NCBI GenBank assembly: GCA_017477025.1
Contig: JAFUYA010000019.1
Span: 1-64,000 of the forward strand
Source: Bacteroidales bacterium
GTDB taxonomy: Bacteria; Bacteroidota; Bacteroidia; Bacteroidales; P3
DNA: 64,000 nt
Direction: 5' to 3'
The translations under genes were made by a program, and so were the position numbers. Below, piece by piece: positions 1 to 64,000 of the stretch. Within the stretch, counting starts at the first letter, position 1. Each line of letters opens with the position of its first letter. A model generated the notes under the pieces. The model was not told the DNA's origin, did not search any database, and saw only the letters and a program-made list of their open reading frames with translations.

Positions 1-428
1 AACCGAAGAAAGAAGAACCGAAGGTTGATGAAACAGCATTGTTCAGCAAAGGTAAAGTAAAAAAGAACGGTAGCGGTAACGGTAACGGCGGTGGAGACGG
101 TTATGCTAACGGAACAGGTAGCGGTGCAAGTGATAACGGTAACGGTGCAGGAGAAGGTGGAACATCATTTTCTTTGAGCGGTAGAGGAGCAAAAAGTCTT
201 TCTACCCCTAAAACGAATAAAACTGATGTGGGAAAAGTTGTTGTCGAAATAAAAGTCGATAAAGAGGGTAATGTGATTGAAGCACACGGCGGAGCAAAAG
301 GTACAACCATTATGGACAACAATATTTGGCGTATATGCGAACAAGCAGCAAGACGCTCAAAATTCTCCGCTAAAGAAGATGCTCCGGAAATTCAGAAAGG
401 TACAATTACATACAAATTCGTAAGATAG
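1..428 (+). CDS. Energy transducer TonB, C-terminal part (partial at left edge)
   Basis: The reading frame is open to the left edge (first whole codon at base 3), so only about the last 140 residues are visible. The edge holds a Pro/Lys/Glu stretch (PKKEEPKVDE), typical of the periplasm-spanning TonB linker, followed by a long Gly/Asn/Ser-rich segment. The end (from about VGKVVVEIKVDKEGNV to TYKFVR) has the pattern of a TonB C-terminal domain, which contacts the TonB box of outer-membrane receptors and passes on proton-motive force from ExbB/ExbD. A start codon inside the window (TTG at 39) would cut the linker and is not the real start. ExbB/ExbD genes would be expected just to the left. The low-complexity linker makes orthology hard to judge; the domain call is fairly safe. 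Confidence 0.8.
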   Translation, partial: PKKEEPKVDETALFSKGKVKKNGSGNGNGGGDGYANGTGSGASDNGNGAGEGGTSFSLSGRGAKSLSTPKTNKTDVGKVVVEIKVDKEGNVIEAHGGAKGTTIMDNNIWRICEQAARRSKFSAKEDAPEIQKGTITYKFVR

Positions 429-454
429 AATTCCTTTAATTAATAATTAATCCA

Positions 455-489
455 AGCGACAAAATCATCAAATTCTGTCGCTTTTTTTG
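455..489 (+). terminator. Rho-independent terminator after tonB
   Basis: A 7-bp stem (AGCGACA at 455-461 with TGTCGCT at 476-482) is followed by a run of seven T. It lies 27 bases after the tonB stop and separates that gene from the outer-membrane gene at 704. Confidence 0.75.
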
Positions 490-703
490 TTTTGTTATAA
501 AAAAACAAACACAGAAAACAAACTTTTGTAAGAAACAGTTTAAATACGACTTACAGCAATTATAAAACAATAGTCTTTTGCACTAAAATAATAGACAGAA
601 CTAAAAAATGCATAATTTTCATAACAAAAAAAAGTAAATTTACAAAAATATTGTAATTTCGCAATCAGTTGAATGACGTACAAAAAAGAATTTTATCAAC
701 GAC

Positions 704-2494
704 ATGAAAAGAAACATAAAGAACATAATTAGAAACACAGCATTAATGCTGACCGTAAGTAATTTCCAATTGCTTCTTATAACCGATGCAACAGCACAAA
801 AAGACACCGTTTATAACGAAAGCGTAATTGTCAATGTAGGCTTTAATCCTATTGTAACGGATGCTAATAAGATAACTGAAAATCCAAGTATCTTTGATAC
901 GTCTTTTTCACAAATTAATTTAACTTTTGACAAAATTGATAAAGGTTACCAAACACATTTGGATTTTGACACCATTAAAGCAGCTCAAGTGAAAGGTGAG
1001 CCTGTTGCAAAGTTATATAATTTCAATGTTAAGGGAGGTTTGGGAATGGCGTTAAGTAAAAAAATAGGTAACGGATTTACTCCTTTGATTCAGGCATCAT
1101 ATTCTTCTTTGCGTGACAGACATTTATTGTACGGAGCGGACATTTATTCCCGTAGCGTGATAGGGCAACAAAAAGATTACGGATATGCAGGCTACAGCAA
1201 TAATGATGTAAATGTTTGGGGTAAGAGAATTTTTGACAATGAGATTCTTTCAGGACGTGCATACTACAATTATAACCGTCATTACTTTTACGGAGATACT
1301 CTTTATCCGATTAACGATATTAAAAAGAAAGATTATCGCTCTGCGTGGCATAATGCGGGTATTGATTTAGCATATAAAAGAGGCTTGAGGGAAAATTCTT
1401 TTCATTTCAATTCACTTATTTCCGTTAATTACACAACAAGCAAACTAAAATCGCGAGAATTGGATTTGCATGCTATGCTTGACGGCTATAAAACGGTTCA
1501 TTTTTTCGGCAATACCGAACAAACACTGGGTATGACTTTTGATTACAGGCACGCTTTCAGAAAATACAAAGGCAATTTTTCAGCATACGATACTGTTGTC
1601 CCTATAGGTACGGACGCTGTGAGTGATTGGTGCTATAACGAATGGGATAATATGGATAAATTCTCACAAGGCAGAGCTTTATTCAATTTCTCTCCTTACT
1701 TCTTATTTGATTACAAGAAAATTCACATATTTACTTCCCTTGCCTTCATTCCGAAAATTAATGGATACAATAATTTTCAAATTCTACCGACTGCAACTTT
1801 GAGTTTTGAATTAATTCAAAATATTCTTTCTTTGTACGGAGGATTTAAATCCGAAGCTAAGTTGCCTGTATTATATGAAATAACGAAAGAAAATCCGTTT
1901 ATAACACCGTCGGTAAAGTTACAAGATGAAGCAAATGAAAACTTATTTGTAAAACTTATAACAACAATTTCTCCTAACGCACAATTGTCATTGGAAGGCG
2001 GTATGACGGAAATGAAAAATTATCATTTCTTCTATAATCTTCCTGTAACGGACAGAAATATTTATAATTTAATGAATATAGAATATGCGAACGCAAAACG
2101 TTATTACGCAACGTTGGAAACACACTTCAGTATATCCAACGCGTTCAACCTAAATTTGAATGCAACATACCAAAACGTAAAACGTAACGACGATGTAACG
2201 GCGTGGTATTGCCCTAAATTCTATGCAAGTATGAAAGCAACCTACAAATACGAAGATAAATTGTTTGTAACTCTTACTCCGACATTCAAAACAAAACAAA
2301 AAGCAAGATATATTCTGACCGAATACGAATTAAAACCGATGGTTGATGTCAATTTGGAGGCAGCATATCAATATAATGAGAATTGGTCGTTCTTTATTGA
2401 TTTGGAAAATTTAGCATTCCAAAAGTATCAGCGTTATTATGAATATCCTGTTTATTCATTTATCGGAATGTTAGGAGCAAGTTACAGATTTTAA
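704..2494 (+). CDS. Outer-membrane beta-barrel protein (TonB-receptor-like barrel)
   Basis: The 596-residue product has a basic start, a hydrophobic core and an Ala-x-Ala-type site near residue 31 (ATAQ), so it should be exported by Sec. The mature part is rich in alternating aromatic/polar strands (for example SGRAYYNYNRHYFYGDT, NVSATYQ-like repeats) and ends in Tyr-Arg-Phe, the usual C-terminal beta-signal for outer-membrane barrels. No plug domain or TonB box is evident, and the protein is shorter than normal TonB-dependent receptors (over 650 residues), so it may be a barrel-only relative. It follows a TonB gene but behind a terminator; a weak -7-like TAATTTCGC sits at 654-662. Substrate unknown. 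Confidence 0.6.
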   Translation: MKRNIKNIIRNTALMLTVSNFQLLLITDATAQKDTVYNESVIVNVGFNPIVTDANKITENPSIFDTSFSQINLTFDKIDKGYQTHLDFDTIKAAQVKGEPVAKLYNFNVKGGLGMALSKKIGNGFTPLIQASYSSLRDRHLLYGADIYSRSVIGQQKDYGYAGYSNNDVNVWGKRIFDNEILSGRAYYNYNRHYFYGDTLYPINDIKKKDYRSAWHNAGIDLAYKRGLRENSFHFNSLISVNYTTSKLKSRELDLHAMLDGYKTVHFFGNTEQTLGMTFDYRHAFRKYKGNFSAYDTVVPIGTDAVSDWCYNEWDNMDKFSQGRALFNFSPYFLFDYKKIHIFTSLAFIPKINGYNNFQILPTATLSFELIQNILSLYGGFKSEAKLPVLYEITKENPFITPSVKLQDEANENLFVKLITTISPNAQLSLEGGMTEMKNYHFFYNLPVTDRNIYNLMNIEYANAKRYYATLETHFSISNAFNLNLNATYQNVKRNDDVTAWYCPKFYASMKATYKYEDKLFVTLTPTFKTKQKARYILTEYELKPMVDVNLEAAYQYNENWSFFIDLENLAFQKYQRYYEYPVYSFIGMLGASYRF

Positions 2495-2511
2495 CCGTGA
2501 TGAGCAACATT

Positions 2512-2565
2512 ATAAAATAACAGAGTGCCGTATAGTTTTGTTGTTATAGCACTCTGTTATTTTAT
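2512..2565. terminator. Bidirectional terminator between convergent genes
   Basis: Perfect 17-bp inverted repeat (2512-2528 with 2549-2565), ATAAAATAACAGAGTGC and its complement, with a 20-base loop. The AT-rich outer arms supply T runs on both strands. It serves the barrel gene on + and the nuclease/helicase gene on -. Confidence 0.8.
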
Positions 2566-2587
2566 AGTGGCATATAATAATATGATA

Positions 2588-5140
2588 TTAATACATTGCT
2601 TTAAAATCTTGTGAAGATATTTCCGTATTGTAACCTCCTATATTGCTGTTTTCATATTTGTTGATACCGACATATTGCAAAGACGAATCTTCATAACGTT
2701 TGAATTTGAAGACTGCGTCATTCATCAAACTCTCATTGAATAAACCTATACTGACAAGTAAAGAAAAATCTTCCTTCGTCAGACCTGTAACCTTTGTAAA
2801 TAGATTGGGCTCCAATTTGTTGATAACATCTTGTAACGAATGCTCTCTGTAATCCGACAGATATATAAAAACAGGTATGCGAGTTGCAAATTTGATGAGT
2901 TTGTCTCTTATCTCCTTACGTTTAGAATTATACTCTTTTTCTTCTTCTGAGAGTTGTTTCTTATCTTTTCCATCTCCTTTACCGTCTTTTATTTTCTTTT
3001 TCAATCTTTTTATGGACTCCGATTTATTGATTATTGTCTCCAAATCATCTTTTAGAGGTAAGGCTCTAAAACCTTCTATTTTCATTACGGTATTTAGTGC
3101 GTTTTGGTCTTCCAATAAGCGTTTTAACATCATATTATCCACATTGACAAGCAAAGCACTTTGCCAACGTCTTGCCAGCAATGTGGAAGATGTGCCACTA
3201 AGGGCAATATCCAAAATCTCTGAGGCATTGACTCTTTTCATTGTGCTACCATCGTATGCCAAAACAGGTAAAAAAGAAATAAATTCAGCAACTTTTTTCT
3301 CAGGATTGCTTTCCTCAATATTGAGTTTGCCACTATAATCCACAATTTGATTCAATGCTCTGTTGGGAGCGAAATCAAAAATATAGCATTCCTTTTTTAT
3401 TATCTCCTCTTTATTAGGAGAATTGTCGTCTGGGTTAGTTATTGTCCAAGGACTTTGACAGCGGAAAGCAGTTTGAAAATATGTTTCGGCAGATGTGGTA
3501 TTGCGTAACATAAATACGGCAGTCCATGGACGTATAGTTACTCCTGTTGTCAATTTACCACAAGTCAGAGTAATAGTTTTTGTTTTCAAAGGATTATTAC
3601 CAAATGCCTTTTTGACAGGTTCCAATGCCGCAACACCCACTCCGGCATCCGTGCCAGCAGCAACTATAATGGTATAATCGTGATAAAACTTGTTTTGTTT
3701 TTCTTTCAACAAATTTGCCATAGCATAGCACGAGGCAACATTAGGCAAAAACCACAATGTATGGTTGAGATTATTTAGCAAAACAACATCAGAAAAAGGA
3801 AATTTAGGTTTCTTTGCTCCCATTTTCAAATCATCAAGAGTTGTTTCCAAATAAGAACCTCTTATCAGACTGAGCCATTTTTGCACTTCATCTTTGTACT
3901 TGAATTCAGCCTTATCTTTTTCGCCTTCCGCCTTAAAAAAGACGTTCAAATCAAATTCATTGTATTCGCCGCCATCTGCTATATTGCTTATATCATCAGG
4001 CAACTTGTAGGTCATCATCACTATTCTTGGCAAACATAAATAAGGATTTTTTTCGTTTGAACGACAACGTTGCCATTCCTCTTTGGCTCTTTGTTCATCA
4101 GAATAAGTCCAATTGAAAATTTGCTCCTCAATAAATTCACCCGTTTGTATAGCACGGAAAGGCGTTCCAGACAAATAAAGATAATGATTAGCAGTTATCG
4201 GAATATTTTCCTCAAAATCTTTTTCACTATCAAAATCCAAATCTTTTTCTTGCTGTTCTACCTTTTTTATTTCACTATCACTATCCGTATCATCTCCAAC
4301 AAAACTATCGTTATCAGTCAAAGCTTTGGCATTATCCCTCCATGCTCCGTAATGATACTCATCAAACACAATACAATCCCATTGCAATTCATGTACCCAC
4401 TTATTTCTTTGCTTTATCTTGCCGTCCATCTTGCCCAAATAATCTTGGAATGAACCAAAACACACAATAGGTTTTTCCTTATCTGCATGTTCGTAATTCA
4501 ATTCTGTATGGCGGGAAATAAACTGCCAACCCTCAAAATCAACATGCGAATTCAAATCCTCTTCCCATGAATTCTCCACCGCAGGTTTGAAAGTCAGAAT
4601 AAGCAATCTTTTCCATTTCATTTTCTCTGCTAACTTGTAAGCGGTAAAAGTCTTACCAAATCTCATCTTTGCATTCCAAAGAAAATGCGGTATGCGATTC
4701 TGTTCTTTTTTGTAGGAAAGAAAATATTGTGCAGTCTTATCTATTGCCGCTTGTTGTTCATCTCTAAGAGCAAAACTCTCACTTCTACCAAACAGATTAG
4801 GATTGCCTAAACGCAAAGACACAACAACCGAACGTACTGTCTGAACATCACAAGCAAACCACTCACCTTCGGGATTATATATTCCTTGTTTGCGTAAAAG
4901 TTTATGGACATCATGGTCGGTAAATGCTGTGCCATTGAAACGCATTGCCGACTCTTCCATAACTATTCGGTAAGGAGGTTTGCCTGGTCGCAAAGTGGGG
5001 TATTGTTGTTTGACTCTATCTTCCACACTTTGCACTGTGTAACCCACTTTTAGCAATCCCTTATACTGAGGATTGGTATCCTCATACGCATATATCTTAG
5101 GCATTGCCTCACTTCTCAAAGGAAACAAATTATTTTCCAT
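2588..5140 (-). CDS. GIY-YIG (T5orf172-type) nuclease fused to superfamily-2 helicase, putative restriction subunit
   Basis: 850 residues. Residues about 14-105 resemble the T5orf172 branch of GIY-YIG nucleases: YAYED near 17-21, GLLKVGYT at 28-35, Arg42, His79, and GEWFACD near 92-98. A DEAD/DEAH-type motor follows, with a Walker-A-like NAKMRFGKT at 156-164, a DEYH box at 260-263, an SGTPFRA motif III near 315 and a QTAFRCQSPW motif VI near 520-530. The C-terminal third has a Lys/Glu-rich helical segment. The gene is last in a minus-strand cluster after two N6-adenine methyltransferase genes, so it is probably the ATP-dependent cleavage subunit of an R-M system in which GIY-YIG replaces the usual PD-(D/E)XK nuclease. 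The ATG at 5140 is used. A repair or mobile-element helicase is an alternative. Confidence 0.75.
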   Translation of the reverse strand: MENNLFPLRSEAMPKIYAYEDTNPQYKGLLKVGYTVQSVEDRVKQQYPTLRPGKPPYRIVMEESAMRFNGTAFTDHDVHKLLRKQGIYNPEGEWFACDVQTVRSVVVSLRLGNPNLFGRSESFALRDEQQAAIDKTAQYFLSYKKEQNRIPHFLWNAKMRFGKTFTAYKLAEKMKWKRLLILTFKPAVENSWEEDLNSHVDFEGWQFISRHTELNYEHADKEKPIVCFGSFQDYLGKMDGKIKQRNKWVHELQWDCIVFDEYHYGAWRDNAKALTDNDSFVGDDTDSDSEIKKVEQQEKDLDFDSEKDFEENIPITANHYLYLSGTPFRAIQTGEFIEEQIFNWTYSDEQRAKEEWQRCRSNEKNPYLCLPRIVMMTYKLPDDISNIADGGEYNEFDLNVFFKAEGEKDKAEFKYKDEVQKWLSLIRGSYLETTLDDLKMGAKKPKFPFSDVVLLNNLNHTLWFLPNVASCYAMANLLKEKQNKFYHDYTIIVAAGTDAGVGVAALEPVKKAFGNNPLKTKTITLTCGKLTTGVTIRPWTAVFMLRNTTSAETYFQTAFRCQSPWTITNPDDNSPNKEEIIKKECYIFDFAPNRALNQIVDYSGKLNIEESNPEKKVAEFISFLPVLAYDGSTMKRVNASEILDIALSGTSSTLLARRWQSALLVNVDNMMLKRLLEDQNALNTVMKIEGFRALPLKDDLETIINKSESIKRLKKKIKDGKGDGKDKKQLSEEEKEYNSKRKEIRDKLIKFATRIPVFIYLSDYREHSLQDVINKLEPNLFTKVTGLTKEDFSLLVSIGLFNESLMNDAVFKFKRYEDSSLQYVGINKYENSNIGGYNTEISSQDFKAMY

Positions 5141-5245
5141 AATATATCTTTAATTAAAAGGTTCTATATTATCACTTCTTAATTAAAAGTATATCTATAT
5201 GGCAATATTTATGTAAAATCTTTTTTAATAGAAATTAGAGTGGCC

Positions 5246-5588
5246 TTATTTCTCTTTATTTAATAAATCTTCAACTTCTTGTTTTAGTTTTGGCAGATGC
5301 TTTATAATAATACCCCAGATAATAGCATTATCTACCTTGTCAATAGCCATGAATAACATAATTTCTTGTGTCTATTATTCTTCGCGAATTAGTTATTACT
5401 TTTCCCGTATTTAATTGTGAAAATTTGTTCACAGCATCTCCGATAATTTCTATTTGTCTTTCAACAGCCTTTTGCAACATATCATTTTTAAGATAATCTG
5501 CAAATACCCTTTTTTCACCCAAATACCTTTCAATACTTGTTATAGAGTTAAGAATATCAAATAAATATTTCTTAGCATTGTTATCCAT
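5246..5588 (-). pseudogene. hepT-like HEPN toxin (DUF86), frameshifted
   Basis: The open frame gives 82 residues ending at HGY, with the HEPN catalytic motif RNYVIH (Arg75 to His80) intact. A TGA at 5340-5342 stops it. Dropping one T at that point lets the minus-strand frame continue for about 32 more residues (HGYDKVDNAIIWGIII, then KHLPKLKQEVEDLLNKEK) to a TAA at 5246-5248, which restores the normal DUF86 C-terminus and a length of about 113 residues. The gene therefore carries a single-base insertion, real or from sequencing. It overlaps mntA by 8 bases. In this family HepT is an RNase toxin silenced by AMP transfer from MntA; loss of the last helices may have inactivated it here. Confidence 0.75.
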
Positions 5589-5886
5589 AGATATATTTCT
5601 TTGTTTTTTCTATCTCTTGTTTGAAATAGGGGTTAGATACTGTGTTTTCTGTTACCAAATCTATTTCTCTACCAAACAATTGTGAGAGTTTATCTTTTAA
5701 ATCAAAATAATTGTCTGCATAATCAAATAAATGAATATCATCATTAAAAGAAACAAGAAAATCTATATCGCTCTTGTCTGAGAATTTGTCTGTTAAAACA
5801 GAACCAAAAGCGTATAACTCTTTTACATTATACGTTTTGCAAAGATTTTCTATTCCCTTAATATTGTTAAGTAATATACTATCCAT
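5581..5886 (-). CDS. mntA: MNT-type nucleotidyltransferase antitoxin (MntA-like)
   Basis: 101 residues. It carries the minimal nucleotidyltransferase signature: Gly28-Ser29, then Asp40-x-Asp42 (GSVLTDKFSDKSDIDF), with a third acidic position in REIDLV near 74-78. In known MntA/HepT pairs the enzyme adds AMP units near the HEPN active site and neutralises the RNase. The stop overlaps the hepT start by 8 bases, the usual coupled order. A -7 element and a -33 TTG lie directly upstream (5909-5938), so the pair has its own promoter inside the R-M cluster. All expected catalytic residues are present. Confidence 0.85.
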   Translation of the reverse strand: MDSILLNNIKGIENLCKTYNVKELYAFGSVLTDKFSDKSDIDFLVSFNDDIHLFDYADNYFDLKDKLSQLFGREIDLVTENTVSNPYFKQEIEKTKKYIYG

Positions 5887-5908
5887 ATTTGATACTCACT
5901 TATTTTTT

Positions 5909-5938
5909 GCAAAGTTAAGATTTTTTTTTCTACTACAA
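5909..5938 (-). promoter_or_regulatory. Promoter of the mntA-hepT module
   Basis: On the minus strand TAACTTTGC (5909-5917) matches the Bacteroidetes -7 consensus TAnnTTTGC. A TTG lies 18 bases upstream (5936-5938). Predicted transcription start is about 15 bases before the mntA ATG. Confidence 0.65.
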
Positions 5939-5996
5939 TGATTTTACATTAAACTTTGCCATTTTGTATATACTTTCTTTATTTTGCTATTCTTTT

Positions 5997-7535
5997 TTAT
6001 TCCATTGGTTTTATCATACTTTCAATAAAATCAATTTCCTCTTGGTTCAAATCATATTTTTTGTATAATTCTTCGTCTGTCCAAGGTTTTTGAAAATCCT
6101 GCATCGGAACAAATTTAAAATTCGCTGTAGATAAATTCATCCCCGATAACGTTTGTAGAATTAAAAAACGAACAAATTTTGTTCTTAAATAATTGAAAAC
6201 ATTTAAAGTATATGTTTTGTCTTTACTAGGGCAGGCTATAAGATAAGATTGTGTACAAATTTGAAATGGTTTTAATATCTCCATCCTACTTAGTATTCTA
6301 AAAGAACCATCTTTATTGGGATTGCCAGCGTGTTCATGCGATAATTTTGAAAACATTGTCTTATACATAGACACACTTGCAAATAAATCTTTATTCTTAG
6401 TCATCTTTCTAACCGCATCTATAGATACATAAGACCAACCCCTACTACTAAGTATTTCGCAATCATTTTCATTTTGTCTGATAGAAGTTCCATTGAAATT
6501 AGATATAAATCCGTAAGGTGTTTGGGAACTACAACCGCCCTTATCTGCAAAAGTTTTCCCTTCTCTATTAATAACCTTATGAACAATTGATAAGGCCTTC
6601 GTTTGTCTAATAAATATATCAAATTCATTTAACTTTCTCATACATGTTTCTTTCATATTATTTGAAATAGTAGTAAAATTGCATAGTCCTTTATATGATT
6701 CATCTCTCATAAAGTAACAAATACCTCCGTTTATATCAACACTTTCAAAACAATCTCTAGAATTAGGGTAGTCTACAATTACTTTTATATGCTCGTCGTT
6801 TAACATCATATTCCTAAATTCATCTAACCCTACACCTCCTGTAAACCATCGTGCAGGTATTATCATGCAAAGATAACGTGATTTCAGTTTTAAAGCCTGT
6901 GATACAAATTTTTGGTATAATGGAATGGCACCTAATCCTTTTCCTGCCTCATTTACCTTTTGTTGATATGGGGGATTGCCGATAATAACATCAAATTTCA
7001 TATTCTTAAAAAACTTTTTAGGGTCGTAAGTATGGATAAATTGATAGGCATAATTCTCTTTGCCATCCTTATTTGCGTAGGTATCCTTATTTGCTCCGCA
7101 AAACTCACACTTACCATTAATAAAACTATGTTTAACTCTTTCGTAAATTATATTGCCTTGCTCATCGGCAAAACAAGTGGCAACACTTCTTTCGCTATTT
7201 GCCGTTTTGCAACAATAAACACTCCTTCTTGCCAGTAAAGATGTCAGTTCAGTTATCGCTATACCAAAAACTTGTTTTTGAAGTATGTGATTAATCCTTT
7301 CTTGAGTATCAGGAATCAAATCTTTCAGCCCTTCGTTCAAACGTTTGGTGATTTCCCTGAGAAAGACTCCCGATTTGGTGAAAGGGTCAAGGAATGTTGC
7401 CTTAGGATTGTGCCACAATTCTTCGGGTAACAAGTCCAACATCTGATTGACTACACTTGGCGGAGTAAAAACTTCATCATTGGACAAATTGGCAATACAA
7501 TTCAATATATCGGGATTATAATTCACTGCTTTCAT
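5997..7535 (-). CDS. N6-adenine DNA methyltransferase, large subunit (Eco57I-like)
   Basis: 512 residues. EVFTPPSVVNQMLD at about 21-34 and FLDPFTKSGVFLREI at 48-62 form the AdoMet-binding region, and Asn187-Pro-Pro-Tyr is the catalytic motif IV of gamma-class adenine methyltransferases. A Cys-rich insert (CEFCGANKD near 140-150) may bind metal. The second half, with no recognisable motifs, is the expected target-recognition region. The gene starts inside the end of the small methyltransferase gene (20-base overlap), so the two are translationally coupled and may form one enzyme. With the downstream GIY-YIG/helicase gene it looks like a complete R-M system. Recognition sequence cannot be inferred. 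Confidence 0.85.
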   Translation of the reverse strand: MKAVNYNPDILNCIANLSNDEVFTPPSVVNQMLDLLPEELWHNPKATFLDPFTKSGVFLREITKRLNEGLKDLIPDTQERINHILQKQVFGIAITELTSLLARRSVYCCKTANSERSVATCFADEQGNIIYERVKHSFINGKCEFCGANKDTYANKDGKENYAYQFIHTYDPKKFFKNMKFDVIIGNPPYQQKVNEAGKGLGAIPLYQKFVSQALKLKSRYLCMIIPARWFTGGVGLDEFRNMMLNDEHIKVIVDYPNSRDCFESVDINGGICYFMRDESYKGLCNFTTISNNMKETCMRKLNEFDIFIRQTKALSIVHKVINREGKTFADKGGCSSQTPYGFISNFNGTSIRQNENDCEILSSRGWSYVSIDAVRKMTKNKDLFASVSMYKTMFSKLSHEHAGNPNKDGSFRILSRMEILKPFQICTQSYLIACPSKDKTYTLNVFNYLRTKFVRFLILQTLSGMNLSTANFKFVPMQDFQKPWTDEELYKKYDLNQEEIDFIESMIKPME

Positions 7536-8157
7536 ACGCCTCCTTGATTTTTAAAAAGTGAGTAGAGGGAAAACGCTTTACCTCTTGAGCATCGGGGAAA
7601 AGACTATTTGGCTCTGTCGCAATCAAATCTCTCATCGTGTAATCAATTCTTTTTACCTTATTTGGCAAAGTAAAACTCCATTGTGCAAAATATATGTCCG
7701 TATTGTCAGATGTTTTCAAGTCTAAAGCGTTACCGCAGATAATATTTTTATCCAATAAATAACTTGCGGTAAGAATACACTGAGGTTTTGTCCGTTTTTT
7801 GTATAATGAAGTGTAGTTTTCTGTGAAAATGTCTAACAAACGATTGCGACATTCCTTGCAATTGTCTTCCAAAATATCAATACCATAAATTGAAGATAAG
7901 GCTTGAAGAGAATAAAACTCCCATTCTGACTGATGTTTGGCGTATTTATCGGTAACGACTTTTAGTTTTCTTTCAAGGATTTTAACTAAAAAATTGCCGT
8001 TACCACAGGCTGGCTCCAAAAAACACGAATCTATTCTTTGCGTTTCGTTTTTAACCAAATCCAACATGGCATTCACCTCTCTTTCGGCAGTAAATACTTC
8101 GCCATGATTGGTTACTCGCTCTCTGGATTTAATTTGTAGTTCTTTTTCTGTTAGCAT
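7516..8157 (-). CDS. N6 DNA methyltransferase-like small subunit
   Basis: 213 residues. The N-terminus NHGEVFTAEREVNAMLD and FLEPACGNGNFLVKIL (about 46-61) are AdoMet-binding signatures of the N6_Mtase/Eco57I group. No NPPY-type motif IV is seen, so it is probably not catalytic alone; it may be a cofactor-binding or DNA-binding partner, or a degenerate duplicate of the large subunit with which it overlaps by 20 bases. It is first in the operon and preceded by a long leader (8158 to about 8472) whose inverted repeat abuts this gene's ATG, suggesting translational control of the methyltransferases relative to the nuclease. Confidence 0.75.
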   Translation of the reverse strand: MLTEKELQIKSRERVTNHGEVFTAEREVNAMLDLVKNETQRIDSCFLEPACGNGNFLVKILERKLKVVTDKYAKHQSEWEFYSLQALSSIYGIDILEDNCKECRNRLLDIFTENYTSLYKKRTKPQCILTASYLLDKNIICGNALDLKTSDNTDIYFAQWSFTLPNKVKRIDYTMRDLIATEPNSLFPDAQEVKRFPSTHFLKIKEAYESSEL

Positions 8158-8472
8158 GGTGTTGGGGATTTTTGTTTATGCCTTACCCTTATTCATAAAG
8201 GCAAAAAGAAGGGTGTAAATTTTTCTTTTATTTTGCCTTATCGTTCCAAGGTATTCCCCAACACCACGCTGCGAATAAGTTTTAGAAACAATCCACACCC
8301 AAAGGTGAGAACCTTTTTCTCAAACTATCCTCGCAACTCTAATTTTGGGGAAACTTTAGGAACGAGAATAAGAGCCAAAAGCTCAAATTAATATTTCAAA
8401 TTATATATTTACTTTGTTTTATTTCATTGTGTTTTATTTGCTGTTGATAATTTATCACTATAATTCTTTTAT
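8158..8472 (-). promoter_or_regulatory. Long structured 5' leader of the methyltransferase operon
   Basis: The predicted start of the minus-strand transcript (about 8473) leaves a leader of about 315 bases with no gene. It holds a 12-bp perfect inverted repeat: TCCCCAACACCA at 8255-8266 and TGGTGTTGGGGA at 8157-8168. The start-proximal arm ends on the ATG itself. A 9-bp repeat (AAGGCAAAA 8198-8206 with TTTTGCCTT 8231-8239) is nested inside. Pairing in the RNA would hide the translation start. No known riboswitch was recognised. Confidence 0.45.
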
Positions 8473-8479
8473 CAAGTTT

Positions 8480-8511
8480 GCAAAAATATGGTAAAATTTC
8501 CAAACGGACAA
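8480..8511 (-). promoter_or_regulatory. Promoter of the methyltransferase operon
   Basis: Minus-strand TATTTTTGC (8480-8488) fits TAnnTTTGC, and a TTG lies 20 bases upstream (8509-8511), the normal spacing for Bacteroidetes promoters. Confidence 0.6.
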
Positions 8512-8705
8512 GTTTTTATAGAAAACACAAAAGTGATAATCCCGACTCATACTAATTAATACTTGATTTCAGAATAGTTTTAAGTATGTTTTTCTTAAAC
8601 GTTTAACGTTGATTATTCGGAATAAACGCCGTGTATCAAAGGAATATTTGTTTGTAAGTTTAAATATTTTATTTTAGTATTTCGTAACATATTACAAAAA
8701 AATTG

Positions 8706-8714
8706 TATCTTTGC
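8706..8714 (+). promoter_or_regulatory. -7 element of the mfd promoter
   Basis: TATCTTTGC matches TAnnTTTGC exactly and ends 6 bases before the ATG at 8721. This rules out the in-frame TTG at 8703 as a start and predicts a nearly leaderless mfd message. No convincing -33 TTG is seen. Confidence 0.6.
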
Positions 8715-8720
8715 ATCGGT

Positions 8721-11700
8721 ATGAGAAGTATAGTTGAAGAATACTCAAAAGAACCGAAGATAAAAAATATAGTCAAACAAATTACCGAAAATAATTCCAA
8801 GACTCATATCGGTAATTTGGCAGGAAGTTCATTCGCTGTCATTGTCGCTGCCATAAAGTATCTGACGCAAGAATTTAAACATCTGATTATACTGCCTGAC
8901 AAAGAAAGTGCGGCCTATTTCGCTAATGATTTGGAAGAACTTTTTGAAGAAAGAGATTTGGATTACACTCAGAAAAATATACTTTTCTACCCTGCTACAA
9001 ACAAAAAACCGTATAGTAGCGATAATACCGAGAACGCTAACATTATCTTAAGGCTGGAAACGCTTAACAGACTTAATAACAAAGAGAACGTTACCGTTGT
9101 AACATATGCGGAGGCAATATGTGAAAAAGTTGCCAGCAAGAAACAGGTAGTATCTAAATCCGTTACAATAAACAGGAAGGATGAACTATCGGTTGATAAT
9201 CTTATTGACATTTTGGATGAATATCATTTTGAACGCGTTGATTTCGTTACCAAAAGCGGAGAGTATGCAATAAGAGGCGGAATAATTGACATATTTTCTT
9301 TCTCTCAACAAAAACCTTGTCGTATCGAAATGGAAGGTGATCTTGTGGAAAGCATAAGAACATTCGATATTGTATCACAAATAAGTATTGAACATATTGA
9401 TAAATTCGTCATTGTCCCTAATCTGCAAAGTGATGAGAACAAGAATGAGGCAAAACCTGAAAGTTTTTTATCCTATTTTGATGGAAACACCATTATTTGG
9501 ACACAGGAACTTGCTCTTACCATACAAAAAATCAAAGATTTTTATTCTCTGTCACAAAAGCTATTCCATGATAATGAAAGTGTTGTTCAAAAACTTTCCC
9601 CTGAATATCTCTTTTCATCAGAAACTGAAGTATTAAACGAAATAAAAAAATACAGCGTTGCCGAAGTAGGATTACCTTATTTAGATACGAAATATTTAAA
9701 TATTGATTATTCTTCCCAAAGCCAACCTTCCTTCAACGGGAATATGGATTTATTCGCCGATAATCTGGAACAATTAACATTGGACGGTTATAAGAATTAT
9801 TTCTTAGTTAAAGACGAAAAACAAAAATTAAGAATTAAGAAAATAATTGAACAATATACTGCAAAGGAAAAATCTTTCAATGTAGAATATTTACCGTTCA
9901 GTATTTCTAAAGGGTTCATTGACAACGAAAGAAAATGTACTTATTTTACGGATCACCAACTTTTTAACCGCTATCATAAATACTTCGTTCAAGACTCTTC
10001 GGAAAATAATGAAAAACTTACAATTGAAGACCTTGTAACGTTGAAACCGGGGGATTATATCACACATATAGATTATGGTGTCGGGATTTTCTCCGGTTTG
10101 GAAAAAATCGATGTAGGAGGCAAATGGCAGGAAGCAATTCGACTGATATATAAAAATAATGATGTTTTATACATATCAATCCATTCTTTACACAAAATCA
10201 GCAGATATACAGGTAAAGAAGGCACGGAACCTAAACTGAATCGTCTCGGATCAAATGCTTGGCAACAACTAAAACAAAAAACAAAGAAAAAAGTTAAGGA
10301 TATTGCTAAGGATTTGATAAAACTTTATGCACAAAGAAAAGCAAGTAAAGGTTTCAGATTTTCGGAAGACAGTTATTTACAGCACGAATTGGAAGCTTCT
10401 TTCATGTTTGAAGATACTGTTGATCAATACAAAGCGACAAAAGCTGTAAAGCAGGATATGGAGAAACCTTATCCTATGGACAGATTGGTATGCGGTGATG
10501 TAGGTTTCGGTAAAACGGAAGTGGCAATACGTGCCGCTTTTAAGGCAGTATGCGACAGTAAACAAGTAGCAGTCCTGGTTCCTACTACAATTCTTGCATT
10601 TCAACACTACAAAACCTTCAGTGAAAGATTGGAGAATATGCCGTGCAGGGTAGATTATCTCAACAGATTTCGTACTTCAAAGGACAAAACTAAGATTCTT
10701 AAAGACCTTCAAGACGGGAAAATAGATATATTGATAGGTACCCATAAAATTGTAGGAAAAGATGTTGTGTTCAAGGATTTAGGATTGCTTATCATTGATG
10801 AAGAACAAAAGTTCGGAGTAAGCATGAAAGAAAAATTGAGACAAATGAAGATCAACATTGATACCCTCACTCTTACTGCTACTCCTATACCGCGTACTCT
10901 GCAATTTTCCCTTATGGGTGCGAGAGATTTATCCGTTATTACCACTCCGCCTGCCAACAGACAACCCGTTATTACGGAGGTTGCGTCTTTCAATGAAGAC
11001 ATTATCCGTGATGCAATAATGAAAGAATTGAGTCGTGGCGGTCAAGTATTCTTTGTCAACAATAAAGTTCAAAATATTTATGAAGTTGCAACACTTATCA
11101 AACGTCTGATTCCCGATGCCAAAGTCTGTGTCGGACACGGTCAAATGGAAGGTCGGGAATTGGAAAATATTATGATGGATTTCATAAACGAAGAGTATGA
11201 TATCCTGGTTGCTACAACTATCATTGAAAACGGGTTGGATATTCCTAACGCTAACACTATCATAATAAACGATGCTCAGAATTATGGATTGAGTGATTTG
11301 CACCAACTACGCGGACGCGTAGGCAGAAGCAATAAGAAAGCCTATTGTTATTTACTCGTTCCCAGCAAGGAAATTATGACCGAGCAGGCACATAAACGTC
11401 TTTCGGCTATTGAGGAATTCTCATCCATAGGAAGCGGATTTGCTATTGCTATGCGTGATTTGGACATAAGAGGAGCAGGAAATATTTTGGGAGCAGAACA
11501 AAGCGGATTTATTTCTGAAATCGGCTATGATATGTATAATAAGATTCTTTCCGAAGCAATGCAGGAACTTCGGGAAGATGAATTTAAGGATTTGTTTGAT
11601 AAACAAGATAAGGAAGAACTTCAACGTTTCAACGATACCATAAAACTGCAAAGAGAATGCACCGTTGAAACGGATTTGGAAGTTTTGATTCCTGATTATT

Positions 11701-12119
11701 ATATTACCAATATTGCCGAGAGACTAAAAATCTACAAAGAATTAGACTCTATTACTGAAGAAACGGAGATGGCAGCTCTTCAAAGAGAATTGACCGACAG
11801 ATTCGGAAAGATTCCTGCTCCGACTTCGGATTTGTTTGAAATAGTGAGAATCAGAAAAACGGCAAGCAGTTTGGGAGTTGAGAAATTAACTCTTAAACGC
11901 GACAAAATGACACTTAACTTCACCTCAACGGCTGTCAGTTTCACGGATGAAGGTAAATTTAAGAACGTATTGCTGTTCGTCAGTCAGTATCCTCAGTATT
12001 GTCAATTGAAAGAAGACGGCAATATCCTGCAACTTACTGTTGATAAGGTAAAAACTGTAACTCAGGCGAAGAATATTCTTTGCAGGTTTGACGGTGATCC
12101 CGCAATTTCACAAATGTAA
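8721..12119 (+). CDS. mfd: Transcription-repair coupling factor Mfd
   Basis: 1132 residues, normal for Mfd. A UvrB-like N-terminal region (NLAGSSFAVIVAA near residue 33; GGIIDIFSFSQQKPCRIE near 192) is followed by the CarD-like RNA-polymerase-interaction domain (LKPGDYITHIDYGVGIF) and a RecG-like translocase: Walker A GDVGFGKTE at 592-600, DEEQ box (LLIIDEEQKFG), LTATPIPRTL, and the TRG/motif VI region GLHQLRGRVGRS-like (SDLHQLRGRVGRS). Mfd removes RNA polymerase stalled at lesions and recruits UvrA. The ATG at 8721 is chosen because an earlier in-frame TTG (8703) overlaps the promoter. recJ follows 39 bases later on the same strand, so the two repair genes are probably co-transcribed. Confidence 0.97.
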   Translation: MRSIVEEYSKEPKIKNIVKQITENNSKTHIGNLAGSSFAVIVAAIKYLTQEFKHLIILPDKESAAYFANDLEELFEERDLDYTQKNILFYPATNKKPYSSDNTENANIILRLETLNRLNNKENVTVVTYAEAICEKVASKKQVVSKSVTINRKDELSVDNLIDILDEYHFERVDFVTKSGEYAIRGGIIDIFSFSQQKPCRIEMEGDLVESIRTFDIVSQISIEHIDKFVIVPNLQSDENKNEAKPESFLSYFDGNTIIWTQELALTIQKIKDFYSLSQKLFHDNESVVQKLSPEYLFSSETEVLNEIKKYSVAEVGLPYLDTKYLNIDYSSQSQPSFNGNMDLFADNLEQLTLDGYKNYFLVKDEKQKLRIKKIIEQYTAKEKSFNVEYLPFSISKGFIDNERKCTYFTDHQLFNRYHKYFVQDSSENNEKLTIEDLVTLKPGDYITHIDYGVGIFSGLEKIDVGGKWQEAIRLIYKNNDVLYISIHSLHKISRYTGKEGTEPKLNRLGSNAWQQLKQKTKKKVKDIAKDLIKLYAQRKASKGFRFSEDSYLQHELEASFMFEDTVDQYKATKAVKQDMEKPYPMDRLVCGDVGFGKTEVAIRAAFKAVCDSKQVAVLVPTTILAFQHYKTFSERLENMPCRVDYLNRFRTSKDKTKILKDLQDGKIDILIGTHKIVGKDVVFKDLGLLIIDEEQKFGVSMKEKLRQMKINIDTLTLTATPIPRTLQFSLMGARDLSVITTPPANRQPVITEVASFNEDIIRDAIMKELSRGGQVFFVNNKVQNIYEVATLIKRLIPDAKVCVGHGQMEGRELENIMMDFINEEYDILVATTIIENGLDIPNANTIIINDAQNYGLSDLHQLRGRVGRSNKKAYCYLLVPSKEIMTEQAHKRLSAIEEFSSIGSGFAIAMRDLDIRGAGNILGAEQSGFISEIGYDMYNKILSEAMQELREDEFKDLFDKQDKEELQRFNDTIKLQRECTVETDLEVLIPDYYITNIAERLKIYKELDSITEETEMAALQRELTDRFGKIPAPTSDLFEIVRIRKTASSLGVEKLTLKRDKMTLNFTSTAVSFTDEGKFKNVLLFVSQYPQYCQLKEDGNILQLTVDKVKTVTQAKNILCRFDGDPAISQM

Positions 12120-12158
12120 AACGGGAACTTTTGATTAAAGAATAAAAAAGAAATATAT

Positions 12159-13979
12159 ATGAACAAAGTATGGAAATGTAAAGATTACGGTGAAAAGGAT
12201 AAAGTTGAGAAACTTGCCCTCGGTTTGTGCATGCCCAAAGATAACCCTACCGACAAAGACCTGCGTTGTTACCGTATAGTTGCTAATTTGTTAGTTCAAA
12301 GAGGTATTGATACTTATGACAAGGCAAAGGATTTCTTCCGTCCGGATCTGAACAAACTTCACAATCCGTTTTTGATGGAAGATATGGATAAAGCCGTTGA
12401 AAGGATTATGATAGCCGTTGATGCCAACGAGAAAATTATGGTGTATGGAGATTATGATGTAGACGGCACAAGTGCAGTTGCGTTAGTTTATTCCTATTTG
12501 CACACTTTTTATGAGAACTTGGATTACTACATCCCTGACAGATACGAAGAGGGATACGGGGTTTCTTTTAAAGGTATCAATTATGCCGCACAAACGGACG
12601 TCAAACTGATTATTTGCTTGGACTGCGGGATTAAAGCCATTGAAGAAATTGCTTATGCAGGAGAAAAAGGTATAGATTTCATAGTATGCGACCATCATCT
12701 GCCGGGGAAAGACTTGCCAAAAGCGTACTCCATTCTTGATCCGAAACTTGATGATTGCAAATATCCGTACGATGAGCTGTCGGGATGCGGTATCGGTTTT
12801 AAACTGATTCAGGCTTTACAACAAAAAAGAGAGAAACCTGCAGATGATTTGAAACAATACCTTGACTTGGTTGCCATAAGTATTGCCGCAGACGTAGTCC
12901 CGCTTACAGGAGAAAACAGGATTCTTGCATATCACGGACTAAAGGTAATAAATACCCGTCCGCGTGTCGGTTTAGAGGCAATTTTGGCTTGTGCAAATAT
13001 AACTCATGAAGAAAATTCAACGAATATTCAGCATGAAGACACTCAGAAAAAAACAAAACCGTACTTTAATAAGATACTTAACATTCAGGATCTAAGTTTC
13101 TTGATCGGTCCTCGTATCAATGCGGCAGGAAGAATGCAGTCCGCTAGAAAAGCAGTTGATTTATTAAAAACCAAAAATAAAGAAAAAGCCGAACGTATTG
13201 CAGAAGAAATTGACGGAAGTAATGAAGACCGTAAAGAGAAAGACCGTCAGGCTACTATTGAGGCTAAACAAGAAATCAACGACAGAGGTCTGAAAGATAA
13301 AAAATGTATTGTACTTTGCAATGAGAATTGGCATCAGGGTATAATAGGTATTGTGGCCTCAAGAATCGCTGAAGAAGACTATAAACCTACGGTAATATTT
13401 ACAAAAAACAACGGTATCATGACGGGATCGGCACGGTCCGTCAAAAATTTCGACATCTATTCGGCCATAGAAAAATGCAGACACTTGCTTACTCATTTCG
13501 GAGGACATAAATTTGCTGCAGGACTGTCCCTGAAAGAAGATAATTTTGCAGAATTTCAACGACTATTCGAAAATGAAGTTGAACAAAACATAAGCAATAT
13601 TTCTCTTGAGCCGGAAATAGACATTGATATGGAAATACGATTGGGCGATGCCTCGGAGAAACTACTGAGAATACTGCAACAATTTGAGCCGTTCGGACCG
13701 GATAATACAGAACCCGTTTTTATGTCTAAAGAGATATATGATGCCAACGGAGCAAGACAAGTGGGCAGAAATCATCTGAAATTTTCCGCAATTCCTATCA
13801 ACGAAAACATTCTTCCTATACCGTGCATAGGTTTCTCTCTTGCCTCCCACTACGATACACTTCGCTCCGGCAAAAAGATTGATTTGTGCTATTCTATAGA
13901 GGAAAACCGCTATCAGGGTCGCAGGGAACTACAACTAAACGTCAAAGATATAAAAGAATCAAAAGATAAAAATTATTAA
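12159..13979 (+). CDS. recJ: Single-stranded-DNA-specific exonuclease RecJ
   Basis: 606 residues. The DHH phosphoesterase core is complete: DYDVDGTSA from Asp98, LDCGI near 155, and DHH at 178-180 (CDHHLPGKDLPKAY). The DHHA1 part carries the RNA/DNA-binding GGHKFAAGL motif near 448, followed by the OB-fold region (about 500-600). RecJ is a 5'-3' exonuclease on single-stranded DNA in RecF-pathway recombination and mismatch repair. A highly charged helical stretch (about 345-385) separates the two halves. It sits behind mfd and ends 3 bases before the small [2Fe-2S] gene that opens the hydrogenase cluster, so transcription may continue into it. Confidence 0.97.
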   Translation: MNKVWKCKDYGEKDKVEKLALGLCMPKDNPTDKDLRCYRIVANLLVQRGIDTYDKAKDFFRPDLNKLHNPFLMEDMDKAVERIMIAVDANEKIMVYGDYDVDGTSAVALVYSYLHTFYENLDYYIPDRYEEGYGVSFKGINYAAQTDVKLIICLDCGIKAIEEIAYAGEKGIDFIVCDHHLPGKDLPKAYSILDPKLDDCKYPYDELSGCGIGFKLIQALQQKREKPADDLKQYLDLVAISIAADVVPLTGENRILAYHGLKVINTRPRVGLEAILACANITHEENSTNIQHEDTQKKTKPYFNKILNIQDLSFLIGPRINAAGRMQSARKAVDLLKTKNKEKAERIAEEIDGSNEDRKEKDRQATIEAKQEINDRGLKDKKCIVLCNENWHQGIIGIVASRIAEEDYKPTVIFTKNNGIMTGSARSVKNFDIYSAIEKCRHLLTHFGGHKFAAGLSLKEDNFAEFQRLFENEVEQNISNISLEPEIDIDMEIRLGDASEKLLRILQQFEPFGPDNTEPVFMSKEIYDANGARQVGRNHLKFSAIPINENILPIPCIGFSLASHYDTLRSGKKIDLCYSIEENRYQGRRELQLNVKDIKESKDKNY

Positions 13980-13982
13980 AAT

Positions 13983-14234
13983 ATGGAAAATGATAAAATA
14001 AATATAACCATTTGCTTAGGGTCTTCCTGTTTTGCAAGAGGCAATTCCCAAAATCTGAAATTTATTCAAGAATATTTGCAACAAAGAGGTTTGAAAGACA
14101 GAGTAAATTTCAAGGGACAATTATGCAGTAAATTGTGTAATGAAGGTCCTGTTATTATCATTAACGGAAAAACCTACAAAGAGGTCAACAAAATCAAATT
14201 GGAAGACATCTTGAATAAAACGTTTAACGTTTAA
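13983..14234 (+). CDS. Thioredoxin-like [2Fe-2S] ferredoxin (NuoE/HydC-type), hydrogenase-associated
   Basis: 83 residues. Cys11-x4-Cys16 and Cys48-x3-Cys52 fit the four ligands of a thioredoxin-fold [2Fe-2S] cluster as in NuoE and bifurcating-hydrogenase small subunits. The fold starts with ITICLGSSCFARGN. It probably passes electrons to or from the adjacent [FeFe] hydrogenase proteins. It starts 3 bases after recJ, and a 141-base AT-rich gap separates it from the sensory hydrogenase; that gap holds a short hairpin (GAAATCT with AGATTTC). No HydA/HydB-type flavoprotein is present, so it is not part of a standard trimeric bifurcating enzyme here. Confidence 0.8.
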   Translation: MENDKINITICLGSSCFARGNSQNLKFIQEYLQQRGLKDRVNFKGQLCSKLCNEGPVIIINGKTYKEVNKIKLEDILNKTFNV

Positions 14235-14375
14235 TTATCAATAAATTAACTTAAACAGCGAACATAATAAAATAAAAAGGCTTTTTTTTGACATTTTTAT
14301 TAAGAAATCTCGCATTTTCTTTAAGATTTCGTAAGTTTTTTCAGAAAAAATTCTTTAAGTCTGTAACAACAAATC

Positions 14376-16232
14376 ATGAACATAACATACCCGATATACA
14401 CAGAGAAAAACAATTGCCAGGATTGTTACAAATGCATCAAGGTTTGCCCCGTCAAGGCAATTAAATTTGAAGATTACTCCGCAAGTATCACCCCTGAACG
14501 ATGTATTTGGTGCGGTGCATGCGTTGAAATATGCCCTTCCAATGCCAAAAAAGTAAGAAATGATGTTGATACTGTGATACGGGCATTAAAAAACGGAGAA
14601 AAAATTATTGTTTCATTGGCTCCGAGTTATTTAAGCGAATTCTCGGATATACAGTCTGACACATTAATATCACTCTTTAAGGAATCGGGATTTTTCGGTG
14701 TAAGTGAGACGGCTTTAGGGGCTGAACTTGTGGCATTGAAAGCGAAAGAATGGTTCGCAAGCAGGGATAACGGCGTTTATTTTTCTTCATGTTGCCCGAC
14801 AACCGTTCAACTTGTAAGAAAATATTATCCTCAATACTCCGAAAATATCTCCCCTATTGCCTCTCCCGTTGAAGCCCACGCAACTTTCTTGAAACAATAC
14901 TATCCTGATACCAAGGTTTGTTTTGTAGGACCTTGTATTGCAAAAAAAACGGAGTTGAACTATTTAGGAAATAAATTAGACTACGTGCTTACATTCAGAG
15001 AAATACAGGAACTGTTCGAAACGTTGGGAGTAGATCCTGAATTTCAACGTCCCGATGAAAATGACAAGTTCATTCCTATGAAAGCAGGTATAGGAAACCT
15101 GTATCCGTCAGACGGCGGAATGCTGAAATGTATGATGGATATAAATAATGGAATGCCTGATGTCAAACAATATGTATCCGACAATAAACTTTCTGCAACG
15201 GAAAGCGAACAAAAAAACCGGGCATTTGATGATACCGCTTATGACATACAAAGTATTCCTAATGAATTTCTAACCGTATCTGGAGTAGAGAATGTAAGGG
15301 CTGTTCTGGAAGATGTAGATAAATTTGACAAGAATAAAAAATATTTCATAGAGATTCTCGGATGCAGCGGAGGTTGTGTTATGGGACCCGCAACAATAAA
15401 GAAAGCATCGGCTTTGGTAAAAAGGACACAAGTTTTTGATAATATCACTGCTTCCGAAGACAATAATGCATACAAAAAATTATTCAATACGAATATTACG
15501 GCAGACTTCACTAACATCACCGCTTTTGAGAGGAAGAGTTACACACAAAAAGATATAATAGAAATTCTCAAGAGGGTTAATAAAGTCAGTGAAGATGATT
15601 ATCTTAACTGCGGCGGGTGCGGCTATGATAATTGCAAGGCATTCGGTACTGCATTATTGGACGGGTTGGCAGAGAACGATATGTGCGTATCTTACATGAG
15701 AAGACTGGCACGTGATAAGACTAACATCTTGCTTAAAAAGATGCCGCAGGGGGTTGTCATAGTAGATGAAAATTTAAAGATTATACAAGCCAACGAAAAG
15801 TTTGCAATTACCTTAGGCAGTGAAATGGAGGAATTGTACAACATAAAACCTGGACTTAAAGGACTGGATATTACAAAAGAATTATCTTTTCATAAATACT
15901 TTTCTTCAGTACTCAACAGCTGCAATGATATATTGGAACAGGACATTCGGGACGGGGAGAATTTCTACCGTTTGAGCGTGTTCTCAGTGCAAGACCATCA
16001 ACAAGTTTGCGGAATAATAGAGAATATGCATGCACCCGAAGTAAGAAAAGACGTTGTATTGACGCGTACTCAGGATGTCATTAAGCAGAATATGAAAGTA
16101 GTGCAGCAGATTGCTTTTCTGTTAGGAGAAAATGCATCTTATACAGAGAGTATGCTTAATTCCATAGTTGAATCTCACTCTGATATAAACGATAATGATA
16201 ACGAACCCATAACTTTTGATATAAATGTCTGA
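14376..16232 (+). CDS. hydS: Sensory-type [FeFe] hydrogenase with PAS domain (HydS, group C3-like)
   Basis: 618 residues. An N-terminal 2[4Fe-4S] ferredoxin (CQDCYKCIKVCPVKAI and CIWCGACVEICPSNAK) is followed by the H-cluster domain: SSCCPTTVQL (Cys139-Cys140), VGPCIAKKTE and LGCSGGCVMGP supply all expected cluster cysteines. A further Fe-S motif (CGGCGYDNCKAFG near 410-422) and a PAS-like segment (MPQGVVIVDENLKIIQANEKF, about 460-480 on) close the protein. Catalytic hydrogenases lack this C-terminal layout; HydDB describes sensory group C enzymes of this kind, with subgroup C3 placed next to a phosphatase. Here a SpoIIE phosphatase gene overlaps by 8 bases. The proton-path Cys (first of the CC pair) is retained, so turnover may not be abolished. 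No signal peptide; cytoplasmic. Confidence 0.85.
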   Translation: MNITYPIYTEKNNCQDCYKCIKVCPVKAIKFEDYSASITPERCIWCGACVEICPSNAKKVRNDVDTVIRALKNGEKIIVSLAPSYLSEFSDIQSDTLISLFKESGFFGVSETALGAELVALKAKEWFASRDNGVYFSSCCPTTVQLVRKYYPQYSENISPIASPVEAHATFLKQYYPDTKVCFVGPCIAKKTELNYLGNKLDYVLTFREIQELFETLGVDPEFQRPDENDKFIPMKAGIGNLYPSDGGMLKCMMDINNGMPDVKQYVSDNKLSATESEQKNRAFDDTAYDIQSIPNEFLTVSGVENVRAVLEDVDKFDKNKKYFIEILGCSGGCVMGPATIKKASALVKRTQVFDNITASEDNNAYKKLFNTNITADFTNITAFERKSYTQKDIIEILKRVNKVSEDDYLNCGGCGYDNCKAFGTALLDGLAENDMCVSYMRRLARDKTNILLKKMPQGVVIVDENLKIIQANEKFAITLGSEMEELYNIKPGLKGLDITKELSFHKYFSSVLNSCNDILEQDIRDGENFYRLSVFSVQDHQQVCGIIENMHAPEVRKDVVLTRTQDVIKQNMKVVQQIAFLLGENASYTESMLNSIVESHSDINDNDNEPITFDINV

Positions 16233-17421
16233 TAATATTTTTGTAGAAGCGGGAAGTTTTCAATTGAATAAACACGGCAATATTGCCTGCGGAGATACTG
16301 TACTACTACACAAGTTTCCGAATCAGGAGCGTTGTATTGCTGTATTGTCTGACGGTTTGGGCAGCGGTATAAAAGCCAATGTCCTAAGTACAATGACTGC
16401 ATCAATGGCGATGAATTTCTCCATCAAAAGGGAACCTATCATGCGAACAGCTCGTACAATCATGGATACTCTTCCTGTAGACAGCAAAAGAAATATATCG
16501 TACTCAACTTTCACTATTATAGATATTGACGAAGACGGAGATACTGAAATAATGGAATTCGACAATCCTCCGTTGTTGCTTTTGCGTAACGGTAAGATTT
16601 CTCATTTGTCACCGCAAACTTTTACAATCAATGAAAGGATCAGCCAGCATAACTATGAACGCGTATTGAAATTATCAAACTTATCTCTAAAAAAAGGTGA
16701 CAGATTAATTGTTTATTCGGACGGAGTATCACAAAGCGGTATAGGCAACCCGAATATGCCGTTCGGTTGGGAAGAAGGTGTTGAAGATTTCATTGAACAG
16801 ATTGTAAAAAATAATAAGGATATTTCTGCACGCGAACTTGCACATCGCATTGTTAAGAAATCGGAAATGAATGACGGACTGAAATCCAAAGATGATACGT
16901 CTTGTATTTGTATCTATGTACGGGAACCGCGTAAATTGCTGATTTGTTCCGGTCCTCCGTTTGATGAGGAGAAAGATAAGTATCTTGCTGAAGTCATTTC
17001 TTCATATGACGGGAAAAAAATAGTCTGTGGCGGAACGACTTCTCAGATTATAGCCCGTGAATTACAAAAGGAAATTGAAGTTGATATGGATTTGGATAAA
17101 ATTGCTTCGGGGCTTCCGCCACAATCACATATTGACGGTGTGAATTTAGTAACAGAGGGAATTATTACTTTAGGAGCGTTGAGCAAAATACTGGAAGAAA
17201 ACCGTTTCAACGAGACTCCGCAGGATGATGCAGCATGGAATATTCTTAAATATGTAATGGATGCGGATATTATTGACATATTAGTAGGTACAAAAATAAA
17301 CGTAGCACACCAAGACCCGTCTTTACCCGTAGAATTGGAGATAAGACGCAATGTAATGAAACGAATCAAACGAATGATTGAAGAGAAACTTTTGAAAACG
17401 GTAAATTTGGAATTCATATAA
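16225..17421 (+). CDS. SpoIIE/PP2C-family serine phosphatase linked to HydS
   Basis: 398 residues. The PP2C-like core includes CGDTVLLH, VLSDGLGSGIKAN near residue 38, LIVYSDGVSQSGIG near 165, and DDTSCICIYV near 220, with the acidic metal-binding residues in place. The last 160 residues (from RKLLICSGPPFDEEKD) form a second domain of unknown role with CGGTTSQIIARE. It overlaps the hydS end by 8 bases, pointing to translational coupling. Group-C3 sensory hydrogenases are defined by such a neighbour. Inference: H-cluster state read through PAS controls dephosphorylation of a target, possibly acting on the hydrogenase at 17896. No anti-sigma or kinase partner lies in the window. Confidence 0.85.
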   Translation: MSDNIFVEAGSFQLNKHGNIACGDTVLLHKFPNQERCIAVLSDGLGSGIKANVLSTMTASMAMNFSIKREPIMRTARTIMDTLPVDSKRNISYSTFTIIDIDEDGDTEIMEFDNPPLLLLRNGKISHLSPQTFTINERISQHNYERVLKLSNLSLKKGDRLIVYSDGVSQSGIGNPNMPFGWEEGVEDFIEQIVKNNKDISARELAHRIVKKSEMNDGLKSKDDTSCICIYVREPRKLLICSGPPFDEEKDKYLAEVISSYDGKKIVCGGTTSQIIARELQKEIEVDMDLDKIASGLPPQSHIDGVNLVTEGIITLGALSKILEENRFNETPQDDAAWNILKYVMDADIIDILVGTKINVAHQDPSLPVELEIRRNVMKRIKRMIEEKLLKTVNLEFI

Positions 17422-17494
17422 TAAACACTTTACGGAAGATTTCCGACATCTTGATGCAGAATATCCTCCTGAGAGTAAAAAAACAGGAATAATT

Positions 17495-17743
17495 ATGGTA
17501 ACAGTTAGAGTGTGTGTCGGCACTTATTGCTATTTGCAAGGCGGACAACAATTGGCACAATGGAAGAACTACATTCCTAAAACATTAATGGACAAAGTAA
17601 CGTTTGTAGGTTCATCCTGTCTTGGTTGTAAAGAAGATAATGCAAAACCTCCTTATGCAAAGGTCGGTGAGGTGCTAATAGAAAGGGCTACTCCCGAGAA
17701 AATAATAGCAGAGATAGAAACACAATTAGAATTAATCAATTGA
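17495..17743 (+). CDS. Small thioredoxin-like [2Fe-2S] ferredoxin
   Basis: 82 residues. Cys7-x4-Cys12 and Cys42-x2-Cys45 are in positions expected for a NuoE-like [2Fe-2S] protein, though the second pair is spaced CxxC rather than the more usual CxxxC. It is the second such protein in the locus and lies between the phosphatase and the catalytic hydrogenase, so it is probably an electron carrier or regulatory partner for it. A gap of 73 bases separates it from the phosphatase. The 152-base region after it holds two hairpins upstream of the hydrogenase. Confidence 0.75.
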   Translation: MVTVRVCVGTYCYLQGGQQLAQWKNYIPKTLMDKVTFVGSSCLGCKEDNAKPPYAKVGEVLIERATPEKIIAEIETQLELIN

Positions 17744-17788
17744 TTGTAACATACAAACAGAAATTAATAAGTAAATATTAATATGGTT

Positions 17789-17848
17789 TTATTGCGATAA
17801 ATTTTCACTTTGTACGCAATAATAAATAATTTGTTTCGTTAAGACGAA
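17789..17848. promoter_or_regulatory. Two inverted repeats upstream of the catalytic hydrogenase
   Basis: TTATTGCG (17789-17796) pairs with CGCAATAA (17815-17822), and TTTCGT pairs with ACGAAA around a TAAG loop just before 17848. They fill the gap before the hydrogenase start at 17896. They could be an operator, an attenuator or a leader structure; no T run of terminator type follows and no TAnnTTTGC element is evident. Confidence 0.3.
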
Positions 17849-17895
17849 ATTAATAAGGGTTTGTAACTAAAACAAAAGAAAGAATTAATTAGGAA

Positions 17896-19323
17896 ATGGC
17901 TGCTTATAATAATGTAGTTGAGATTCGCAGATACATACTCGGTATGTTGGCAAAGATGATTTACGACGGTAATGTTGAAGAAAAAATAGACCGTTTGCCT
18001 TTTGACATGTACACAAAAAAAACGGAACATACACGTTGTTGCATTCACAAAGCCCGTGCAGAAGCGAAGTACAAAACAATGGCAATGCTCGGATTCAATA
18101 TTGATGACGAAGAAGATGAGTTTGACAACCTGTCACATTACCTTAAAATACGTGAAAAACAAGGAAACAATACGGAAGTTATGCTTACGGTTGTGGATGA
18201 AGCATGCTCATCGTGTGTCAAAGCTTCATATATTGTAACTAATCTTTGTCGTTCATGCATCGCTCATCCTTGTACTTATGCCTGTAAAAAGGAAGCCATT
18301 ACGAAACACGAAAACAGTCAGGCCCATATTAATCCTGAAAAATGTGTCAATTGCGGATTGTGTATGCAGGCCTGCCCGTATCATGCAATCATCTTCCAAC
18401 CCGTACCGTGCGAAGAAGCGTGTCCTGTAGGAGCTATCTCTAAACGTGAGGACGGAGTTGAACATATTGACCCTGATAAGTGTATTTATTGCGGGAAATG
18501 TATGGTAGCCTGTCCGTTCGGTGCCATTCTGGAAAAAAGTTTCATGTTTGAAATAGTGAAAGCCATAAAGGACGGTAAAGATGTTATTGCAATGGTTGCA
18601 CCTTCTTTAGGCGGTCAGTTCAATCAGCCGTATGGAAAAGTTCTCACTGCAATAAAGAAGTTAGGATTCACGGATGTTGTAGAGGTTGCCAAAGGTGCTA
18701 ATATGACTACTGAAAACGAAACGCGTGAATTTGAAGAACGAATGGAAAAAGGTGAAAGTTTTATGACCACTTCCTGCTGTGCCGCATGGCGTGAATTGTA
18801 CAAAAAACATATTCCCGAGATACAACCTCATGTTTCCGATGCTTTGACTCCTATGGGTTACACGGCAAAATGGGTAAGACAAACAAAAGAAGATGCCGTT
18901 TTGGTATTCGTTGCTCCGTGCGTAGGCAAACGCAGTGAATGTCATACTAACCCTGATGTGGATTACGTGCTGTCTTATGAAGAATTGGATGCTTTGTTTA
19001 AAGCTGCTCAAATCGACATTGCGGCATGTGAAGAAACGGTATTGGATTCCACTATATTGGGACACGGTAGAGGATTTGCAATGATTGCTGGTGTAACGGA
19101 TTCCGTGAAAGCCACAGCCAAAGACCCGAGCATAATACATGACGTCGTTATTGACGGATTGACCAAACAAAGTATAAGAGATTTGAAGATGTGGGCAAAG
19201 AAAGGTCAGGCACCTGGAAACTTTGTTGAGGTAATGTCATGCCCTGGCGGTTGTGTCAACGGATGCGACACTTTGGCTCAGCCTAAAGTTGCGGCAAAAC
19301 AAATACTACCTACAACGAAGTAA
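17896..19323 (+). CDS. Monomeric [FeFe] hydrogenase, group-B-like
   Basis: 475 residues. A Cys-rich N-terminal region (CSSCVKASYIVTNLCRSC, CTYACKK) is followed by ferredoxin motifs CVNCGLCMQACPYHAI and CIYCGKCMVACPFGAI and an extra CEEACPVGAI. The H-cluster domain has TSCCAAW (Cys294-Cys295), VAPCVGKRSE and EVMSCPGGCVNGC, so all ligands to the [4Fe-4S]-2Fe centre are present. The Ala in place of Pro after the CC pair and the long N-terminus fit group B enzymes of anaerobic Bacteroidetes and Firmicutes, thought to couple ferredoxin to H2. It needs HydEFG maturases, absent here. Cytoplasmic; no signal peptide. A two-component pair follows 57 bases downstream. Confidence 0.9.
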   Translation: MAAYNNVVEIRRYILGMLAKMIYDGNVEEKIDRLPFDMYTKKTEHTRCCIHKARAEAKYKTMAMLGFNIDDEEDEFDNLSHYLKIREKQGNNTEVMLTVVDEACSSCVKASYIVTNLCRSCIAHPCTYACKKEAITKHENSQAHINPEKCVNCGLCMQACPYHAIIFQPVPCEEACPVGAISKREDGVEHIDPDKCIYCGKCMVACPFGAILEKSFMFEIVKAIKDGKDVIAMVAPSLGGQFNQPYGKVLTAIKKLGFTDVVEVAKGANMTTENETREFEERMEKGESFMTTSCCAAWRELYKKHIPEIQPHVSDALTPMGYTAKWVRQTKEDAVLVFVAPCVGKRSECHTNPDVDYVLSYEELDALFKAAQIDIAACEETVLDSTILGHGRGFAMIAGVTDSVKATAKDPSIIHDVVIDGLTKQSIRDLKMWAKKGQAPGNFVEVMSCPGGCVNGCDTLAQPKVAAKQILPTTK

Positions 19324-19380
19324 TGATATTGCATATATAACATACTGTAAAACAGGACAAATAATATTCACAATTATTTC

Positions 19381-20394
19381 ATGGTTAAGATAAACAAGAA
19401 ATCTTTTTGGATATATTATTTCATCATCCTTATTGTCTCCATGGCATTTTCGGTACCTATGGACATCATTATATACAAGGATAAATATAATATTGACGAA
19501 AGTTTCTTTCTGTTCAATCTGCCTGTTTACAGTATTGATGTTATGATGGCATTGTGGATAGTCAATCTGTTCAATACAAGATATGACAACCTCAAATTCA
19601 TATTCAAGGTAATCTTTGAATATATTATTCTTTGCATTCTTTTCTTCATAGTTCTGACAATAGCTTCTGCCATCGATTTCTATTTGGTCAAAAATTCATT
19701 CTCCCTTATCAAATGGTTAAGTGCAAGAATTGAACGTTCATACATATACAGCGATCTTTTGGAATCGGCAATCATACTGTTCATTACCAAGTTTGTATAT
19801 CTTTATGACAGACAAAAACTGCTTGAAGTGGAAAGTGAGAGATTCAAATATGCAAAATTGAAATCGCAATTAAACCCTCACTTTCTTTTCAACTCACTCA
19901 GTACGCTCTCTGCCATGATTTACTCCCACACAAAGGAACAAACCCACAAATATGTCCTGTCTTTAGCCGATATTTACAGATACGCATTGGTCAATGAATC
20001 AAAAGATTTTATCACGATAAAGGAAGAGTTGGACTTCATAGAGAAATACATCATCATATTGAGAACAAGATTCTCCAATAATTTAATCTTTGACATAGAC
20101 ATCGAAGAAAAATACCTGAGCAGAAAGATTCCTTTTCTTGCCCTGCAACTTTTGATTGAAAATGCTATCAAACACAATGTCATTAATAATGACAAAAAAC
20201 TTACAATTACAATCAAAAACGGGAAGAATATGATCTGCGTGAGCAACAACATCAATCCTAAAATTGAATTCAAAAGAAATAATACCGAAATAGGATTGAA
20301 GAACATTGCCGACAGATACAAGATCTATGCTAATAAGGAAATCATCATTGAAAATGATACCGAATTTTTCACCGTTAAGATACCTATATTATGA
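19381..20394 (+). CDS. LytS/YehU-type sensor histidine kinase
   Basis: 337 residues. The first about 145 residues hold four hydrophobic membrane segments. The kinase region has the His_kinase (LytS-class) phospho-acceptor motif LNPHFLFNSL with His167, and an ATP-binding N-box LLIENAIKHNV near 260, plus the IGLKNIADRYKI G-region near 305. No extracellular ligand domain is evident. Its stop overlaps the response-regulator start in ATGA, so the two are coupled. It follows the hydrogenase on the same strand, which suggests but does not prove a link to hydrogen metabolism. Confidence 0.93.
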   Translation: MVKINKKSFWIYYFIILIVSMAFSVPMDIIIYKDKYNIDESFFLFNLPVYSIDVMMALWIVNLFNTRYDNLKFIFKVIFEYIILCILFFIVLTIASAIDFYLVKNSFSLIKWLSARIERSYIYSDLLESAIILFITKFVYLYDRQKLLEVESERFKYAKLKSQLNPHFLFNSLSTLSAMIYSHTKEQTHKYVLSLADIYRYALVNESKDFITIKEELDFIEKYIIILRTRFSNNLIFDIDIEEKYLSRKIPFLALQLLIENAIKHNVINNDKKLTITIKNGKNMICVSNNINPKIEFKRNNTEIGLKNIADRYKIYANKEIIIENDTEFFTVKIPIL

Positions 20395-21173
20395 AAGCTG
20401 TAATTATTGAAGACGAAGCCATCAACAGAGATTTTTTGAAATCATTGATTGAACAGAATTTCAAAGATATAGAAATCGTAGCATGTTTGGAAAGTGTGAA
20501 ACGAAGCATCGATTTCTTTTCTTCCAACAGTGTTGATTTAGTTTTTATGGACATACAATTGTCCGACGGATATTGTTTCTCAATATTTGAAAAGACGGAT
20601 ATCCAATCAATGATTATCTTCACAACTGCTTATGATGAATATGCAATCAAAGCTTTTGAACAAAACTCAATTGCATATCTGCTCAAACCTATCTCAAAAG
20701 AAAAACTGGATGCAGCAATGCAGAAATTTTATAAACTGACATCCGTATCCTCAAAATCGGAAGCTGTAAATTTGCAAACGGAAAAACTCAATCTGTTGCT
20801 TAACGCCATCGCTTCGCCTGCTGAACATACATTCAAAAACAGATTTATAATAAAACAAGAATCTCAAATCATTATTGTAAATGAAACTGATATTGCTTAC
20901 TTTATTTCAAAAAATAAAATCTGCTACTTGTATACTTTCGATAATAAATCATACCGAATCAACTATACGTTAGATAAGGTTATGGAAGAATTGAATCCGA
21001 AACGTTTCTATAAAGTTTCCCGAACCTTTGTTATTTCGTTGGAATGTATTGTCAGAATAGACAAGTCCGTCGGTTCAAGACTGAAACTTGAAATCAATCC
21101 TCCATACAAAGATTCCGATGTTTTCGTATCTCGTGAAAGTGTAAAGGACTTTCTTGCCTGGATTGAACAATAG
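20391..21173 (+). CDS. LytTR-family response regulator
   Basis: 260 residues. The receiver domain has acidic residues Glu7-Asp8, the phospho-acceptor Asp54 (VFMDIQLSDG), Thr in FTTAYDEYA and Lys in LLKPISK. From about residue 150 a LytTR DNA-binding domain follows (ITRNETDIAYFISKNK-like start, LEELNPKRFYKVSRTFVIS, near 195-215). It overlaps the kinase gene by 4 bases. LytTR regulators bind paired short repeats; no obvious pair was found upstream. A strong terminator at 21265-21320 ends the unit. Confidence 0.93.
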   Translation: MKAVIIEDEAINRDFLKSLIEQNFKDIEIVACLESVKRSIDFFSSNSVDLVFMDIQLSDGYCFSIFEKTDIQSMIIFTTAYDEYAIKAFEQNSIAYLLKPISKEKLDAAMQKFYKLTSVSSKSEAVNLQTEKLNLLLNAIASPAEHTFKNRFIIKQESQIIIVNETDIAYFISKNKICYLYTFDNKSYRINYTLDKVMEELNPKRFYKVSRTFVISLECIVRIDKSVGSRLKLEINPPYKDSDVFVSRESVKDFLAWIEQ

Positions 21174-21264
21174 CAAGTCAAAGAAATTCCAAGACTCTTC
21201 TTACTTCTGAAAAAAGTATATTATCAAGGGAAAAATTTCTTTAATGATTTTGTCGGAAAAGTGT

Positions 21265-21320
21265 GTGATTTCTGACGTTTTTTTAATGATTTCATCAGAA
21301 ATCACGCTGTTTTTTTTTCA
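21265..21320 (+). terminator. Terminator after the two-component operon
   Basis: Perfect 11-bp inverted repeat GTGATTTCTGA (21265-21275) with TCAGAAATCAC (21295-21305), extendable by two pairs with one G-U, and then a T9 run. Part of the left flank (about 21233-21250) resembles a segment at 44262-44282. Confidence 0.75.
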
Positions 21321-21359
21321 CGTACTTAACATATTGATAAATTTGTAAATACGGGAGCT

Positions 21360-21390
21360 TTGCGGATTAAGAAATCTTTTGTATTTTTGC
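21360..21390 (+). promoter_or_regulatory. Strong Bacteroidetes-type promoter
   Basis: TTG at 21360-21362 and TATTTTTGC at 21382-21390 are 19 bases apart, an optimal -33/-7 pair. Predicted start is near 21397, about 285 bases before the next coding start, so the transcript begins with a long non-coding part. Confidence 0.7.
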
Positions 21391-21396
21391 AAATGC

Positions 21397-21650
21397 TTAC
21401 CGAATGATAAGCCAAAGCGTTTTGTGCTTTATAACTTGTGGCCGAAAGTTTGAGAAACTTTATACAGTCAAGTTAAGCATAGCAGTTTTATTGTATGCCC
21501 TTATCGGCGTGAATTCTGCTATAGTCATATCTTACTGTATAGGTTATATACAATTTCCCACACACCTTGGCCGGAGATATAAATCAAATGTGGTTTCACG
21601 CTTTTATTGTGTTATTAAAAAATAGTATTGGTAAGGCAATACTCTCCTTT
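21397..21650 (+). ncRNA. Candidate structured RNA (rod-like, possibly 6S-type) or long leader
   Basis: From the predicted start, nested complementary segments make a long rod: AAAGCG 21414-21419 with CGCTTT 21599-21604; TATACAGT 21461-21468 with ACTGTATA 21534-21541; ATAGCAG 21479-21485 with CTGCTAT 21516-21522; ATGCC 21495-21499 with GGCGT 21506-21510 closing a 6-base loop. A local hairpin AAAGTTT/AAACTTT (21445-21461) lies in the central open part. A hairpin with a 6-base loop (AGTATTG with CAATACT, about 21624-21643) could be the 3' end. Size, rod shape and central bubble recall 6S RNA, but I cannot align it to one. An alternative is a 5' leader of the DUF805 gene. The small ORF across it looks spurious. 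Confidence 0.4.
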
Positions 21651-21681
21651 AAGAAATCACAAAAGGGAAAAATAAAGATGA

Positions 21682-22026
21682 ATGAACTGGTATTTAAAAT
21701 GTATGAAACAGTATGCTGATTTCAACGGCAGAGCAAGAAGAACGGAATATTGGATGTTCGTATTATTCAATATAATCTTTTCTGCTATTGCCGGTATCAT
21801 AGATACAATCATCGGAACCAATTTGTTAAATGTAATATATTCTCTTGCCGTTTTGATACCCGGCATTGCGGTTGCCGTAAGAAGATTGCACGACATAGGA
21901 AAAAGCGGATGGTACTATCTGTTAGTCCTTATACCTATTGTCGGATTTATAATACTTATAGTCTGGTTTTGTAAGGATAGTGAAACAGGAGCCAATTCAT
22001 GGGGTCCCAATCCGAAAGAAATATAA
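21682..22026 (+). CDS. DUF805-family small membrane protein
   Basis: 114 residues. MNWYLKCMKQYADFNGRARR followed by TEYWMFVLFN is the characteristic DUF805 start, then three or four hydrophobic segments, RRLHDIGKSGWYYLL near residue 70 and an end of the type CKDSETGANSWGPNPKE. Members are inner-membrane proteins of unknown function that are widespread in bacteria. It lies downstream of the promoter and candidate RNA at 21360-21650 and ends at a strong bidirectional terminator. Confidence 0.9.
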   Translation: MNWYLKCMKQYADFNGRARRTEYWMFVLFNIIFSAIAGIIDTIIGTNLLNVIYSLAVLIPGIAVAVRRLHDIGKSGWYYLLVLIPIVGFIILIVWFCKDSETGANSWGPNPKEI

Positions 22027-22039
22027 TGTGAATGAAAAT

Positions 22040-22101
22040 AACAAATAAGAGTAATTCAGTCCGTTGCTTAATTGCAGCGGACTGAATTACTCTTATTTGT
22101 T
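22040..22101. terminator. Bidirectional terminator, perfect 24-bp stem
   Basis: Bases 22040-22063 are the exact reverse complement of 22078-22101, with a 14-base loop. The outer arms are AT-rich and give T runs on both strands. The stop codon of the minus-strand RhuM gene lies within the right arm. It separates convergent genes. Confidence 0.85.
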
Positions 22102-23082
22102 GTCTTTGTTGATTAGATTGACAACAACTTTAACCATAATATCTTTTTCTTCGGGTCGGCTTTCCGCAATCATCAATGTTAATGCAACAAGTGCATTATC
22201 GGCAATACGTTTCGTTTTGTCTTTGTTATATAATATGCCGTTGGCATTCAAAAACCAAAGAAACAATGCAGCGGCAATGCGTTTGTTCCCGTCAGAAAAA
22301 GAATGATTTTTTACAACCAAGTATAACAACATTGCTGCTTTCTCTTCTACGGACGGATAGAGTTCAACACCTCCGAATGTTTGGTATATCTGCCCTATGG
22401 AACTTTTAAATGAGCCGTCTTTTTCGTGTCCGAATAAATCCGAACCGCCGAACTTTTCTTTCAATGTTGTTATGACTGCTTTTGCACTATTGTATGTTGC
22501 AATGAAATCGGTTTGTGCAGTTGTGTTATTTACGGATAAACGTTGATAATCGTAATTGTCTAAAGTATCAAGGGCGTATGTATAGTCTTGTACAATATTT
22601 ACAATGTCTTGAACTAAATCTTTCGGCAAAACATCCGTGTTAGTGTATAACGTGTTTGACAGGATATTTATCAATTGTTTCAGTTCTTTGTTTTGATGTA
22701 ATATCTTATCATTGACAGCATAACCCTTAATGATGTAGTCTTTTATAATCTTGTTCGCCCATATTCTGAATTGAATACCCCGTTTGCTTTTCACTCTGTA
22801 TCCAACAGAAATAATGACATCAAGATTATATATTGTAGTTATGTAAGTTTGATCGTTATCTATACCCACATGTGCAAAATTTGCACATGTGCTTGTTTCG
22901 TCTAACTCACATTCTTTATAAATATTTCTAATATGCCTACTAATAACAGTCCTGTCTTTATCAAACAAATTTGCCATTTGACTTTGTGTAAGCCAAACGG
23001 TGTCATTCTCTAATTTGACGTCAATATTGACTTTACCGTCATCGGTGTTGTATATGACAATCTTTCCGTTATCTATGTCCAT
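22093..23082 (-). CDS. RhuM-family protein with C-terminal Fic/Doc domain
   Basis: 329 residues. The N-terminal part has the RhuM pattern (VWLTQSQMANLFDKDRTVIS near 29-48, a helix-turn-helix-like segment, then YNLDVIISVGYRVKSKRGIQFRIWA near 90-115). The C-terminal part has a Fic/Doc motif HSFSDGNKR near residue 262, with Ser-Phe replacing the usual Pro-Phe after His. Fic proteins transfer AMP or phosphate groups to targets. RhuM proteins occur in many bacteria, often near mobile or defence genes; their function is not settled. The gene begins 13 bases after the thiC stop on the same strand, so it may be read from the thiC transcript. Confidence 0.85.
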   Translation of the reverse strand: MDIDNGKIVIYNTDDGKVNIDVKLENDTVWLTQSQMANLFDKDRTVISRHIRNIYKECELDETSTCANFAHVGIDNDQTYITTIYNLDVIISVGYRVKSKRGIQFRIWANKIIKDYIIKGYAVNDKILHQNKELKQLINILSNTLYTNTDVLPKDLVQDIVNIVQDYTYALDTLDNYDYQRLSVNNTTAQTDFIATYNSAKAVITTLKEKFGGSDLFGHEKDGSFKSSIGQIYQTFGGVELYPSVEEKAAMLLYLVVKNHSFSDGNKRIAAALFLWFLNANGILYNKDKTKRIADNALVALTLMIAESRPEEKDIMVKVVVNLINKDNK

Positions 23083-23095
23083 TGTATTCTTACTT

Positions 23096-24900
<1,805 letters not shown>

Positions 24901-24930
24901 GTATTTTTTGTTTCCTGTATAATCTTATTT

Positions 24931-26118
24931 CTACTTTTTTACTATTTCATTATACAAAGAAAAACCTTTAACTGTCAATAAGTATTTTTGTTTAGGGTGA
25001 TGTGGATTGTCGGGATAAAGCATTTGTATGAAACCTTCTTGCAGGGCAGGGGTAAGAGAATAAGTAATAAAATTCTTTCTGTCCTTCAAACCTATCAATT
25101 CCATGATTTGTTTTATTCCAAGTTCTTCTTCTCCTATAGTCTTAACTATTCTTAATGTGTTTTCATTCTTAACATTAAAAATTTTATCAAAACGGGGCGA
25201 AACAGAGAAGTTTAAACTTGTGGGGGTAGTTGTGGGGGTAGGCTGTTTCATTTGCTCTATCATTTTTTCAACTTCTTTCCGCCATTCCGTAGGTGGTTCT
25301 ATAAGAAGATAACGGTTCTTCAATTCATTGTTTTCTCCCATTAAAAGACTGCGGAAAAATCTTATAAGAAAAACAGGCTCGTATGATATGCCTTTTTGAA
25401 TATTTTTGTAGTTGGCTCTTACAAGTGCATTGCGGAAATACCATGCATTGTCCGCAAAAAGATTATTATCTACTTTAAAACCTAATGAACGCAAGTATTT
25501 TATAGTAAATATAGCAGTTGTTCTTGTATTTCCTTCTCCGAAAGGATGTATTTGCCAAATACCGGAAACAAATCTTGCTATATGCTCTGCAACTTTTTCC
25601 ATTGGTAAGCCTGCATAGTTAAATTCTTTTTCCGTTTGCAAATCGTATTCTATAGCCTGTTTTATATCAGTAGCACTTACATATAAAACCGTATCACCTC
25701 TTAAAACCCATTCTTTTTTTGTTATGTTATAATCTCTTATTTGTCCTGCAAAGTCGAAAACATCTTCAAAAACTCTTTTGTGTATGGCGAGCAATCCAAC
25801 GAAAGTAAATGCAAAAGTTTCTTCTTGCAGGAGTTTTGATATATTTGCAGAAACTTTATCGGCTTCCTGCATTATATCATCGTCTTTTTCTTTTATCGGT
25901 TTTGTTTTGTAATATGTATTGACAAGTTCCCGTGCTTGATCTATGGTAATTTCTCCCTCTATATGACGCTTTGCCGTTTGTTTTAAATAATCCGAAACAT
26001 ACAAACCATCTACTGCCTGCAATCCTATTGCAGTCTTCCAAGCATAAGCCTTTTCTCTTTTGTGAGGTTCTCCTGCCCGTATATACTCCTGAAAATCTAT
26101 ATATTTATTCTCTTGCAT
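24931..26118 (-). CDS. Fic-family AMP transferase with N-terminal antitoxin-like segment
   Basis: 395 residues. The catalytic loop HPFGEGNTR is at 191-199, with the flap upstream (KKEWVLRGDTVLYVSA near 134-149). Residues about 28-70 (AIGLQAVDGL, then RHIEGEITIDQARELVNTYY) resemble a VbhA-type antitoxin helix, which in class II Fic proteins blocks ATP from within the same chain; the (S/T)xxxE(G/N) motif is altered here to GLQAVDG, so inhibition may be weak or arranged differently. The C-terminal third has a winged-helix-like region. It lies between an AbiH/HsdS fragment and thiC in the accessory island. Target unknown. Confidence 0.85.
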   Translation of the reverse strand: MQENKYIDFQEYIRAGEPHKREKAYAWKTAIGLQAVDGLYVSDYLKQTAKRHIEGEITIDQARELVNTYYKTKPIKEKDDDIMQEADKVSANISKLLQEETFAFTFVGLLAIHKRVFEDVFDFAGQIRDYNITKKEWVLRGDTVLYVSATDIKQAIEYDLQTEKEFNYAGLPMEKVAEHIARFVSGIWQIHPFGEGNTRTTAIFTIKYLRSLGFKVDNNLFADNAWYFRNALVRANYKNIQKGISYEPVFLIRFFRSLLMGENNELKNRYLLIEPPTEWRKEVEKMIEQMKQPTPTTTPTSLNFSVSPRFDKIFNVKNENTLRIVKTIGEEELGIKQIMELIGLKDRKNFITYSLTPALQEGFIQMLYPDNPHHPKQKYLLTVKGFSLYNEIVKK

Positions 26119-26146
26119 GATATTACTTTGATATTCAAAATATCCG

Positions 26147-26446
26147 TTACTTTTCTTTATCTATTTCATTAAAAATTTCTCCTAATTTTTCAACTATTCT
26201 TTGTTGTTCTTGTAGAGGCGGAAGTGGAATTGGTAAATTAGAAAACATATCTTTATTTAAATGTGGTATTGCTGCTCCTTTTTTATTTTTTCTAAATAAA
26301 TCTTTATTTTCAAATTCCTCCTTAAAATGTTTGATGACATCATTCTCTGTTTCTATGGTTTTATAGTAAGAATAAAAATCCCAATAACTTGTCTTAAGTC
26401 CAATATTTATGTCAAATCCATTGCCTATAAAAAAAGTTGTTATCAT
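26147..26446 (-). pseudogene. Chimeric fragment: AbiH-like N-terminus joined to HsdS-like C-terminus
   Basis: A 99-codon frame. Residues 1 to about 45 (ITTFFIGNGFDINIGLKTSY) match the opening of AbiH abortive-infection proteins, which are normally several hundred residues long. From about residue 46 the sequence is a type I specificity-subunit tail: FRKNKKGAAIPHLNKDMF, then LPIPLPPLQEQQRIVEKLG. The two parts are in frame with no stop between them. This is best explained by deletion or recombination that fused two gene ends. It lies 58 bases after hsdS and may serve as spare sequence for S-subunit recombination. Whether it is translated is unknown. Confidence 0.7.
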
Positions 26447-26504
26447 ATTATTTTATTAATTCTTCTAATTTACTTATAACTTTATATTCTATCATTAAGT
26501 CTTT

Positions 26505-27872
26505 TTATAATCCTTTTTCTATTTCATCTTCTACCATCTTTACCGCCTGTTTCAATAAATCTTTACTTTCTTTCCTCAAATGGAAACTCTCTTGTATCTT
26601 ATCTGAAATTGTTTGTTGCGTTTCTTTATTTAATATAGGTATAATTACTTTTTCTATTTCTGACGGTTTCCAATGTTGTATTATAGAACCGCCTGCATCC
26701 TTTTCGGCTTGTAAAGATACGACAGAAGAATTTAAAATTAGTGTTAAATAGTCAGGCAAAATATCAATATTATTTCTAATCCTCAAATGTAACAATGCCC
26801 CAGAGGTTATTACATTTAAATCTTCATCTACTTTATAAGCAATACCAACAGTTCCGTCTTTACTTAATAAGATAGTGTTTTTCTTGGGTAACAAGTAATC
26901 TTGTATATATGCTTTGTCTAAATAAATATCAGGTTTTGATATTTCATATTTAGATAAATCAGAAACACGAACAAAAGGAGTTCCTTCGTTTTTATATGCT
27001 TCACTGCCAGGCTCAATACTTTTAGTAATAGATACTATTTTTCCTAATTCGATAGTTTCAAATCTCTTTATCTTTTCTTCTATTTCATCGTATTTCTTTT
27101 GATAATATTCGGCATCTAAACGACCGGAGGATAAAAAACTTTCGTTTAGAGTTTTTATACTGGTTTGTTCATTCATCGGAGTCCAATCTTTTAGTCCTAA
27201 TTCTTCAAGTAATAATTCCTCCGCCTGTTTATAAAGAAGTTTAGATTGTTCCAATTTATCGTGTGCAGTTATTACTATTTCTTCTATTTTAAGTTGAAAA
27301 GAATTTGGCAAAATAGGAATTTGATAATTTTTAATAGATTCTAATGAATTGTATTCAATTCCATTGTTTGCTACAGCAAGTATTTTTTGAAATGTAAAAT
27401 ATTTTGATTGCATAAAAACATAAAGATAATATCTATTTATATTATTTTGCAATCGTAATCTAAAACACGAGCCATTAAAAATAGCCTTACTAACATCTTT
27501 ATCTATCAATAATACTCCATCAGAATAATCAATTGTGGCACCTTTTACAAGTATAAAAATATCACCTTTTTTAATGGCAAATTTTTCTTGATAATAGTCA
27601 TATGGAACTTTTACCAAATTTTTAGTGTCAAAATCAATACTTCTTACATCAACACCTCTTAATAAAGGTAGTCCATTCTGTAAATAATCTTCACTTTTTG
27701 GTAATATGCCATATGTCCCATCAACTAAAAAATATGATAGTGGTTTTGATATATTCCGTAATATTTCTAATCTTTTTCTAAATTCTTTCTTTTGGTATTC
27801 TGCGTCAAATCTCACATATAGAGATTTTAATACTTCGCTATATCTTACTTCCGATATTTCCAGCCCTTTCAA
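26505..27872 (-). CDS. hsdS: R-M specificity subunit (HsdS-like, two recognition domains)
   Basis: 455 residues. Two recognition-domain halves, each followed by a conserved helical spacer (residues about 200-225 with EEIVITAHDKLEQSKLLYKQAEELLLEELGL-type helices, and about 415-450 QQTISDKIQESFHLRKESKDLLKQAVKMVE). The second half restarts near 236 (SFLSSGRLDAEYYQKKYDEIE), the usual repeat of the RFDAEYYQ motif also seen near residue 22. Such subunits choose the bipartite target. The gene follows the nuclease-methyltransferase gene with a 35-base gap. A cut S-tail sits just downstream (26147-26446). Confidence 0.9.
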   Translation of the reverse strand: MKGLEISEVRYSEVLKSLYVRFDAEYQKKEFRKRLEILRNISKPLSYFLVDGTYGILPKSEDYLQNGLPLLRGVDVRSIDFDTKNLVKVPYDYYQEKFAIKKGDIFILVKGATIDYSDGVLLIDKDVSKAIFNGSCFRLRLQNNINRYYLYVFMQSKYFTFQKILAVANNGIEYNSLESIKNYQIPILPNSFQLKIEEIVITAHDKLEQSKLLYKQAEELLLEELGLKDWTPMNEQTSIKTLNESFLSSGRLDAEYYQKKYDEIEEKIKRFETIELGKIVSITKSIEPGSEAYKNEGTPFVRVSDLSKYEISKPDIYLDKAYIQDYLLPKKNTILLSKDGTVGIAYKVDEDLNVITSGALLHLRIRNNIDILPDYLTLILNSSVVSLQAEKDAGGSIIQHWKPSEIEKVIIPILNKETQQTISDKIQESFHLRKESKDLLKQAVKMVEDEIEKGL

Positions 27873-27907
27873 TAGTTGTTCGTAATGCTCTTTATTGAAA
27901 GGGCTAT

Positions 27908-30022
27908 TTAGAAAAAAGATAGTTTCTCCTTTTTTGCAAATTCTATAAAGGCTTCTGCTATGCCGTCCTTAGTCAGTCCTTCGTGGTTAAACAAATCGTG
28001 TTTAACTATTAAGTGATTGTTTTCGTCCAATAGCGGCACGTTTTCTCCTTGTTCGTTGGTTGTGAATTGATAAATCTTATCTCCGCTGTTATCTTTTGAC
28101 GGTTCTTGCATGGTAGCAAAGAAAATATTATAGTCTTCTTTCTTTGGACAAAGTTTTTCGTCCCATTTCTGCAAGAAAAGAACAGATGTTTTTGTGCCAG
28201 TATGAGGCTTAAAGACATTACCATGCAATCCAACAACGGCAAGTATTCTACAATGTTCGGCTATGTATTCTCTTATATGTTTGTCTGAAGAATTGTTAAA
28301 ACGACCTTGAGGTAAAACTATAGCCATACGTCCTCCTGGTCGTAAAAAATCAATATTCCTTTCAATAAAGAGAACATCACGGCTCATATTAGATGATTGT
28401 TTCAGTTGTCTTTTTCTGAAAGTTCCGTCAGACATCTTTACGATGACTTCTCCGCTTTGAAGTATATCTGTATATTTAGGTTCTGTTTCTTGGTACTTGA
28501 TACCCTTAGCGAGTTTCTTTACTGTTGTAGAATGAATGCTTTTACTCAAATCGTATTTAGAAAGAATACGGCTTTCTTTAATATCTCCAGCAAAAGGGGG
28601 ATTTGCCATTACAATATCAAATTTAAATTGTTTGTAGTCGTTTTTTGTAACAGCAAGTTTCTTTAATTTTTTAAATCCATTGTTGTAGGTATCTCTCCAA
28701 CTATCATTTTTTAAGTTTTCGTCCCAACGATCATAATCCAAAGTGTTAAGATGAAGTACATTTGTTTGCCCATCTCCTGCTATAAGGTTAAGAGTACGTG
28801 CTACTCTCACTGCCCGTTCGTCAAAATCTATTGCAAAAACATTTTCATTGACATAGTCAGTGCATTCCGCTGGCTTTTGTTCCAAGGTAAAAAGATGACT
28901 CTTTTTTATTCCTTTACTCTCTAATATTTTGCTCCAAACATAAAAAATAGTATGCACAGGAAATCCGCAAGAACCTGAGGCAGTATCTATCATTTTTTCT
29001 TTTTCATTAGGATTTAGCATTTTTACACACATATCTATGACATAACGAGGTGTAAAATACTGTCCTTTTTCTCCTTTACTGCTTTTATTAATTAGATATT
29101 CAAAAGCCTCATCTACTACTTCCAAATTAGAGTTAAAAAGTTTCACGTCCTGCAAAGAAGATACACAAACAGAAAGATGAGAAGGGGTAAGTTTGATAAC
29201 ATCATTGTCTGGGAAAACTCCCTCCCATTTATCTTTGGCTCGGTCAAAAAGATTATTTAACTTGTTTATCAATTCTGTTTCTGTTTCTCCGTAGTTACGA
29301 AATTCAAGGTTACGGTCTTTCTTTCTACCACTCTCAAATTCATCATAAAGTTTAATGAATATTAGTTTAAAGATTTCCTCAAAAACATCTACACCAGCAT
29401 TTGCCAAGACCTCATCCTCCATTTCAAGTATCAAGTCTTTTAAACTCTTTCTTTCATTTACAAGTTTATCCTTTTGTATAAGGTCTTCTATAGTCCAACG
29501 TTCCGTAAGTATATCTGAGAGTCTTTCATTTGCAGAAGGAATATTACTAAGGTCTTCAAAAAAATTAGGGTCTTTTCTATGATAATATGAAATACTTTTA
29601 CCGTTCGTCCAAACACCTATTGGAGCACCTGTTGCGTTGCAATAACTTTTCAATTGTTCCTTGCCGTCTTTCAGTTTGGGCTTTTTTAACTCTACTATAA
29701 TATAAGGTACGTTTGCATTGTCTTTATCAAAAATTACAATATCGGCACGTTTCTTTTCTCTGCCGAAAGAAACTTCGTACTCTAATTGAATGCGTGATAA
29801 AGGATAAGAATATTCGTCAGTGAGTGAAAGCAAATAGAGTTGCCTTACTACTTCCTCAGGTGTAAGTCTTATATCTTTTTTTCTTATTAAACATTTGATA
29901 TGAAATTCTTCCTTATTCTTAGATGTAACCAAATAAATATTTTTCTCTAATTTATTTATAATATTTTCTGAGAAAAGACTCAAGTCATATTGCGAACCTT
30001 TTATTATATCTTGTATTTTCAT
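27908..30022 (-). CDS. Nuclease-methyltransferase fusion (HsdR-N-type PD-(D/E)XK plus N6 methyltransferase), type IIG/IIB-like
   Basis: 704 residues. The N-terminal part has a PD-(D/E)XK nuclease signature: Asp94 (KRADIVIFD), Glu111-x-Lys113 (YIIVELKKPKLKDGKEQL), similar to HsdR N-terminal domains. A helical segment (about 140-300) leads to the methyltransferase: GQYFTPRYVIDMC near 324, DTASGSCGFPVHT near 347, and catalytic NPPF at Asn474. No helicase follows, and no hsdR gene is in the cluster. Together with the separate S subunit this is the layout of BcgI-like (type IIB) or type IIG enzymes, which cut close to their sites in an AdoMet-dependent way without ATP. A -7-like TAATTTTGT is at 30086-30094. 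Confidence 0.85.
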   Translation of the reverse strand: MKIQDIIKGSQYDLSLFSENIINKLEKNIYLVTSKNKEEFHIKCLIRKKDIRLTPEEVVRQLYLLSLTDEYSYPLSRIQLEYEVSFGREKKRADIVIFDKDNANVPYIIVELKKPKLKDGKEQLKSYCNATGAPIGVWTNGKSISYYHRKDPNFFEDLSNIPSANERLSDILTERWTIEDLIQKDKLVNERKSLKDLILEMEDEVLANAGVDVFEEIFKLIFIKLYDEFESGRKKDRNLEFRNYGETETELINKLNNLFDRAKDKWEGVFPDNDVIKLTPSHLSVCVSSLQDVKLFNSNLEVVDEAFEYLINKSSKGEKGQYFTPRYVIDMCVKMLNPNEKEKMIDTASGSCGFPVHTIFYVWSKILESKGIKKSHLFTLEQKPAECTDYVNENVFAIDFDERAVRVARTLNLIAGDGQTNVLHLNTLDYDRWDENLKNDSWRDTYNNGFKKLKKLAVTKNDYKQFKFDIVMANPPFAGDIKESRILSKYDLSKSIHSTTVKKLAKGIKYQETEPKYTDILQSGEVIVKMSDGTFRKRQLKQSSNMSRDVLFIERNIDFLRPGGRMAIVLPQGRFNNSSDKHIREYIAEHCRILAVVGLHGNVFKPHTGTKTSVLFLQKWDEKLCPKKEDYNIFFATMQEPSKDNSGDKIYQFTTNEQGENVPLLDENNHLIVKHDLFNHEGLTKDGIAEAFIEFAKKEKLSFF

Positions 30023-30153
30023 TATCTTTCTATTCCCTCTTCTTTTATTCGTTTTTAAATTTTTATAATATTTTATTCTTTCAGTACAAAATTACAAAAA
30101 AACTTTAAGTTCTAGCCTTGTATAATATTATGTATTTTATTCTCAATAAATAT

Positions 30154-31020
30154 TTATTGCTTACATTTTTCTGCTTGATTTTTGTGAATGTCAAGTAAGC
30201 GATTGAAATCGTAGTCCGCTTTAATCTTATCTAAAATACGTTTAACTACACTATAAACATCTTTATCTTTAGAATAATCCGCTTTACAAGCAAAATTGGC
30301 ACGTCCTTCTCTAATCAGTTTCATTGCCGTTGTTTTCTTTTTATTATCTCCATATACAGCAATAGAATGCCCGCCATGTACCTTGACCATCTTCATACAC
30401 GGAACATCTGTTTCTCCGTCTCCGAAATAAATCATTCTTTCAAACGGTACAGGTCTGTCTTCCTCTGGAATAAATTCATTTATTCGATGATTATCACTAA
30501 TTTCTTTTATACCCTTATTTATTTTGAATAAGAATTGAGTCTTTGCCGTGTAATCTACAGCAACTGCAGGCCAATATGCAACACCATTCTTATCATATAA
30601 GAAAGAACTTGCGTAAATACATTCAAATTCTTTGAAGATAGGTGTTCCTTCTATCATTTCTTTTAAACCTGAAGAATTAATGTAATGTTTTATAGTCAAA
30701 CCTTTTTCTTTTCCATATTCATTTATAAGTTTAAACCATTCTTTTACGCCATTAAACAATTTAACATCTTTTCCGAAATTAACAAAAGATTTCTTTGTTA
30801 TTTCAACATCGTAATAAGATGCATCTCTTATCATAGAAGCCATATAACACAAAATAGGATTAGCATCTTTCTCTACAGCAAGATCATTACTTTTCTCCCA
30901 GAACTCATTCTTATTTTTCTTAACTGCCTGAATAAAGCCAAACTCCTGCATATTACCCGGTGCTAACGTACCGTCAAAGTCATATATTAGTGCAACTATC
31001 GGTTTCTTTGTTTTTGCCAT
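30154..31020 (-). CDS. HAD-superfamily hydrolase
   Basis: 288 residues from the ATG at 31020. Motif I is DFDGTLAPG near residue 14-22, an insertion follows, motif II/III residues are in the middle (INSSGLKEMIEG), and motif IV is GDGETDVPCM near residue 202. The family comprises aspartate-based phosphatases and dehalogenases; the substrate cannot be told. An in-frame TTG at 31068 was not used because the HAD core would be preceded by a non-conserved tail. A -7 element is at 31114-31122. It lies at the right end of the accessory island. Confidence 0.85.
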   Translation of the reverse strand: MAKTKKPIVALIYDFDGTLAPGNMQEFGFIQAVKKNKNEFWEKSNDLAVEKDANPILCYMASMIRDASYYDVEITKKSFVNFGKDVKLFNGVKEWFKLINEYGKEKGLTIKHYINSSGLKEMIEGTPIFKEFECIYASSFLYDKNGVAYWPAVAVDYTAKTQFLFKINKGIKEISDNHRINEFIPEEDRPVPFERMIYFGDGETDVPCMKMVKVHGGHSIAVYGDNKKKTTAMKLIREGRANFACKADYSKDKDVYSVVKRILDKIKADYDFNRLLDIHKNQAEKCKQ

Positions 31021-31113
31021 AACATTAATACGTATATGTTTCCATAAAATTCTGCAATTCCTTTCCAATAGAATTTACAATATTATTAATATCATATACA
31101 CTGATTTCGTTTT

Positions 31114-31122
31114 GCAAAGTTA
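31114..31122 (-). promoter_or_regulatory. -7 element of the HAD gene
   Basis: Minus-strand TAACTTTGC, about 94 bases before the chosen ATG at 31020. No clear -33 TTG at standard spacing. Confidence 0.5.
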
Positions 31123-31298
31123 CGAAAAACAAAAATTAAATCTCCTCTTTGAATATTTAAAACGGAGTTTTTATAAATTAAATGTCTTTTTGATAAATTC
31201 AACTGTTAAATTTCACATAAACGCTGTACTGAGAATAACTCCATGAATAACATTCCGTAATAGCAAACGATTATCTGTCCTTTAACCTTATAAAAACA

Positions 31299-31338
31299 AA
31301 AAGCGGCAGAAAAATGTAGAAGTCCGTCCGCCGCTTTT
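31299..31338 (-). terminator. Terminator after the S9 peptidase gene
   Basis: AAAAGCGGC (31299-31307) pairs with GCCGCTTTT (31330-31338) over a 22-base loop; on the minus strand the stem ends in a T run. Confidence 0.65.
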
Positions 31339-31378
31339 ACGTTATTGATAATCGTTATTAATTATACTTGCTCCTCAA

Positions 31379-33490
31379 TTACTTATTCCCGTTCGGTTGT
31401 TCATCGGTTTTCAACCATTTATCCAACCAATCAAAGAAGTTTCTCTGCCAAAGAACTCCGTTTTGAGGTTTCAAAACCCAATGTGTTTCGTCAGGGAAGT
31501 ACAAATATCTTGCAGGAATTCCTCTGTTCAAGGCAGCATTGTAAGCAGCCATGCCTTGAGAGGCAACAATACGGAAATCAAATTCGGAATGTATAACCAT
31601 AATAGGCGTATCCCACTTATCAACGAACAAATGAGGGGAATTAGCGTAAGATTTCTGCACCTTAGGATCTTTATCCCAATAAGCACCGCCTAAATCCCAA
31701 TTAACAAACCACATTTCTTCGGTTTCCAAATACTGTTGTTCCAAATTGAACATACCATTGTGGGCAATGAAAGCCTTAAATCTCTTATCGTGATGACCTG
31801 CAAGCCAATAAACGCTGTAACCTCCGAAACTTGCTCCGACTGCTCCGCGATGATCAACATCAACATACGGTTCTTTGGATAATTCATCAATTGCAGTCAA
31901 GTAATCTCTCATACATTGTCCGCCGTAATCACCGCTAATCTCTTCCAACCACTCTTGACCGAATCCAGGTAAGCCTCTACGGTTAGGAGCAACGATTATA
32001 TAGCCGTGAGCAGCCATGATTTGGAAATTCCACCTGTAAGACCAGAATTGAGATACGGTACTTTGAGGACCGCCTTCGCAATAAAGTAATGTAGGATATT
32101 TTTTCGTAGAATCAAAATCAGGAGGATAGATAACCCATGTGTGAAGGTCTTTACCGTCAGTGGCTTTCAACCAACGTTCTTCCACTTTACCCCATTTAAC
32201 CTTAGCCATCAAATCGTCATTAACGGTAGAAATCTTTTTTTCTTTACCGTCTTTTTCATCAACCGACCAAATTTCGACAGGATTACTCATACTCATACGA
32301 GTAGCAATCAATTTGTCGCCGCAAGGTATAACTGCCGTGTAATCACATACGGAATTAGTGATTTGTTTTATCTCTTTGGTTGCAATGTTCAACTTATAGA
32401 TATTATCTTTTGCGTGATAATCCGAAACAAAATAGATGTTCTTGCTGTCGGCAGAATATTTCAGACCGTTAGCATTCTGGTCAAACTGTTCGGTCATGTA
32501 TTCGGCTTTCTTAGTTGCGAAATCATAGACAAACAAACGTATTTTGTCGGCCTCGTATCCGTCACGTTCCATACTTTCCCATGCAATGGTCTTGCCGTCA
32601 AAAGAGAAAACAGGATTTTGGTCGTATCCCATCATACCTTCAGAGATATTCTCCGTTGTTTTATTTTCTATATCATAGATAAATATGTCGCTGTTTGTAG
32701 AATAAGCATATTCCTTACCGACTTTCTTTCGACAAGTGTAAGCAATTCTCTTGCCGTCAGGACTCCAAGCGATTTGCTCCATACCGCCCCACGGACGCAT
32801 AGGACTTTCAAACTCCGTACCGTCCAAAAGATTGACTCCCTCTTTAACAGTCTTGCCGTCAAACTCTGCAACAAACGGTTGAGGAACGTTATCAACCCAA
32901 TTGTCCCAATGTCTGTATGCAAGGTCGTCGTTGATTCTGCCGGTAGTTTTGTCAAGTCCTTCTTTCAAATAAGCATACTTGTCTTTTTTTGCCAAAGCTC
33001 GTACATAAACTATGTGTTTTCCGTCAGGAGCATAAGAAAATCCCTCCAAATCACCGTCTTTAAAGTCGGAAATCTTTTTCCTTCCGCTACCGTCCAAGTT
33101 CATTTCGTAGATATTTACATCATCACCGTCAGCATAGATAAATCCTATCTTATCGCCTTTCGGATTAAAGATAACGTTAAACTCACTGTTCTTTGTCTGC
33201 GTCAGTTGTTTAACATTACCGCCGTCGGCATCCATAATATAGACTTCCGCATTGCCTTTATTTTTCTCAATATTGTAGTAGGTAACAGTATAAAGAACCT
33301 TTTTCCCGTCAGGCGATACATTCACATCGCCGATTCTGCCGAAAGACCACAAAACTTCGGGACTGAGCATACCGTCTTTCACTTCAATCTGAGGTTTTCC
33401 GATAGCGTCTTTGTCTTTCACGCTTTTTTGCTGGCAACCTGTCAGTGCAAGAGCGGCACATAAGGCTCCCATGATAAATTTTCTATTCAT
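31379..33490 (-). CDS. S9-family prolyl-oligopeptidase/dipeptidyl peptidase, lipoprotein
   Basis: 703 residues. The N-terminus ends in a lipobox LTGC with Cys19, so it should be a lipid-anchored periplasmic or outer-membrane protein. A WD40-like beta-propeller region follows (repeated SPDGK-type motifs: VSPDGKKVLY, YAPDGKHIVYV, WSPDGKRIAYT, and others, about 50-400). The alpha/beta-hydrolase domain has the catalytic Ser554 in GASFGGYS, an Asp in SEFDFR near 636 and a His in ETHWV near 670. Family members remove dipeptides from proteins or trim peptides for amino-acid use. The exact specificity (DPP4, DPP5 or acylaminoacyl peptidase-like) is not clear. Confidence 0.92.
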   Translation of the reverse strand: MNRKFIMGALCAALALTGCQQKSVKDKDAIGKPQIEVKDGMLSPEVLWSFGRIGDVNVSPDGKKVLYTVTYYNIEKNKGNAEVYIMDADGGNVKQLTQTKNSEFNVIFNPKGDKIGFIYADGDDVNIYEMNLDGSGRKKISDFKDGDLEGFSYAPDGKHIVYVRALAKKDKYAYLKEGLDKTTGRINDDLAYRHWDNWVDNVPQPFVAEFDGKTVKEGVNLLDGTEFESPMRPWGGMEQIAWSPDGKRIAYTCRKKVGKEYAYSTNSDIFIYDIENKTTENISEGMMGYDQNPVFSFDGKTIAWESMERDGYEADKIRLFVYDFATKKAEYMTEQFDQNANGLKYSADSKNIYFVSDYHAKDNIYKLNIATKEIKQITNSVCDYTAVIPCGDKLIATRMSMSNPVEIWSVDEKDGKEKKISTVNDDLMAKVKWGKVEERWLKATDGKDLHTWVIYPPDFDSTKKYPTLLYCEGGPQSTVSQFWSYRWNFQIMAAHGYIIVAPNRRGLPGFGQEWLEEISGDYGGQCMRDYLTAIDELSKEPYVDVDHRGAVGASFGGYSVYWLAGHHDKRFKAFIAHNGMFNLEQQYLETEEMWFVNWDLGGAYWDKDPKVQKSYANSPHLFVDKWDTPIMVIHSEFDFRIVASQGMAAYNAALNRGIPARYLYFPDETHWVLKPQNGVLWQRNFFDWLDKWLKTDEQPNGNK

Positions 33491-33527
33491 AGTATCTTAT
33501 TGTTTATTATTGTTTTCAAGTCAAGTT

Positions 33528-33536
33528 GCAAAGTTA
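33528..33536 (-). promoter_or_regulatory. -7 element of the S9 peptidase gene
   Basis: Minus-strand TAACTTTGC, 38 bases before the ATG at 33490. Confidence 0.55.
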
Positions 33537-33601
33537 CGAAGTTTTCACTAATAAAGGAAATAATTATCAAAAGAAATACTCTATTTATTTCTTTCATTAC
33601 T

Positions 33602-33631
33602 TTGAGTTTGAATAAAAATTCATATCTTTGC
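33602..33631 (+). promoter_or_regulatory. Promoter of ribE
   Basis: TTG (33602-33604) and TATCTTTGC (33623-33631) are 18 bases apart; the ATG follows at 33661. It overlaps an in-frame upstream start (33628), which is therefore not used. No FMN riboswitch is present. Confidence 0.6.
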
Positions 33632-33660
33632 ACGGTGTAAAAAATAAAAATCTTGAAGAT

Positions 33661-34269
33661 ATGTTTACAGGAATAGTAGAACGAACGGCACAAGTTGTTA
33701 AAATAGAACAGGACGGCACAAATTTCCATTTCACTATGGAATGCGAAATAGCAGATGAGTTACATATCGACCAAAGTTTCGCTCATGACGGTTGTTGTCT
33801 TACGGTGGTAAAAATAGACAAAGAGAAAAAACAATATGTTGTTACTGCAATGAAAGAAACCATGGACAGGACAAATCTGAAAACATGGGCCGAAGGGACG
33901 GAAGTTAATGTAGAGAGAAGTATGTTGCAGGACGGAAGATTTGACGGACATATCGTTCAGGGACATGTTGATAATACTGCCGTTTGTACAAAAATTACGG
34001 ATGAAAACGGCTCATGGAGATATTATTTTAAATTTCAGGACAAAAGCCATGTTCATGTTACCGTTGAGAAAGGAAGCATTTGTGTAAACGGTGTCTCTTT
34101 AACGGTAGTGGATAGCGGTGAAGATGATTTCTCCGTTTCAATAATCCCTTATACTCAGGAACATACAAATTTCCATAATTTTAAAATCGGAACCATTGTC
34201 AATATAGAATTTGACGTACTCGGCAAGTACATAGAGAAACTTCTGAAAACTTATATTCCTAAGCAGTAA
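33661..34269 (+). CDS. ribE: Riboflavin synthase alpha subunit
   Basis: 202 residues. MFTGIVE is the invariant start of riboflavin synthase. The two-lumazine-domain duplication is seen in HDGCCLTVV near 39 and VNGVSLTVV near 140, with the GHIVQGHVD linker motif near 97. It dismutates two 6,7-dimethyl-8-ribityllumazine to riboflavin. Start chosen at 33661 because it matches MFTGIVE and follows the promoter. It stands alone, with no other rib gene in the window; a strong terminator follows. Confidence 0.96.
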   Translation: MFTGIVERTAQVVKIEQDGTNFHFTMECEIADELHIDQSFAHDGCCLTVVKIDKEKKQYVVTAMKETMDRTNLKTWAEGTEVNVERSMLQDGRFDGHIVQGHVDNTAVCTKITDENGSWRYYFKFQDKSHVHVTVEKGSICVNGVSLTVVDSGEDDFSVSIIPYTQEHTNFHNFKIGTIVNIEFDVLGKYIEKLLKTYIPKQ

Positions 34270-34413
34270 TACAAGTATTGCGAGGTGAAAATATTGCAAT
34301 CGAAACATTGACAACAAAAGTAACCTGCAAATAATTTACTGCACATAAAGATAAGATTATCAAAGTTATAAACAATGTACAAGAAATCAGTATGATTTCT
34401 TCGAAAATCATTA

Positions 34414-34460
34414 ACAATTCCGAAGTTTTCTCAAAGAAAACTTCGGAATTGTCAGACTTT
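34414..34460 (+). terminator. Terminator after ribE
   Basis: 17-bp perfect inverted repeat ACAATTCCGAAGTTTTC (34414-34430) with its complement (34436-34452) and a 5-base loop, then CAGACTTTTTT. Confidence 0.8.
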
Positions 34461-34634
34461 TTTCGGGAGTTTCTTATGATTGCGTTTTGGGGTAAAAAAG
34501 GGAGTTGTTTGTTGTTTCACTCCACCGCTATTTCAGGAAAAGTTTATTGCTAACAAATCGCATGACGCACGGAAATTATCACAAAAATGCAAGCAGAGTA
34601 TATGAAACAAGGGGGATTTTGATGGTTGTACAAA

Positions 34635-34668
34635 AAAAAACGGCAGACACGATTGTCTGCCGTTTTTT
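34635..34668. terminator. Bidirectional terminator at the end of htpG
   Basis: 15-bp inverted repeat (34635-34649 with 34654-34668; core ACGGCAGACA) with 4-base loop CGAT and A/T runs on both sides. Confidence 0.8.
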
Positions 34669-34688
34669 GGTTTATCCTGTAACTATAA

Positions 34689-36587
34689 TTATTCAACAAG
34701 TTTCGTTGAACGTTTGATAAATGTATCCAAAGCTTCGCCCTTCAACAAGCCTTGTGAAAGCAACGCAAGGTCTTTTAACTGGGACAATTTCTCCGTCTGT
34801 TGTTCTGAATCCGCATTTTGAAGGATGTTGTATATAACAGGATGATTGGTATTGATGACAAGATTATAACTGTCAGGCATATCTCCGTAAAGACCATACA
34901 TACCGCCTCCGCCTAATTCGCTCATATCTTTCATTCTTCTCATAAACTCGTTTTGAGTTATGGTAACCGGTTGAGCAGTTTCTTCTAAAGATTCAGTCTG
35001 TACGGTGAAAGTTTTCTTATCTACAAGATTTTCCATCATCTCTTGTATTTTCTTCACTTCATCTTCAGACAATTTTGAAGGTATCTTTTCATCCTTTTGA
35101 ATCAATTTACTTATTACGTCAGCGTCTATACGAGTGAATCTGCATTTCTCATTTTTCTGCTCCAACATATTCACAAAATGCGTATCCAATATTCCGTCTA
35201 ACAACAAAACATCGTAACCTTTGTCCTTTGCTGCCTGAATATATGCATATTGTTCATCAACATTTTGTGCGTAAAGGAAGATAACGTTTCCGTCTTTATC
35301 GGTTTGAAGCGTTGAAATCTTCTTTTTATAGTCATCAAGTGTGAAAAATTCCTTGTCAGTATTCTTGAATACATAAATATTTTTCATCCTGTCATAGAAT
35401 TTTTCATCAGAAAGCATACCGTATTCAATGAATATTTTTAGGTCATCCCATTTATTCAAAAACTCTTCATGCTGATTCTTTGAGATTTCTTCCAATTTCT
35501 CGGCAACTTTCTTGGCAATATGAGAAGAAATCTTCTTAACATTGCCGTCACTTTGAAGATATGAACGCGATACGTTAAGAGGAATATCAGGAGAATCCAA
35601 AACTCCGCGTAGCAACATCATATATTGCGGAACAACTCCCTCTACACTGTCGGTTACAAACACTTGATTGCAGTATAATTGGATTTTATCTTGTGTCGGA
35701 TCTATATTTTTCTTAACTTTCGGGAAATATAATATACCTGTTAAATTAAAAGGATAATCAACATTAAGATGTATATGGAATAAAGGTTCGTCAAAATTCA
35801 TCGGATATAACTCACGGAAGAATTTATTGTAATCTTCGTCTTTCAATTCTGAAGGAGATTTTTTCCATAAAGGCTCAGTATTGTTGATTATACGGTCATG
35901 TTCAACCTCAACTCTTTTAGGATTTCCGTCTTTATCCTTTTCGGTCGGTGAATCTTCCCAAGATTTTTCCTTACCGAAACGAATTGGAACAGGCATAAAT
36001 TTACAATACTTTCTCAATAGTTCAAGAATTTTGTATTCTTCCAAGAAGTCTTTACATTCATCCGTTATATGCATAACGATTTCCGTACCTCTTTCCTGTT
36101 TATCACACTGTTCTATGGAGTATTCAGTATCCCCGTCACAAGACCAATGAACTGCAGGGGCATCTTTGAACGACCGAGTAAAGATTTCAACTTGATCACT
36201 TACCATAAAGGAAGAGAAAAATCCCAAACCGAAATGTCCTATCAGTTGATTAACATCTGCTTCACTTTTACCTTTGAATTTTTCCAAGAATTCTTCCGCT
36301 CCTGAAAACGCAATTTGGGTTATATACTTCTCAACCTCATCTTCAGTCATACCTATACCGCGATCAATGACGTGAAGAGTTTTTTTGTCTTTATCTATTT
36401 TAACGTCAATCGTCAGATCTCCCAACTCCCCTTTTGCTTCTCCGAGAGAAGACAAAGTTTTCAATTTTTGAGTTGCATCAACTGCATTACTTACTATCTC
36501 TCTTAAGAATATCTCGTGGTCAGAATAAAGAAATTTCTTAATAACAGGAAAAATATTTTCCGTTTTTACATTAATTTTACCTTTCAT
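34689..36587 (-). CDS. htpG: Hsp90-family chaperone HtpG
   Basis: 632 residues. The GHKL ATPase domain has REIVSNAVDA near 29-38, DRGIGMTEDEV near 76, and GHFGLGFFSSFMV near 118-130. The middle domain catalytic loop SRSYLQSDG lies near 335, and the C-terminal dimerisation part contains a GGGGMYGLYGDM insertion. It is a little shorter than other Bacteroidetes HtpG. HtpG is a cytoplasmic ATP-driven chaperone. No -7 element was found immediately upstream (36588-36660). Confidence 0.97.
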   Translation of the reverse strand: MKGKINVKTENIFPVIKKFLYSDHEIFLREIVSNAVDATQKLKTLSSLGEAKGELGDLTIDVKIDKDKKTLHVIDRGIGMTEDEVEKYITQIAFSGAEEFLEKFKGKSEADVNQLIGHFGLGFFSSFMVSDQVEIFTRSFKDAPAVHWSCDGDTEYSIEQCDKQERGTEIVMHITDECKDFLEEYKILELLRKYCKFMPVPIRFGKEKSWEDSPTEKDKDGNPKRVEVEHDRIINNTEPLWKKSPSELKDEDYNKFFRELYPMNFDEPLFHIHLNVDYPFNLTGILYFPKVKKNIDPTQDKIQLYCNQVFVTDSVEGVVPQYMMLLRGVLDSPDIPLNVSRSYLQSDGNVKKISSHIAKKVAEKLEEISKNQHEEFLNKWDDLKIFIEYGMLSDEKFYDRMKNIYVFKNTDKEFFTLDDYKKKISTLQTDKDGNVIFLYAQNVDEQYAYIQAAKDKGYDVLLLDGILDTHFVNMLEQKNEKCRFTRIDADVISKLIQKDEKIPSKLSEDEVKKIQEMMENLVDKKTFTVQTESLEETAQPVTITQNEFMRRMKDMSELGGGGMYGLYGDMPDSYNLVINTNHPVIYNILQNADSEQQTEKLSQLKDLALLSQGLLKGEALDTFIKRSTKLVE

Positions 36588-36666
36588 TATATTGTCAGTT
36601 TTATTATTTACTCAAAATCAATTATTGAAACAGACTCTTTCAAACATTATTCCACAAAATAAAATA

Positions 36667-36709
36667 TGACATTATGTCAGTATAAATTAAATTTTTATAT
36701 TACCTTTGC
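36667..36709 (+). promoter_or_regulatory. Promoter and possible operator of the TPR gene
   Basis: TACCTTTGC (36701-36709) fits TAnnTTTGC. A 13-base palindrome TGACAT-T-ATGTCA (36667-36679) lies 21 bases upstream of it, where a CRP/FNR-type or other dimeric regulator could bind. It also lies in the htpG upstream region on the other strand. The ATG is at 36730. Confidence 0.45.
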
Positions 36710-36729
36710 CGACTAAACCAAATAAGACG

Positions 36730-38961
36730 ATGAACAAAGTTATTAAATATCTATTGTTAGCAGTATTTGCACTCATTAATTGCAATATTTCTTTTTCGCA
36801 ATCACTTTCCGATTTACAAAAAACGGAATTGAAAAAAACTTTTGATAAACATATCAAGACTATTTCTGCAATTTCAGCCGACAGGATTGATATGATTTCG
36901 GTTTATTCATATCAAATAGAGAAAGCATCTCAATTTATTGAAGAAAATGAGCGATATGCTTCGGATAAAGAAATCTATACCAAACTGATTGAACTGAAAT
37001 CCTTAATAAAACAAAATAAAGAAGTAGTTGATTTTTTGACTCCGAGAGCCTCTACCTTGTTTTACACGAAAGCCGTGTCTTTATTGTCTGACGGCAAGAA
37101 ACTGGAAGCCTACGATTACCTGCAAAAAGCTGTTAAAATAAAACCTGACAACATCATGGCCCAATACGAGTTGAGTAAAATGAGTCTTGACAGCGGGCAA
37201 ATAACAAAGGCAACAGACAATTTGACAAATATAATTACCACAATGAACCCTACTGCAGAGGAAAAGAAACTCTGCGAAAGTCTTATGGCTTATGCGTACG
37301 ACAAGAACTTATTACAATCACTCTCTTTGATTAAACAGGGCAAATATGCTTATGCTTATGATATTCTTTCCGAACTTGATGCATGGTGCAAGAAAGATAA
37401 TTCAGGAATATGTCGTGGAGACATAGTAAAAAAGAATATAGAGATTTGTCAGAAGGGTATCTACGACAATCATATTGATATTACGAAGAAAGCTATCAGC
37501 AAAGGAGAGTTGAAGGTTGCAGGAGATTTCGTCAAAAATACATACGACTATATTCAGCGTAACAGAGAGGCTTTGGATGTTAATTCTTCTTTCGAGCAAA
37601 TTGTTCAAACCGTTGTCGGCGGCTATTTAAAACAAGCTAAATCCATTCCTGAGGCTCGAAACAATGAAGTTCGTTTGGACATACTTACCAAAGCAAAAGA
37701 ATTATCTGCAATGTTGGGTGGAGAATATGAGGCAAATGTATTGAAAGAAATAGCATTATTGCAAGGTACAAGTCAAATAAGTGATCCAAAATTGGACTCA
37801 ATTGAGAAAAATGCAAAAAATGAGGGGTATAGTATAGATTACGAACAATATGTTCAGGATACGTTGTCTTCTCCTGAACAAGAGGTTTTGAAAATAGAGA
37901 AAGAGTATATTGCTTCTAATGATAACAAACTACCTGAACAAAGTGTTGCCGTAGCTGCCACCAAGACTAAGGCCATAGATAAACAGGTTGATGAGAAATT
38001 CTTTGAGACCCGACAGTTTATGCAAGTAAATAATTATGAAAAAGCCCTGGAAGTTTTGGAAAAAGCAAACAGACTTGCGAAGATGGAAGGGGACAAGAAA
38101 GCCGTTGCGGAAATGTATACAAAAGCCATAAGAGAAATTACGGCAAAACGTATGAGTAAAGCCGAATTTTTCATTTTTCAGGGCGATACAAAACAAGCCG
38201 ATTCTCTTGTTGCACTGACTGATGACCTGATTGAAGCATATAACATGAAAGAAGATACTGTAATTGTCCGTATCATGAATTCATATCTTCGTGCTATTGA
38301 TAACAAAGTCTGCCAAAAGAAACAGGAAGAAATCAACGTTTTAGTTTATGATATTATTGCTTATATTCAGAAGAACGATTTTTATACTGCAGAAGCTTAT
38401 ATTAATAAAGCGATGCAGATTAAGGGCAATAACGAATGTCGTTTGGATAAAACCAAAATACGAGCCTTAAAACGTCAGATTGAAGAGCCTTTAGAGTATG
38501 TCAAAAAGAAAGAAGAGGTTGATAAATTGCTGGATACAGGCGATACTGTCAAATATTTTTTGGAATATGCCAAACTTGAATTATTCTACAACAAGAATAA
38601 ACTTGGCGAAATGAGTGTTTATCATACTCCGTTAAGAACGATTCTCAGCCAAACGGGTAATGACAAGTTAGCAGTCAAAATAGCGGACAATCTTGTCAAA
38701 TACAAACAATACGAAGGGGCTGTAGAAGCACTCGGAGCATTAAAAGAACTCGGCTATAAGGCAAAACATACAAAGAAAGCCCAAAAACGCATAGGCAAGT
38801 TGATGGCTTTCGAGAGCATGAAAAGACAAGAAAAGATCGAACAATCTTACCGCATTGCGGATAAATACAACAACGATAAGTGGTTCAAATATTTCTTGAA
38901 GACTTACAAGAAAAACGTAATCAAATTCAACAAAGCCGGTAGGGATATAAGATACTATTAA
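36730..38961 (+). CDS. Exported TPR-rich protein of unknown function
   Basis: 743 residues from the ATG at 36730. A Sec signal peptide (LLLAVFALINCNISFSQ, cleavage near residue 24) is followed by helices rich in Lys/Glu and repeated TPR-type units (for example AYDYLQKAVKIKPDNIMAQYEL near 110-130; YEKALEVLEKANRLAKMEG near 445). No catalytic motif. It is likely periplasmic or outer-membrane-associated, with a scaffold role. The in-frame ATG at 36706 is inside the promoter region, so the internal start is preferred. Lineage-restricted function; no operon partner. Confidence 0.7.
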   Translation: MNKVIKYLLLAVFALINCNISFSQSLSDLQKTELKKTFDKHIKTISAISADRIDMISVYSYQIEKASQFIEENERYASDKEIYTKLIELKSLIKQNKEVVDFLTPRASTLFYTKAVSLLSDGKKLEAYDYLQKAVKIKPDNIMAQYELSKMSLDSGQITKATDNLTNIITTMNPTAEEKKLCESLMAYAYDKNLLQSLSLIKQGKYAYAYDILSELDAWCKKDNSGICRGDIVKKNIEICQKGIYDNHIDITKKAISKGELKVAGDFVKNTYDYIQRNREALDVNSSFEQIVQTVVGGYLKQAKSIPEARNNEVRLDILTKAKELSAMLGGEYEANVLKEIALLQGTSQISDPKLDSIEKNAKNEGYSIDYEQYVQDTLSSPEQEVLKIEKEYIASNDNKLPEQSVAVAATKTKAIDKQVDEKFFETRQFMQVNNYEKALEVLEKANRLAKMEGDKKAVAEMYTKAIREITAKRMSKAEFFIFQGDTKQADSLVALTDDLIEAYNMKEDTVIVRIMNSYLRAIDNKVCQKKQEEINVLVYDIIAYIQKNDFYTAEAYINKAMQIKGNNECRLDKTKIRALKRQIEEPLEYVKKKEEVDKLLDTGDTVKYFLEYAKLELFYNKNKLGEMSVYHTPLRTILSQTGNDKLAVKIADNLVKYKQYEGAVEALGALKELGYKAKHTKKAQKRIGKLMAFESMKRQEKIEQSYRIADKYNNDKWFKYFLKTYKKNVIKFNKAGRDIRYY

Positions 38962-38992
38962 TAAAAACAGCAATACCGTGTAACTAATACAT

Positions 38993-39325
38993 TTATCTTA
39001 TTTCAGGAACAACGGCAAAGAACATAATTTCTTCATCCGTATCGTTTATAAGATTGTGTGAATGCCCTTTGGGACAATACAATGCCTGACCGCTGTGCAA
39101 CCTTTCTTCAGTATTGTCATAAGTTACCGAACCGGAACCTTTTATCATGAAAATTATTTCGCAATTATTTTCATGAGTATGATAGCCTATTGACGCTCCC
39201 GGTTTCAACACGGACAGCATTATTTTATTTGATTCATCGGTATACATTTTGGAGAAAATTTCTTTATCTCCACCTTTAAAATTATCAATCTTTGTTACCT
39301 CTATTTTATTAAAATCCAAAACCAT
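38993..39325 (-). CDS. Cupin-domain protein
   Basis: 110 residues, one compact cupin. Metal ligands are plausible: His49, His51, Glu56 (GYHTHENNCEIIF) and His88/His90 (PKGHSHN). Small single-cupin proteins of this sort act as epimerases, dioxygenases, or sugar/redox sensors; nothing points to one. The gene is 59 bases from csaA in the same direction. No regulatory domain is present. Confidence 0.85.
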   Translation of the reverse strand: MVLDFNKIEVTKIDNFKGGDKEIFSKMYTDESNKIMLSVLKPGASIGYHTHENNCEIIFMIKGSGSVTYDNTEERLHSGQALYCPKGHSHNLINDTDEEIMFFAVVPEIR

Positions 39326-39384
39326 ATTCTTTCTTATCTTTTTTATTTATGCATTAAACGAATTTCTGTTGCAAAAAAATTGTT

Positions 39385-39714
39385 CTAAAATATCTTTGCT
39401 CCGTTTTCTACCTTTCTCTCTGTCTGCAATAGCACAACCCCTTCATCAGATGGACTACCCAATATAAGCACCTCACTCTTTACAGAACCAATCCTAATAG
39501 GTGGAAAATTAACTACGCAAACTACTTGTCTGCCAATCAATTTCTCTGAGCTATATAGGTTAGTTATTTGAGCAGACGAGGTTTTTGTTCCTATATCTTG
39601 CCCAAAATCGATAGTAACTTTATAGGCTGGCTTTCTTGCTTTGGAATTTACTTCACAACCTACAATAGTTCCAACTCTAATATCTACTTTCTCAAAATCT
39701 TCTAATGTAATCAT
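39385..39714 (-). CDS. csaA: CsaA-like tRNA-binding-domain protein
   Basis: 109 residues from the ATG at 39714. It is a single EMAP/tRNA-binding OB-fold: DIRVGTIVGCEV near 13-24, KVTIDFG, QITNLYSSEKLIGRQVVCVVNFP, ending with AKIF. Bacillus CsaA (110 residues) is a dimeric chaperone-like tRNA-binding protein. The upstream ATG (39825) is rejected because the promoter (-7 at 39740-39748) lies downstream of it. Convergence with the cupin gene suggests independent transcription. Confidence 0.9.
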   Translation of the reverse strand: MITLEDFEKVDIRVGTIVGCEVNSKARKPAYKVTIDFGQDIGTKTSSAQITNLYSSEKLIGRQVVCVVNFPPIRIGSVKSEVLILGSPSDEGVVLLQTERKVENGAKIF

Positions 39715-39739
39715 TTCTTTTAGTTTTATATTTAAGAAT

Positions 39740-39770
39740 GCAAAGTTACAACAAATTAGAGCTACAACAA
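39740..39770 (-). promoter_or_regulatory. Promoter of csaA
   Basis: Minus-strand TAACTTTGC (39740-39748) with TTG at 39768-39770, spacing 19. The ATG follows 26 bases downstream. Confidence 0.7.
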
Positions 39771-39853
39771 AAGAAACTAAAATAAAAAAAGTCTCTACTC
39801 CAAAGAAGTAGAAACTAAAACTCATTTATTGTGAAACTGATTATTAACTCTCG

Positions 39854-39926
39854 TGACTAATCTGGGATTCGAACCCAGGACCCCATCCTTAAAAGGGATG
39901 TGCTCTACCTGCTGAGCTAATTAGTC
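39854..39926 (-). tRNA. tRNA-Lys (anticodon UUU)
   Basis: On the minus strand 73 bases fold as a full cloverleaf: acceptor GACTAAT/ATTAGTC, D-arm GCTC/GAGC, anticodon stem CATCC/GGATG with loop CTTTTAA (anticodon TTT), T-arm CTGGG/CCCAG with loop TTCGAAT, discriminator A. No CCA is encoded, as usual in this phylum. Confidence 0.97.
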
Positions 39927-40053
39927 CCATTTGCGTTTGCAAAGGTACTGTCTTTTTTTATTCTCACCAAATTTTTTCGTGATTTTTTTTCATTATTTAT
40001 ACGATATAATTATATATCAACTAAATAGATTTATAAATATTCAAAATTTTTCT

Positions 40054-43000
40054 TTAATTAATTATGACAAATCTCACCGTTTTTGAATTTTTTTTAGCAT
40101 CTGTTACTACTATTTTCAATTCATTTCTGCCTTTTTTCAATTTTTCATCTATTGTATATGTCAGAGTAGCCCTTCTGCCGTCAAACTCCATCAATATCCA
40201 TTCGTCATTTAAATATCCGTTATAAGTATTTATACCTGACAGATTATCGGATATTGTAACTTTGAGCGTTTTTTGTGTTTTCTTCAACTGCTTGCCTGAC
40301 TTGAAATTGACGGCTTTAACGACAGGTGCAATCGTATCAATCCATACGGCAAAATTTCCGAAATTTCCGGTTGTCGTCTCCACAAAACCGTTTTTTAATT
40401 GCCCGCCTACGCTACTCTTGTTTCCGTTTGCATTGATTTTCACTATCAAATATTTATCTTCAAGCCTGTTGTCAATTTTGTAGGGCTTAATTTTAATACT
40501 GAATTTGTTTTTTATCGGTTCCAATACGGAATGTAATTTGTGAATATTTGAAAAAGTTCCTTTTTGTGAAGAATATCTGAAATCAATGTCCTCATACAGA
40601 GAGTTCTTCGGGAAAAAGAATATACTACCGTCCGATGCTGTAAATTTGTTGTCATCGGTAAATGAAAAATGTTTCGATCCCGTTTTATCATATTCAGCAT
40701 TGAAAGCGGCGGAATCAAATACTCCTTTTATATAATATGTGTAAGAAAAACTATTCGCTTTCAAATCGGTGATTTTCCAACACACATTGTAAATACTGTC
40801 AGGTTTTACATTAAGAATTCCTTTGTTTCTGTACGTATTGAAAGGCAAATTGCCGTTGTCTGATTGTTTTGAACACAGCATCCTTTTATTTGTTTTGATA
40901 TATAGCGGATAATTGATAGTAGCATCAACAAATCCGTAATCGGCAAAAGAAAACGTCTCAATATGGTGAGAAAACAATAGGGTGTCATCAACAAATAATT
41001 CCGTTTTCCATGCACCGTTTTTCATAGAAGAACCGTTTGACGGATCATAAGCCAAAACTGAGAAATAGACATTTCCGAAACATTCTATAGTATCATAACA
41101 CGAATCCGCAGAAATATTCATCGGCTTAAAAACTTTGCTGATCGCTTTATTCTCTACGGAAGAGTTTTCCATAGGAGTAACAGCCGATGACACTATGTAA
41201 GGTTGTATTGTGTCCTGCACTTTGATTCCGAATAATAACGGATTAATCGGTTTTTCGGTTTTGGTATCGCGTATTTCAAAGTGTAGATGAGGTCCTGCCA
41301 CCATACCCGTTTCTCCGCTTAAAGCCAAAACCTGACCTTGTTTGACTTGAATCTCAGGCTTTGGAAATGTGTAATCAAAGGTATAACACTTGTGTTTGTA
41401 TTGATAATCTTTGACAAACTCCGCTATCTTGCCTTCATAGTTTTGCAGATGCATATAAACGGTTGTATAGCCGTTAGGATGAGTAACGTAAAGATTCTTA
41501 CCGCCTCCGTATGCTTGCACTTTAATTCTGGAAACATACCCGTCAGCAGGAGCAATTACTTCATAGCCGCACTTACCTTCGGTACGAATATCCAATCCCG
41601 AATGAAAATGCGAACCTCTCAACTCGGCGAAACTTCCTGCCAAGGTAAGAGGGATACGAAGAGGAGAAATAAAATAGTCTTGCGGGTATTTGTCATGCAA
41701 TTGTTCAATTTCTTCTTTCTCGTTTTCGATAATCTTGTCCTCTTGTGCCTTACCGTTGCAGGAAATCAGACTAAAAAACGTAACGAATATCAAAGGTATG
41801 ACTCTTACAATATTTTTCATTTGCCAATTATTTGTTCTAAAAAATATGATATAAATTATTACGCCGACAGACCATGCAACAGGTGCTCCCAACCATATTC
41901 CCATCGTACCGAAGTGCAAACTCATTGCGTACGATACGGGATAGCGTACAATCCAAAGAGATAACAGACTTATGATCATCGTTACCGTTGCTTTGCCTGC
42001 TCCTCGGAAAAAAGCCGTGTACATCATCTGCCAACAGAAAATAAACCAAAATATCCCCGATACTGAAAGATATTCATTGCCTATACTTATTACTTCTTGA
42101 TTATCGGTAAATAACCTCATCAGTTGAGTATTAAAAAAACAGAATATAATCATGGTCACAACGGACACCAATGCCATTATCTTCAATGAAGCATAAAAGC
42201 CCTTTTTCGCTCGTACGTACATTCCTGCTCCCAAATTGGTTCCAGTGAATGCAGTCAATGCCTGTGAGATATTAAGAACAAACAATAAGGCGATAGACTC
42301 TATACGCATGGCTGCAGAATATGCTGCCGTAGCATTAGTACCGAATTTGACAACAAGCCAAAGAATCAGAATCTGAGTTAAAGACACGATACTCTGTTGT
42401 ATTCCTGTCGGTATACCTATATTGATTATTTGTTTCAGATAAGATTTATTAAAAGCCAGATTTCTGAACGGCAACTTGACATATTCATGATTTCTACCCA
42501 AATAAACAAACAAACTGACAAAAGCCGCAAATTGAGAAATAAGAGAGGCCAATGCCGATGCTTCCACTCCCCAACGGAATACACCCAAAAAGAGATAAGA
42601 CAACAGAATATTGAGAATATTTGCCGGTATAAGAAACCAAAGTTGGGTTGTAGAGTCTCCCAATCCGCGGAGTATGCTGACGGCAGAATGAAATATAACG
42701 GAGAAAAACATTCCTGTCATATATATTCTGAAATAACCTACTGCAAACACCCTGACATTGTCGTCCATACCCAAAAGAGAAAAAAGAGGATTTGCAAATA
42801 TGATACTTATCAGACAGATTGCCAAACCCAAAAGAATAAAAAAGATATAGAACGTACTGATAATGGAACGTATTTCTTTATGTTGCCTGGCACCGAAGTA
42901 ATGCGATACCACAACCGAACCTCCTGTCCCGATACCTAACACCATTGAGGTAATAAAGAACACAACGGGATAACAACTTCCGACAGCAGCCAAAGCATTC

Positions 43001-43128
43001 ACCCCGAGATAATTTCCCACAAACGCACTATTGATAAGAGTGTATAATTGTTGGAAAAGATTACCGAGTATCAAAGGAATGCTGAACAGAAATATATTCT
43101 TACCTATGTATCCTTTGGTAAAATCCAT
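40054..43128 (-). CDS. MATE-family efflux transporter fused in frame to an M23 (LytM) peptidase
   Basis: 1024 residues. Residues 1 to about 436 are a MATE transporter with 12 hydrophobic segments (MDFTKGYIGKNIFLFSIPLI start, NLGAGMYVRAKK mid). From Met437 the chain reads as a complete M23 endopeptidase precursor: MKNIVRVIPLIFVTFFSLIS, then a lipobox-like Cys457 and a LytM domain with His and Asp in HFHSGLDIR near 505 and HLHFEIR near 605. The junction (RTNNWQ to MKNIVRV) has no stop. If translated through, the former signal peptide is a thirteenth membrane segment that puts the peptidase in the periplasm. Independent translation from the internal ATG (41818-41820) is the alternative; no stop codon separates the frames either way. 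Confidence 0.75.
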   Translation of the reverse strand: MDFTKGYIGKNIFLFSIPLILGNLFQQLYTLINSAFVGNYLGVNALAAVGSCYPVVFFITSMVLGIGTGGSVVVSHYFGARQHKEIRSIISTFYIFFILLGLAICLISIIFANPLFSLLGMDDNVRVFAVGYFRIYMTGMFFSVIFHSAVSILRGLGDSTTQLWFLIPANILNILLSYLFLGVFRWGVEASALASLISQFAAFVSLFVYLGRNHEYVKLPFRNLAFNKSYLKQIINIGIPTGIQQSIVSLTQILILWLVVKFGTNATAAYSAAMRIESIALLFVLNISQALTAFTGTNLGAGMYVRAKKGFYASLKIMALVSVVTMIIFCFFNTQLMRLFTDNQEVISIGNEYLSVSGIFWFIFCWQMMYTAFFRGAGKATVTMIISLLSLWIVRYPVSYAMSLHFGTMGIWLGAPVAWSVGVIIYIIFFRTNNWQMKNIVRVIPLIFVTFFSLISCNGKAQEDKIIENEKEEIEQLHDKYPQDYFISPLRIPLTLAGSFAELRGSHFHSGLDIRTEGKCGYEVIAPADGYVSRIKVQAYGGGKNLYVTHPNGYTTVYMHLQNYEGKIAEFVKDYQYKHKCYTFDYTFPKPEIQVKQGQVLALSGETGMVAGPHLHFEIRDTKTEKPINPLLFGIKVQDTIQPYIVSSAVTPMENSSVENKAISKVFKPMNISADSCYDTIECFGNVYFSVLAYDPSNGSSMKNGAWKTELFVDDTLLFSHHIETFSFADYGFVDATINYPLYIKTNKRMLCSKQSDNGNLPFNTYRNKGILNVKPDSIYNVCWKITDLKANSFSYTYYIKGVFDSAAFNAEYDKTGSKHFSFTDDNKFTASDGSIFFFPKNSLYEDIDFRYSSQKGTFSNIHKLHSVLEPIKNKFSIKIKPYKIDNRLEDKYLIVKINANGNKSSVGGQLKNGFVETTTGNFGNFAVWIDTIAPVVKAVNFKSGKQLKKTQKTLKVTISDNLSGINTYNGYLNDEWILMEFDGRRATLTYTIDEKLKKGRNELKIVVTDAKKNSKTVRFVIIN

Positions 43129-43218
43129 TCTTCTTCACTACAAATACCTTTAATCAATCAAACTCCGTTTTCGTTATGTCCGTTCGGTGATTCAAACGGT
43201 TTTCTTATCTCCGATTGA

Positions 43219-44022
43219 TTATATTGCGAAACAATAATTTGTAAAATCTCTCAACCTCATCTTGACTTTCAACTCCTCTTCAATGAAGGCCATGTGACCG
43301 CAATCAAGAATCATAACCTCACTGTCGGAAGGCAGGCAGGCTTGTGCCAAAAGAGTCTCCAAATCAATACGTATATCCTTCTTTCCCGTAACAAACAACA
43401 CCGGACAATTGCTTCGTTTCAGCACATCACACCTGTCTTTGCGATAAATCATACCTTTCTGTGCCGCAACAATGCCTTCTTTTTTGGTATTTAACGCTAT
43501 GGCTTTCAAATTTTCAATATCCGCCACATAACGAATACGATTGTCCAAGGCAAACAGGTTAGGAATAAAATCAACAATGAAACGTATTCTGTCATCATTG
43601 ATAAGTTCCACCGTACGTAATCTGTTTTGTTTCCCTTTTTCACTGTCAGCCAATGCTTGAGAGTCCATAAGGCAATATCCTTTCAACATTTCGGGGTACA
43701 TTTCGGCAAATGCCAAGGTTATCATACCTCCCATACTGTGTCCGCACATCACGCAATGCTTTATTTCCAACTTGTCCAACAGACTTTTAATCATTTCGGC
43801 CTGAAGTTCCATTGTAGAAATATCTTCAACGATTTCGCTTTCACCGTGTCCGATCAAATCAACGGCAATTACCCTGAAAGCGTTCATATATTCCAAAATA
43901 AAGTACTGCCAAACGTCAAGACTGTTCATATATCCGTGAAGCAGTACCAGTGTTTGCTCACCGTTACCTTCATCACGGTAATTTATTTTCTTACCTTTGA
44001 ATTCAAAAATACGATGTTTCAT
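43219..44022 (-). CDS. Alpha/beta-hydrolase-fold enzyme
   Basis: 267 residues from the ATG at 44022. Oxyanion region LLHGYMNSLDVW near 26-37, nucleophile elbow GHSMGG near 93-98, a later Asp in GKKDIRID near 215 and His in DCGHMAF near 243 make a complete triad. The substrate is not indicated; family members include esterases, thioesterases and dehalogenases. The longer start (44094) is rejected because a -7 element lies at 44053-44061. Confidence 0.9.
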   Translation of the reverse strand: MKHRIFEFKGKKINYRDEGNGEQTLVLLHGYMNSLDVWQYFILEYMNAFRVIAVDLIGHGESEIVEDISTMELQAEMIKSLLDKLEIKHCVMCGHSMGGMITLAFAEMYPEMLKGYCLMDSQALADSEKGKQNRLRTVELINDDRIRFIVDFIPNLFALDNRIRYVADIENLKAIALNTKKEGIVAAQKGMIYRKDRCDVLKRSNCPVLFVTGKKDIRIDLETLLAQACLPSDSEVMILDCGHMAFIEEELKVKMRLRDFTNYCFAI

Positions 44023-44052
44023 TCTATTTGTTACGGATATTGAAATTGAGGT

Positions 44053-44061
44053 GCAAAGATA
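44053..44061 (-). promoter_or_regulatory. -7 element of the alpha/beta hydrolase gene
   Basis: Minus-strand TATCTTTGC, 31 bases before the ATG at 44022; it decides the start choice. Confidence 0.55.
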
Positions 44062-44092
44062 GTAAAAAAATTCGTCAGTAAGCGGAAAATGC

Positions 44093-44174
44093 ATTGATTA
44101 CCGATAATCTTTTTTGTAATCAATGAGAATATCTTTGAAATATTAATAAATATTTTTGTAATCAGTGAAAACAT
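44093..44174. repeat. Direct repeat pair plus hairpin, intergenic
   Basis: Two 22-base copies (44111-44132 and 44153-44174) of TTTTTGTAATCA[A/G]TGA[G/A]AA[T/C]AT lie 42 bases apart. A 9-bp inverted repeat ATTGATTAC (44093-44101) with GTAATCAAT (44116-44124) overlaps the first copy. Confidence 0.6.
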
Positions 44175-44182
44175 TTTTGTCA

Positions 44183-44282
44183 GGACGGTTCAAAATATGA
44201 TTTCAGACGGTCTGAAATTACATTTTGAACCGTCCGAAATCTTTTTTGAACCGTCTGAAACAAATTTCTTTTTAATGATTTC
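44183..44282. repeat. Nested inverted and direct repeat element
   Basis: GGACGGTTCAAAAT (44183-44196) pairs with ATTTTGAACCGTCC (44222-44235). Inside it ATTTCAGA (44200-44207) pairs with TCTGAAAT (44211-44218). The right-hand unit is repeated: TTTTGAACCGTCCGAAA (44223-44239) and, 21 bases on, TTTTGAACCGTCTGAAA (44244-44260). It is followed by AAATTTCTTTTTAATGATTT (44262-44281), also seen near 21233-21250. Function unknown; cruciform, REP-like element or regulator-binding array are possible. Confidence 0.6.
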
Positions 44283-44423
44283 AAGAAAATTTCGTGATAA
44301 AACAAAATTACTTCTACTGTTTTCAAAGGTATATTCCGTATTCGGAAGAATATATCGCGGATGTCTGATTGTATAAACGGACATTGCTCTGTCAAACGAA
44401 TAAAATCAATAAAAAAGCAAAAC

Positions 44424-44459
44424 AAAAGCGGCAAATAATATTGCTTATTTACCGCTTTT
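44424..44459 (-). terminator. Terminator after the DUF4837 gene
   Basis: AAAAGCGG (44424-44431) pairs with CCGCTTTT (44452-44459), extended by AAATAA/TTATTT inside after one mismatch; T-rich on the minus strand beyond. Confidence 0.6.
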
Positions 44460-44478
44460 ATCAGTTTAATGAATTATT

Positions 44479-45495
44479 CTATTTAACTTCCCGATTAAGA
44501 CTATATGCAATACTCTCCAATTGCATAAGCAGATCTCTTTTTGATTTCTTAGGAGAATAAAGAAAACAATCAATCATTACAAAATCTTTCGTTGCAGGAT
44601 TCTGAAAACAATAATTAACGAAAGGACCTCCCATAAAATCGCCGAATAAACGCCAAAGTCCTCTGGTTTCAATAGCCGTAATGTCGTTAAGTTTCACTGT
44701 ATCCGTATAAATTGAGAATCTTTCCTCCGTTCCCATGTAAGAATCCTTGGCAGGTCCCGGAATATTTTCCTTGGAAATTTGATTCCTGATGTCAATAATC
44801 TTTTCTTTATTCAACAAGTCCGCAGAAGTGAAAGGTTTTTTATATATCATTATATTGTAACTTTCATTCTTCGTTTCCTTTCTTATCCAAAAGAAGTCAT
44901 CTTTTTGCTTTGCCAGATAGTAATCCGAAGACATTACAAGCCCTAAACCGAATGTCTTCTTAATCTGTTCGGTAATTTTGATATTCTCATCTCTTTTGAA
45001 TGCATTAAATATTCTGTCGTGTTCGTTTTTGTAAAACTGCTTTTTTATTGTGCGGCTGAATTGCGAAAGAATACTGAATAAAGAATCCTGATTATCAACC
45101 ATCAATTTGTAAACTGCCTGCGGAAACACCCGTTTATTAATTTCGCTGTACATTTTATTGGGATTTCCTTTCTTGTAATCAATGATTACGATATTGCGGT
45201 GCTTTTGCAACATATCGGAATGAATAAATCCCTCAGGTTTCAGATGTACCACATCAAAAAGAGGCTCATCCTGATTCAAACCTTGCTGAGGTATCTCGAA
45301 ATTCTTACCTATTGAATCTTTTAATGCTCCTTTATACAAATCGTCATCACAAACGACAATCATTTCCAATGTTTTCCCGCCTGAAGACGGCAATCCCAAA
45401 GTCATTTTATCTTCCCGTGTCTGTTCCTTGTTACAGGAAAACAACAACATACCTGTGATAATAAAGAGAATCAGTGATTTATAATTGATATTCAT
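44479..45495 (-). CDS. DUF4837-family lipoprotein
   Basis: 338 residues. A lipobox FSC with Cys21 marks a lipoprotein. The body matches what I recognise as DUF4837: LEMIVVCDDDLYKGALKDSI near 42, FDVVHLKPEGF near 80, RNIVIIDYKKGNPN near 100, YYLAKQKDDFFWIRKET mid-protein, RGLWRLFGDFMGGPFVNYC near 285. Function unknown; the family is Bacteroidetes-specific. A -7 element lies at 45517-45525. Cellular side: periplasm-facing. Confidence 0.85.
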   Translation of the reverse strand: MNINYKSLILFIITGMLLFSCNKEQTREDKMTLGLPSSGGKTLEMIVVCDDDLYKGALKDSIGKNFEIPQQGLNQDEPLFDVVHLKPEGFIHSDMLQKHRNIVIIDYKKGNPNKMYSEINKRVFPQAVYKLMVDNQDSLFSILSQFSRTIKKQFYKNEHDRIFNAFKRDENIKITEQIKKTFGLGLVMSSDYYLAKQKDDFFWIRKETKNESYNIMIYKKPFTSADLLNKEKIIDIRNQISKENIPGPAKDSYMGTEERFSIYTDTVKLNDITAIETRGLWRLFGDFMGGPFVNYCFQNPATKDFVMIDCFLYSPKKSKRDLLMQLESIAYSLNREVK

Positions 45496-45516
45496 ACTAT
45501 ATAGTTTTTTAGACGG

Positions 45517-45525
45517 GCAAAATTA
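45517..45525 (-). promoter_or_regulatory. -7 element of the DUF4837 gene
   Basis: Minus-strand TAATTTTGC, 21 bases before the ATG at 45495. Confidence 0.55.
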
Positions 45526-45590
45526 TAAATTTTTTGCATAATAAAGAAATCTCACTACAAATATTTCGGATGCAAGACGAGTAATAAAAG

Positions 45591-45640
45591 ATTCATTCGG
45601 AGCAAATATCTACGATAGTGCATTTACCCCGAATGAGATT
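45591..45640 (-). terminator. Terminator after the SulP gene
   Basis: Imperfect stem: ATTCATTCGG-A-GCAAAT (45591-45607) with ATTTACCCCGAATGAGAT (from about 45622 to 45639). The minus-strand product ends in CTTTTATTA, only moderately T-rich. Confidence 0.45.
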
Positions 45641-45650
45641 CTTATAAAAA

Positions 45651-47351
45651 TTACAATTCCAAATGTTTAAGGAACTCCGTACAATCTTCAAAAGTCTTGA
45701 ATGTGTGATCTTCCGGCACCGTTTCAGGAATCAATTTCATGGAAGTAAGCATATAAAGCGGTTGTGGTTGAATAATGGTCATCAGAACCATGATTCCCCT
45801 TGCCTGTAAATCCTTAATAGCCGTTTCCATTGCGTAAAGACCGCTCTGATCCATGAAATTAACTAAACGCATACGAATTATAGCGACTTTAACATTGTCG
45901 GGAATGTCGTGCATTACCTCTTGGAATCTGGTAATTGAGCCGAAAAAGATAGGACCGTTCAATCTTTGAATATAAATCTTATGTTTGATGTTTTCAGGAA
46001 TACCACCTTCGTCCTGCCACGGTGATTCTTTGTCAAAATTAGTCATCTCGGAAGAAGAATACGACCCTTCCACCAAATCACCCGCACGTTTCATAAACAA
46101 AACGCAAGCAATTACCATACCTATTCCCACAGCGGTCAATAGATCCACAAAAACCGTTACAACAAATACTACAATCAATACAACGGCATCCGCTCTCGGT
46201 ATTTTCAAAAGGTCTTTAAATCCCTTGAAGTCAATAATTCCCCAACCGACCGTAATAAGAATACCTGCCAATACCGACAACGGAACATATTTTACCAAAC
46301 TTCCGAGTCCCAACAGCACAGCCAATAAAAACAATGCATGAACCATACCGCTTATTTGACTCCTTCCGCCGCTTTTTACATTAACAACGGTTCGCATGGT
46401 AGCACCTGCACCGGGCAATCCGCAGAAAAGACTTGCTATTGCGTTACCTAACCCCTGCCCTATCAGTTCTTGATTTGAATTATGTTTGGTCTTGGTTATA
46501 TTATCTGCAACAACACTTGTCAAAAGGGTATCAATACTTCCCAATCCTGCCAAAGTAAGACCCGGAATTACTGAAGCTTTTATGATAGTCCCCCAATCCA
46601 ATCCCGTAAGAACAACATTTGATTTTGCAAAGAACGGCATCGGCAGCCCCGAAGGTATAGTTCCGATAGTCAATGATTCGTCTATTTTACACAATACGGC
46701 AATAACGGTCATAACTATTAATGCTACCAACGTGGAAGGTACTTTTTTCGTTATTTTCGGGAAAAATTGTATGATGACTACGGTTCCCAATCCTAAAAGT
46801 AATGCAGTCAATGAAAAACTCTCTTTTACCGCCGTAGGAAAGTTTAATATCAAATCAATCATTGAACCGCTTGCCTTTGCACCTGTTAAAGGATATAATT
46901 GTTGAAGGATGATTATTACACCGATTCCGCTCATAAATCCGCTCAATACAGGATAAGGAATATAGCGTACGTATTTCCCGATTTTTATTAAGCCGAAAAG
47001 AATTTGGAATACACCGCAGAAGATACCTGCAAGGGACATTGAAATCAAAACTGCAGAAATACTGCCATTGCTTGCCGTCCATGCTCCGCCCACAAGAGAA
47101 GCCGTTACAACGGTCATCGGACCTGTAGGACCTGAAATCTGAGAATGCGTCCCACCGAACAAAGATGCAAAAAATCCTAACATTGTTGCTCCCACTAATC
47201 CCGCTAATGCTCCCAACGATGCCGCCGAAGGATCGTTTATTCCGCTGAACGCCTGTATTCCGAACGCTAATGCCAACGGCAAAGCCACAATACCGGCAGT
47301 TATTCCGCCGAAAACATCGCCTTTGATGTTATCTGTCTGAATCCATTTCAT
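45651..47351 (-). CDS. SulP-family anion transporter with STAS domain
   Basis: 566 residues. About 11-14 hydrophobic segments with SulP landmarks: GGITAGIVALPLALAFGI near 15-32, SQISGPTGPMTVV near 72-84, and NQELIGQGLGNAIASLFCGL near 290. The C-terminal part (about 455-566) is a STAS domain with KVAIIRMRLVNFMDQSGLYA as the anti-sigma-antagonist-like core. Substrate could be sulfate, bicarbonate or another anion. Its promoter is at 47403-47433. Confidence 0.94.
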   Translation of the reverse strand: MKWIQTDNIKGDVFGGITAGIVALPLALAFGIQAFSGINDPSAASLGALAGLVGATMLGFFASLFGGTHSQISGPTGPMTVVTASLVGGAWTASNGSISAVLISMSLAGIFCGVFQILFGLIKIGKYVRYIPYPVLSGFMSGIGVIIILQQLYPLTGAKASGSMIDLILNFPTAVKESFSLTALLLGLGTVVIIQFFPKITKKVPSTLVALIVMTVIAVLCKIDESLTIGTIPSGLPMPFFAKSNVVLTGLDWGTIIKASVIPGLTLAGLGSIDTLLTSVVADNITKTKHNSNQELIGQGLGNAIASLFCGLPGAGATMRTVVNVKSGGRSQISGMVHALFLLAVLLGLGSLVKYVPLSVLAGILITVGWGIIDFKGFKDLLKIPRADAVVLIVVFVVTVFVDLLTAVGIGMVIACVLFMKRAGDLVEGSYSSSEMTNFDKESPWQDEGGIPENIKHKIYIQRLNGPIFFGSITRFQEVMHDIPDNVKVAIIRMRLVNFMDQSGLYAMETAIKDLQARGIMVLMTIIQPQPLYMLTSMKLIPETVPEDHTFKTFEDCTEFLKHLEL

Positions 47352-47402
47352 TATTATTGTTGTTTTTTTGTTAAGGAATATTACTTTTTTTGAAATAAGT
47401 TT

Positions 47403-47433
47403 GCAAAGTTACGAAAATATTATCTATCTGCAA
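47403..47433 (-). promoter_or_regulatory. Promoter of the SulP gene
   Basis: Minus-strand TAACTTTGC (47403-47411) with TTG at 47431-47433, spacing 19. Confidence 0.7.
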
Positions 47434-47989
47434 GTGATTTCTTCTAAATTTAATGCGAGTTCATATCAAGGAATCAAAACAAAGTCAGTTAATTAGAAAA
47501 TATTGCAGAATTGAATATTGAGTTCTTACCTTTCTCAAAAACAACAAACAGATAAGGTATAATGTGCATTGTGGTAATAAACCTGTTCAAACTTACAATT
47601 GTTCGCTAAAATATCGGGACTGTAATAATTTAACTATTCTCTTACATCAATCTCTCATTAAAATAATCCTGTTCGAGTATTATTCAGAACTGAAGATTGT
47701 TGTAATTTTGCAAAAGAAAAAGGATAATGCCGAAAATCCTGTAAAAAACAGGCGAATAACAAAACAACAACTTTGCTTATAAAAGTTATGACTCATCTGC
47801 ATTTCAACACAGGACAGAGAAATTCATTAAAACATTAAATTCGCCTCCCGTTAAGGATAATAAACGGTGATTATACGCAGATAATATCATTATTGTCGAT
47901 TGTTGAGTAATTATTATCAAGTTGTATTTGTTGCAGTTATTAATGTATGGGCAGATGTAATTAATAACATTATAAAAAGCATAAAAGTC
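47434..47989. other. Gene-free stretch upstream of a decayed gene
   Basis: No supported gene in about 555 bases. A + strand -7 match TAATTTTGC lies at 47703-47711 and a 9-bp inverted repeat GTTATTAAT (47936-47944) with ATTAATAAC (47960-47968) just before the pseudogene start. The 72-codon ORF at 47564 has no recognisable content. Confidence 0.5.
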
Positions 47990-48596
47990 ATGAAAAAGTA
48001 TTTTACCATTTTGTTAGCAGGTTTAAGTGTGAGTGGGAATATCTTCGCACAGAAAGATTATATCGGTAATACGATTTAAAGTGTTTTGTCCAATTCGGAG
48101 TTATATATCGGTATAAAACACTTAACCATAACGAAAATTTCACCTTCGCTAATGCGAAAGATATAACGGACGTAAGATTCCTTACCTTTAGGTACAGATA
48201 TAACATGTTCAATGAAACACTATGCCTTGCATTTGATTACGGAATTTGTATTAATCAGAGTAAGTTCCGCTCAAATTGTACAAAAGATATTTCCGTAGAA
48301 GTGAAACTATATAAATTCAAAAACGGAGGTCTTTTCCTTTGTGCTGATTATAAATTATCTGATGTGTCTTTTGCGTATAACGATGCAGGTATAAAATATA
48401 TTCCTTGTCAAACTTGCAAAATTTAGGTCATTATCTGAAGTATAAAAGCCACGGATTAAATATTGAAACAGGTTATACATTCGGATTGAACAAAAAACAA
48501 TGGCAGGATCTTTTGAAAGCACCTGCTTTACCGGAAGAAAAGGTAAATCAATTCTTTGTTAAAGTTTATCTAAGTATTCCATGCCAAAATAATTAA
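47990..48596 (+). pseudogene. Decayed exported/outer-membrane protein gene
   Basis: The ATG at 47990 starts a clear signal peptide (MKKYFTILLAGLSVSGNIFA followed by Q), but that frame stops about 90 bases on. The coding sense continues in a second frame (about 48080-48425: RYRYNMFNETLCLAFDYGIC, GGLFLCADYKLSD) and then a third (to the TAA ending at 48596: ETGYTFGLNKKQWQ). Aromatic/polar alternation fits a small outer-membrane barrel. At least two frameshifts are needed. A terminator follows at 48623. It may be a true pseudogene or reflect sequence errors. Confidence 0.7.
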
Positions 48597-48622
48597 AAGA
48601 AACTAAAATTTGTTTCAAATTT

Positions 48623-48654
48623 ATACGGAGTCAATACGTATCTTGACTCCGTAT
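48623..48654. terminator. Terminator after the decayed gene
   Basis: 12-bp inverted repeat ATACGGAGTCAA (48623-48634) with TTGACTCCGTAT (48643-48654), 8-base loop, then TTTATTACTA. Confidence 0.6.
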
Positions 48655-48976
48655 TTTATTACTATATTGTCTTTTATCCATTTATTATTTCCCTGTATGA
48701 CAACATTCATAGTAAATATAATGTATATGTTTTAATTATTCAACAATGTCTTTGTTAAACACAACAATACGGAAAGTTTCCTTTACAATCTTTTTCCGCT
48801 TAAAGAATTACATAATACTTACCTCTCCCCTGTTTTTCTTTATCAAACTCCCTTTGAAACGTATTTATTGTTGAAATATCGTTATCCATATACAAACATT
48901 AGTCCTTTTGGCATAAAAAACACAACTGCCTTTACAAAAAGTAGGCACAAAACAATGTTTTATCTGAAAAAAATAT

Positions 48977-48985
48977 TACTTTTGC
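48977..48985 (+). promoter_or_regulatory. -7 element of the TPR gene at 49018
   Basis: TACTTTTGC, 32 bases before the ATG at 49018. It supports that start over the in-frame upstream one at 48868. The 320 bases before it hold no gene. Confidence 0.5.
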
Positions 48986-49017
48986 CATTCAGTTTAGGAA
49001 TTAAAGCCAACGGTATT

Positions 49018-49836
49018 ATGAAAAAAATATTTGTTTTCTTGTTAGGTATCTGTTGTATATCCATGCTTAACGCACAGAATTTCAATGCGGAGTTTACTAA
49101 AGCTTTGAGAGATGATGACACTTTGCGACAACGACAGATTCTTACTTTGTGGGAAAACGGTAATGACAGAAGTGCAGAGTATTATATTGCCAATTTTAAT
49201 TATCACCTCACAAACTGTCTTGACATGACATCACGAAAATTGGATATTGAGAGGTTGGGAAAAAGTTTAGACGCTATAAATGAGGGTATTGCAAGATATT
49301 CTGACCGATTGGATATGCGTTGTGGCAAAATTTATGCATTGCATCAATTAGGAATGTGGGATGAGATGACAGAAGAAATTATCTCGTCAATAGATCATTC
49401 ATACATAATAGACAATAAGTGGATTTATCCGAACGAAAAAGCCGATAAAGAGTTTTTTCTTAATATCGTACGTCAATATCAAGCAGATTTAATGGATGAA
49501 ATAGATTTTGAGGAATATTCAATAGCAGATTCTTTACAAGTTCTTCGTATAAGAAGAATTTCCCAACAGGTTTTGAAATATTACCCTAATGATGTTGATG
49601 CGTTGAATAACGAAGGTGTAACTTATTTCTTTGAGAACGACTTCTCAAAAGCTTTGGAAACATTCCTAAAAGCTGAAAAAATTGATCCTGATAACGATAT
49701 CGTTCTATTTAATATTGCCAATATTTATCAGCAACAAGGAAATAAGACAACGGCAAAGGAATATTACGAAAGAATCATCAAGCGTTGCAATGATGATGCC
49801 AAAAAGAAAGCTTTGGAATTGATCAGAGAATTATAA
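49018..49836 (+). CDS. Exported TPR-domain protein
   Basis: 272 residues from the ATG at 49018. Signal peptide MKKIFVFLLGICCISMLNAQ, then a helical body with repeats; the clearest TPR units are at the end (NEGVTYFFENDFSKALETFL, DPDNDIVLFNIANIYQQQGN, KTTAKEYYERIIK). It should be periplasmic or outer-membrane-attached and act in protein interactions. Function not recognised. It faces the decayed gene on its left and the transporter gene convergently on its right, with a shared terminator. Confidence 0.75.
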   Translation: MKKIFVFLLGICCISMLNAQNFNAEFTKALRDDDTLRQRQILTLWENGNDRSAEYYIANFNYHLTNCLDMTSRKLDIERLGKSLDAINEGIARYSDRLDMRCGKIYALHQLGMWDEMTEEIISSIDHSYIIDNKWIYPNEKADKEFFLNIVRQYQADLMDEIDFEEYSIADSLQVLRIRRISQQVLKYYPNDVDALNNEGVTYFFENDFSKALETFLKAEKIDPDNDIVLFNIANIYQQQGNKTTAKEYYERIIKRCNDDAKKKALELIREL

Positions 49837-49865
49837 CAAAATAAGCATTTAAAATAAAGCACGGC

Positions 49866-49900
49866 AACATACGGTAATTAAATTTACCGTATGTTTTTTT
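49866..49900. terminator. Bidirectional terminator between TPR and transporter genes
   Basis: 12-bp inverted repeat AACATACGGTAA (49866-49877) with TTACCGTATGTT (49884-49895) and T run to 49900. The right arm overlaps the transporter stop codon at 49884. Confidence 0.75.
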
Positions 49901-50798
49901 GTGTTTTCTTATCGTGAAGATAGACTTGCAAAGAATTGATAAGATTTTGCCAAAGAGAATAGGCTGCAGAGAAAACAACGCTCAAAGGATTGGAAAGATA
50001 TGTATGAGCGAGCCACACACCCAAAGAAGTATTCTTTTGCGAAATGCCTTGTGCAACGGAAACGGATTGGTTGAGTTTTCTACCTAATAATTTGCCGATG
50101 GCAAATTGTAATAAAAAGACAATAAAAGAAGTAATGAACATAATGATGATGTCATGTGTGTATTGCTTGTCGGCATTGACGATTCTGTGTGTTGTGTTGG
50201 CGAAAATAATTATCAAAGATACAGACCAAAAAATTAGAGATACCCAATTGTATTCGGCAATTTTTAACGTCCATTTCGGTTTTAATCTTTTAAAGAAAAC
50301 GGCAACAATAAACGGTAAAACCAATAACGGTCCTACTTTTTTCAATATAGTTATTACAGATAACAGATAAGAAAAATCGTTTTGTGGTTCCACATACGAC
50401 AAAACAAGAGGTGCAAGCATTGAAATCATTATACTATCCAGTATGATATGAGTGATACTTATTTCTTTGTTGCCACCTAATAGTATGACGATGGCTGAAG
50501 ATGATGCGGCAGTAGGACACAATACGCAAAGAAGAACGCCTTTTGCAACAATATCGGAAAATAAGAATTTAGCAAGAAAGTAAGAAACGAAAATCAGTAC
50601 TACATGCAAAACCAACATTATAATATTTACTTTGGTAAATCGTAGCCTGCGAAAATCCAATGAGCAATAAGCGATAAAGAACATAATACTAACGGTGAAG
50701 ATAACAACGGTCATCAAATTATAGAACCAATTAAATCCGATGATGCCCGCCAACATAGCAATAGGAAGTATCAAACTTTTATGCTCCTTTAACCACAT
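49884..50798 (-). CDS. BASS-type (bile acid:sodium symporter-like) transporter
   Basis: 304 residues with about nine hydrophobic segments. CPTAASSSAIVILLGGNKEIS near 93-113 matches the region following the crossing helices in bile acid:Na+ symporter-like proteins. A second inverted repeat half contains AQGISQKNTSLGVWLA near 255. Substrates of bacterial members vary (organic anions, sterol-like acids, arsenite relatives). The start ATG is at 50798 and the gene lies 21 bases from the R-M methyltransferase end, same strand. Confidence 0.75.
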   Translation of the reverse strand: MWLKEHKSLILPIAMLAGIIGFNWFYNLMTVVIFTVSIMFFIAYCSLDFRRLRFTKVNIIMLVLHVVLIFVSYFLAKFLFSDIVAKGVLLCVLCPTAASSSAIVILLGGNKEISITHIILDSIMISMLAPLVLSYVEPQNDFSYLLSVITILKKVGPLLVLPFIVAVFFKRLKPKWTLKIAEYNWVSLIFWSVSLIIIFANTTHRIVNADKQYTHDIIIMFITSFIVFLLQFAIGKLLGRKLNQSVSVAQGISQKNTSLGVWLAHTYLSNPLSVVFSAAYSLWQNLINSLQVYLHDKKTQKNIR

Positions 50799-50818
50799 AA
50801 AAACTATTATTTGTTATG

Positions 50819-51625
50819 TTATACTATTTTTTCTAAAAATTGCAGTCTTATCTCTTTATCCTGAATCTGATTATATCTTAATTTACTTAATTCCAAAAAA
50901 GAATTTTCTTTTTCTATTCCCACATATCTTCTATTTAAAAGATTTGCCGCTATCCCCGTGGTCGCACTGCCTGAAAAGGGATCTAAAATCCAAGAATCCT
51001 CTTTCGTTGATGCTAAGATTATACGGGATAATAGTTTTAAGGGCTTTTGTGTCGGATGCTTGCCCCATGTTTTTTCCCATGTAGCAATTGCAGGCAATGT
51101 CCATATATCTTTCATTTGTTTTCCACCGTTTAACTCTTTCATTTTTTCATAATTGAAATAATGAGAAGTGTTTTTATTTTTTCTTGCCCAAATAATAAAC
51201 TCCGTAGAATAAGTAAAATAACGACAGGATATATTCGGGGGAGGATTTGTTTTCGCCCAAGTAACTACATTTAAGATCTTAAATTTCAATTCCGTTAAAA
51301 CATTAGCAACAGAAAAAATATTATGATACGTTCCACTAATCCAAATTGTGCCATTCTCCTGTAATTTCTCCCGACATAGAGAAATCCATTCTTGGTTAAA
51401 AGAATTTATATGTTCAATTGAGCCTCCTTTATCCCAATCACCTTTATTAACACTTGTAACATGCCCGTTTTGACAAGTAATTCCGTCATTTGAAAGAAAA
51501 TACGGAGGATCTGCAAAAATCATATCAAACTTAAAGTCAAAGTTTTTTAATAATTGCAAACTATCACCTTGTAATAAAGTGAAATTTCCGTCATTAGATT
51601 TGAAAAATGCTGGAATACTACTCAT
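50819..51625 (-). CDS. DNA N6-adenine methyltransferase, beta class
   Basis: 268 residues. The catalytic motif DPPY is at 39-42 (FDMIFADPPYFLSNDG) and the AdoMet-binding motif DPFSGSATTGIAANLLNRRY comes after it, near 218: the beta-class order. It overlaps the restriction gene by 8 bases and is third in a minus-strand cluster after an alpha-class (D12) methyltransferase and a nuclease. Two different methyltransferases with one nuclease is the plan of DpnII/MboI-type (GATC) systems, where the second enzyme protects single-stranded DNA. Recognition here is not shown. Confidence 0.9.
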   Translation of the reverse strand: MSSIPAFFKSNDGNFTLLQGDSLQLLKNFDFKFDMIFADPPYFLSNDGITCQNGHVTSVNKGDWDKGGSIEHINSFNQEWISLCREKLQENGTIWISGTYHNIFSVANVLTELKFKILNVVTWAKTNPPPNISCRYFTYSTEFIIWARKNKNTSHYFNYEKMKELNGGKQMKDIWTLPAIATWEKTWGKHPTQKPLKLLSRIILASTKEDSWILDPFSGSATTGIAANLLNRRYVGIEKENSFLELSKLRYNQIQDKEIRLQFLEKIV

Positions 51626-52145
51626 CTTGCGGTACAGGAAGACCTAATTCATACAAAGGAATATATTTAAAATAGTAACGACAACCTACACTTATGATGT
51701 AATCCAACACATCTTTATATTGTGTATCTTTGAACCAATCATCAAGAATATAAATATATTCAACTTTATAATTTAATTCAGAAAAAAGTTTCATATATTG
51801 CTTTTTCTTAAAATCACAAGTCTGAAGTTTTTCATCAACACTACCAGCAACCTGCTGATGCTTAACTTCAATAATAAAGACAGTATTATTGACAATCACA
51901 TATATGCAATCGTCAGGCAAAAGTTTCTTGGAAATATGTTTTTTCCAATCAACCTTCTCGGATTCTAAAAATTTATAAAGTTTATGTTTCTTAAATAAAC
52001 GAGCAACTAACTCTTTATTGTAATAAACATAAGTTTCTTTTACTTCATATCCATTTTGTCCGTTAAGGAATGTAGCCAAATCTACTTTTCCTTCGAAAAT
52101 AAGTCCTGTTTTTGTGTTTCCACCTCCGACACCGCCTGAAATCAT
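51618..52145 (-). CDS. PD-(D/E)XK restriction endonuclease-like protein
   Basis: 175 residues. The N-terminus SGGVGGGNTKTGLIFEGKVDL recalls Gly-rich starts of type II restriction enzymes. A nuclease-type core is visible: Pro77-Asp78-Asp79, then Glu93-x-Lys95 (FIIEVKHQQ) spaced as in PD-(D/E)XK folds, with further Lys/Gln downstream. It is much shorter than DpnII or MboI nucleases (over 270 residues). Placement between two methyltransferase genes with an 8-base overlap supports its role as the cutting enzyme. I did not recognise a named family. Confidence 0.65.
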   Translation of the reverse strand: MISGGVGGGNTKTGLIFEGKVDLATFLNGQNGYEVKETYVYYNKELVARLFKKHKLYKFLESEKVDWKKHISKKLLPDDCIYVIVNNTVFIIEVKHQQVAGSVDEKLQTCDFKKKQYMKLFSELNYKVEYIYILDDWFKDTQYKDVLDYIISVGCRYYFKYIPLYELGLPVPQDE

Positions 52146-52160
52146 AATCCGTGTTGTGTT

Positions 52161-53078
52161 TTATTTATATTTATACGATAAATTATTTACATTATTACTA
52201 ACCATAAGTTCGTTTAATGTTCCTCTGTTAGAAGCATTTGCACTTATCATACGTGTAGCTGATACTCTGTAAATTTGATATGAAGAATACAAATCGTCGA
52301 AGAATAGATTCTTTTGCTCATGTGAATTTACATCCGAATTACTTAGTATAAACACACTGCCTTTTTCGGAAATACTATCACAGAATTTACTTAAACGGAT
52401 CTGATCCTTGTCATCAAAACTTTCTTTTGAGTATGCCGTGAATGAAGATGTTAAACTAATAGGTTTATACGGAGGATCAAGATAATAAATTGTATCTTTC
52501 CCTGCATATTGTATTGTTTTTTCAAAATCTCCATCCGAAATTTCAACCTTTCTCAATATTTCATGACAGGCAAATATATTTTCTTTATCGCAAATTTTAG
52601 GATTAGCGTATTTACCGTGAGGGACATTAAATTGTCCTTTGCTATTGACACGATATAATCCATTAAAACAAGTTCTGTTCAGAAATATGAATAAAGCAGA
52701 ATTAAAAACTATGTCATTGTCTTTTGAGTTAAACCTATCTCTTTGTTGCAAAAAATAGTCTTTTCTATCATTTTCATTTTTTGAGATATAGTCTTGTTGT
52801 ATGGAATATAGTAAAGAAATCAATTCTTCAGGATTTTGTTTAATTGTCTTATAAACACCAATTAAGTCTTTATTAATATCATTGATAATAGCTCGTTTTA
52901 TATTCGGATATTTTTGTAAAAGCCAAAACAGAACAGCCCCTCCACCTATAAAAGGTTCAACATATGTAACTTTTTTTGATAAAGAAATCCAATCGGGTAA
53001 TAATTTCTCAACTTCATGCAATAACTGAGTTTTACCACCAGCCCATTTAACAAAGGGTTTTGCCTGTTGCATTTTCAT
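52161..53078 (-). CDS. D12-class DNA adenine methyltransferase (Dam-like)
   Basis: 305 residues. FVKWAGGKTQLL at residues 9-20 is the alpha-class AdoMet motif, FIGGGAVLFWLL near 43-54 follows, and DPPY is near 202 (IYYLDPPYKPISLTSSF). This group includes Dam, DpnM and EcoRV methyltransferases, most of which act at GATC or related sites. It starts 15 bases after the hisS stop and leads the R-M operon, so it may be expressed from the hisS promoter. No own -7 element seen. Confidence 0.93.
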   Translation of the reverse strand: MKMQQAKPFVKWAGGKTQLLHEVEKLLPDWISLSKKVTYVEPFIGGGAVLFWLLQKYPNIKRAIINDINKDLIGVYKTIKQNPEELISLLYSIQQDYISKNENDRKDYFLQQRDRFNSKDNDIVFNSALFIFLNRTCFNGLYRVNSKGQFNVPHGKYANPKICDKENIFACHEILRKVEISDGDFEKTIQYAGKDTIYYLDPPYKPISLTSSFTAYSKESFDDKDQIRLSKFCDSISEKGSVFILSNSDVNSHEQKNLFFDDLYSSYQIYRVSATRMISANASNRGTLNELMVSNNVNNLSYKYK

Positions 53079-53093
53079 AAACTATAAAACACC

Positions 53094-54461
53094 TTACTTT
53101 TTAAACCATTCAACTATTTCTTTTTGTTCAATAGTTTGTTGTTCGCCAGAAAGCATATTTTTGATTACAATTGTATTGTTTTGAAATTCCGTTTCGCCCA
53201 AAAGGCATACAAAAGGAATATTACGATTGTTAGCATACTTCATTTGTTTTTGCATCTTAGCTGAATCAGGATAGATTTCACAAGACATTCCTGCCAAACG
53301 AAGTTGTTTAGCCAATGAAAGACATCTCTCACTTTCTTTTTCGCCAAAGTTAATAAACAAAACATCGGTTGCCGTCTTTACTTCTTCTGGGAAAAGTCCT
53401 AACTCTTCCAAACAATCATAGATACGGTCGGCACCGAATGATATACCAACTCCGGAAACGTCCTTTAAACCAAATATTCCTGTCAAGTTATCGTAACGAC
53501 CTCCACCAGTAATACTGCCCATTGCGACATCGTTAGCCTTAACCTCCATAATAGCACCTGTATAATAGTTAAGACCGCGTGCAAGTGTAATATCAAATTC
53601 CACATTATTGATTTGAGCAATACGACACTTATCTAAAACAAATTGCAATTCTTCAATACCTTTTTTTCCTTGCTCATCGGTTGCAAGAAATTCAGATAAA
53701 AGTGTTATCTTTTCTTCATTTGTACCTTTGATTTGCAGAATAGGAGTAAGTTTTTCAATATCTTCGGTTGTAAATCCGTCATCTAATAATTCCTTTGTTA
53801 CACCTTCCAAACCTATTTTATCCAATTTGTCTATTGCAACGGTTATTTCTGTTATCTTGTCTTGATGTCCGATTACAGACGCTATTGCAGAAAGAATTTT
53901 TCTGTTATTCAGTTTAATTGTAACGTTAAGTTTTAAACGTGAAAAAACTTCGGATATTATTTCTATCAATTCTACTTCGTTTAATAATGAATTTGAGCCA
54001 ATTATGTCTGCATCACATTGATAAAATTCTCTGTATCTACCTTTCTGAGGTTTGTCTGCACGCCACACAGGTTGAATTTGGTAACGCTTAAACGGAAAGA
54101 CAATATCATTTTGGTGATTGACAACAAAACGAGCAAACGGAACGGTTAAATCATATCTCAATCCCTTTTCGCAGATCATAGATGCTGCTTTGTTGATATG
54201 CCCTTCGGTTATGGTATTTTCAAAAGAAGAAAATTTCTCTTGCCGTAAAAAAATACCTGAATCAAGAATTTTAAAAAGTAACTTGTCGCCTTCTTCACCA
54301 TACTTACCCATTAATGTGGATAAGTTTTCCATTGCGGGCGTTTCAATTTGCAAAAATCCGTGTGATTTATAAACAGAAATTATTGTATTAAAAATATAGT
54401 TGCGTTTTTGCATTTGTATGGGCAAAAAATCGCGTGTTCCTTTTACTGCTTTATATTCCAT
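53094..54461 (-). CDS. hisS: Histidyl-tRNA synthetase
   Basis: 455 residues. Class II synthetase motifs: KGTRDFLP near 7-13, motif 2 [20 protein letters not shown] near 135, histidine-specific [14 protein letters not shown] near 297 and motif 3 [11 protein letters not shown] near 335. The C-terminal anticodon-binding domain ([10 protein letters not shown] on) is complete. It attaches histidine to tRNA-His. Downstream R-M genes follow closely on the same strand. Confidence 0.97.
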
Positions 54462-54527
54462 TTGTAACTATTATAGAAATTATTATATTAAAACCATAAG
54501 CATGCCAGTGCAAATAATCGTAGGCAC

Positions 54528-55229
54528 TTACCGACTCTTCTTTAAGTTTGCAATTGACAAAATTACTCCTAAGGCTACACCTAATAAGGCTGCAAATAAT
54601 ACTCTATATTGAGGAGGAAGTAAGAACGTTATAGTGTGAGCAGGATACCAGAAGAAAGGTATAGTTTTTTTGAAAACAAAGTTCCATTGTACGTCCCAAT
54701 TCAAATTTTTTATTATATTTCCGAAAGGAATAGGGGAGAAAAAGCCTTTTAATGTTCCGCCGGTGTTAAGAATGTGAGTATCCGTTACTTTATGCACTGT
54801 CATAAATACGGGAGCAAAGAAAGTATTCATAAATACGGACACGCAGAATGCGTATAATAAGTTGATTCCGAAACAATCCGTAACATTTGCAGGGTTAAGC
54901 CCTTTAAGTCCGCACACGTTTAAGAATGCGAAAACTCCCGAAGAGAATATCATCATCGCGATCGAAATACATGTTCCCAAAATTCCCCAAACCAAGAATC
55001 TCGGAAGAATGCCGAAACCTTGTTTATTATAAACTCCTTGTGAGATTCTAAGACCGATACATTCGCCCATAGTGGAAAGAATTCCGAATTTCAAGAATGC
55101 CATAACAAAACTTCTCCAATCCTTTGATGCACTCCAAGATAAAAACCATTCCTTAACGGGAGTAACAAACACAAATATTGCCACAAATACGACAACACCC
55201 GAAATAAAATATAAATCCTGCTTTTTCAT
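54528..55229 (-). CDS. Integral membrane protein, Mpv17/PMP22-like
   Basis: 233 residues with four or five hydrophobic segments and no signal peptide. The C-terminal part FKKTIPFFWYPAHTITFLLP followed by PQYRVLFAALLGVALGVILS resembles the conserved end of Mpv17/PMP22-family proteins. Such proteins are little studied in bacteria. The gene has its own promoter (55255-55285) and lies upstream of hisS by 66 bases. Family assignment is by eye and moderate. Confidence 0.55.
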   Translation of the reverse strand: MKKQDLYFISGVVVFVAIFVFVTPVKEWFLSWSASKDWRSFVMAFLKFGILSTMGECIGLRISQGVYNKQGFGILPRFLVWGILGTCISIAMMIFSSGVFAFLNVCGLKGLNPANVTDCFGINLLYAFCVSVFMNTFFAPVFMTVHKVTDTHILNTGGTLKGFFSPIPFGNIIKNLNWDVQWNFVFKKTIPFFWYPAHTITFLLPPQYRVLFAALLGVALGVILSIANLKKSR

Positions 55230-55254
55230 CTTTTTTTACTGGCTTTAACAATGT

Positions 55255-55285
55255 GCAAAATTACGAATTTATTTACTATCGGCAA
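55255..55285 (-). promoter_or_regulatory. Promoter of the Mpv17-like gene
   Basis: Minus-strand TAATTTTGC (55255-55263) with TTG at 55283-55285, spacing 19; the ATG is 26 bases downstream. Confidence 0.7.
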
Positions 55286-56212
55286 AACAAATTCTCATTA
55301 TACGAAGAAAACAATTACCGCAACATTTACTATAACCCGACATTTTTCTCAAGATGTCGCTTGGCACGGAAGAAAAGTTGTATAGAATCAACGGCAACGG
55401 ATTTTAAGCAGGAAACAAGTGGGAATGATATAAAGAAAATCCGTACGGTGGAGTTATGCGACTGTATTTGTTTATTAGTATGTTATTGTATAAGTATAAG
55501 ATTTTCATCTCCATCATAACGGGCCTTGACAAATATCCAATTTGATAATCTGTGAAAACTATTAACTTGCGAGGTATCTGACTTATTATACATTTGAGTT
55601 GCGTCATTGTTGCTGCAAAAAAGAAAGAAATTTAATGCTTCTTTTTTTATTTAATTCGCCTTGAGGATATACAAAATTGAATACGCATACGCTGGCATTC
55701 GGTAATATCATGTTCGCCTGCAGCCATTCAAATGTATTTTTGATCCTTTATTTATTATATATTTGAAATACATTAGAACCGTCTTCATACGGTTAGTAAG
55801 AAATACATAGTAGGATTTATTGTACAAATCTTAAGTATATTTTTCATGGTCATTCGATGATTAAAAACAAGTTTCTATTGTTTATGTCTTTGAATGATAT
55901 GTATCCTTCAATTTATTTTTCGTATTAACATTGACTGCTATTTTGTCCCATCTATTTATTACCTTGTTATCAAGAACTGCGGAGATATCACTTTTTTTGA
56001 CACTACTACAAAAATATTTTACATAAAATAGGTATTGCCATTGCTTAAAAAGTGTTATTCTGTAATAAGGCGGAGCATTGTTCTGACTAATTCTGAAATA
56101 GATAAACCAATGTAACTAAACATAAATAAAAAGTACATACTACAATATCACTTAAATACACTACCTTTATAATTAGTAAATATTCAGATATACACCTAAT
56201 CATGTAAAACAA
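55286..56212. other. Gene-poor stretch of about 930 bases
   Basis: No supported coding region, tRNA or repeat. Short ORFs (largest about 67-88 codons) lack recognisable content. It may be a decayed gene or hold an unrecognised RNA. No known IS end was seen. Confidence 0.5.
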
Positions 56213-56243
56213 AACGAAACGACTTAAGATAAGCCGTTTCGTT
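56213..56243 (-). terminator. Terminator after greA-HIT operon
   Basis: AACGAAACG (56213-56221) pairs with CGTTTCGTT (56235-56243); on the minus strand TTTTGTTTTA follows. Confidence 0.7.
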
Positions 56244-56266
56244 CTACACAACATCACCTGATTAAT

Positions 56267-56659
56267 TTACATATTTTTTGCAATATTTGATGCTATCTCT
56301 TTAAACTCCTGCTCTGTAAATTTCAGCTTAGGATTAGCAAAATTCAAATCTCCTTCTTTCTGCATAGGAACCAAATGTATATGAGCGTGCCGAACTTCTA
56401 ATCCAATAACAGCCATTCCAACCTTGACACATGGATAGGCTTTCTTTATTGCAATTGCAATTTTCTTTGCAAAGCAGATATAATCACTGATATCTTCATC
56501 ACTGATATCAAATATATAATCTTCCTCTTTTTTGGGGACAACTAATGTATGTCCCTTTTGTAACGGAGAGATATCTAAAAAGGCATAGAACTTATCATTT
56601 TCTGCAACTTTATACGAAGGAATCTCTCCTGCAATAATTTTTGAAAAAACAGATGCCAT
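56267..56659 (-). CDS. HIT-family nucleotide hydrolase/transferase
   Basis: 130 residues. The histidine triad is His91-x-His93-x-His95 (HAHIHLVP), with the N-terminal IIAGEIPSYKV and KGHTLVVPK typical of bacterial HIT proteins (Hint branch). These hydrolyse nucleoside phosphoramidates or dinucleotides. The gene starts 4 bases after the greA stop, so the two are co-transcribed. The triad is complete. Confidence 0.93.
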   Translation of the reverse strand: MASVFSKIIAGEIPSYKVAENDKFYAFLDISPLQKGHTLVVPKKEEDYIFDISDEDISDYICFAKKIAIAIKKAYPCVKVGMAVIGLEVRHAHIHLVPMQKEGDLNFANPKLKFTEQEFKEIASNIAKNM

Positions 56660-56663
56660 AATA

Positions 56664-57137
56664 TTAACGTGATATTTTAGTTATCTTCAATTTCATTACA
56701 CCTGCGGGTACAGTAACTTCGGCAATGTCTCCAACCTGTTTTCCTAACAAACCTGCTGCAATCGGAGATGTAACGGATATTTTTCCTTTTTTTAAATCAG
56801 CCTCACTTTCAGGAACTATCTCATAAGTCATCTTCTTCTTTATTGCCATATTCTCAAACTCTACCTTTGAAAGAAGAAGTACTTTTGATGTATCTATTTT
56901 GCTTTCATCCAACAATCTTGCATTTGCTACCATATCTTGCATCTGCACAATTTTAGCCTCCAAATGAGCTTGAGCTTCCTTTGCCGCATCGTATTCCGCA
57001 TTTTCACTCAAATCTCCTTTCTCTCTGGCCTCAGCAATTGCAGCCGATACTGCAGGTCGCTCAACAGCTATCAAATGATGCAATTCATCCTTTAGTTTTT
57101 TTAAGCCTTCTGCTGAATAATACTTTATTTCTGACAT
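56664..57137 (-). CDS. greA: Transcript cleavage factor GreA
   Basis: 157 residues. The N-terminal coiled coil contains GLKKLKDELHHL and AREKGDLSENAEYDAAKEAQ (near 38-57), whose tip acidic residues stimulate RNA polymerase to cut backtracked transcripts. The C-terminal domain ends with KKGKISVTSPIAAGLLGKQV and VPAGVMKLKITKI. It leads the HIT gene in a two-gene operon. No -7 element fits the consensus exactly upstream; the nearest, TAGTTTGC, lacks one base. Confidence 0.96.
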   Translation of the reverse strand: MSEIKYYSAEGLKKLKDELHHLIAVERPAVSAAIAEAREKGDLSENAEYDAAKEAQAHLEAKIVQMQDMVANARLLDESKIDTSKVLLLSKVEFENMAIKKKMTYEIVPESEADLKKGKISVTSPIAAGLLGKQVGDIAEVTVPAGVMKLKITKISR

Positions 57138-57258
57138 TTTATATAACTTTTTACAATTATACTTTCTGCAAACTAAATGAATAGAAGACTCTTTTTAATC
57201 AAGTCTTCTATCCATTTTGAAAAATTTTAATTCTAAACTATCTAATCAAAACTGTACT

Positions 57259-58338
57259 CTACAACGACAATTTTATTCCGACAGTGTGGATTCCTCCCAT
57301 GATAACGGTTGTCCTATAAGCATAGTCAATAGACAAATCCTTGCTTCTCTTATTTCCTTTTGCTTTAACAATCGTTGCATTAACAGTTGCTCCTGCAGTA
57401 AATCCACTCGTAAAATTTGTCTTATCTACGTCAAGATACACGTCTTTTGTAGTACCGCCTTGATAGGTATAACCACAACGTACCATAAACAAGTTCTTAA
57501 ACGCATATTCCAAACCTCCTGTATAAAGGTCTTTTGCAAATGCCATGGATTCATAATTACCAGCAACTGTCAAACGATGCTCCTTTTCAGAAAATAAGAA
57601 ATCATAAGAAGCACCTATATTCAAACTTGAAGGTAATTCCCATGACAATGAGCGTTGCTCGGTTGTCATCAGATATGATGCATCCTGTGGTTGAGTTCTT
57701 ATGGATAATCCGTCTCCTGAGAAACTCATCGAAGGTCCCCAGTTTTTCAATGCAATACCGAACTTAATCTCATAATCTGCTCCTGTAACATACTGTATAC
57801 CTGCATCAAATCCGACTCCCGTAGCAGTAACGTTATCAATACCTTCATTGACAACTTTCAATGTAACTCCGGCATATATACTCGAAGAGAATGCCTTAGC
57901 AAATGAAACACCTATATTCATCAACGACGGTTTGAACGTTCCGTTCCCCTCAGGGAAAGGTATTGCTGTTCTGGTTATTGTTCCAAAACTCATGGAATTA
58001 ACAGTCAAACCTAAAACACCGTAATCTCCTAAATTCTGAGCTAAACCGGCAGACATAATACCTATATCTGAATTATTCAAATAATGGGAATAATTGAAAT
58101 AAAATTCAGTTCCGGCAGCATGTCCCAAACCGGCAGGGTTTGTAAACAAAGCGTCCAAACCCATACCGTTTGCAGTATTAACACTTGACCATCCGGCACT
58201 TCTGGCCCAAGGATTTATCAAAAGTTGCCCTGCTCCTGCCGTACCTCGTCTGTCATCATTTCCTGCTTTCAGTGTCATATTAGGAACTAATATAGCCAAT
58301 AATATGACCAAACTAACTATCTTATGTATTTTATTCAT
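57259..58338 (-). CDS. PorV/PorQ-family outer-membrane barrel
   Basis: 359 residues. Signal peptide (VSLVILLAILVPNMTLKA) and a barrel of the UPF0164/PorV-PorQ group: GTAGAGQLLINPWARSAG near 32-49, GLDALFTNPAGLG near 60, and repeated aromatic strands to a C-terminal GIKLSL. PorV and PorQ belong to the type IX secretion system or shuttle its substrates in Bacteroidetes. Here it follows a 1524-residue secreted protein and a TonB-dependent receptor, so a surface-export role is suggested. The T9SS core genes are not in the window. Confidence 0.85.
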   Translation of the reverse strand: MNKIHKIVSLVILLAILVPNMTLKAGNDDRRGTAGAGQLLINPWARSAGWSSVNTANGMGLDALFTNPAGLGHAAGTEFYFNYSHYLNNSDIGIMSAGLAQNLGDYGVLGLTVNSMSFGTITRTAIPFPEGNGTFKPSLMNIGVSFAKAFSSSIYAGVTLKVVNEGIDNVTATGVGFDAGIQYVTGADYEIKFGIALKNWGPSMSFSGDGLSIRTQPQDASYLMTTEQRSLSWELPSSLNIGASYDFLFSEKEHRLTVAGNYESMAFAKDLYTGGLEYAFKNLFMVRCGYTYQGGTTKDVYLDVDKTNFTSGFTAGATVNATIVKAKGNKRSKDLSIDYAYRTTVIMGGIHTVGIKLSL

Positions 58339-58388
58339 AACTTTTATCCTCTATTTTAAGTTGTACACTAAATTTGTTTGGCTGTCCA

Positions 58389-61300
58389 TTATTGGAAAGA
58401 GTTTAAGTCTACAGGACGCAAAGCACCGAACCATTTAATTAGTTTTTCACCAATACCATCAGCCTTTATATGAATTAGATATACACCACCGGATATTTGA
58501 AGTCCTCTTTCGTTTTTCAAATCCCAATCAACACTTGTCAACGGTGTTCCGCCTCCGGAAACCAAAGAAATAGACGGACCTCTCAGCTTACGAACAACCG
58601 TTCCATCAACCGAATATATGGTAATATAACAGTCTGGTGGAAGATTTGTTATTTTAACTAAGTTCTCTATCTGATCTTTTTCGTATAAATCAAATGCAAA
58701 ATAAGGATTAGGTACAACCATAATGTTATCCAATGCACTCTCTGCAATAGCCTTTACTCCTCTTTGTGTTGCCAAAGTCTCATTTATTGTAAATTCATAC
58801 ATCGGATAATTATTATTCAACAAGTCTGCATCAGCAGGTTTATACTTATCATCATAATTATTAGATGCCCAATACAAACTATAAGGCTTTCTTACTCTCA
58901 ACTTGACAGTTGCATCCGTAGGAATAACGAACTCTGGAGATTTTTTATCTATTGATTCATTAACACCTTGAGCAAAAATCTGTGTTTGAGGAGCAGGCAT
59001 TCCAACCCACATAATAGAAGCAAACAAAGATTCAGCTTCATCAAGGATTAAATCTTTTCCTGTTATACCATTAATATCAGATAATTTCTTCAAAATTGAG
59101 TAAGCCCACTCTCCTTTATCATAACGACGAGGATTTACTTCAACTCTTGATTTTAACGTCTGATTCATCACGAATTTAGATGTACCAATGATATAAACAT
59201 AATGCATACCACCATAACCAGAGCCGTTACCAACCCCGTAGTAAGAAGGATTCCACATCATATCTCTACCATTGTATTGACCCAATGAAGAATTCTCACC
59301 AAAGATTATATTCAGTCTTTCTCCTGTTTCCAAATTGATTGCATAACCAGGGAACCAACCCATTCCTTCAGGATGTTGTTCATCTATAGTATCATTACCA
59401 TGCAAATCAACAGATATATGCTTTCTAAGAGTAAATTTCTTAGCTCCGCCTTCCGTCATGGTAGTATCTGTTCCCATTTCTATAACAGGACATCTTGTCC
59501 ATTTAGAAGTATCGTTTGTGAATACTATATCTACAGAAGCTAAATTATTCAAATCATTGTACAATAAGGAATTCATAACTAGCGGATCTTCCATATCCGT
59601 GCTATAAGAATCCTCGGCTGTCATCAAATAACGTTTAGTGAATGCCGGATGTGCAGCAGAAAATGATGTCAATTTATAAGGTGCCCATGTACCATACACA
59701 CAATTTTCAAATAATCCACCCGCATCCAAAGCAACTTTTGCCTTATTCGTCGCATCCGTTAAACAATAATAATCTGCATTAGGATCTGATATAAGATTTG
59801 CATCTGTTCCTGCAGGGATCGAAGCTCCACTTCTTATCCAGTTTGTTGCAGGTAAAGCGTCATTATCCGCAAAACCGTATAACCAAGCCTTACTAACATC
59901 TGCATAATCTATGGATGAAGCCAAGTATGCACCGGATCTAACTACATTATTTATCAAACTCGTAGGTGATGTAGAAACATTTATCTCATTTGCAACAGAT
60001 TTAACATTTGATAAAGATACGGAAATACCCAATCCGAAAATAATCTGTTCATTAATCTCACCTATAGCACGGTCTGAGGAAACAGTATAAACATCCTCTC
60101 CATTCTCTGTAAATAACGGTTTAGACGGATCTTTACTTGATAATTCCCACATACAACTATCTATAACATTAGGATAAGACGCATTCGGGATAAGTCTCAA
60201 ATAGTATTCTCCAGCCTTAACATTCAATGGATCTACCACCTTAATATTAACAGGTCCGTAATTCTCTTGATAGTTAGGAGTCTTTATAATATCCTCTCCG
60301 TTAGCAAACATTTCGTCAACGGATTCCGGTTTTATATTAAGCACCATTCCACCATTTCCGTTACCTTCTATTCTAATAACTTCAGGAGAAACACCGTAAG
60401 CACATTGAACCAATGTTCCGTTTTGCTCTGACTCTATTTTGTGAGGAATTGCCATAACAGGCTCTATACTACTACCATCACCTTTCTTTCTTGAAGCCAA
60501 ATAAGGTTCTTTTTGTCCGTCAATCTTTGTTGCATCTTCAACGTTGTATGTCTTGTAGTTATTATAAGCGTAAGCAATAGCAATGTAGTAATATTTCTTA
60601 TTATTTACAATTCTCTTATCAGTTGTAGTAGCAAACTTATCTTCGGTAATAGTGAAAGAGTGTCTTATTCCCTTATTCTCTCCTGATACCATAGTCTGAG
60701 AATTAGGATATCCGTTGGTTATAGTAACATTAACTAAATTTGCAATGGCTGCATCATTCTCGTAATTCTCTATATCACACTGTGCAACTAAACGAGCTTT
60801 ACTGTCATCATAAATATCGGCAACAGAAACCGTAGCATCTGCTAGCTGGAATATCTGGTAACCTTCAAACTTGTAGTATCTGTCATAATCATGAGAAACA
60901 AGAGTAGTATCAGATCCGTTGATAACGGTTTCCGTCCATTCTCTTGGAATCGTTTCATCCAAAGCTCTAAAGGACTCATTAACGTTGTTTCCTGTCTCAT
61001 TAGTCAAGTAAAGAATAATCTCTCTATCCAATTCTTGAACAACTATATCAGGAGCATCAGGTCCTTCCAATACATTGAAACAATTATCAAACAATGCCTG
61101 ACATTTATCATCTATTGTTCTAAGCAATTCAACGGAAGCCTCCGGACCTCCATTAACAGCTTTAGCGAAAGGAATACCTACAGTTATATAGTTAATTGCA
61201 CCAGGTTTTAAAGTAAAAGGACCTGCAGACTGCATGAAACGTCTGTCACCAGGAGAATTGCCTGCACTCACCTCAGACCAAAGTTTTCCTTTATACTCGT

Positions 61301-62963
61301 CTTCACGTCCAGTCTGTCTTACACCCCAACCCCAAATATCAGAGGTTCCTGGGAACATAAAGTCTGAATAAACACCAACTTCCATTCCTGAAGCAGCACT
61401 ATACCCATCTCCACCGAATTGCATCTTTGTATTATCCTTCCAAATACCACGTAGATAGTTGTAATAGTCGGAAGCTTTTTCTGGTTCTCCATTAGACGCA
61501 CTTGAATTGTTGTAGTACACAAAACGTCTCATACCAAAACGCTCGTCATCAACAATACCGTTTCCAAAGTTTACACCATTGATAGCACATGCATCAACAG
61601 AATCTTTTGATTTAGGATACCATGCACGTTTAAACTTATGTGCATTGTCAGTCAAAAGTATCGGATTTATCACTCCGTTAGAATCACGATATTGATCTAT
61701 TTGCGGAGCGTATTCTGCATCAGACATAAAGGCATCTATATCAACTTTAGGATTATCTCTTCCATCAGGATCCATATAAGGACCTTGGAAGAAATCTATC
61801 CCTATAGCAGGCGGATTATCTAAATAAGCACCCTGACCAGGACCGTCTGTCTGTTTACCATTATATGCATAACCTAAACCTCTCTCAACATCACAACCTA
61901 CAAAGTCATCATAAGCATATCCTAAATCGGGATCAACCCATTGACTGAAATACGTATTAGTCAAAGTGAATGTGGAACGATTAATGATCTCATAGGAATA
62001 GAAAGTCATATTATTGATTTCATTATTCATTGTGAAAGCAAACGCTTGAGCACGAATTTCCAGTCCAATAGGATTTTCGGAACCTGATTCTGTATGAGCG
62101 GCTCCCTTATCGTTGAATATCCACCACAAAGTTTCGTCTCCTTTCAAAACTTGATCCACAAGCAGACCACCGTATGCTGCTATCTTACCACCCGTTCCGT
62201 AATTAGGGTTGGTGGTATCTGACTCCATGGTTGGAGTCGGTGTATATTTACTACCTGCAGGTAAATTTGCCTTTATTGTAGCAGGACATAAAACTCCTGA
62301 GAAGTCATAATAAGGATAATCACCGTCATTATAATCATATACTCCATCCTTATTTTGATCATAGAAAGGAGCTAAGAACTTAGACTGATGTAAAGACGTG
62401 TTACCGTTTCCCGGCCAATTCTTAATAACATCCGTCAATGTTGAAGGATCATAAGTTCCTGGTATAGGTTTTCCTTCTGAATCCAATTCAAAAGAATTGA
62501 TGAAGGCTTGTACTTCAGCCTTCGTTATACGGTAAAGTTTATCCCACTCATCACAAATAGGTTTATTAACTGATGCATTACCATCAACAGTCAAAGGTCC
62601 CGGCCAGAAATCATCTCCGCTTTGACCGAACTTTAATGCAGCAACTCTCAACTGCTGATTCTCATCCTGACCACCAATCCACAATGCAGCACAATACATG
62701 GCTGTACTTGTACCATCTTTAGGGACATAATAGTGAGCACTTGAACCGTCATACCACATATTACCTCCCTGATTGATACGAGCACGTACATTGTTTATAC
62801 TTAACTCTGCAGATCCTTGAGCTCTTCTACAACGCTCCAAGTCACCATCTTTTGTCACTGCTTTTCTTACAACTTTACCTTTGTAAGGAAGTGCATCTGC
62901 TGATATGCTGACTAAGCATAAACAAAGCATCAATAACGATAATTTACAAACAATATGTCTCAT
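58389..62963 (-). CDS. Large secreted protein with T9SS-like C-terminal domain
   Basis: 1524 residues from the ATG at 62963. Signal peptide (KLSLLMLCLCLVSISADA) and a long extracellular body rich in Asp/Asn/Gly/Tyr with several Asp-rich turns (DQNKDGVYDYNDGDYPYYDF near 215) that could bind calcium. The end resembles a type IX sorting/FlgD-like domain: VVPNPYFAFDLYE, ITIYSVDGTVVRKL, SGGVYLIHIKADG, but it carries an extra tail (GALRPVDLNSFQ) not seen in canonical sorting signals. It lies between a PorV/PorQ-like gene and a TonB-dependent receptor, all on one strand. The GTG 30 bases upstream is a possible but weaker start. Function unknown. Confidence 0.7.
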   Translation of the reverse strand: MRHIVCKLSLLMLCLCLVSISADALPYKGKVVRKAVTKDGDLERCRRAQGSAELSINNVRARINQGGNMWYDGSSAHYYVPKDGTSTAMYCAALWIGGQDENQQLRVAALKFGQSGDDFWPGPLTVDGNASVNKPICDEWDKLYRITKAEVQAFINSFELDSEGKPIPGTYDPSTLTDVIKNWPGNGNTSLHQSKFLAPFYDQNKDGVYDYNDGDYPYYDFSGVLCPATIKANLPAGSKYTPTPTMESDTTNPNYGTGGKIAAYGGLLVDQVLKGDETLWWIFNDKGAAHTESGSENPIGLEIRAQAFAFTMNNEINNMTFYSYEIINRSTFTLTNTYFSQWVDPDLGYAYDDFVGCDVERGLGYAYNGKQTDGPGQGAYLDNPPAIGIDFFQGPYMDPDGRDNPKVDIDAFMSDAEYAPQIDQYRDSNGVINPILLTDNAHKFKRAWYPKSKDSVDACAINGVNFGNGIVDDERFGMRRFVYYNNSSASNGEPEKASDYYNYLRGIWKDNTKMQFGGDGYSAASGMEVGVYSDFMFPGTSDIWGWGVRQTGREDEYKGKLWSEVSAGNSPGDRRFMQSAGPFTLKPGAINYITVGIPFAKAVNGGPEASVELLRTIDDKCQALFDNCFNVLEGPDAPDIVVQELDREIILYLTNETGNNVNESFRALDETIPREWTETVINGSDTTLVSHDYDRYYKFEGYQIFQLADATVSVADIYDDSKARLVAQCDIENYENDAAIANLVNVTITNGYPNSQTMVSGENKGIRHSFTITEDKFATTTDKRIVNNKKYYYIAIAYAYNNYKTYNVEDATKIDGQKEPYLASRKKGDGSSIEPVMAIPHKIESEQNGTLVQCAYGVSPEVIRIEGNGNGGMVLNIKPESVDEMFANGEDIIKTPNYQENYGPVNIKVVDPLNVKAGEYYLRLIPNASYPNVIDSCMWELSSKDPSKPLFTENGEDVYTVSSDRAIGEINEQIIFGLGISVSLSNVKSVANEINVSTSPTSLINNVVRSGAYLASSIDYADVSKAWLYGFADNDALPATNWIRSGASIPAGTDANLISDPNADYYCLTDATNKAKVALDAGGLFENCVYGTWAPYKLTSFSAAHPAFTKRYLMTAEDSYSTDMEDPLVMNSLLYNDLNNLASVDIVFTNDTSKWTRCPVIEMGTDTTMTEGGAKKFTLRKHISVDLHGNDTIDEQHPEGMGWFPGYAINLETGERLNIIFGENSSLGQYNGRDMMWNPSYYGVGNGSGYGGMHYVYIIGTSKFVMNQTLKSRVEVNPRRYDKGEWAYSILKKLSDINGITGKDLILDEAESLFASIMWVGMPAPQTQIFAQGVNESIDKKSPEFVIPTDATVKLRVRKPYSLYWASNNYDDKYKPADADLLNNNYPMYEFTINETLATQRGVKAIAESALDNIMVVPNPYFAFDLYEKDQIENLVKITNLPPDCYITIYSVDGTVVRKLRGPSISLVSGGGTPLTSVDWDLKNERGLQISGGVYLIHIKADGIGEKLIKWFGALRPVDLNSFQ

Positions 62964-63004
62964 AACTCTTAAATGTATTTCTTTATTAATCACTACTTAT
63001 TAGA

Positions 63005-64000
63005 TTAGAACTGATAGGAAACTCCTATTTCAAATCTTCTCGGAGATGAATAGTTGTATGAACCATTATCCAAATACATCATATAGAATGTTCTGTATGC
63101 TTTCTCATCCAACTGAGTTCTAATAGAAACTTGCGTTTCTGGATCAGTCAAGTATCCGTTATCATCAGGATCTCCGGTTACACCGAATACTCCAGTAATA
63201 TTCTTAGTATCAAGAACATTATATATAGAACAGAATACATCCAACATTGTATTTCTTTTACCTACCTTAAATAAGAATGCTTTATTTACAGTCATATCTA
63301 TACGGAATATCCATGGAAGACGAGCTCCTCTATAACTCCCGACAATTGTTTGTTGAGTTTGACTGAAATATTTAGTATAAGGTGCTCCTGATTCAGCAAG
63401 TCCGGTAATATTAACACCGAAATTCTGTAACCATTTAATATTTTTAACACGTGCCTCACCGTCTTTACCAGTAACAACTCTTTGTGTAACAGGACCATTG
63501 TATTTGTCTCCACCTTCATAGCGGAAGTCCAAACCTAATTTGAATGCATGACGTCTATCATCCCCAATAGGGAACATCATCTTAACATTAGGATAACCTG
63601 CTCTAATCAAAGAAACCAAAGTTGAACTAGGAAGTCCCGTAGTACCTTCTGCATACTGTAAAGTATAGTTTGCATTTATTCTCACATTCTTCATTCTTCT
63701 CAAATCATATTGTATAGTCACACCTTTTGTTGTTCTGAAATCCTGATTATCGTAAGAATAGTACATTGTCGTAGGGTCTGCTCCTGTATATTGAACTAAA
63801 TTAATAAGGTCACGCGTTTGTTTATAGTATGCAGAAATTGTCAAAGCTGAACTTTGAGAAAGAACCTGTTGAAAACCTAATTCATAGTTAGTAATCTTCT
63901 CTGGTTTCAAATTAGGATTAGGCAATGCTGCCCCATCCATCTTTTCCATAAACAAATAACTTGCATAACTTGCCATCCAGTTACCAGAACCAGGACGACG
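63005..64000 (-). CDS. TonB-dependent receptor, C-terminal part (partial at right edge)
   Basis: The frame is open to base 64000, so at least 331 residues are visible. The barrel shows FEKMDGAALPNPNLKPEKITN-type motif (LPNPNLKPEKITNYELGFQ), which is the receptor-barrel signature, repeated YYKQTRDLINLVQY strands, and the terminal Phe of SYQF as beta-signal. Substrate-binding and plug domains are off the edge. It is 41 bases from the large secreted protein, suggesting one operon. A SusC-like or carboxypeptidase-regulatory-domain receptor is possible; the visible part does not decide. Confidence 0.88.
   Translation of the reverse strand, partial: RRPGSGNWMASYASYLFMEKMDGAALPNPNLKPEKITNYELGFQQVLSQSSALTISAYYKQTRDLINLVQYTGADPTTMYYSYDNQDFRTTKGVTIQYDLRRMKNVRINANYTLQYAEGTTGLPSSTLVSLIRAGYPNVKMMFPIGDDRRHAFKLGLDFRYEGGDKYNGPVTQRVVTGKDGEARVKNIKWLQNFGVNITGLAESGAPYTKYFSQTQQTIVGSYRGARLPWIFRIDMTVNKAFLFKVGKRNTMLDVFCSIYNVLDTKNITGVFGVTGDPDDNGYLTDPETQVSIRTQLDEKAYRTFYMMYLDNGSYNYSSPRRFEIGVSYQF

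Follow-up and report, generated by a model that had tools for sequence, protein, structure and literature searches.

A MATE transporter and an M23 peptidase encoded in a single frame in Bacteroidales: a probable precursor of two proteins

What is made from an open reading frame in which a complete membrane transporter is followed, without any stop codon, by a complete secreted peptidase: one machine, two proteins that part after synthesis, or the product of a sequencing error? This question is raised by a gene at positions 40054-43128 (-) of the window, that is, of the whole stretch of 64,000 nucleotides from a Bacteroidales bacterium that was analysed. The gene consists of 1024 open codons plus a stop, lies on a single contig and is recognised by two Pfam profiles, MatE (E 3.8e-58) and Peptidase_M23 (E 2.3e-18), which bears out the description in the first-pass annotation of one frame joining a full MATE transporter to a full M23 peptidase.

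That annotation had also proposed to look for the same junction in other genomes, and it was found in 15 of them. The fused frame is free of stops in eight other members of the same genus, g1 (G001, G002, G005, G006, G007, G011, G012 and G013), and in five of genus g4 (G016, G027, G186, G187 and G188), and two further copies are broken only by a run of 22 N bases (G004) or by the end of a contig (G185). In total, the in-frame fusion is present in 16 independently assembled genomes belonging to two related genera of gut-type Bacteroidales. Given that the open frame recurs in these relatives while the identity to the window's protein falls to 46-48%, the fusion is genuine and old. It was not found elsewhere in the family (190 genomes searched), nor among 393 genomes sampled from the order, where the two halves, whenever found, are separate genes; likewise, a scan of genome contigs returned only unfused homologues, and a literature search for a MATE–M23 fusion found nothing usable. 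In another family of the order, homologues of the MATE and the M23 are encoded as divergent neighbours (G473, C114:441-3616).

The MATE half (residues 1-436, 41821..43128, minus strand) comprises 12 transmembrane (TM) helices and belongs to its family by homology, with 196 bits for MatE and 237 bits for TIGR00797 (cut-off 147), and with solved MATE structures as its best fold matches in the PDB, which also match it in sequence. It resembles PfMATE, DinF-BH and VcmN, of the MATE/MOP transporters, in sequence and fold over its whole length, but it departs from them in bearing Asn instead of an acidic residue in TM1 and in continuing into a 13th segment and then a further protein. The acidic residue of TM1 serves proton coupling in PfMATE and VcmN, whereas Asn33 (43030-43032) takes this place in the 16 fusions (Asp in PfMATE). 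This makes it unsafe to speak of a drug/proton antiporter, as had been done at first, although membership in the MATE family is not weakened by it. Nor is the Asn a result of the fusion, since unfused relatives in genera g2 and g5 carry it too; in other families of the order, the residue is Asp. The idea of the MATE half as a substitute for MurJ was considered and rejected. The MurJ profile (PF03023) did not match the fusion gene, and its best match in the same genome is a different gene that falls below the cut-off; moreover, a strong match is missing in fused and unfused genomes alike among 29 Bacteroidales, so that the lack of a strong match is unlinked to the fusion. The scores in those genomes reach 47.5 bits at best, with most under 35, and probably stem from other MOP transporters.

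As for the second half, its catalytic LytM/M23 domain (residues about 480-636, 41221..41691, minus strand) exceeds the cut-off of the family profile, adopts the LytM fold (Z about 16 to the LytM domains of DipM, EnvC and ShyA) and retains the metal ligands H509, D513, H560, H614 and H616 (HxxxD and HxH motifs), which are invariant in 40 homologues. It is followed by a ZU5-like beta domain (residues about 817-932, 40333..40680), whose match to the ankyrin ZU5 (Z 11.8 over 114 residues, rmsd 2.4) denotes a resemblance of fold only, and by a C-terminal beta-sandwich domain (residues about 933-1024, 40057..40332) with a pLDDT of 90 or more over most of its length; modelled alone, the mature M23 part reaches a pLDDT of 91.5. 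The fold and the ligands are shared with the LytM domain of DipM, with ShyA and with the Csd family, but in the fusion the M23 domain precedes the ZU5-like and beta-sandwich domains and is made behind a transporter. In the full-length AlphaFold model, the MATE helices are succeeded by a short helix (440-455) and then by the beta-rich periplasmic part; since confidence is low at 433-512, the model is silent on the packing between the halves.

The junction itself begins with the native C-terminal tail of the MATE (residues 431-442, RTNNWQMKNIVR, including Met437; 41803..41838, minus strand), which aligns with the tails of stand-alone transporters. In other families, these end in basic sequences such as GKWKTKTVVK, GKWRTKGVVK and GKWKTKGVVK, and the equivalent tails of the fusions (SKWYSSKIVKT, GKWTKSKIVKI, NRWTKAKIIKT and, in the window, NNWQMKNIVRV) lead straight into the core of the M23 signal. 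Judging from this alignment, residues 431-442 now act as the putative positively charged n-region of that signal. The hydrophobic core of the former signal peptide (residues 443-456, 41761..41802, minus strand), overlapping the low-confidence model helix 440-455, would constitute TM13, and the earlier proposals that the signal had turned into a 13th membrane-inserting segment and that the M23 half is delivered to the periplasm are judged right, the former as a prediction and the latter as an inferred export.

Immediately behind this core is the c-region C-N-G-K-A|Q (residues 457-462, 41743..41760, minus strand), where signal peptidase I is predicted to cut before Gln462. In 14 aligned fusions, this Gln is the sole invariant column between P416 and F486, across 69 positions. 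On the tree of the 16 fusions, parsimony assigns no change to it and two to the -1 position, where only Ala and Ser occur, in comparison with 5-11 changes for most other columns from -22 to +4 (anchored on Gln462). Between the last charged residue and the Gln, the distance is 16-22 residues, most often 19, a spacing shared by unfused homologues; those listed across Bacteroidota have a small residue and then Gln after the signal. The mature linker that leads to the HFHSG motif varies between 26 and 52 residues. Almost the whole junction has been renewed in sequence, while the geometry of a signal peptide has been kept. As a background, among 127 other hydrophobic segments located inside proteins of neighbouring genes, 4 have [AS]Q at the right distance, a fifth match being left out of this figure because it is itself a fusion.

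Such an n-h-c architecture with a small -1 residue and Gln at +1 is the signature of the Q-rule, by which about 71% of the signal peptidase I substrates of Bacteroidetes expose an N-terminal Gln (PMC5837995, PMC10653852) that glutaminyl cyclase converts into pyroglutamate (PMC5837995; PMC10653852), although pyroglutamate formation on inner-membrane proteins was left untested (PMC5837995). Both enzymes are encoded in the genome, the cyclase with an E of 2e-84 to 6qro. The fusion shares with Q-rule substrates the hydrophobic core, the small -1 residue, the Gln at +1 and the presence of a cyclase in the genome; however, the rule has been described for N-terminal signal peptides, and here the signal is internal, behind 12 TM helices.

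From these features, the fusion is likely to be a precursor of two proteins, a polyprotein, split by signal peptidase I. The 12-helix MATE half would insert in the membrane with its tail in the cytoplasm, where this basic tail and the former signal peptide of the M23 would together serve as an internal signal (TM13) and launch the Sec-dependent export of the M23 half. On the periplasmic side, the bond Ala461|Gln462 would then be cut by signal peptidase I in keeping with the Q-rule, the retention of the site pointing to a separation after translocation. The products would be a MATE that carries one additional helix at its C-terminus and a free, soluble peptidoglycan endopeptidase of the LytM type, whose N-terminal Gln glutaminyl cyclase would cyclise. 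The practical effect would be the 1:1 co-production of both proteins, and it is this, along with export, cleavage and cyclisation, that we infer rather than a tethered machine. There is a precedent in FbcH of Bradyrhizobium, the cytochrome b/c1 precursor, in which a polytopic protein is fused to a secreted partner and cut by signal peptidase. The MATE–M23 protein resembles it in the in-frame join through the signal sequence of the partner and in the putative separation by signal peptidase, and adds a Bacteroidetes Q-rule site; nevertheless, the halves of FbcH share one complex (bc1), unlike a MATE and a peptidoglycan enzyme, for which no shared complex is known. Some caveats apply to the polyprotein reading: the 16 fusions come from one or few events and are not independent; cleavage is rarer when the signal comes behind a polytopic N-terminal half than when it stands at the N-terminus; and in the sub-clade of the window a lipobox (LISC457) could allow signal peptidase II to cut instead, leaving a lipoprotein.

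Could the two halves owe their continuity to a mistake or be translated separately? The genome of the window is a draft (2.39 Mb in 156 contigs), and hence the loss of a stop codon at the junction, which the first-pass annotation had wished to exclude, was considered; the same open frame in 13 other gap-free genomes refutes an assembly or sequencing error, to which we concede practically no probability. A tight gene pair, in which the M23 would be translated separately from a start of its own within the frame, for example Met437, is in turn very improbable, even though the window and some relatives have an ATG at the junction. Met437, formerly taken for the start of the M23, is present in some fusions only and belongs to the MATE tail (W-K/R-x-K-x-V-V-K). 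In addition, two fusions (L009 and L010) have no ATG, GTG or TTG whatsoever between TM12 and the hydrophobic core, and these codons are absent from the junction in four others (L008, L012, L055 and L056); since start codons are missing there, one polypeptide must be made in such fusions, and the MATE reading, devoid of a stop codon, would give the long product anyway. A separate translation of the M23 cannot, on these alignments, be the general rule.

With a single polypeptide, there are still other fates to be weighed against cleavage by signal peptidase I. TM13 might be left uncut, anchoring the LytM enzyme beside the MATE and coupling wall cleavage to transport, as in the permanent tie between both activities that had been suggested at first. 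This is favoured by the single frame, which in several fusions offers no second start, by a hydrophobic segment long enough for membrane insertion and by the existence of complexes between transporters and LytM proteins, FtsEX–EnvC structures being among the fold matches. In FtsEX–EnvC, a membrane complex of transporter type works with a LytM-domain protein, but it is of the ABC type, encoded by separate genes and non-covalent, and the role of the EnvC LytM is that of an activator; by contrast, the M23 of the fusion keeps all its metal ligands. Besides, Gln at +1 and Ala/Ser at -1, for which a pure anchor has no need, are better conserved than any other position of the junction, their spacing from the last positive charge is constant, the linker is of variable length and the fusion has been split again in G009 and G010 without apparent penalty, all of which makes a permanent tether unlikely. 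No more can be granted to a partly or wholly uncleaved protein, or to a regulated cleavage, by which the MATE would deliver and control a wall endopeptidase at the membrane; were it so, peptidoglycan cutting might be coupled, for instance, to the passage of a wall-derived or lipid-linked substrate through the transporter. Finally, signal peptidase II might cut before Cys457 and produce a lipid-anchored M23 in the sub-clade of the window. The lipoprotein-type signal noticed at the outset does exist there, as L-[IF]-[SA]-C is found in G000, G005, G002, G001 and G013 (L-I-S-C457 in the window), that is, with the Cys in five of the six members of the sub-clade. Nonetheless, the sixth (G011) has Tyr in place of Cys, and most of the remaining fusions carry still other residues there, so the conserved lipobox Cys of bacterial lipoproteins does not extend to the fusions as a whole, while Ala/Ser-Gln is retained in all of them. 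Signal peptidase II may therefore act in some species, but the loss of the Cys precludes it as the conserved mechanism, and as an explanation it is still less plausible than an uncleaved protein.

The gene order gives an idea of how the fusion arose. An alpha/beta hydrolase gene (43219..44094, minus strand) lies directly upstream of it, and the order in the fused genomes is hydrolase and then MATE–M23, whereas in the unfused genera g10 and g12 the hydrolase is followed directly by the M23, overlapping or abutting it. Further along the window, a DUF4837 gene with a lipoprotein-like start (44479-45495, minus strand) lies upstream of the hydrolase, and the other end of the fusion gene is followed by a tRNA-Lys(TTT) (39853-39926, minus strand) and then by the gene of a protein with a tRNA-binding domain (PF01588, 39385-39825). 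The simplest history would be that a MATE gene was inserted between the hydrolase and the M23, replacing the start and the n-region of the M23 signal, and that the fusion was later split in one sub-clade (G003, G009 and G010). These unfused genomes are nested inside the fused g1 in the rpoB and rpoB+rpoC trees, the MATE and M23 trees agree with it, and monophyly of the fused g1 is rejected (AU p 0.03). In G009 and G010, the hydrolase is followed by a MATE with its own stop, and the M23 is found elsewhere with its own signal peptide. Such a later split implies that the fusion is dispensable. A remnant of the signal peptide was looked for after the stop of the G009 MATE and none was seen; its tail, SKIVKS, was discarded as such a remnant, given that stand-alone MATEs of other families have the same type of tail. 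The unfused MATE of G010 (C14:142177-143481) has a branch of 0.80, versus about 0.2-0.3 in its sisters, which has the look of relaxation or change following the split. Regarding the number of origins, g1 and g4 are together on one side of a branch in the rpoB+rpoC tree (support 80), whereas g12 is grouped preferentially with g1 in the M23 tree (AU p 0.0485 against g1+g4); on these trees, the fusion may have been gained once and then lost in g12, or gained twice. The RpoC frames have about 1560 codons in G000, G001, G002, G005 and G013, compared with about 1440-1490 in relatives, which suggests a lineage-specific insertion.

To our knowledge, bacteria very rarely make processed polyproteins that combine a polytopic membrane protein with a secreted enzyme. 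For annotators, this locus is a warning that a conserved "fusion" need not imply a joint function, and the MATE–M23 gene gives no evidence of a machine in which transporter and peptidase work jointly. If its product is cleaved, it would be a rare bacterial polyprotein with an internal Q-rule site. The site is conserved, the origin of the fusion can be traced to an insertion between two genes, and the fission in G003, G009 and G010 reversed it in nature; together, these properties make the locus a natural experiment on whether signal peptides function internally and whether the Q-rule reaches internal sites.
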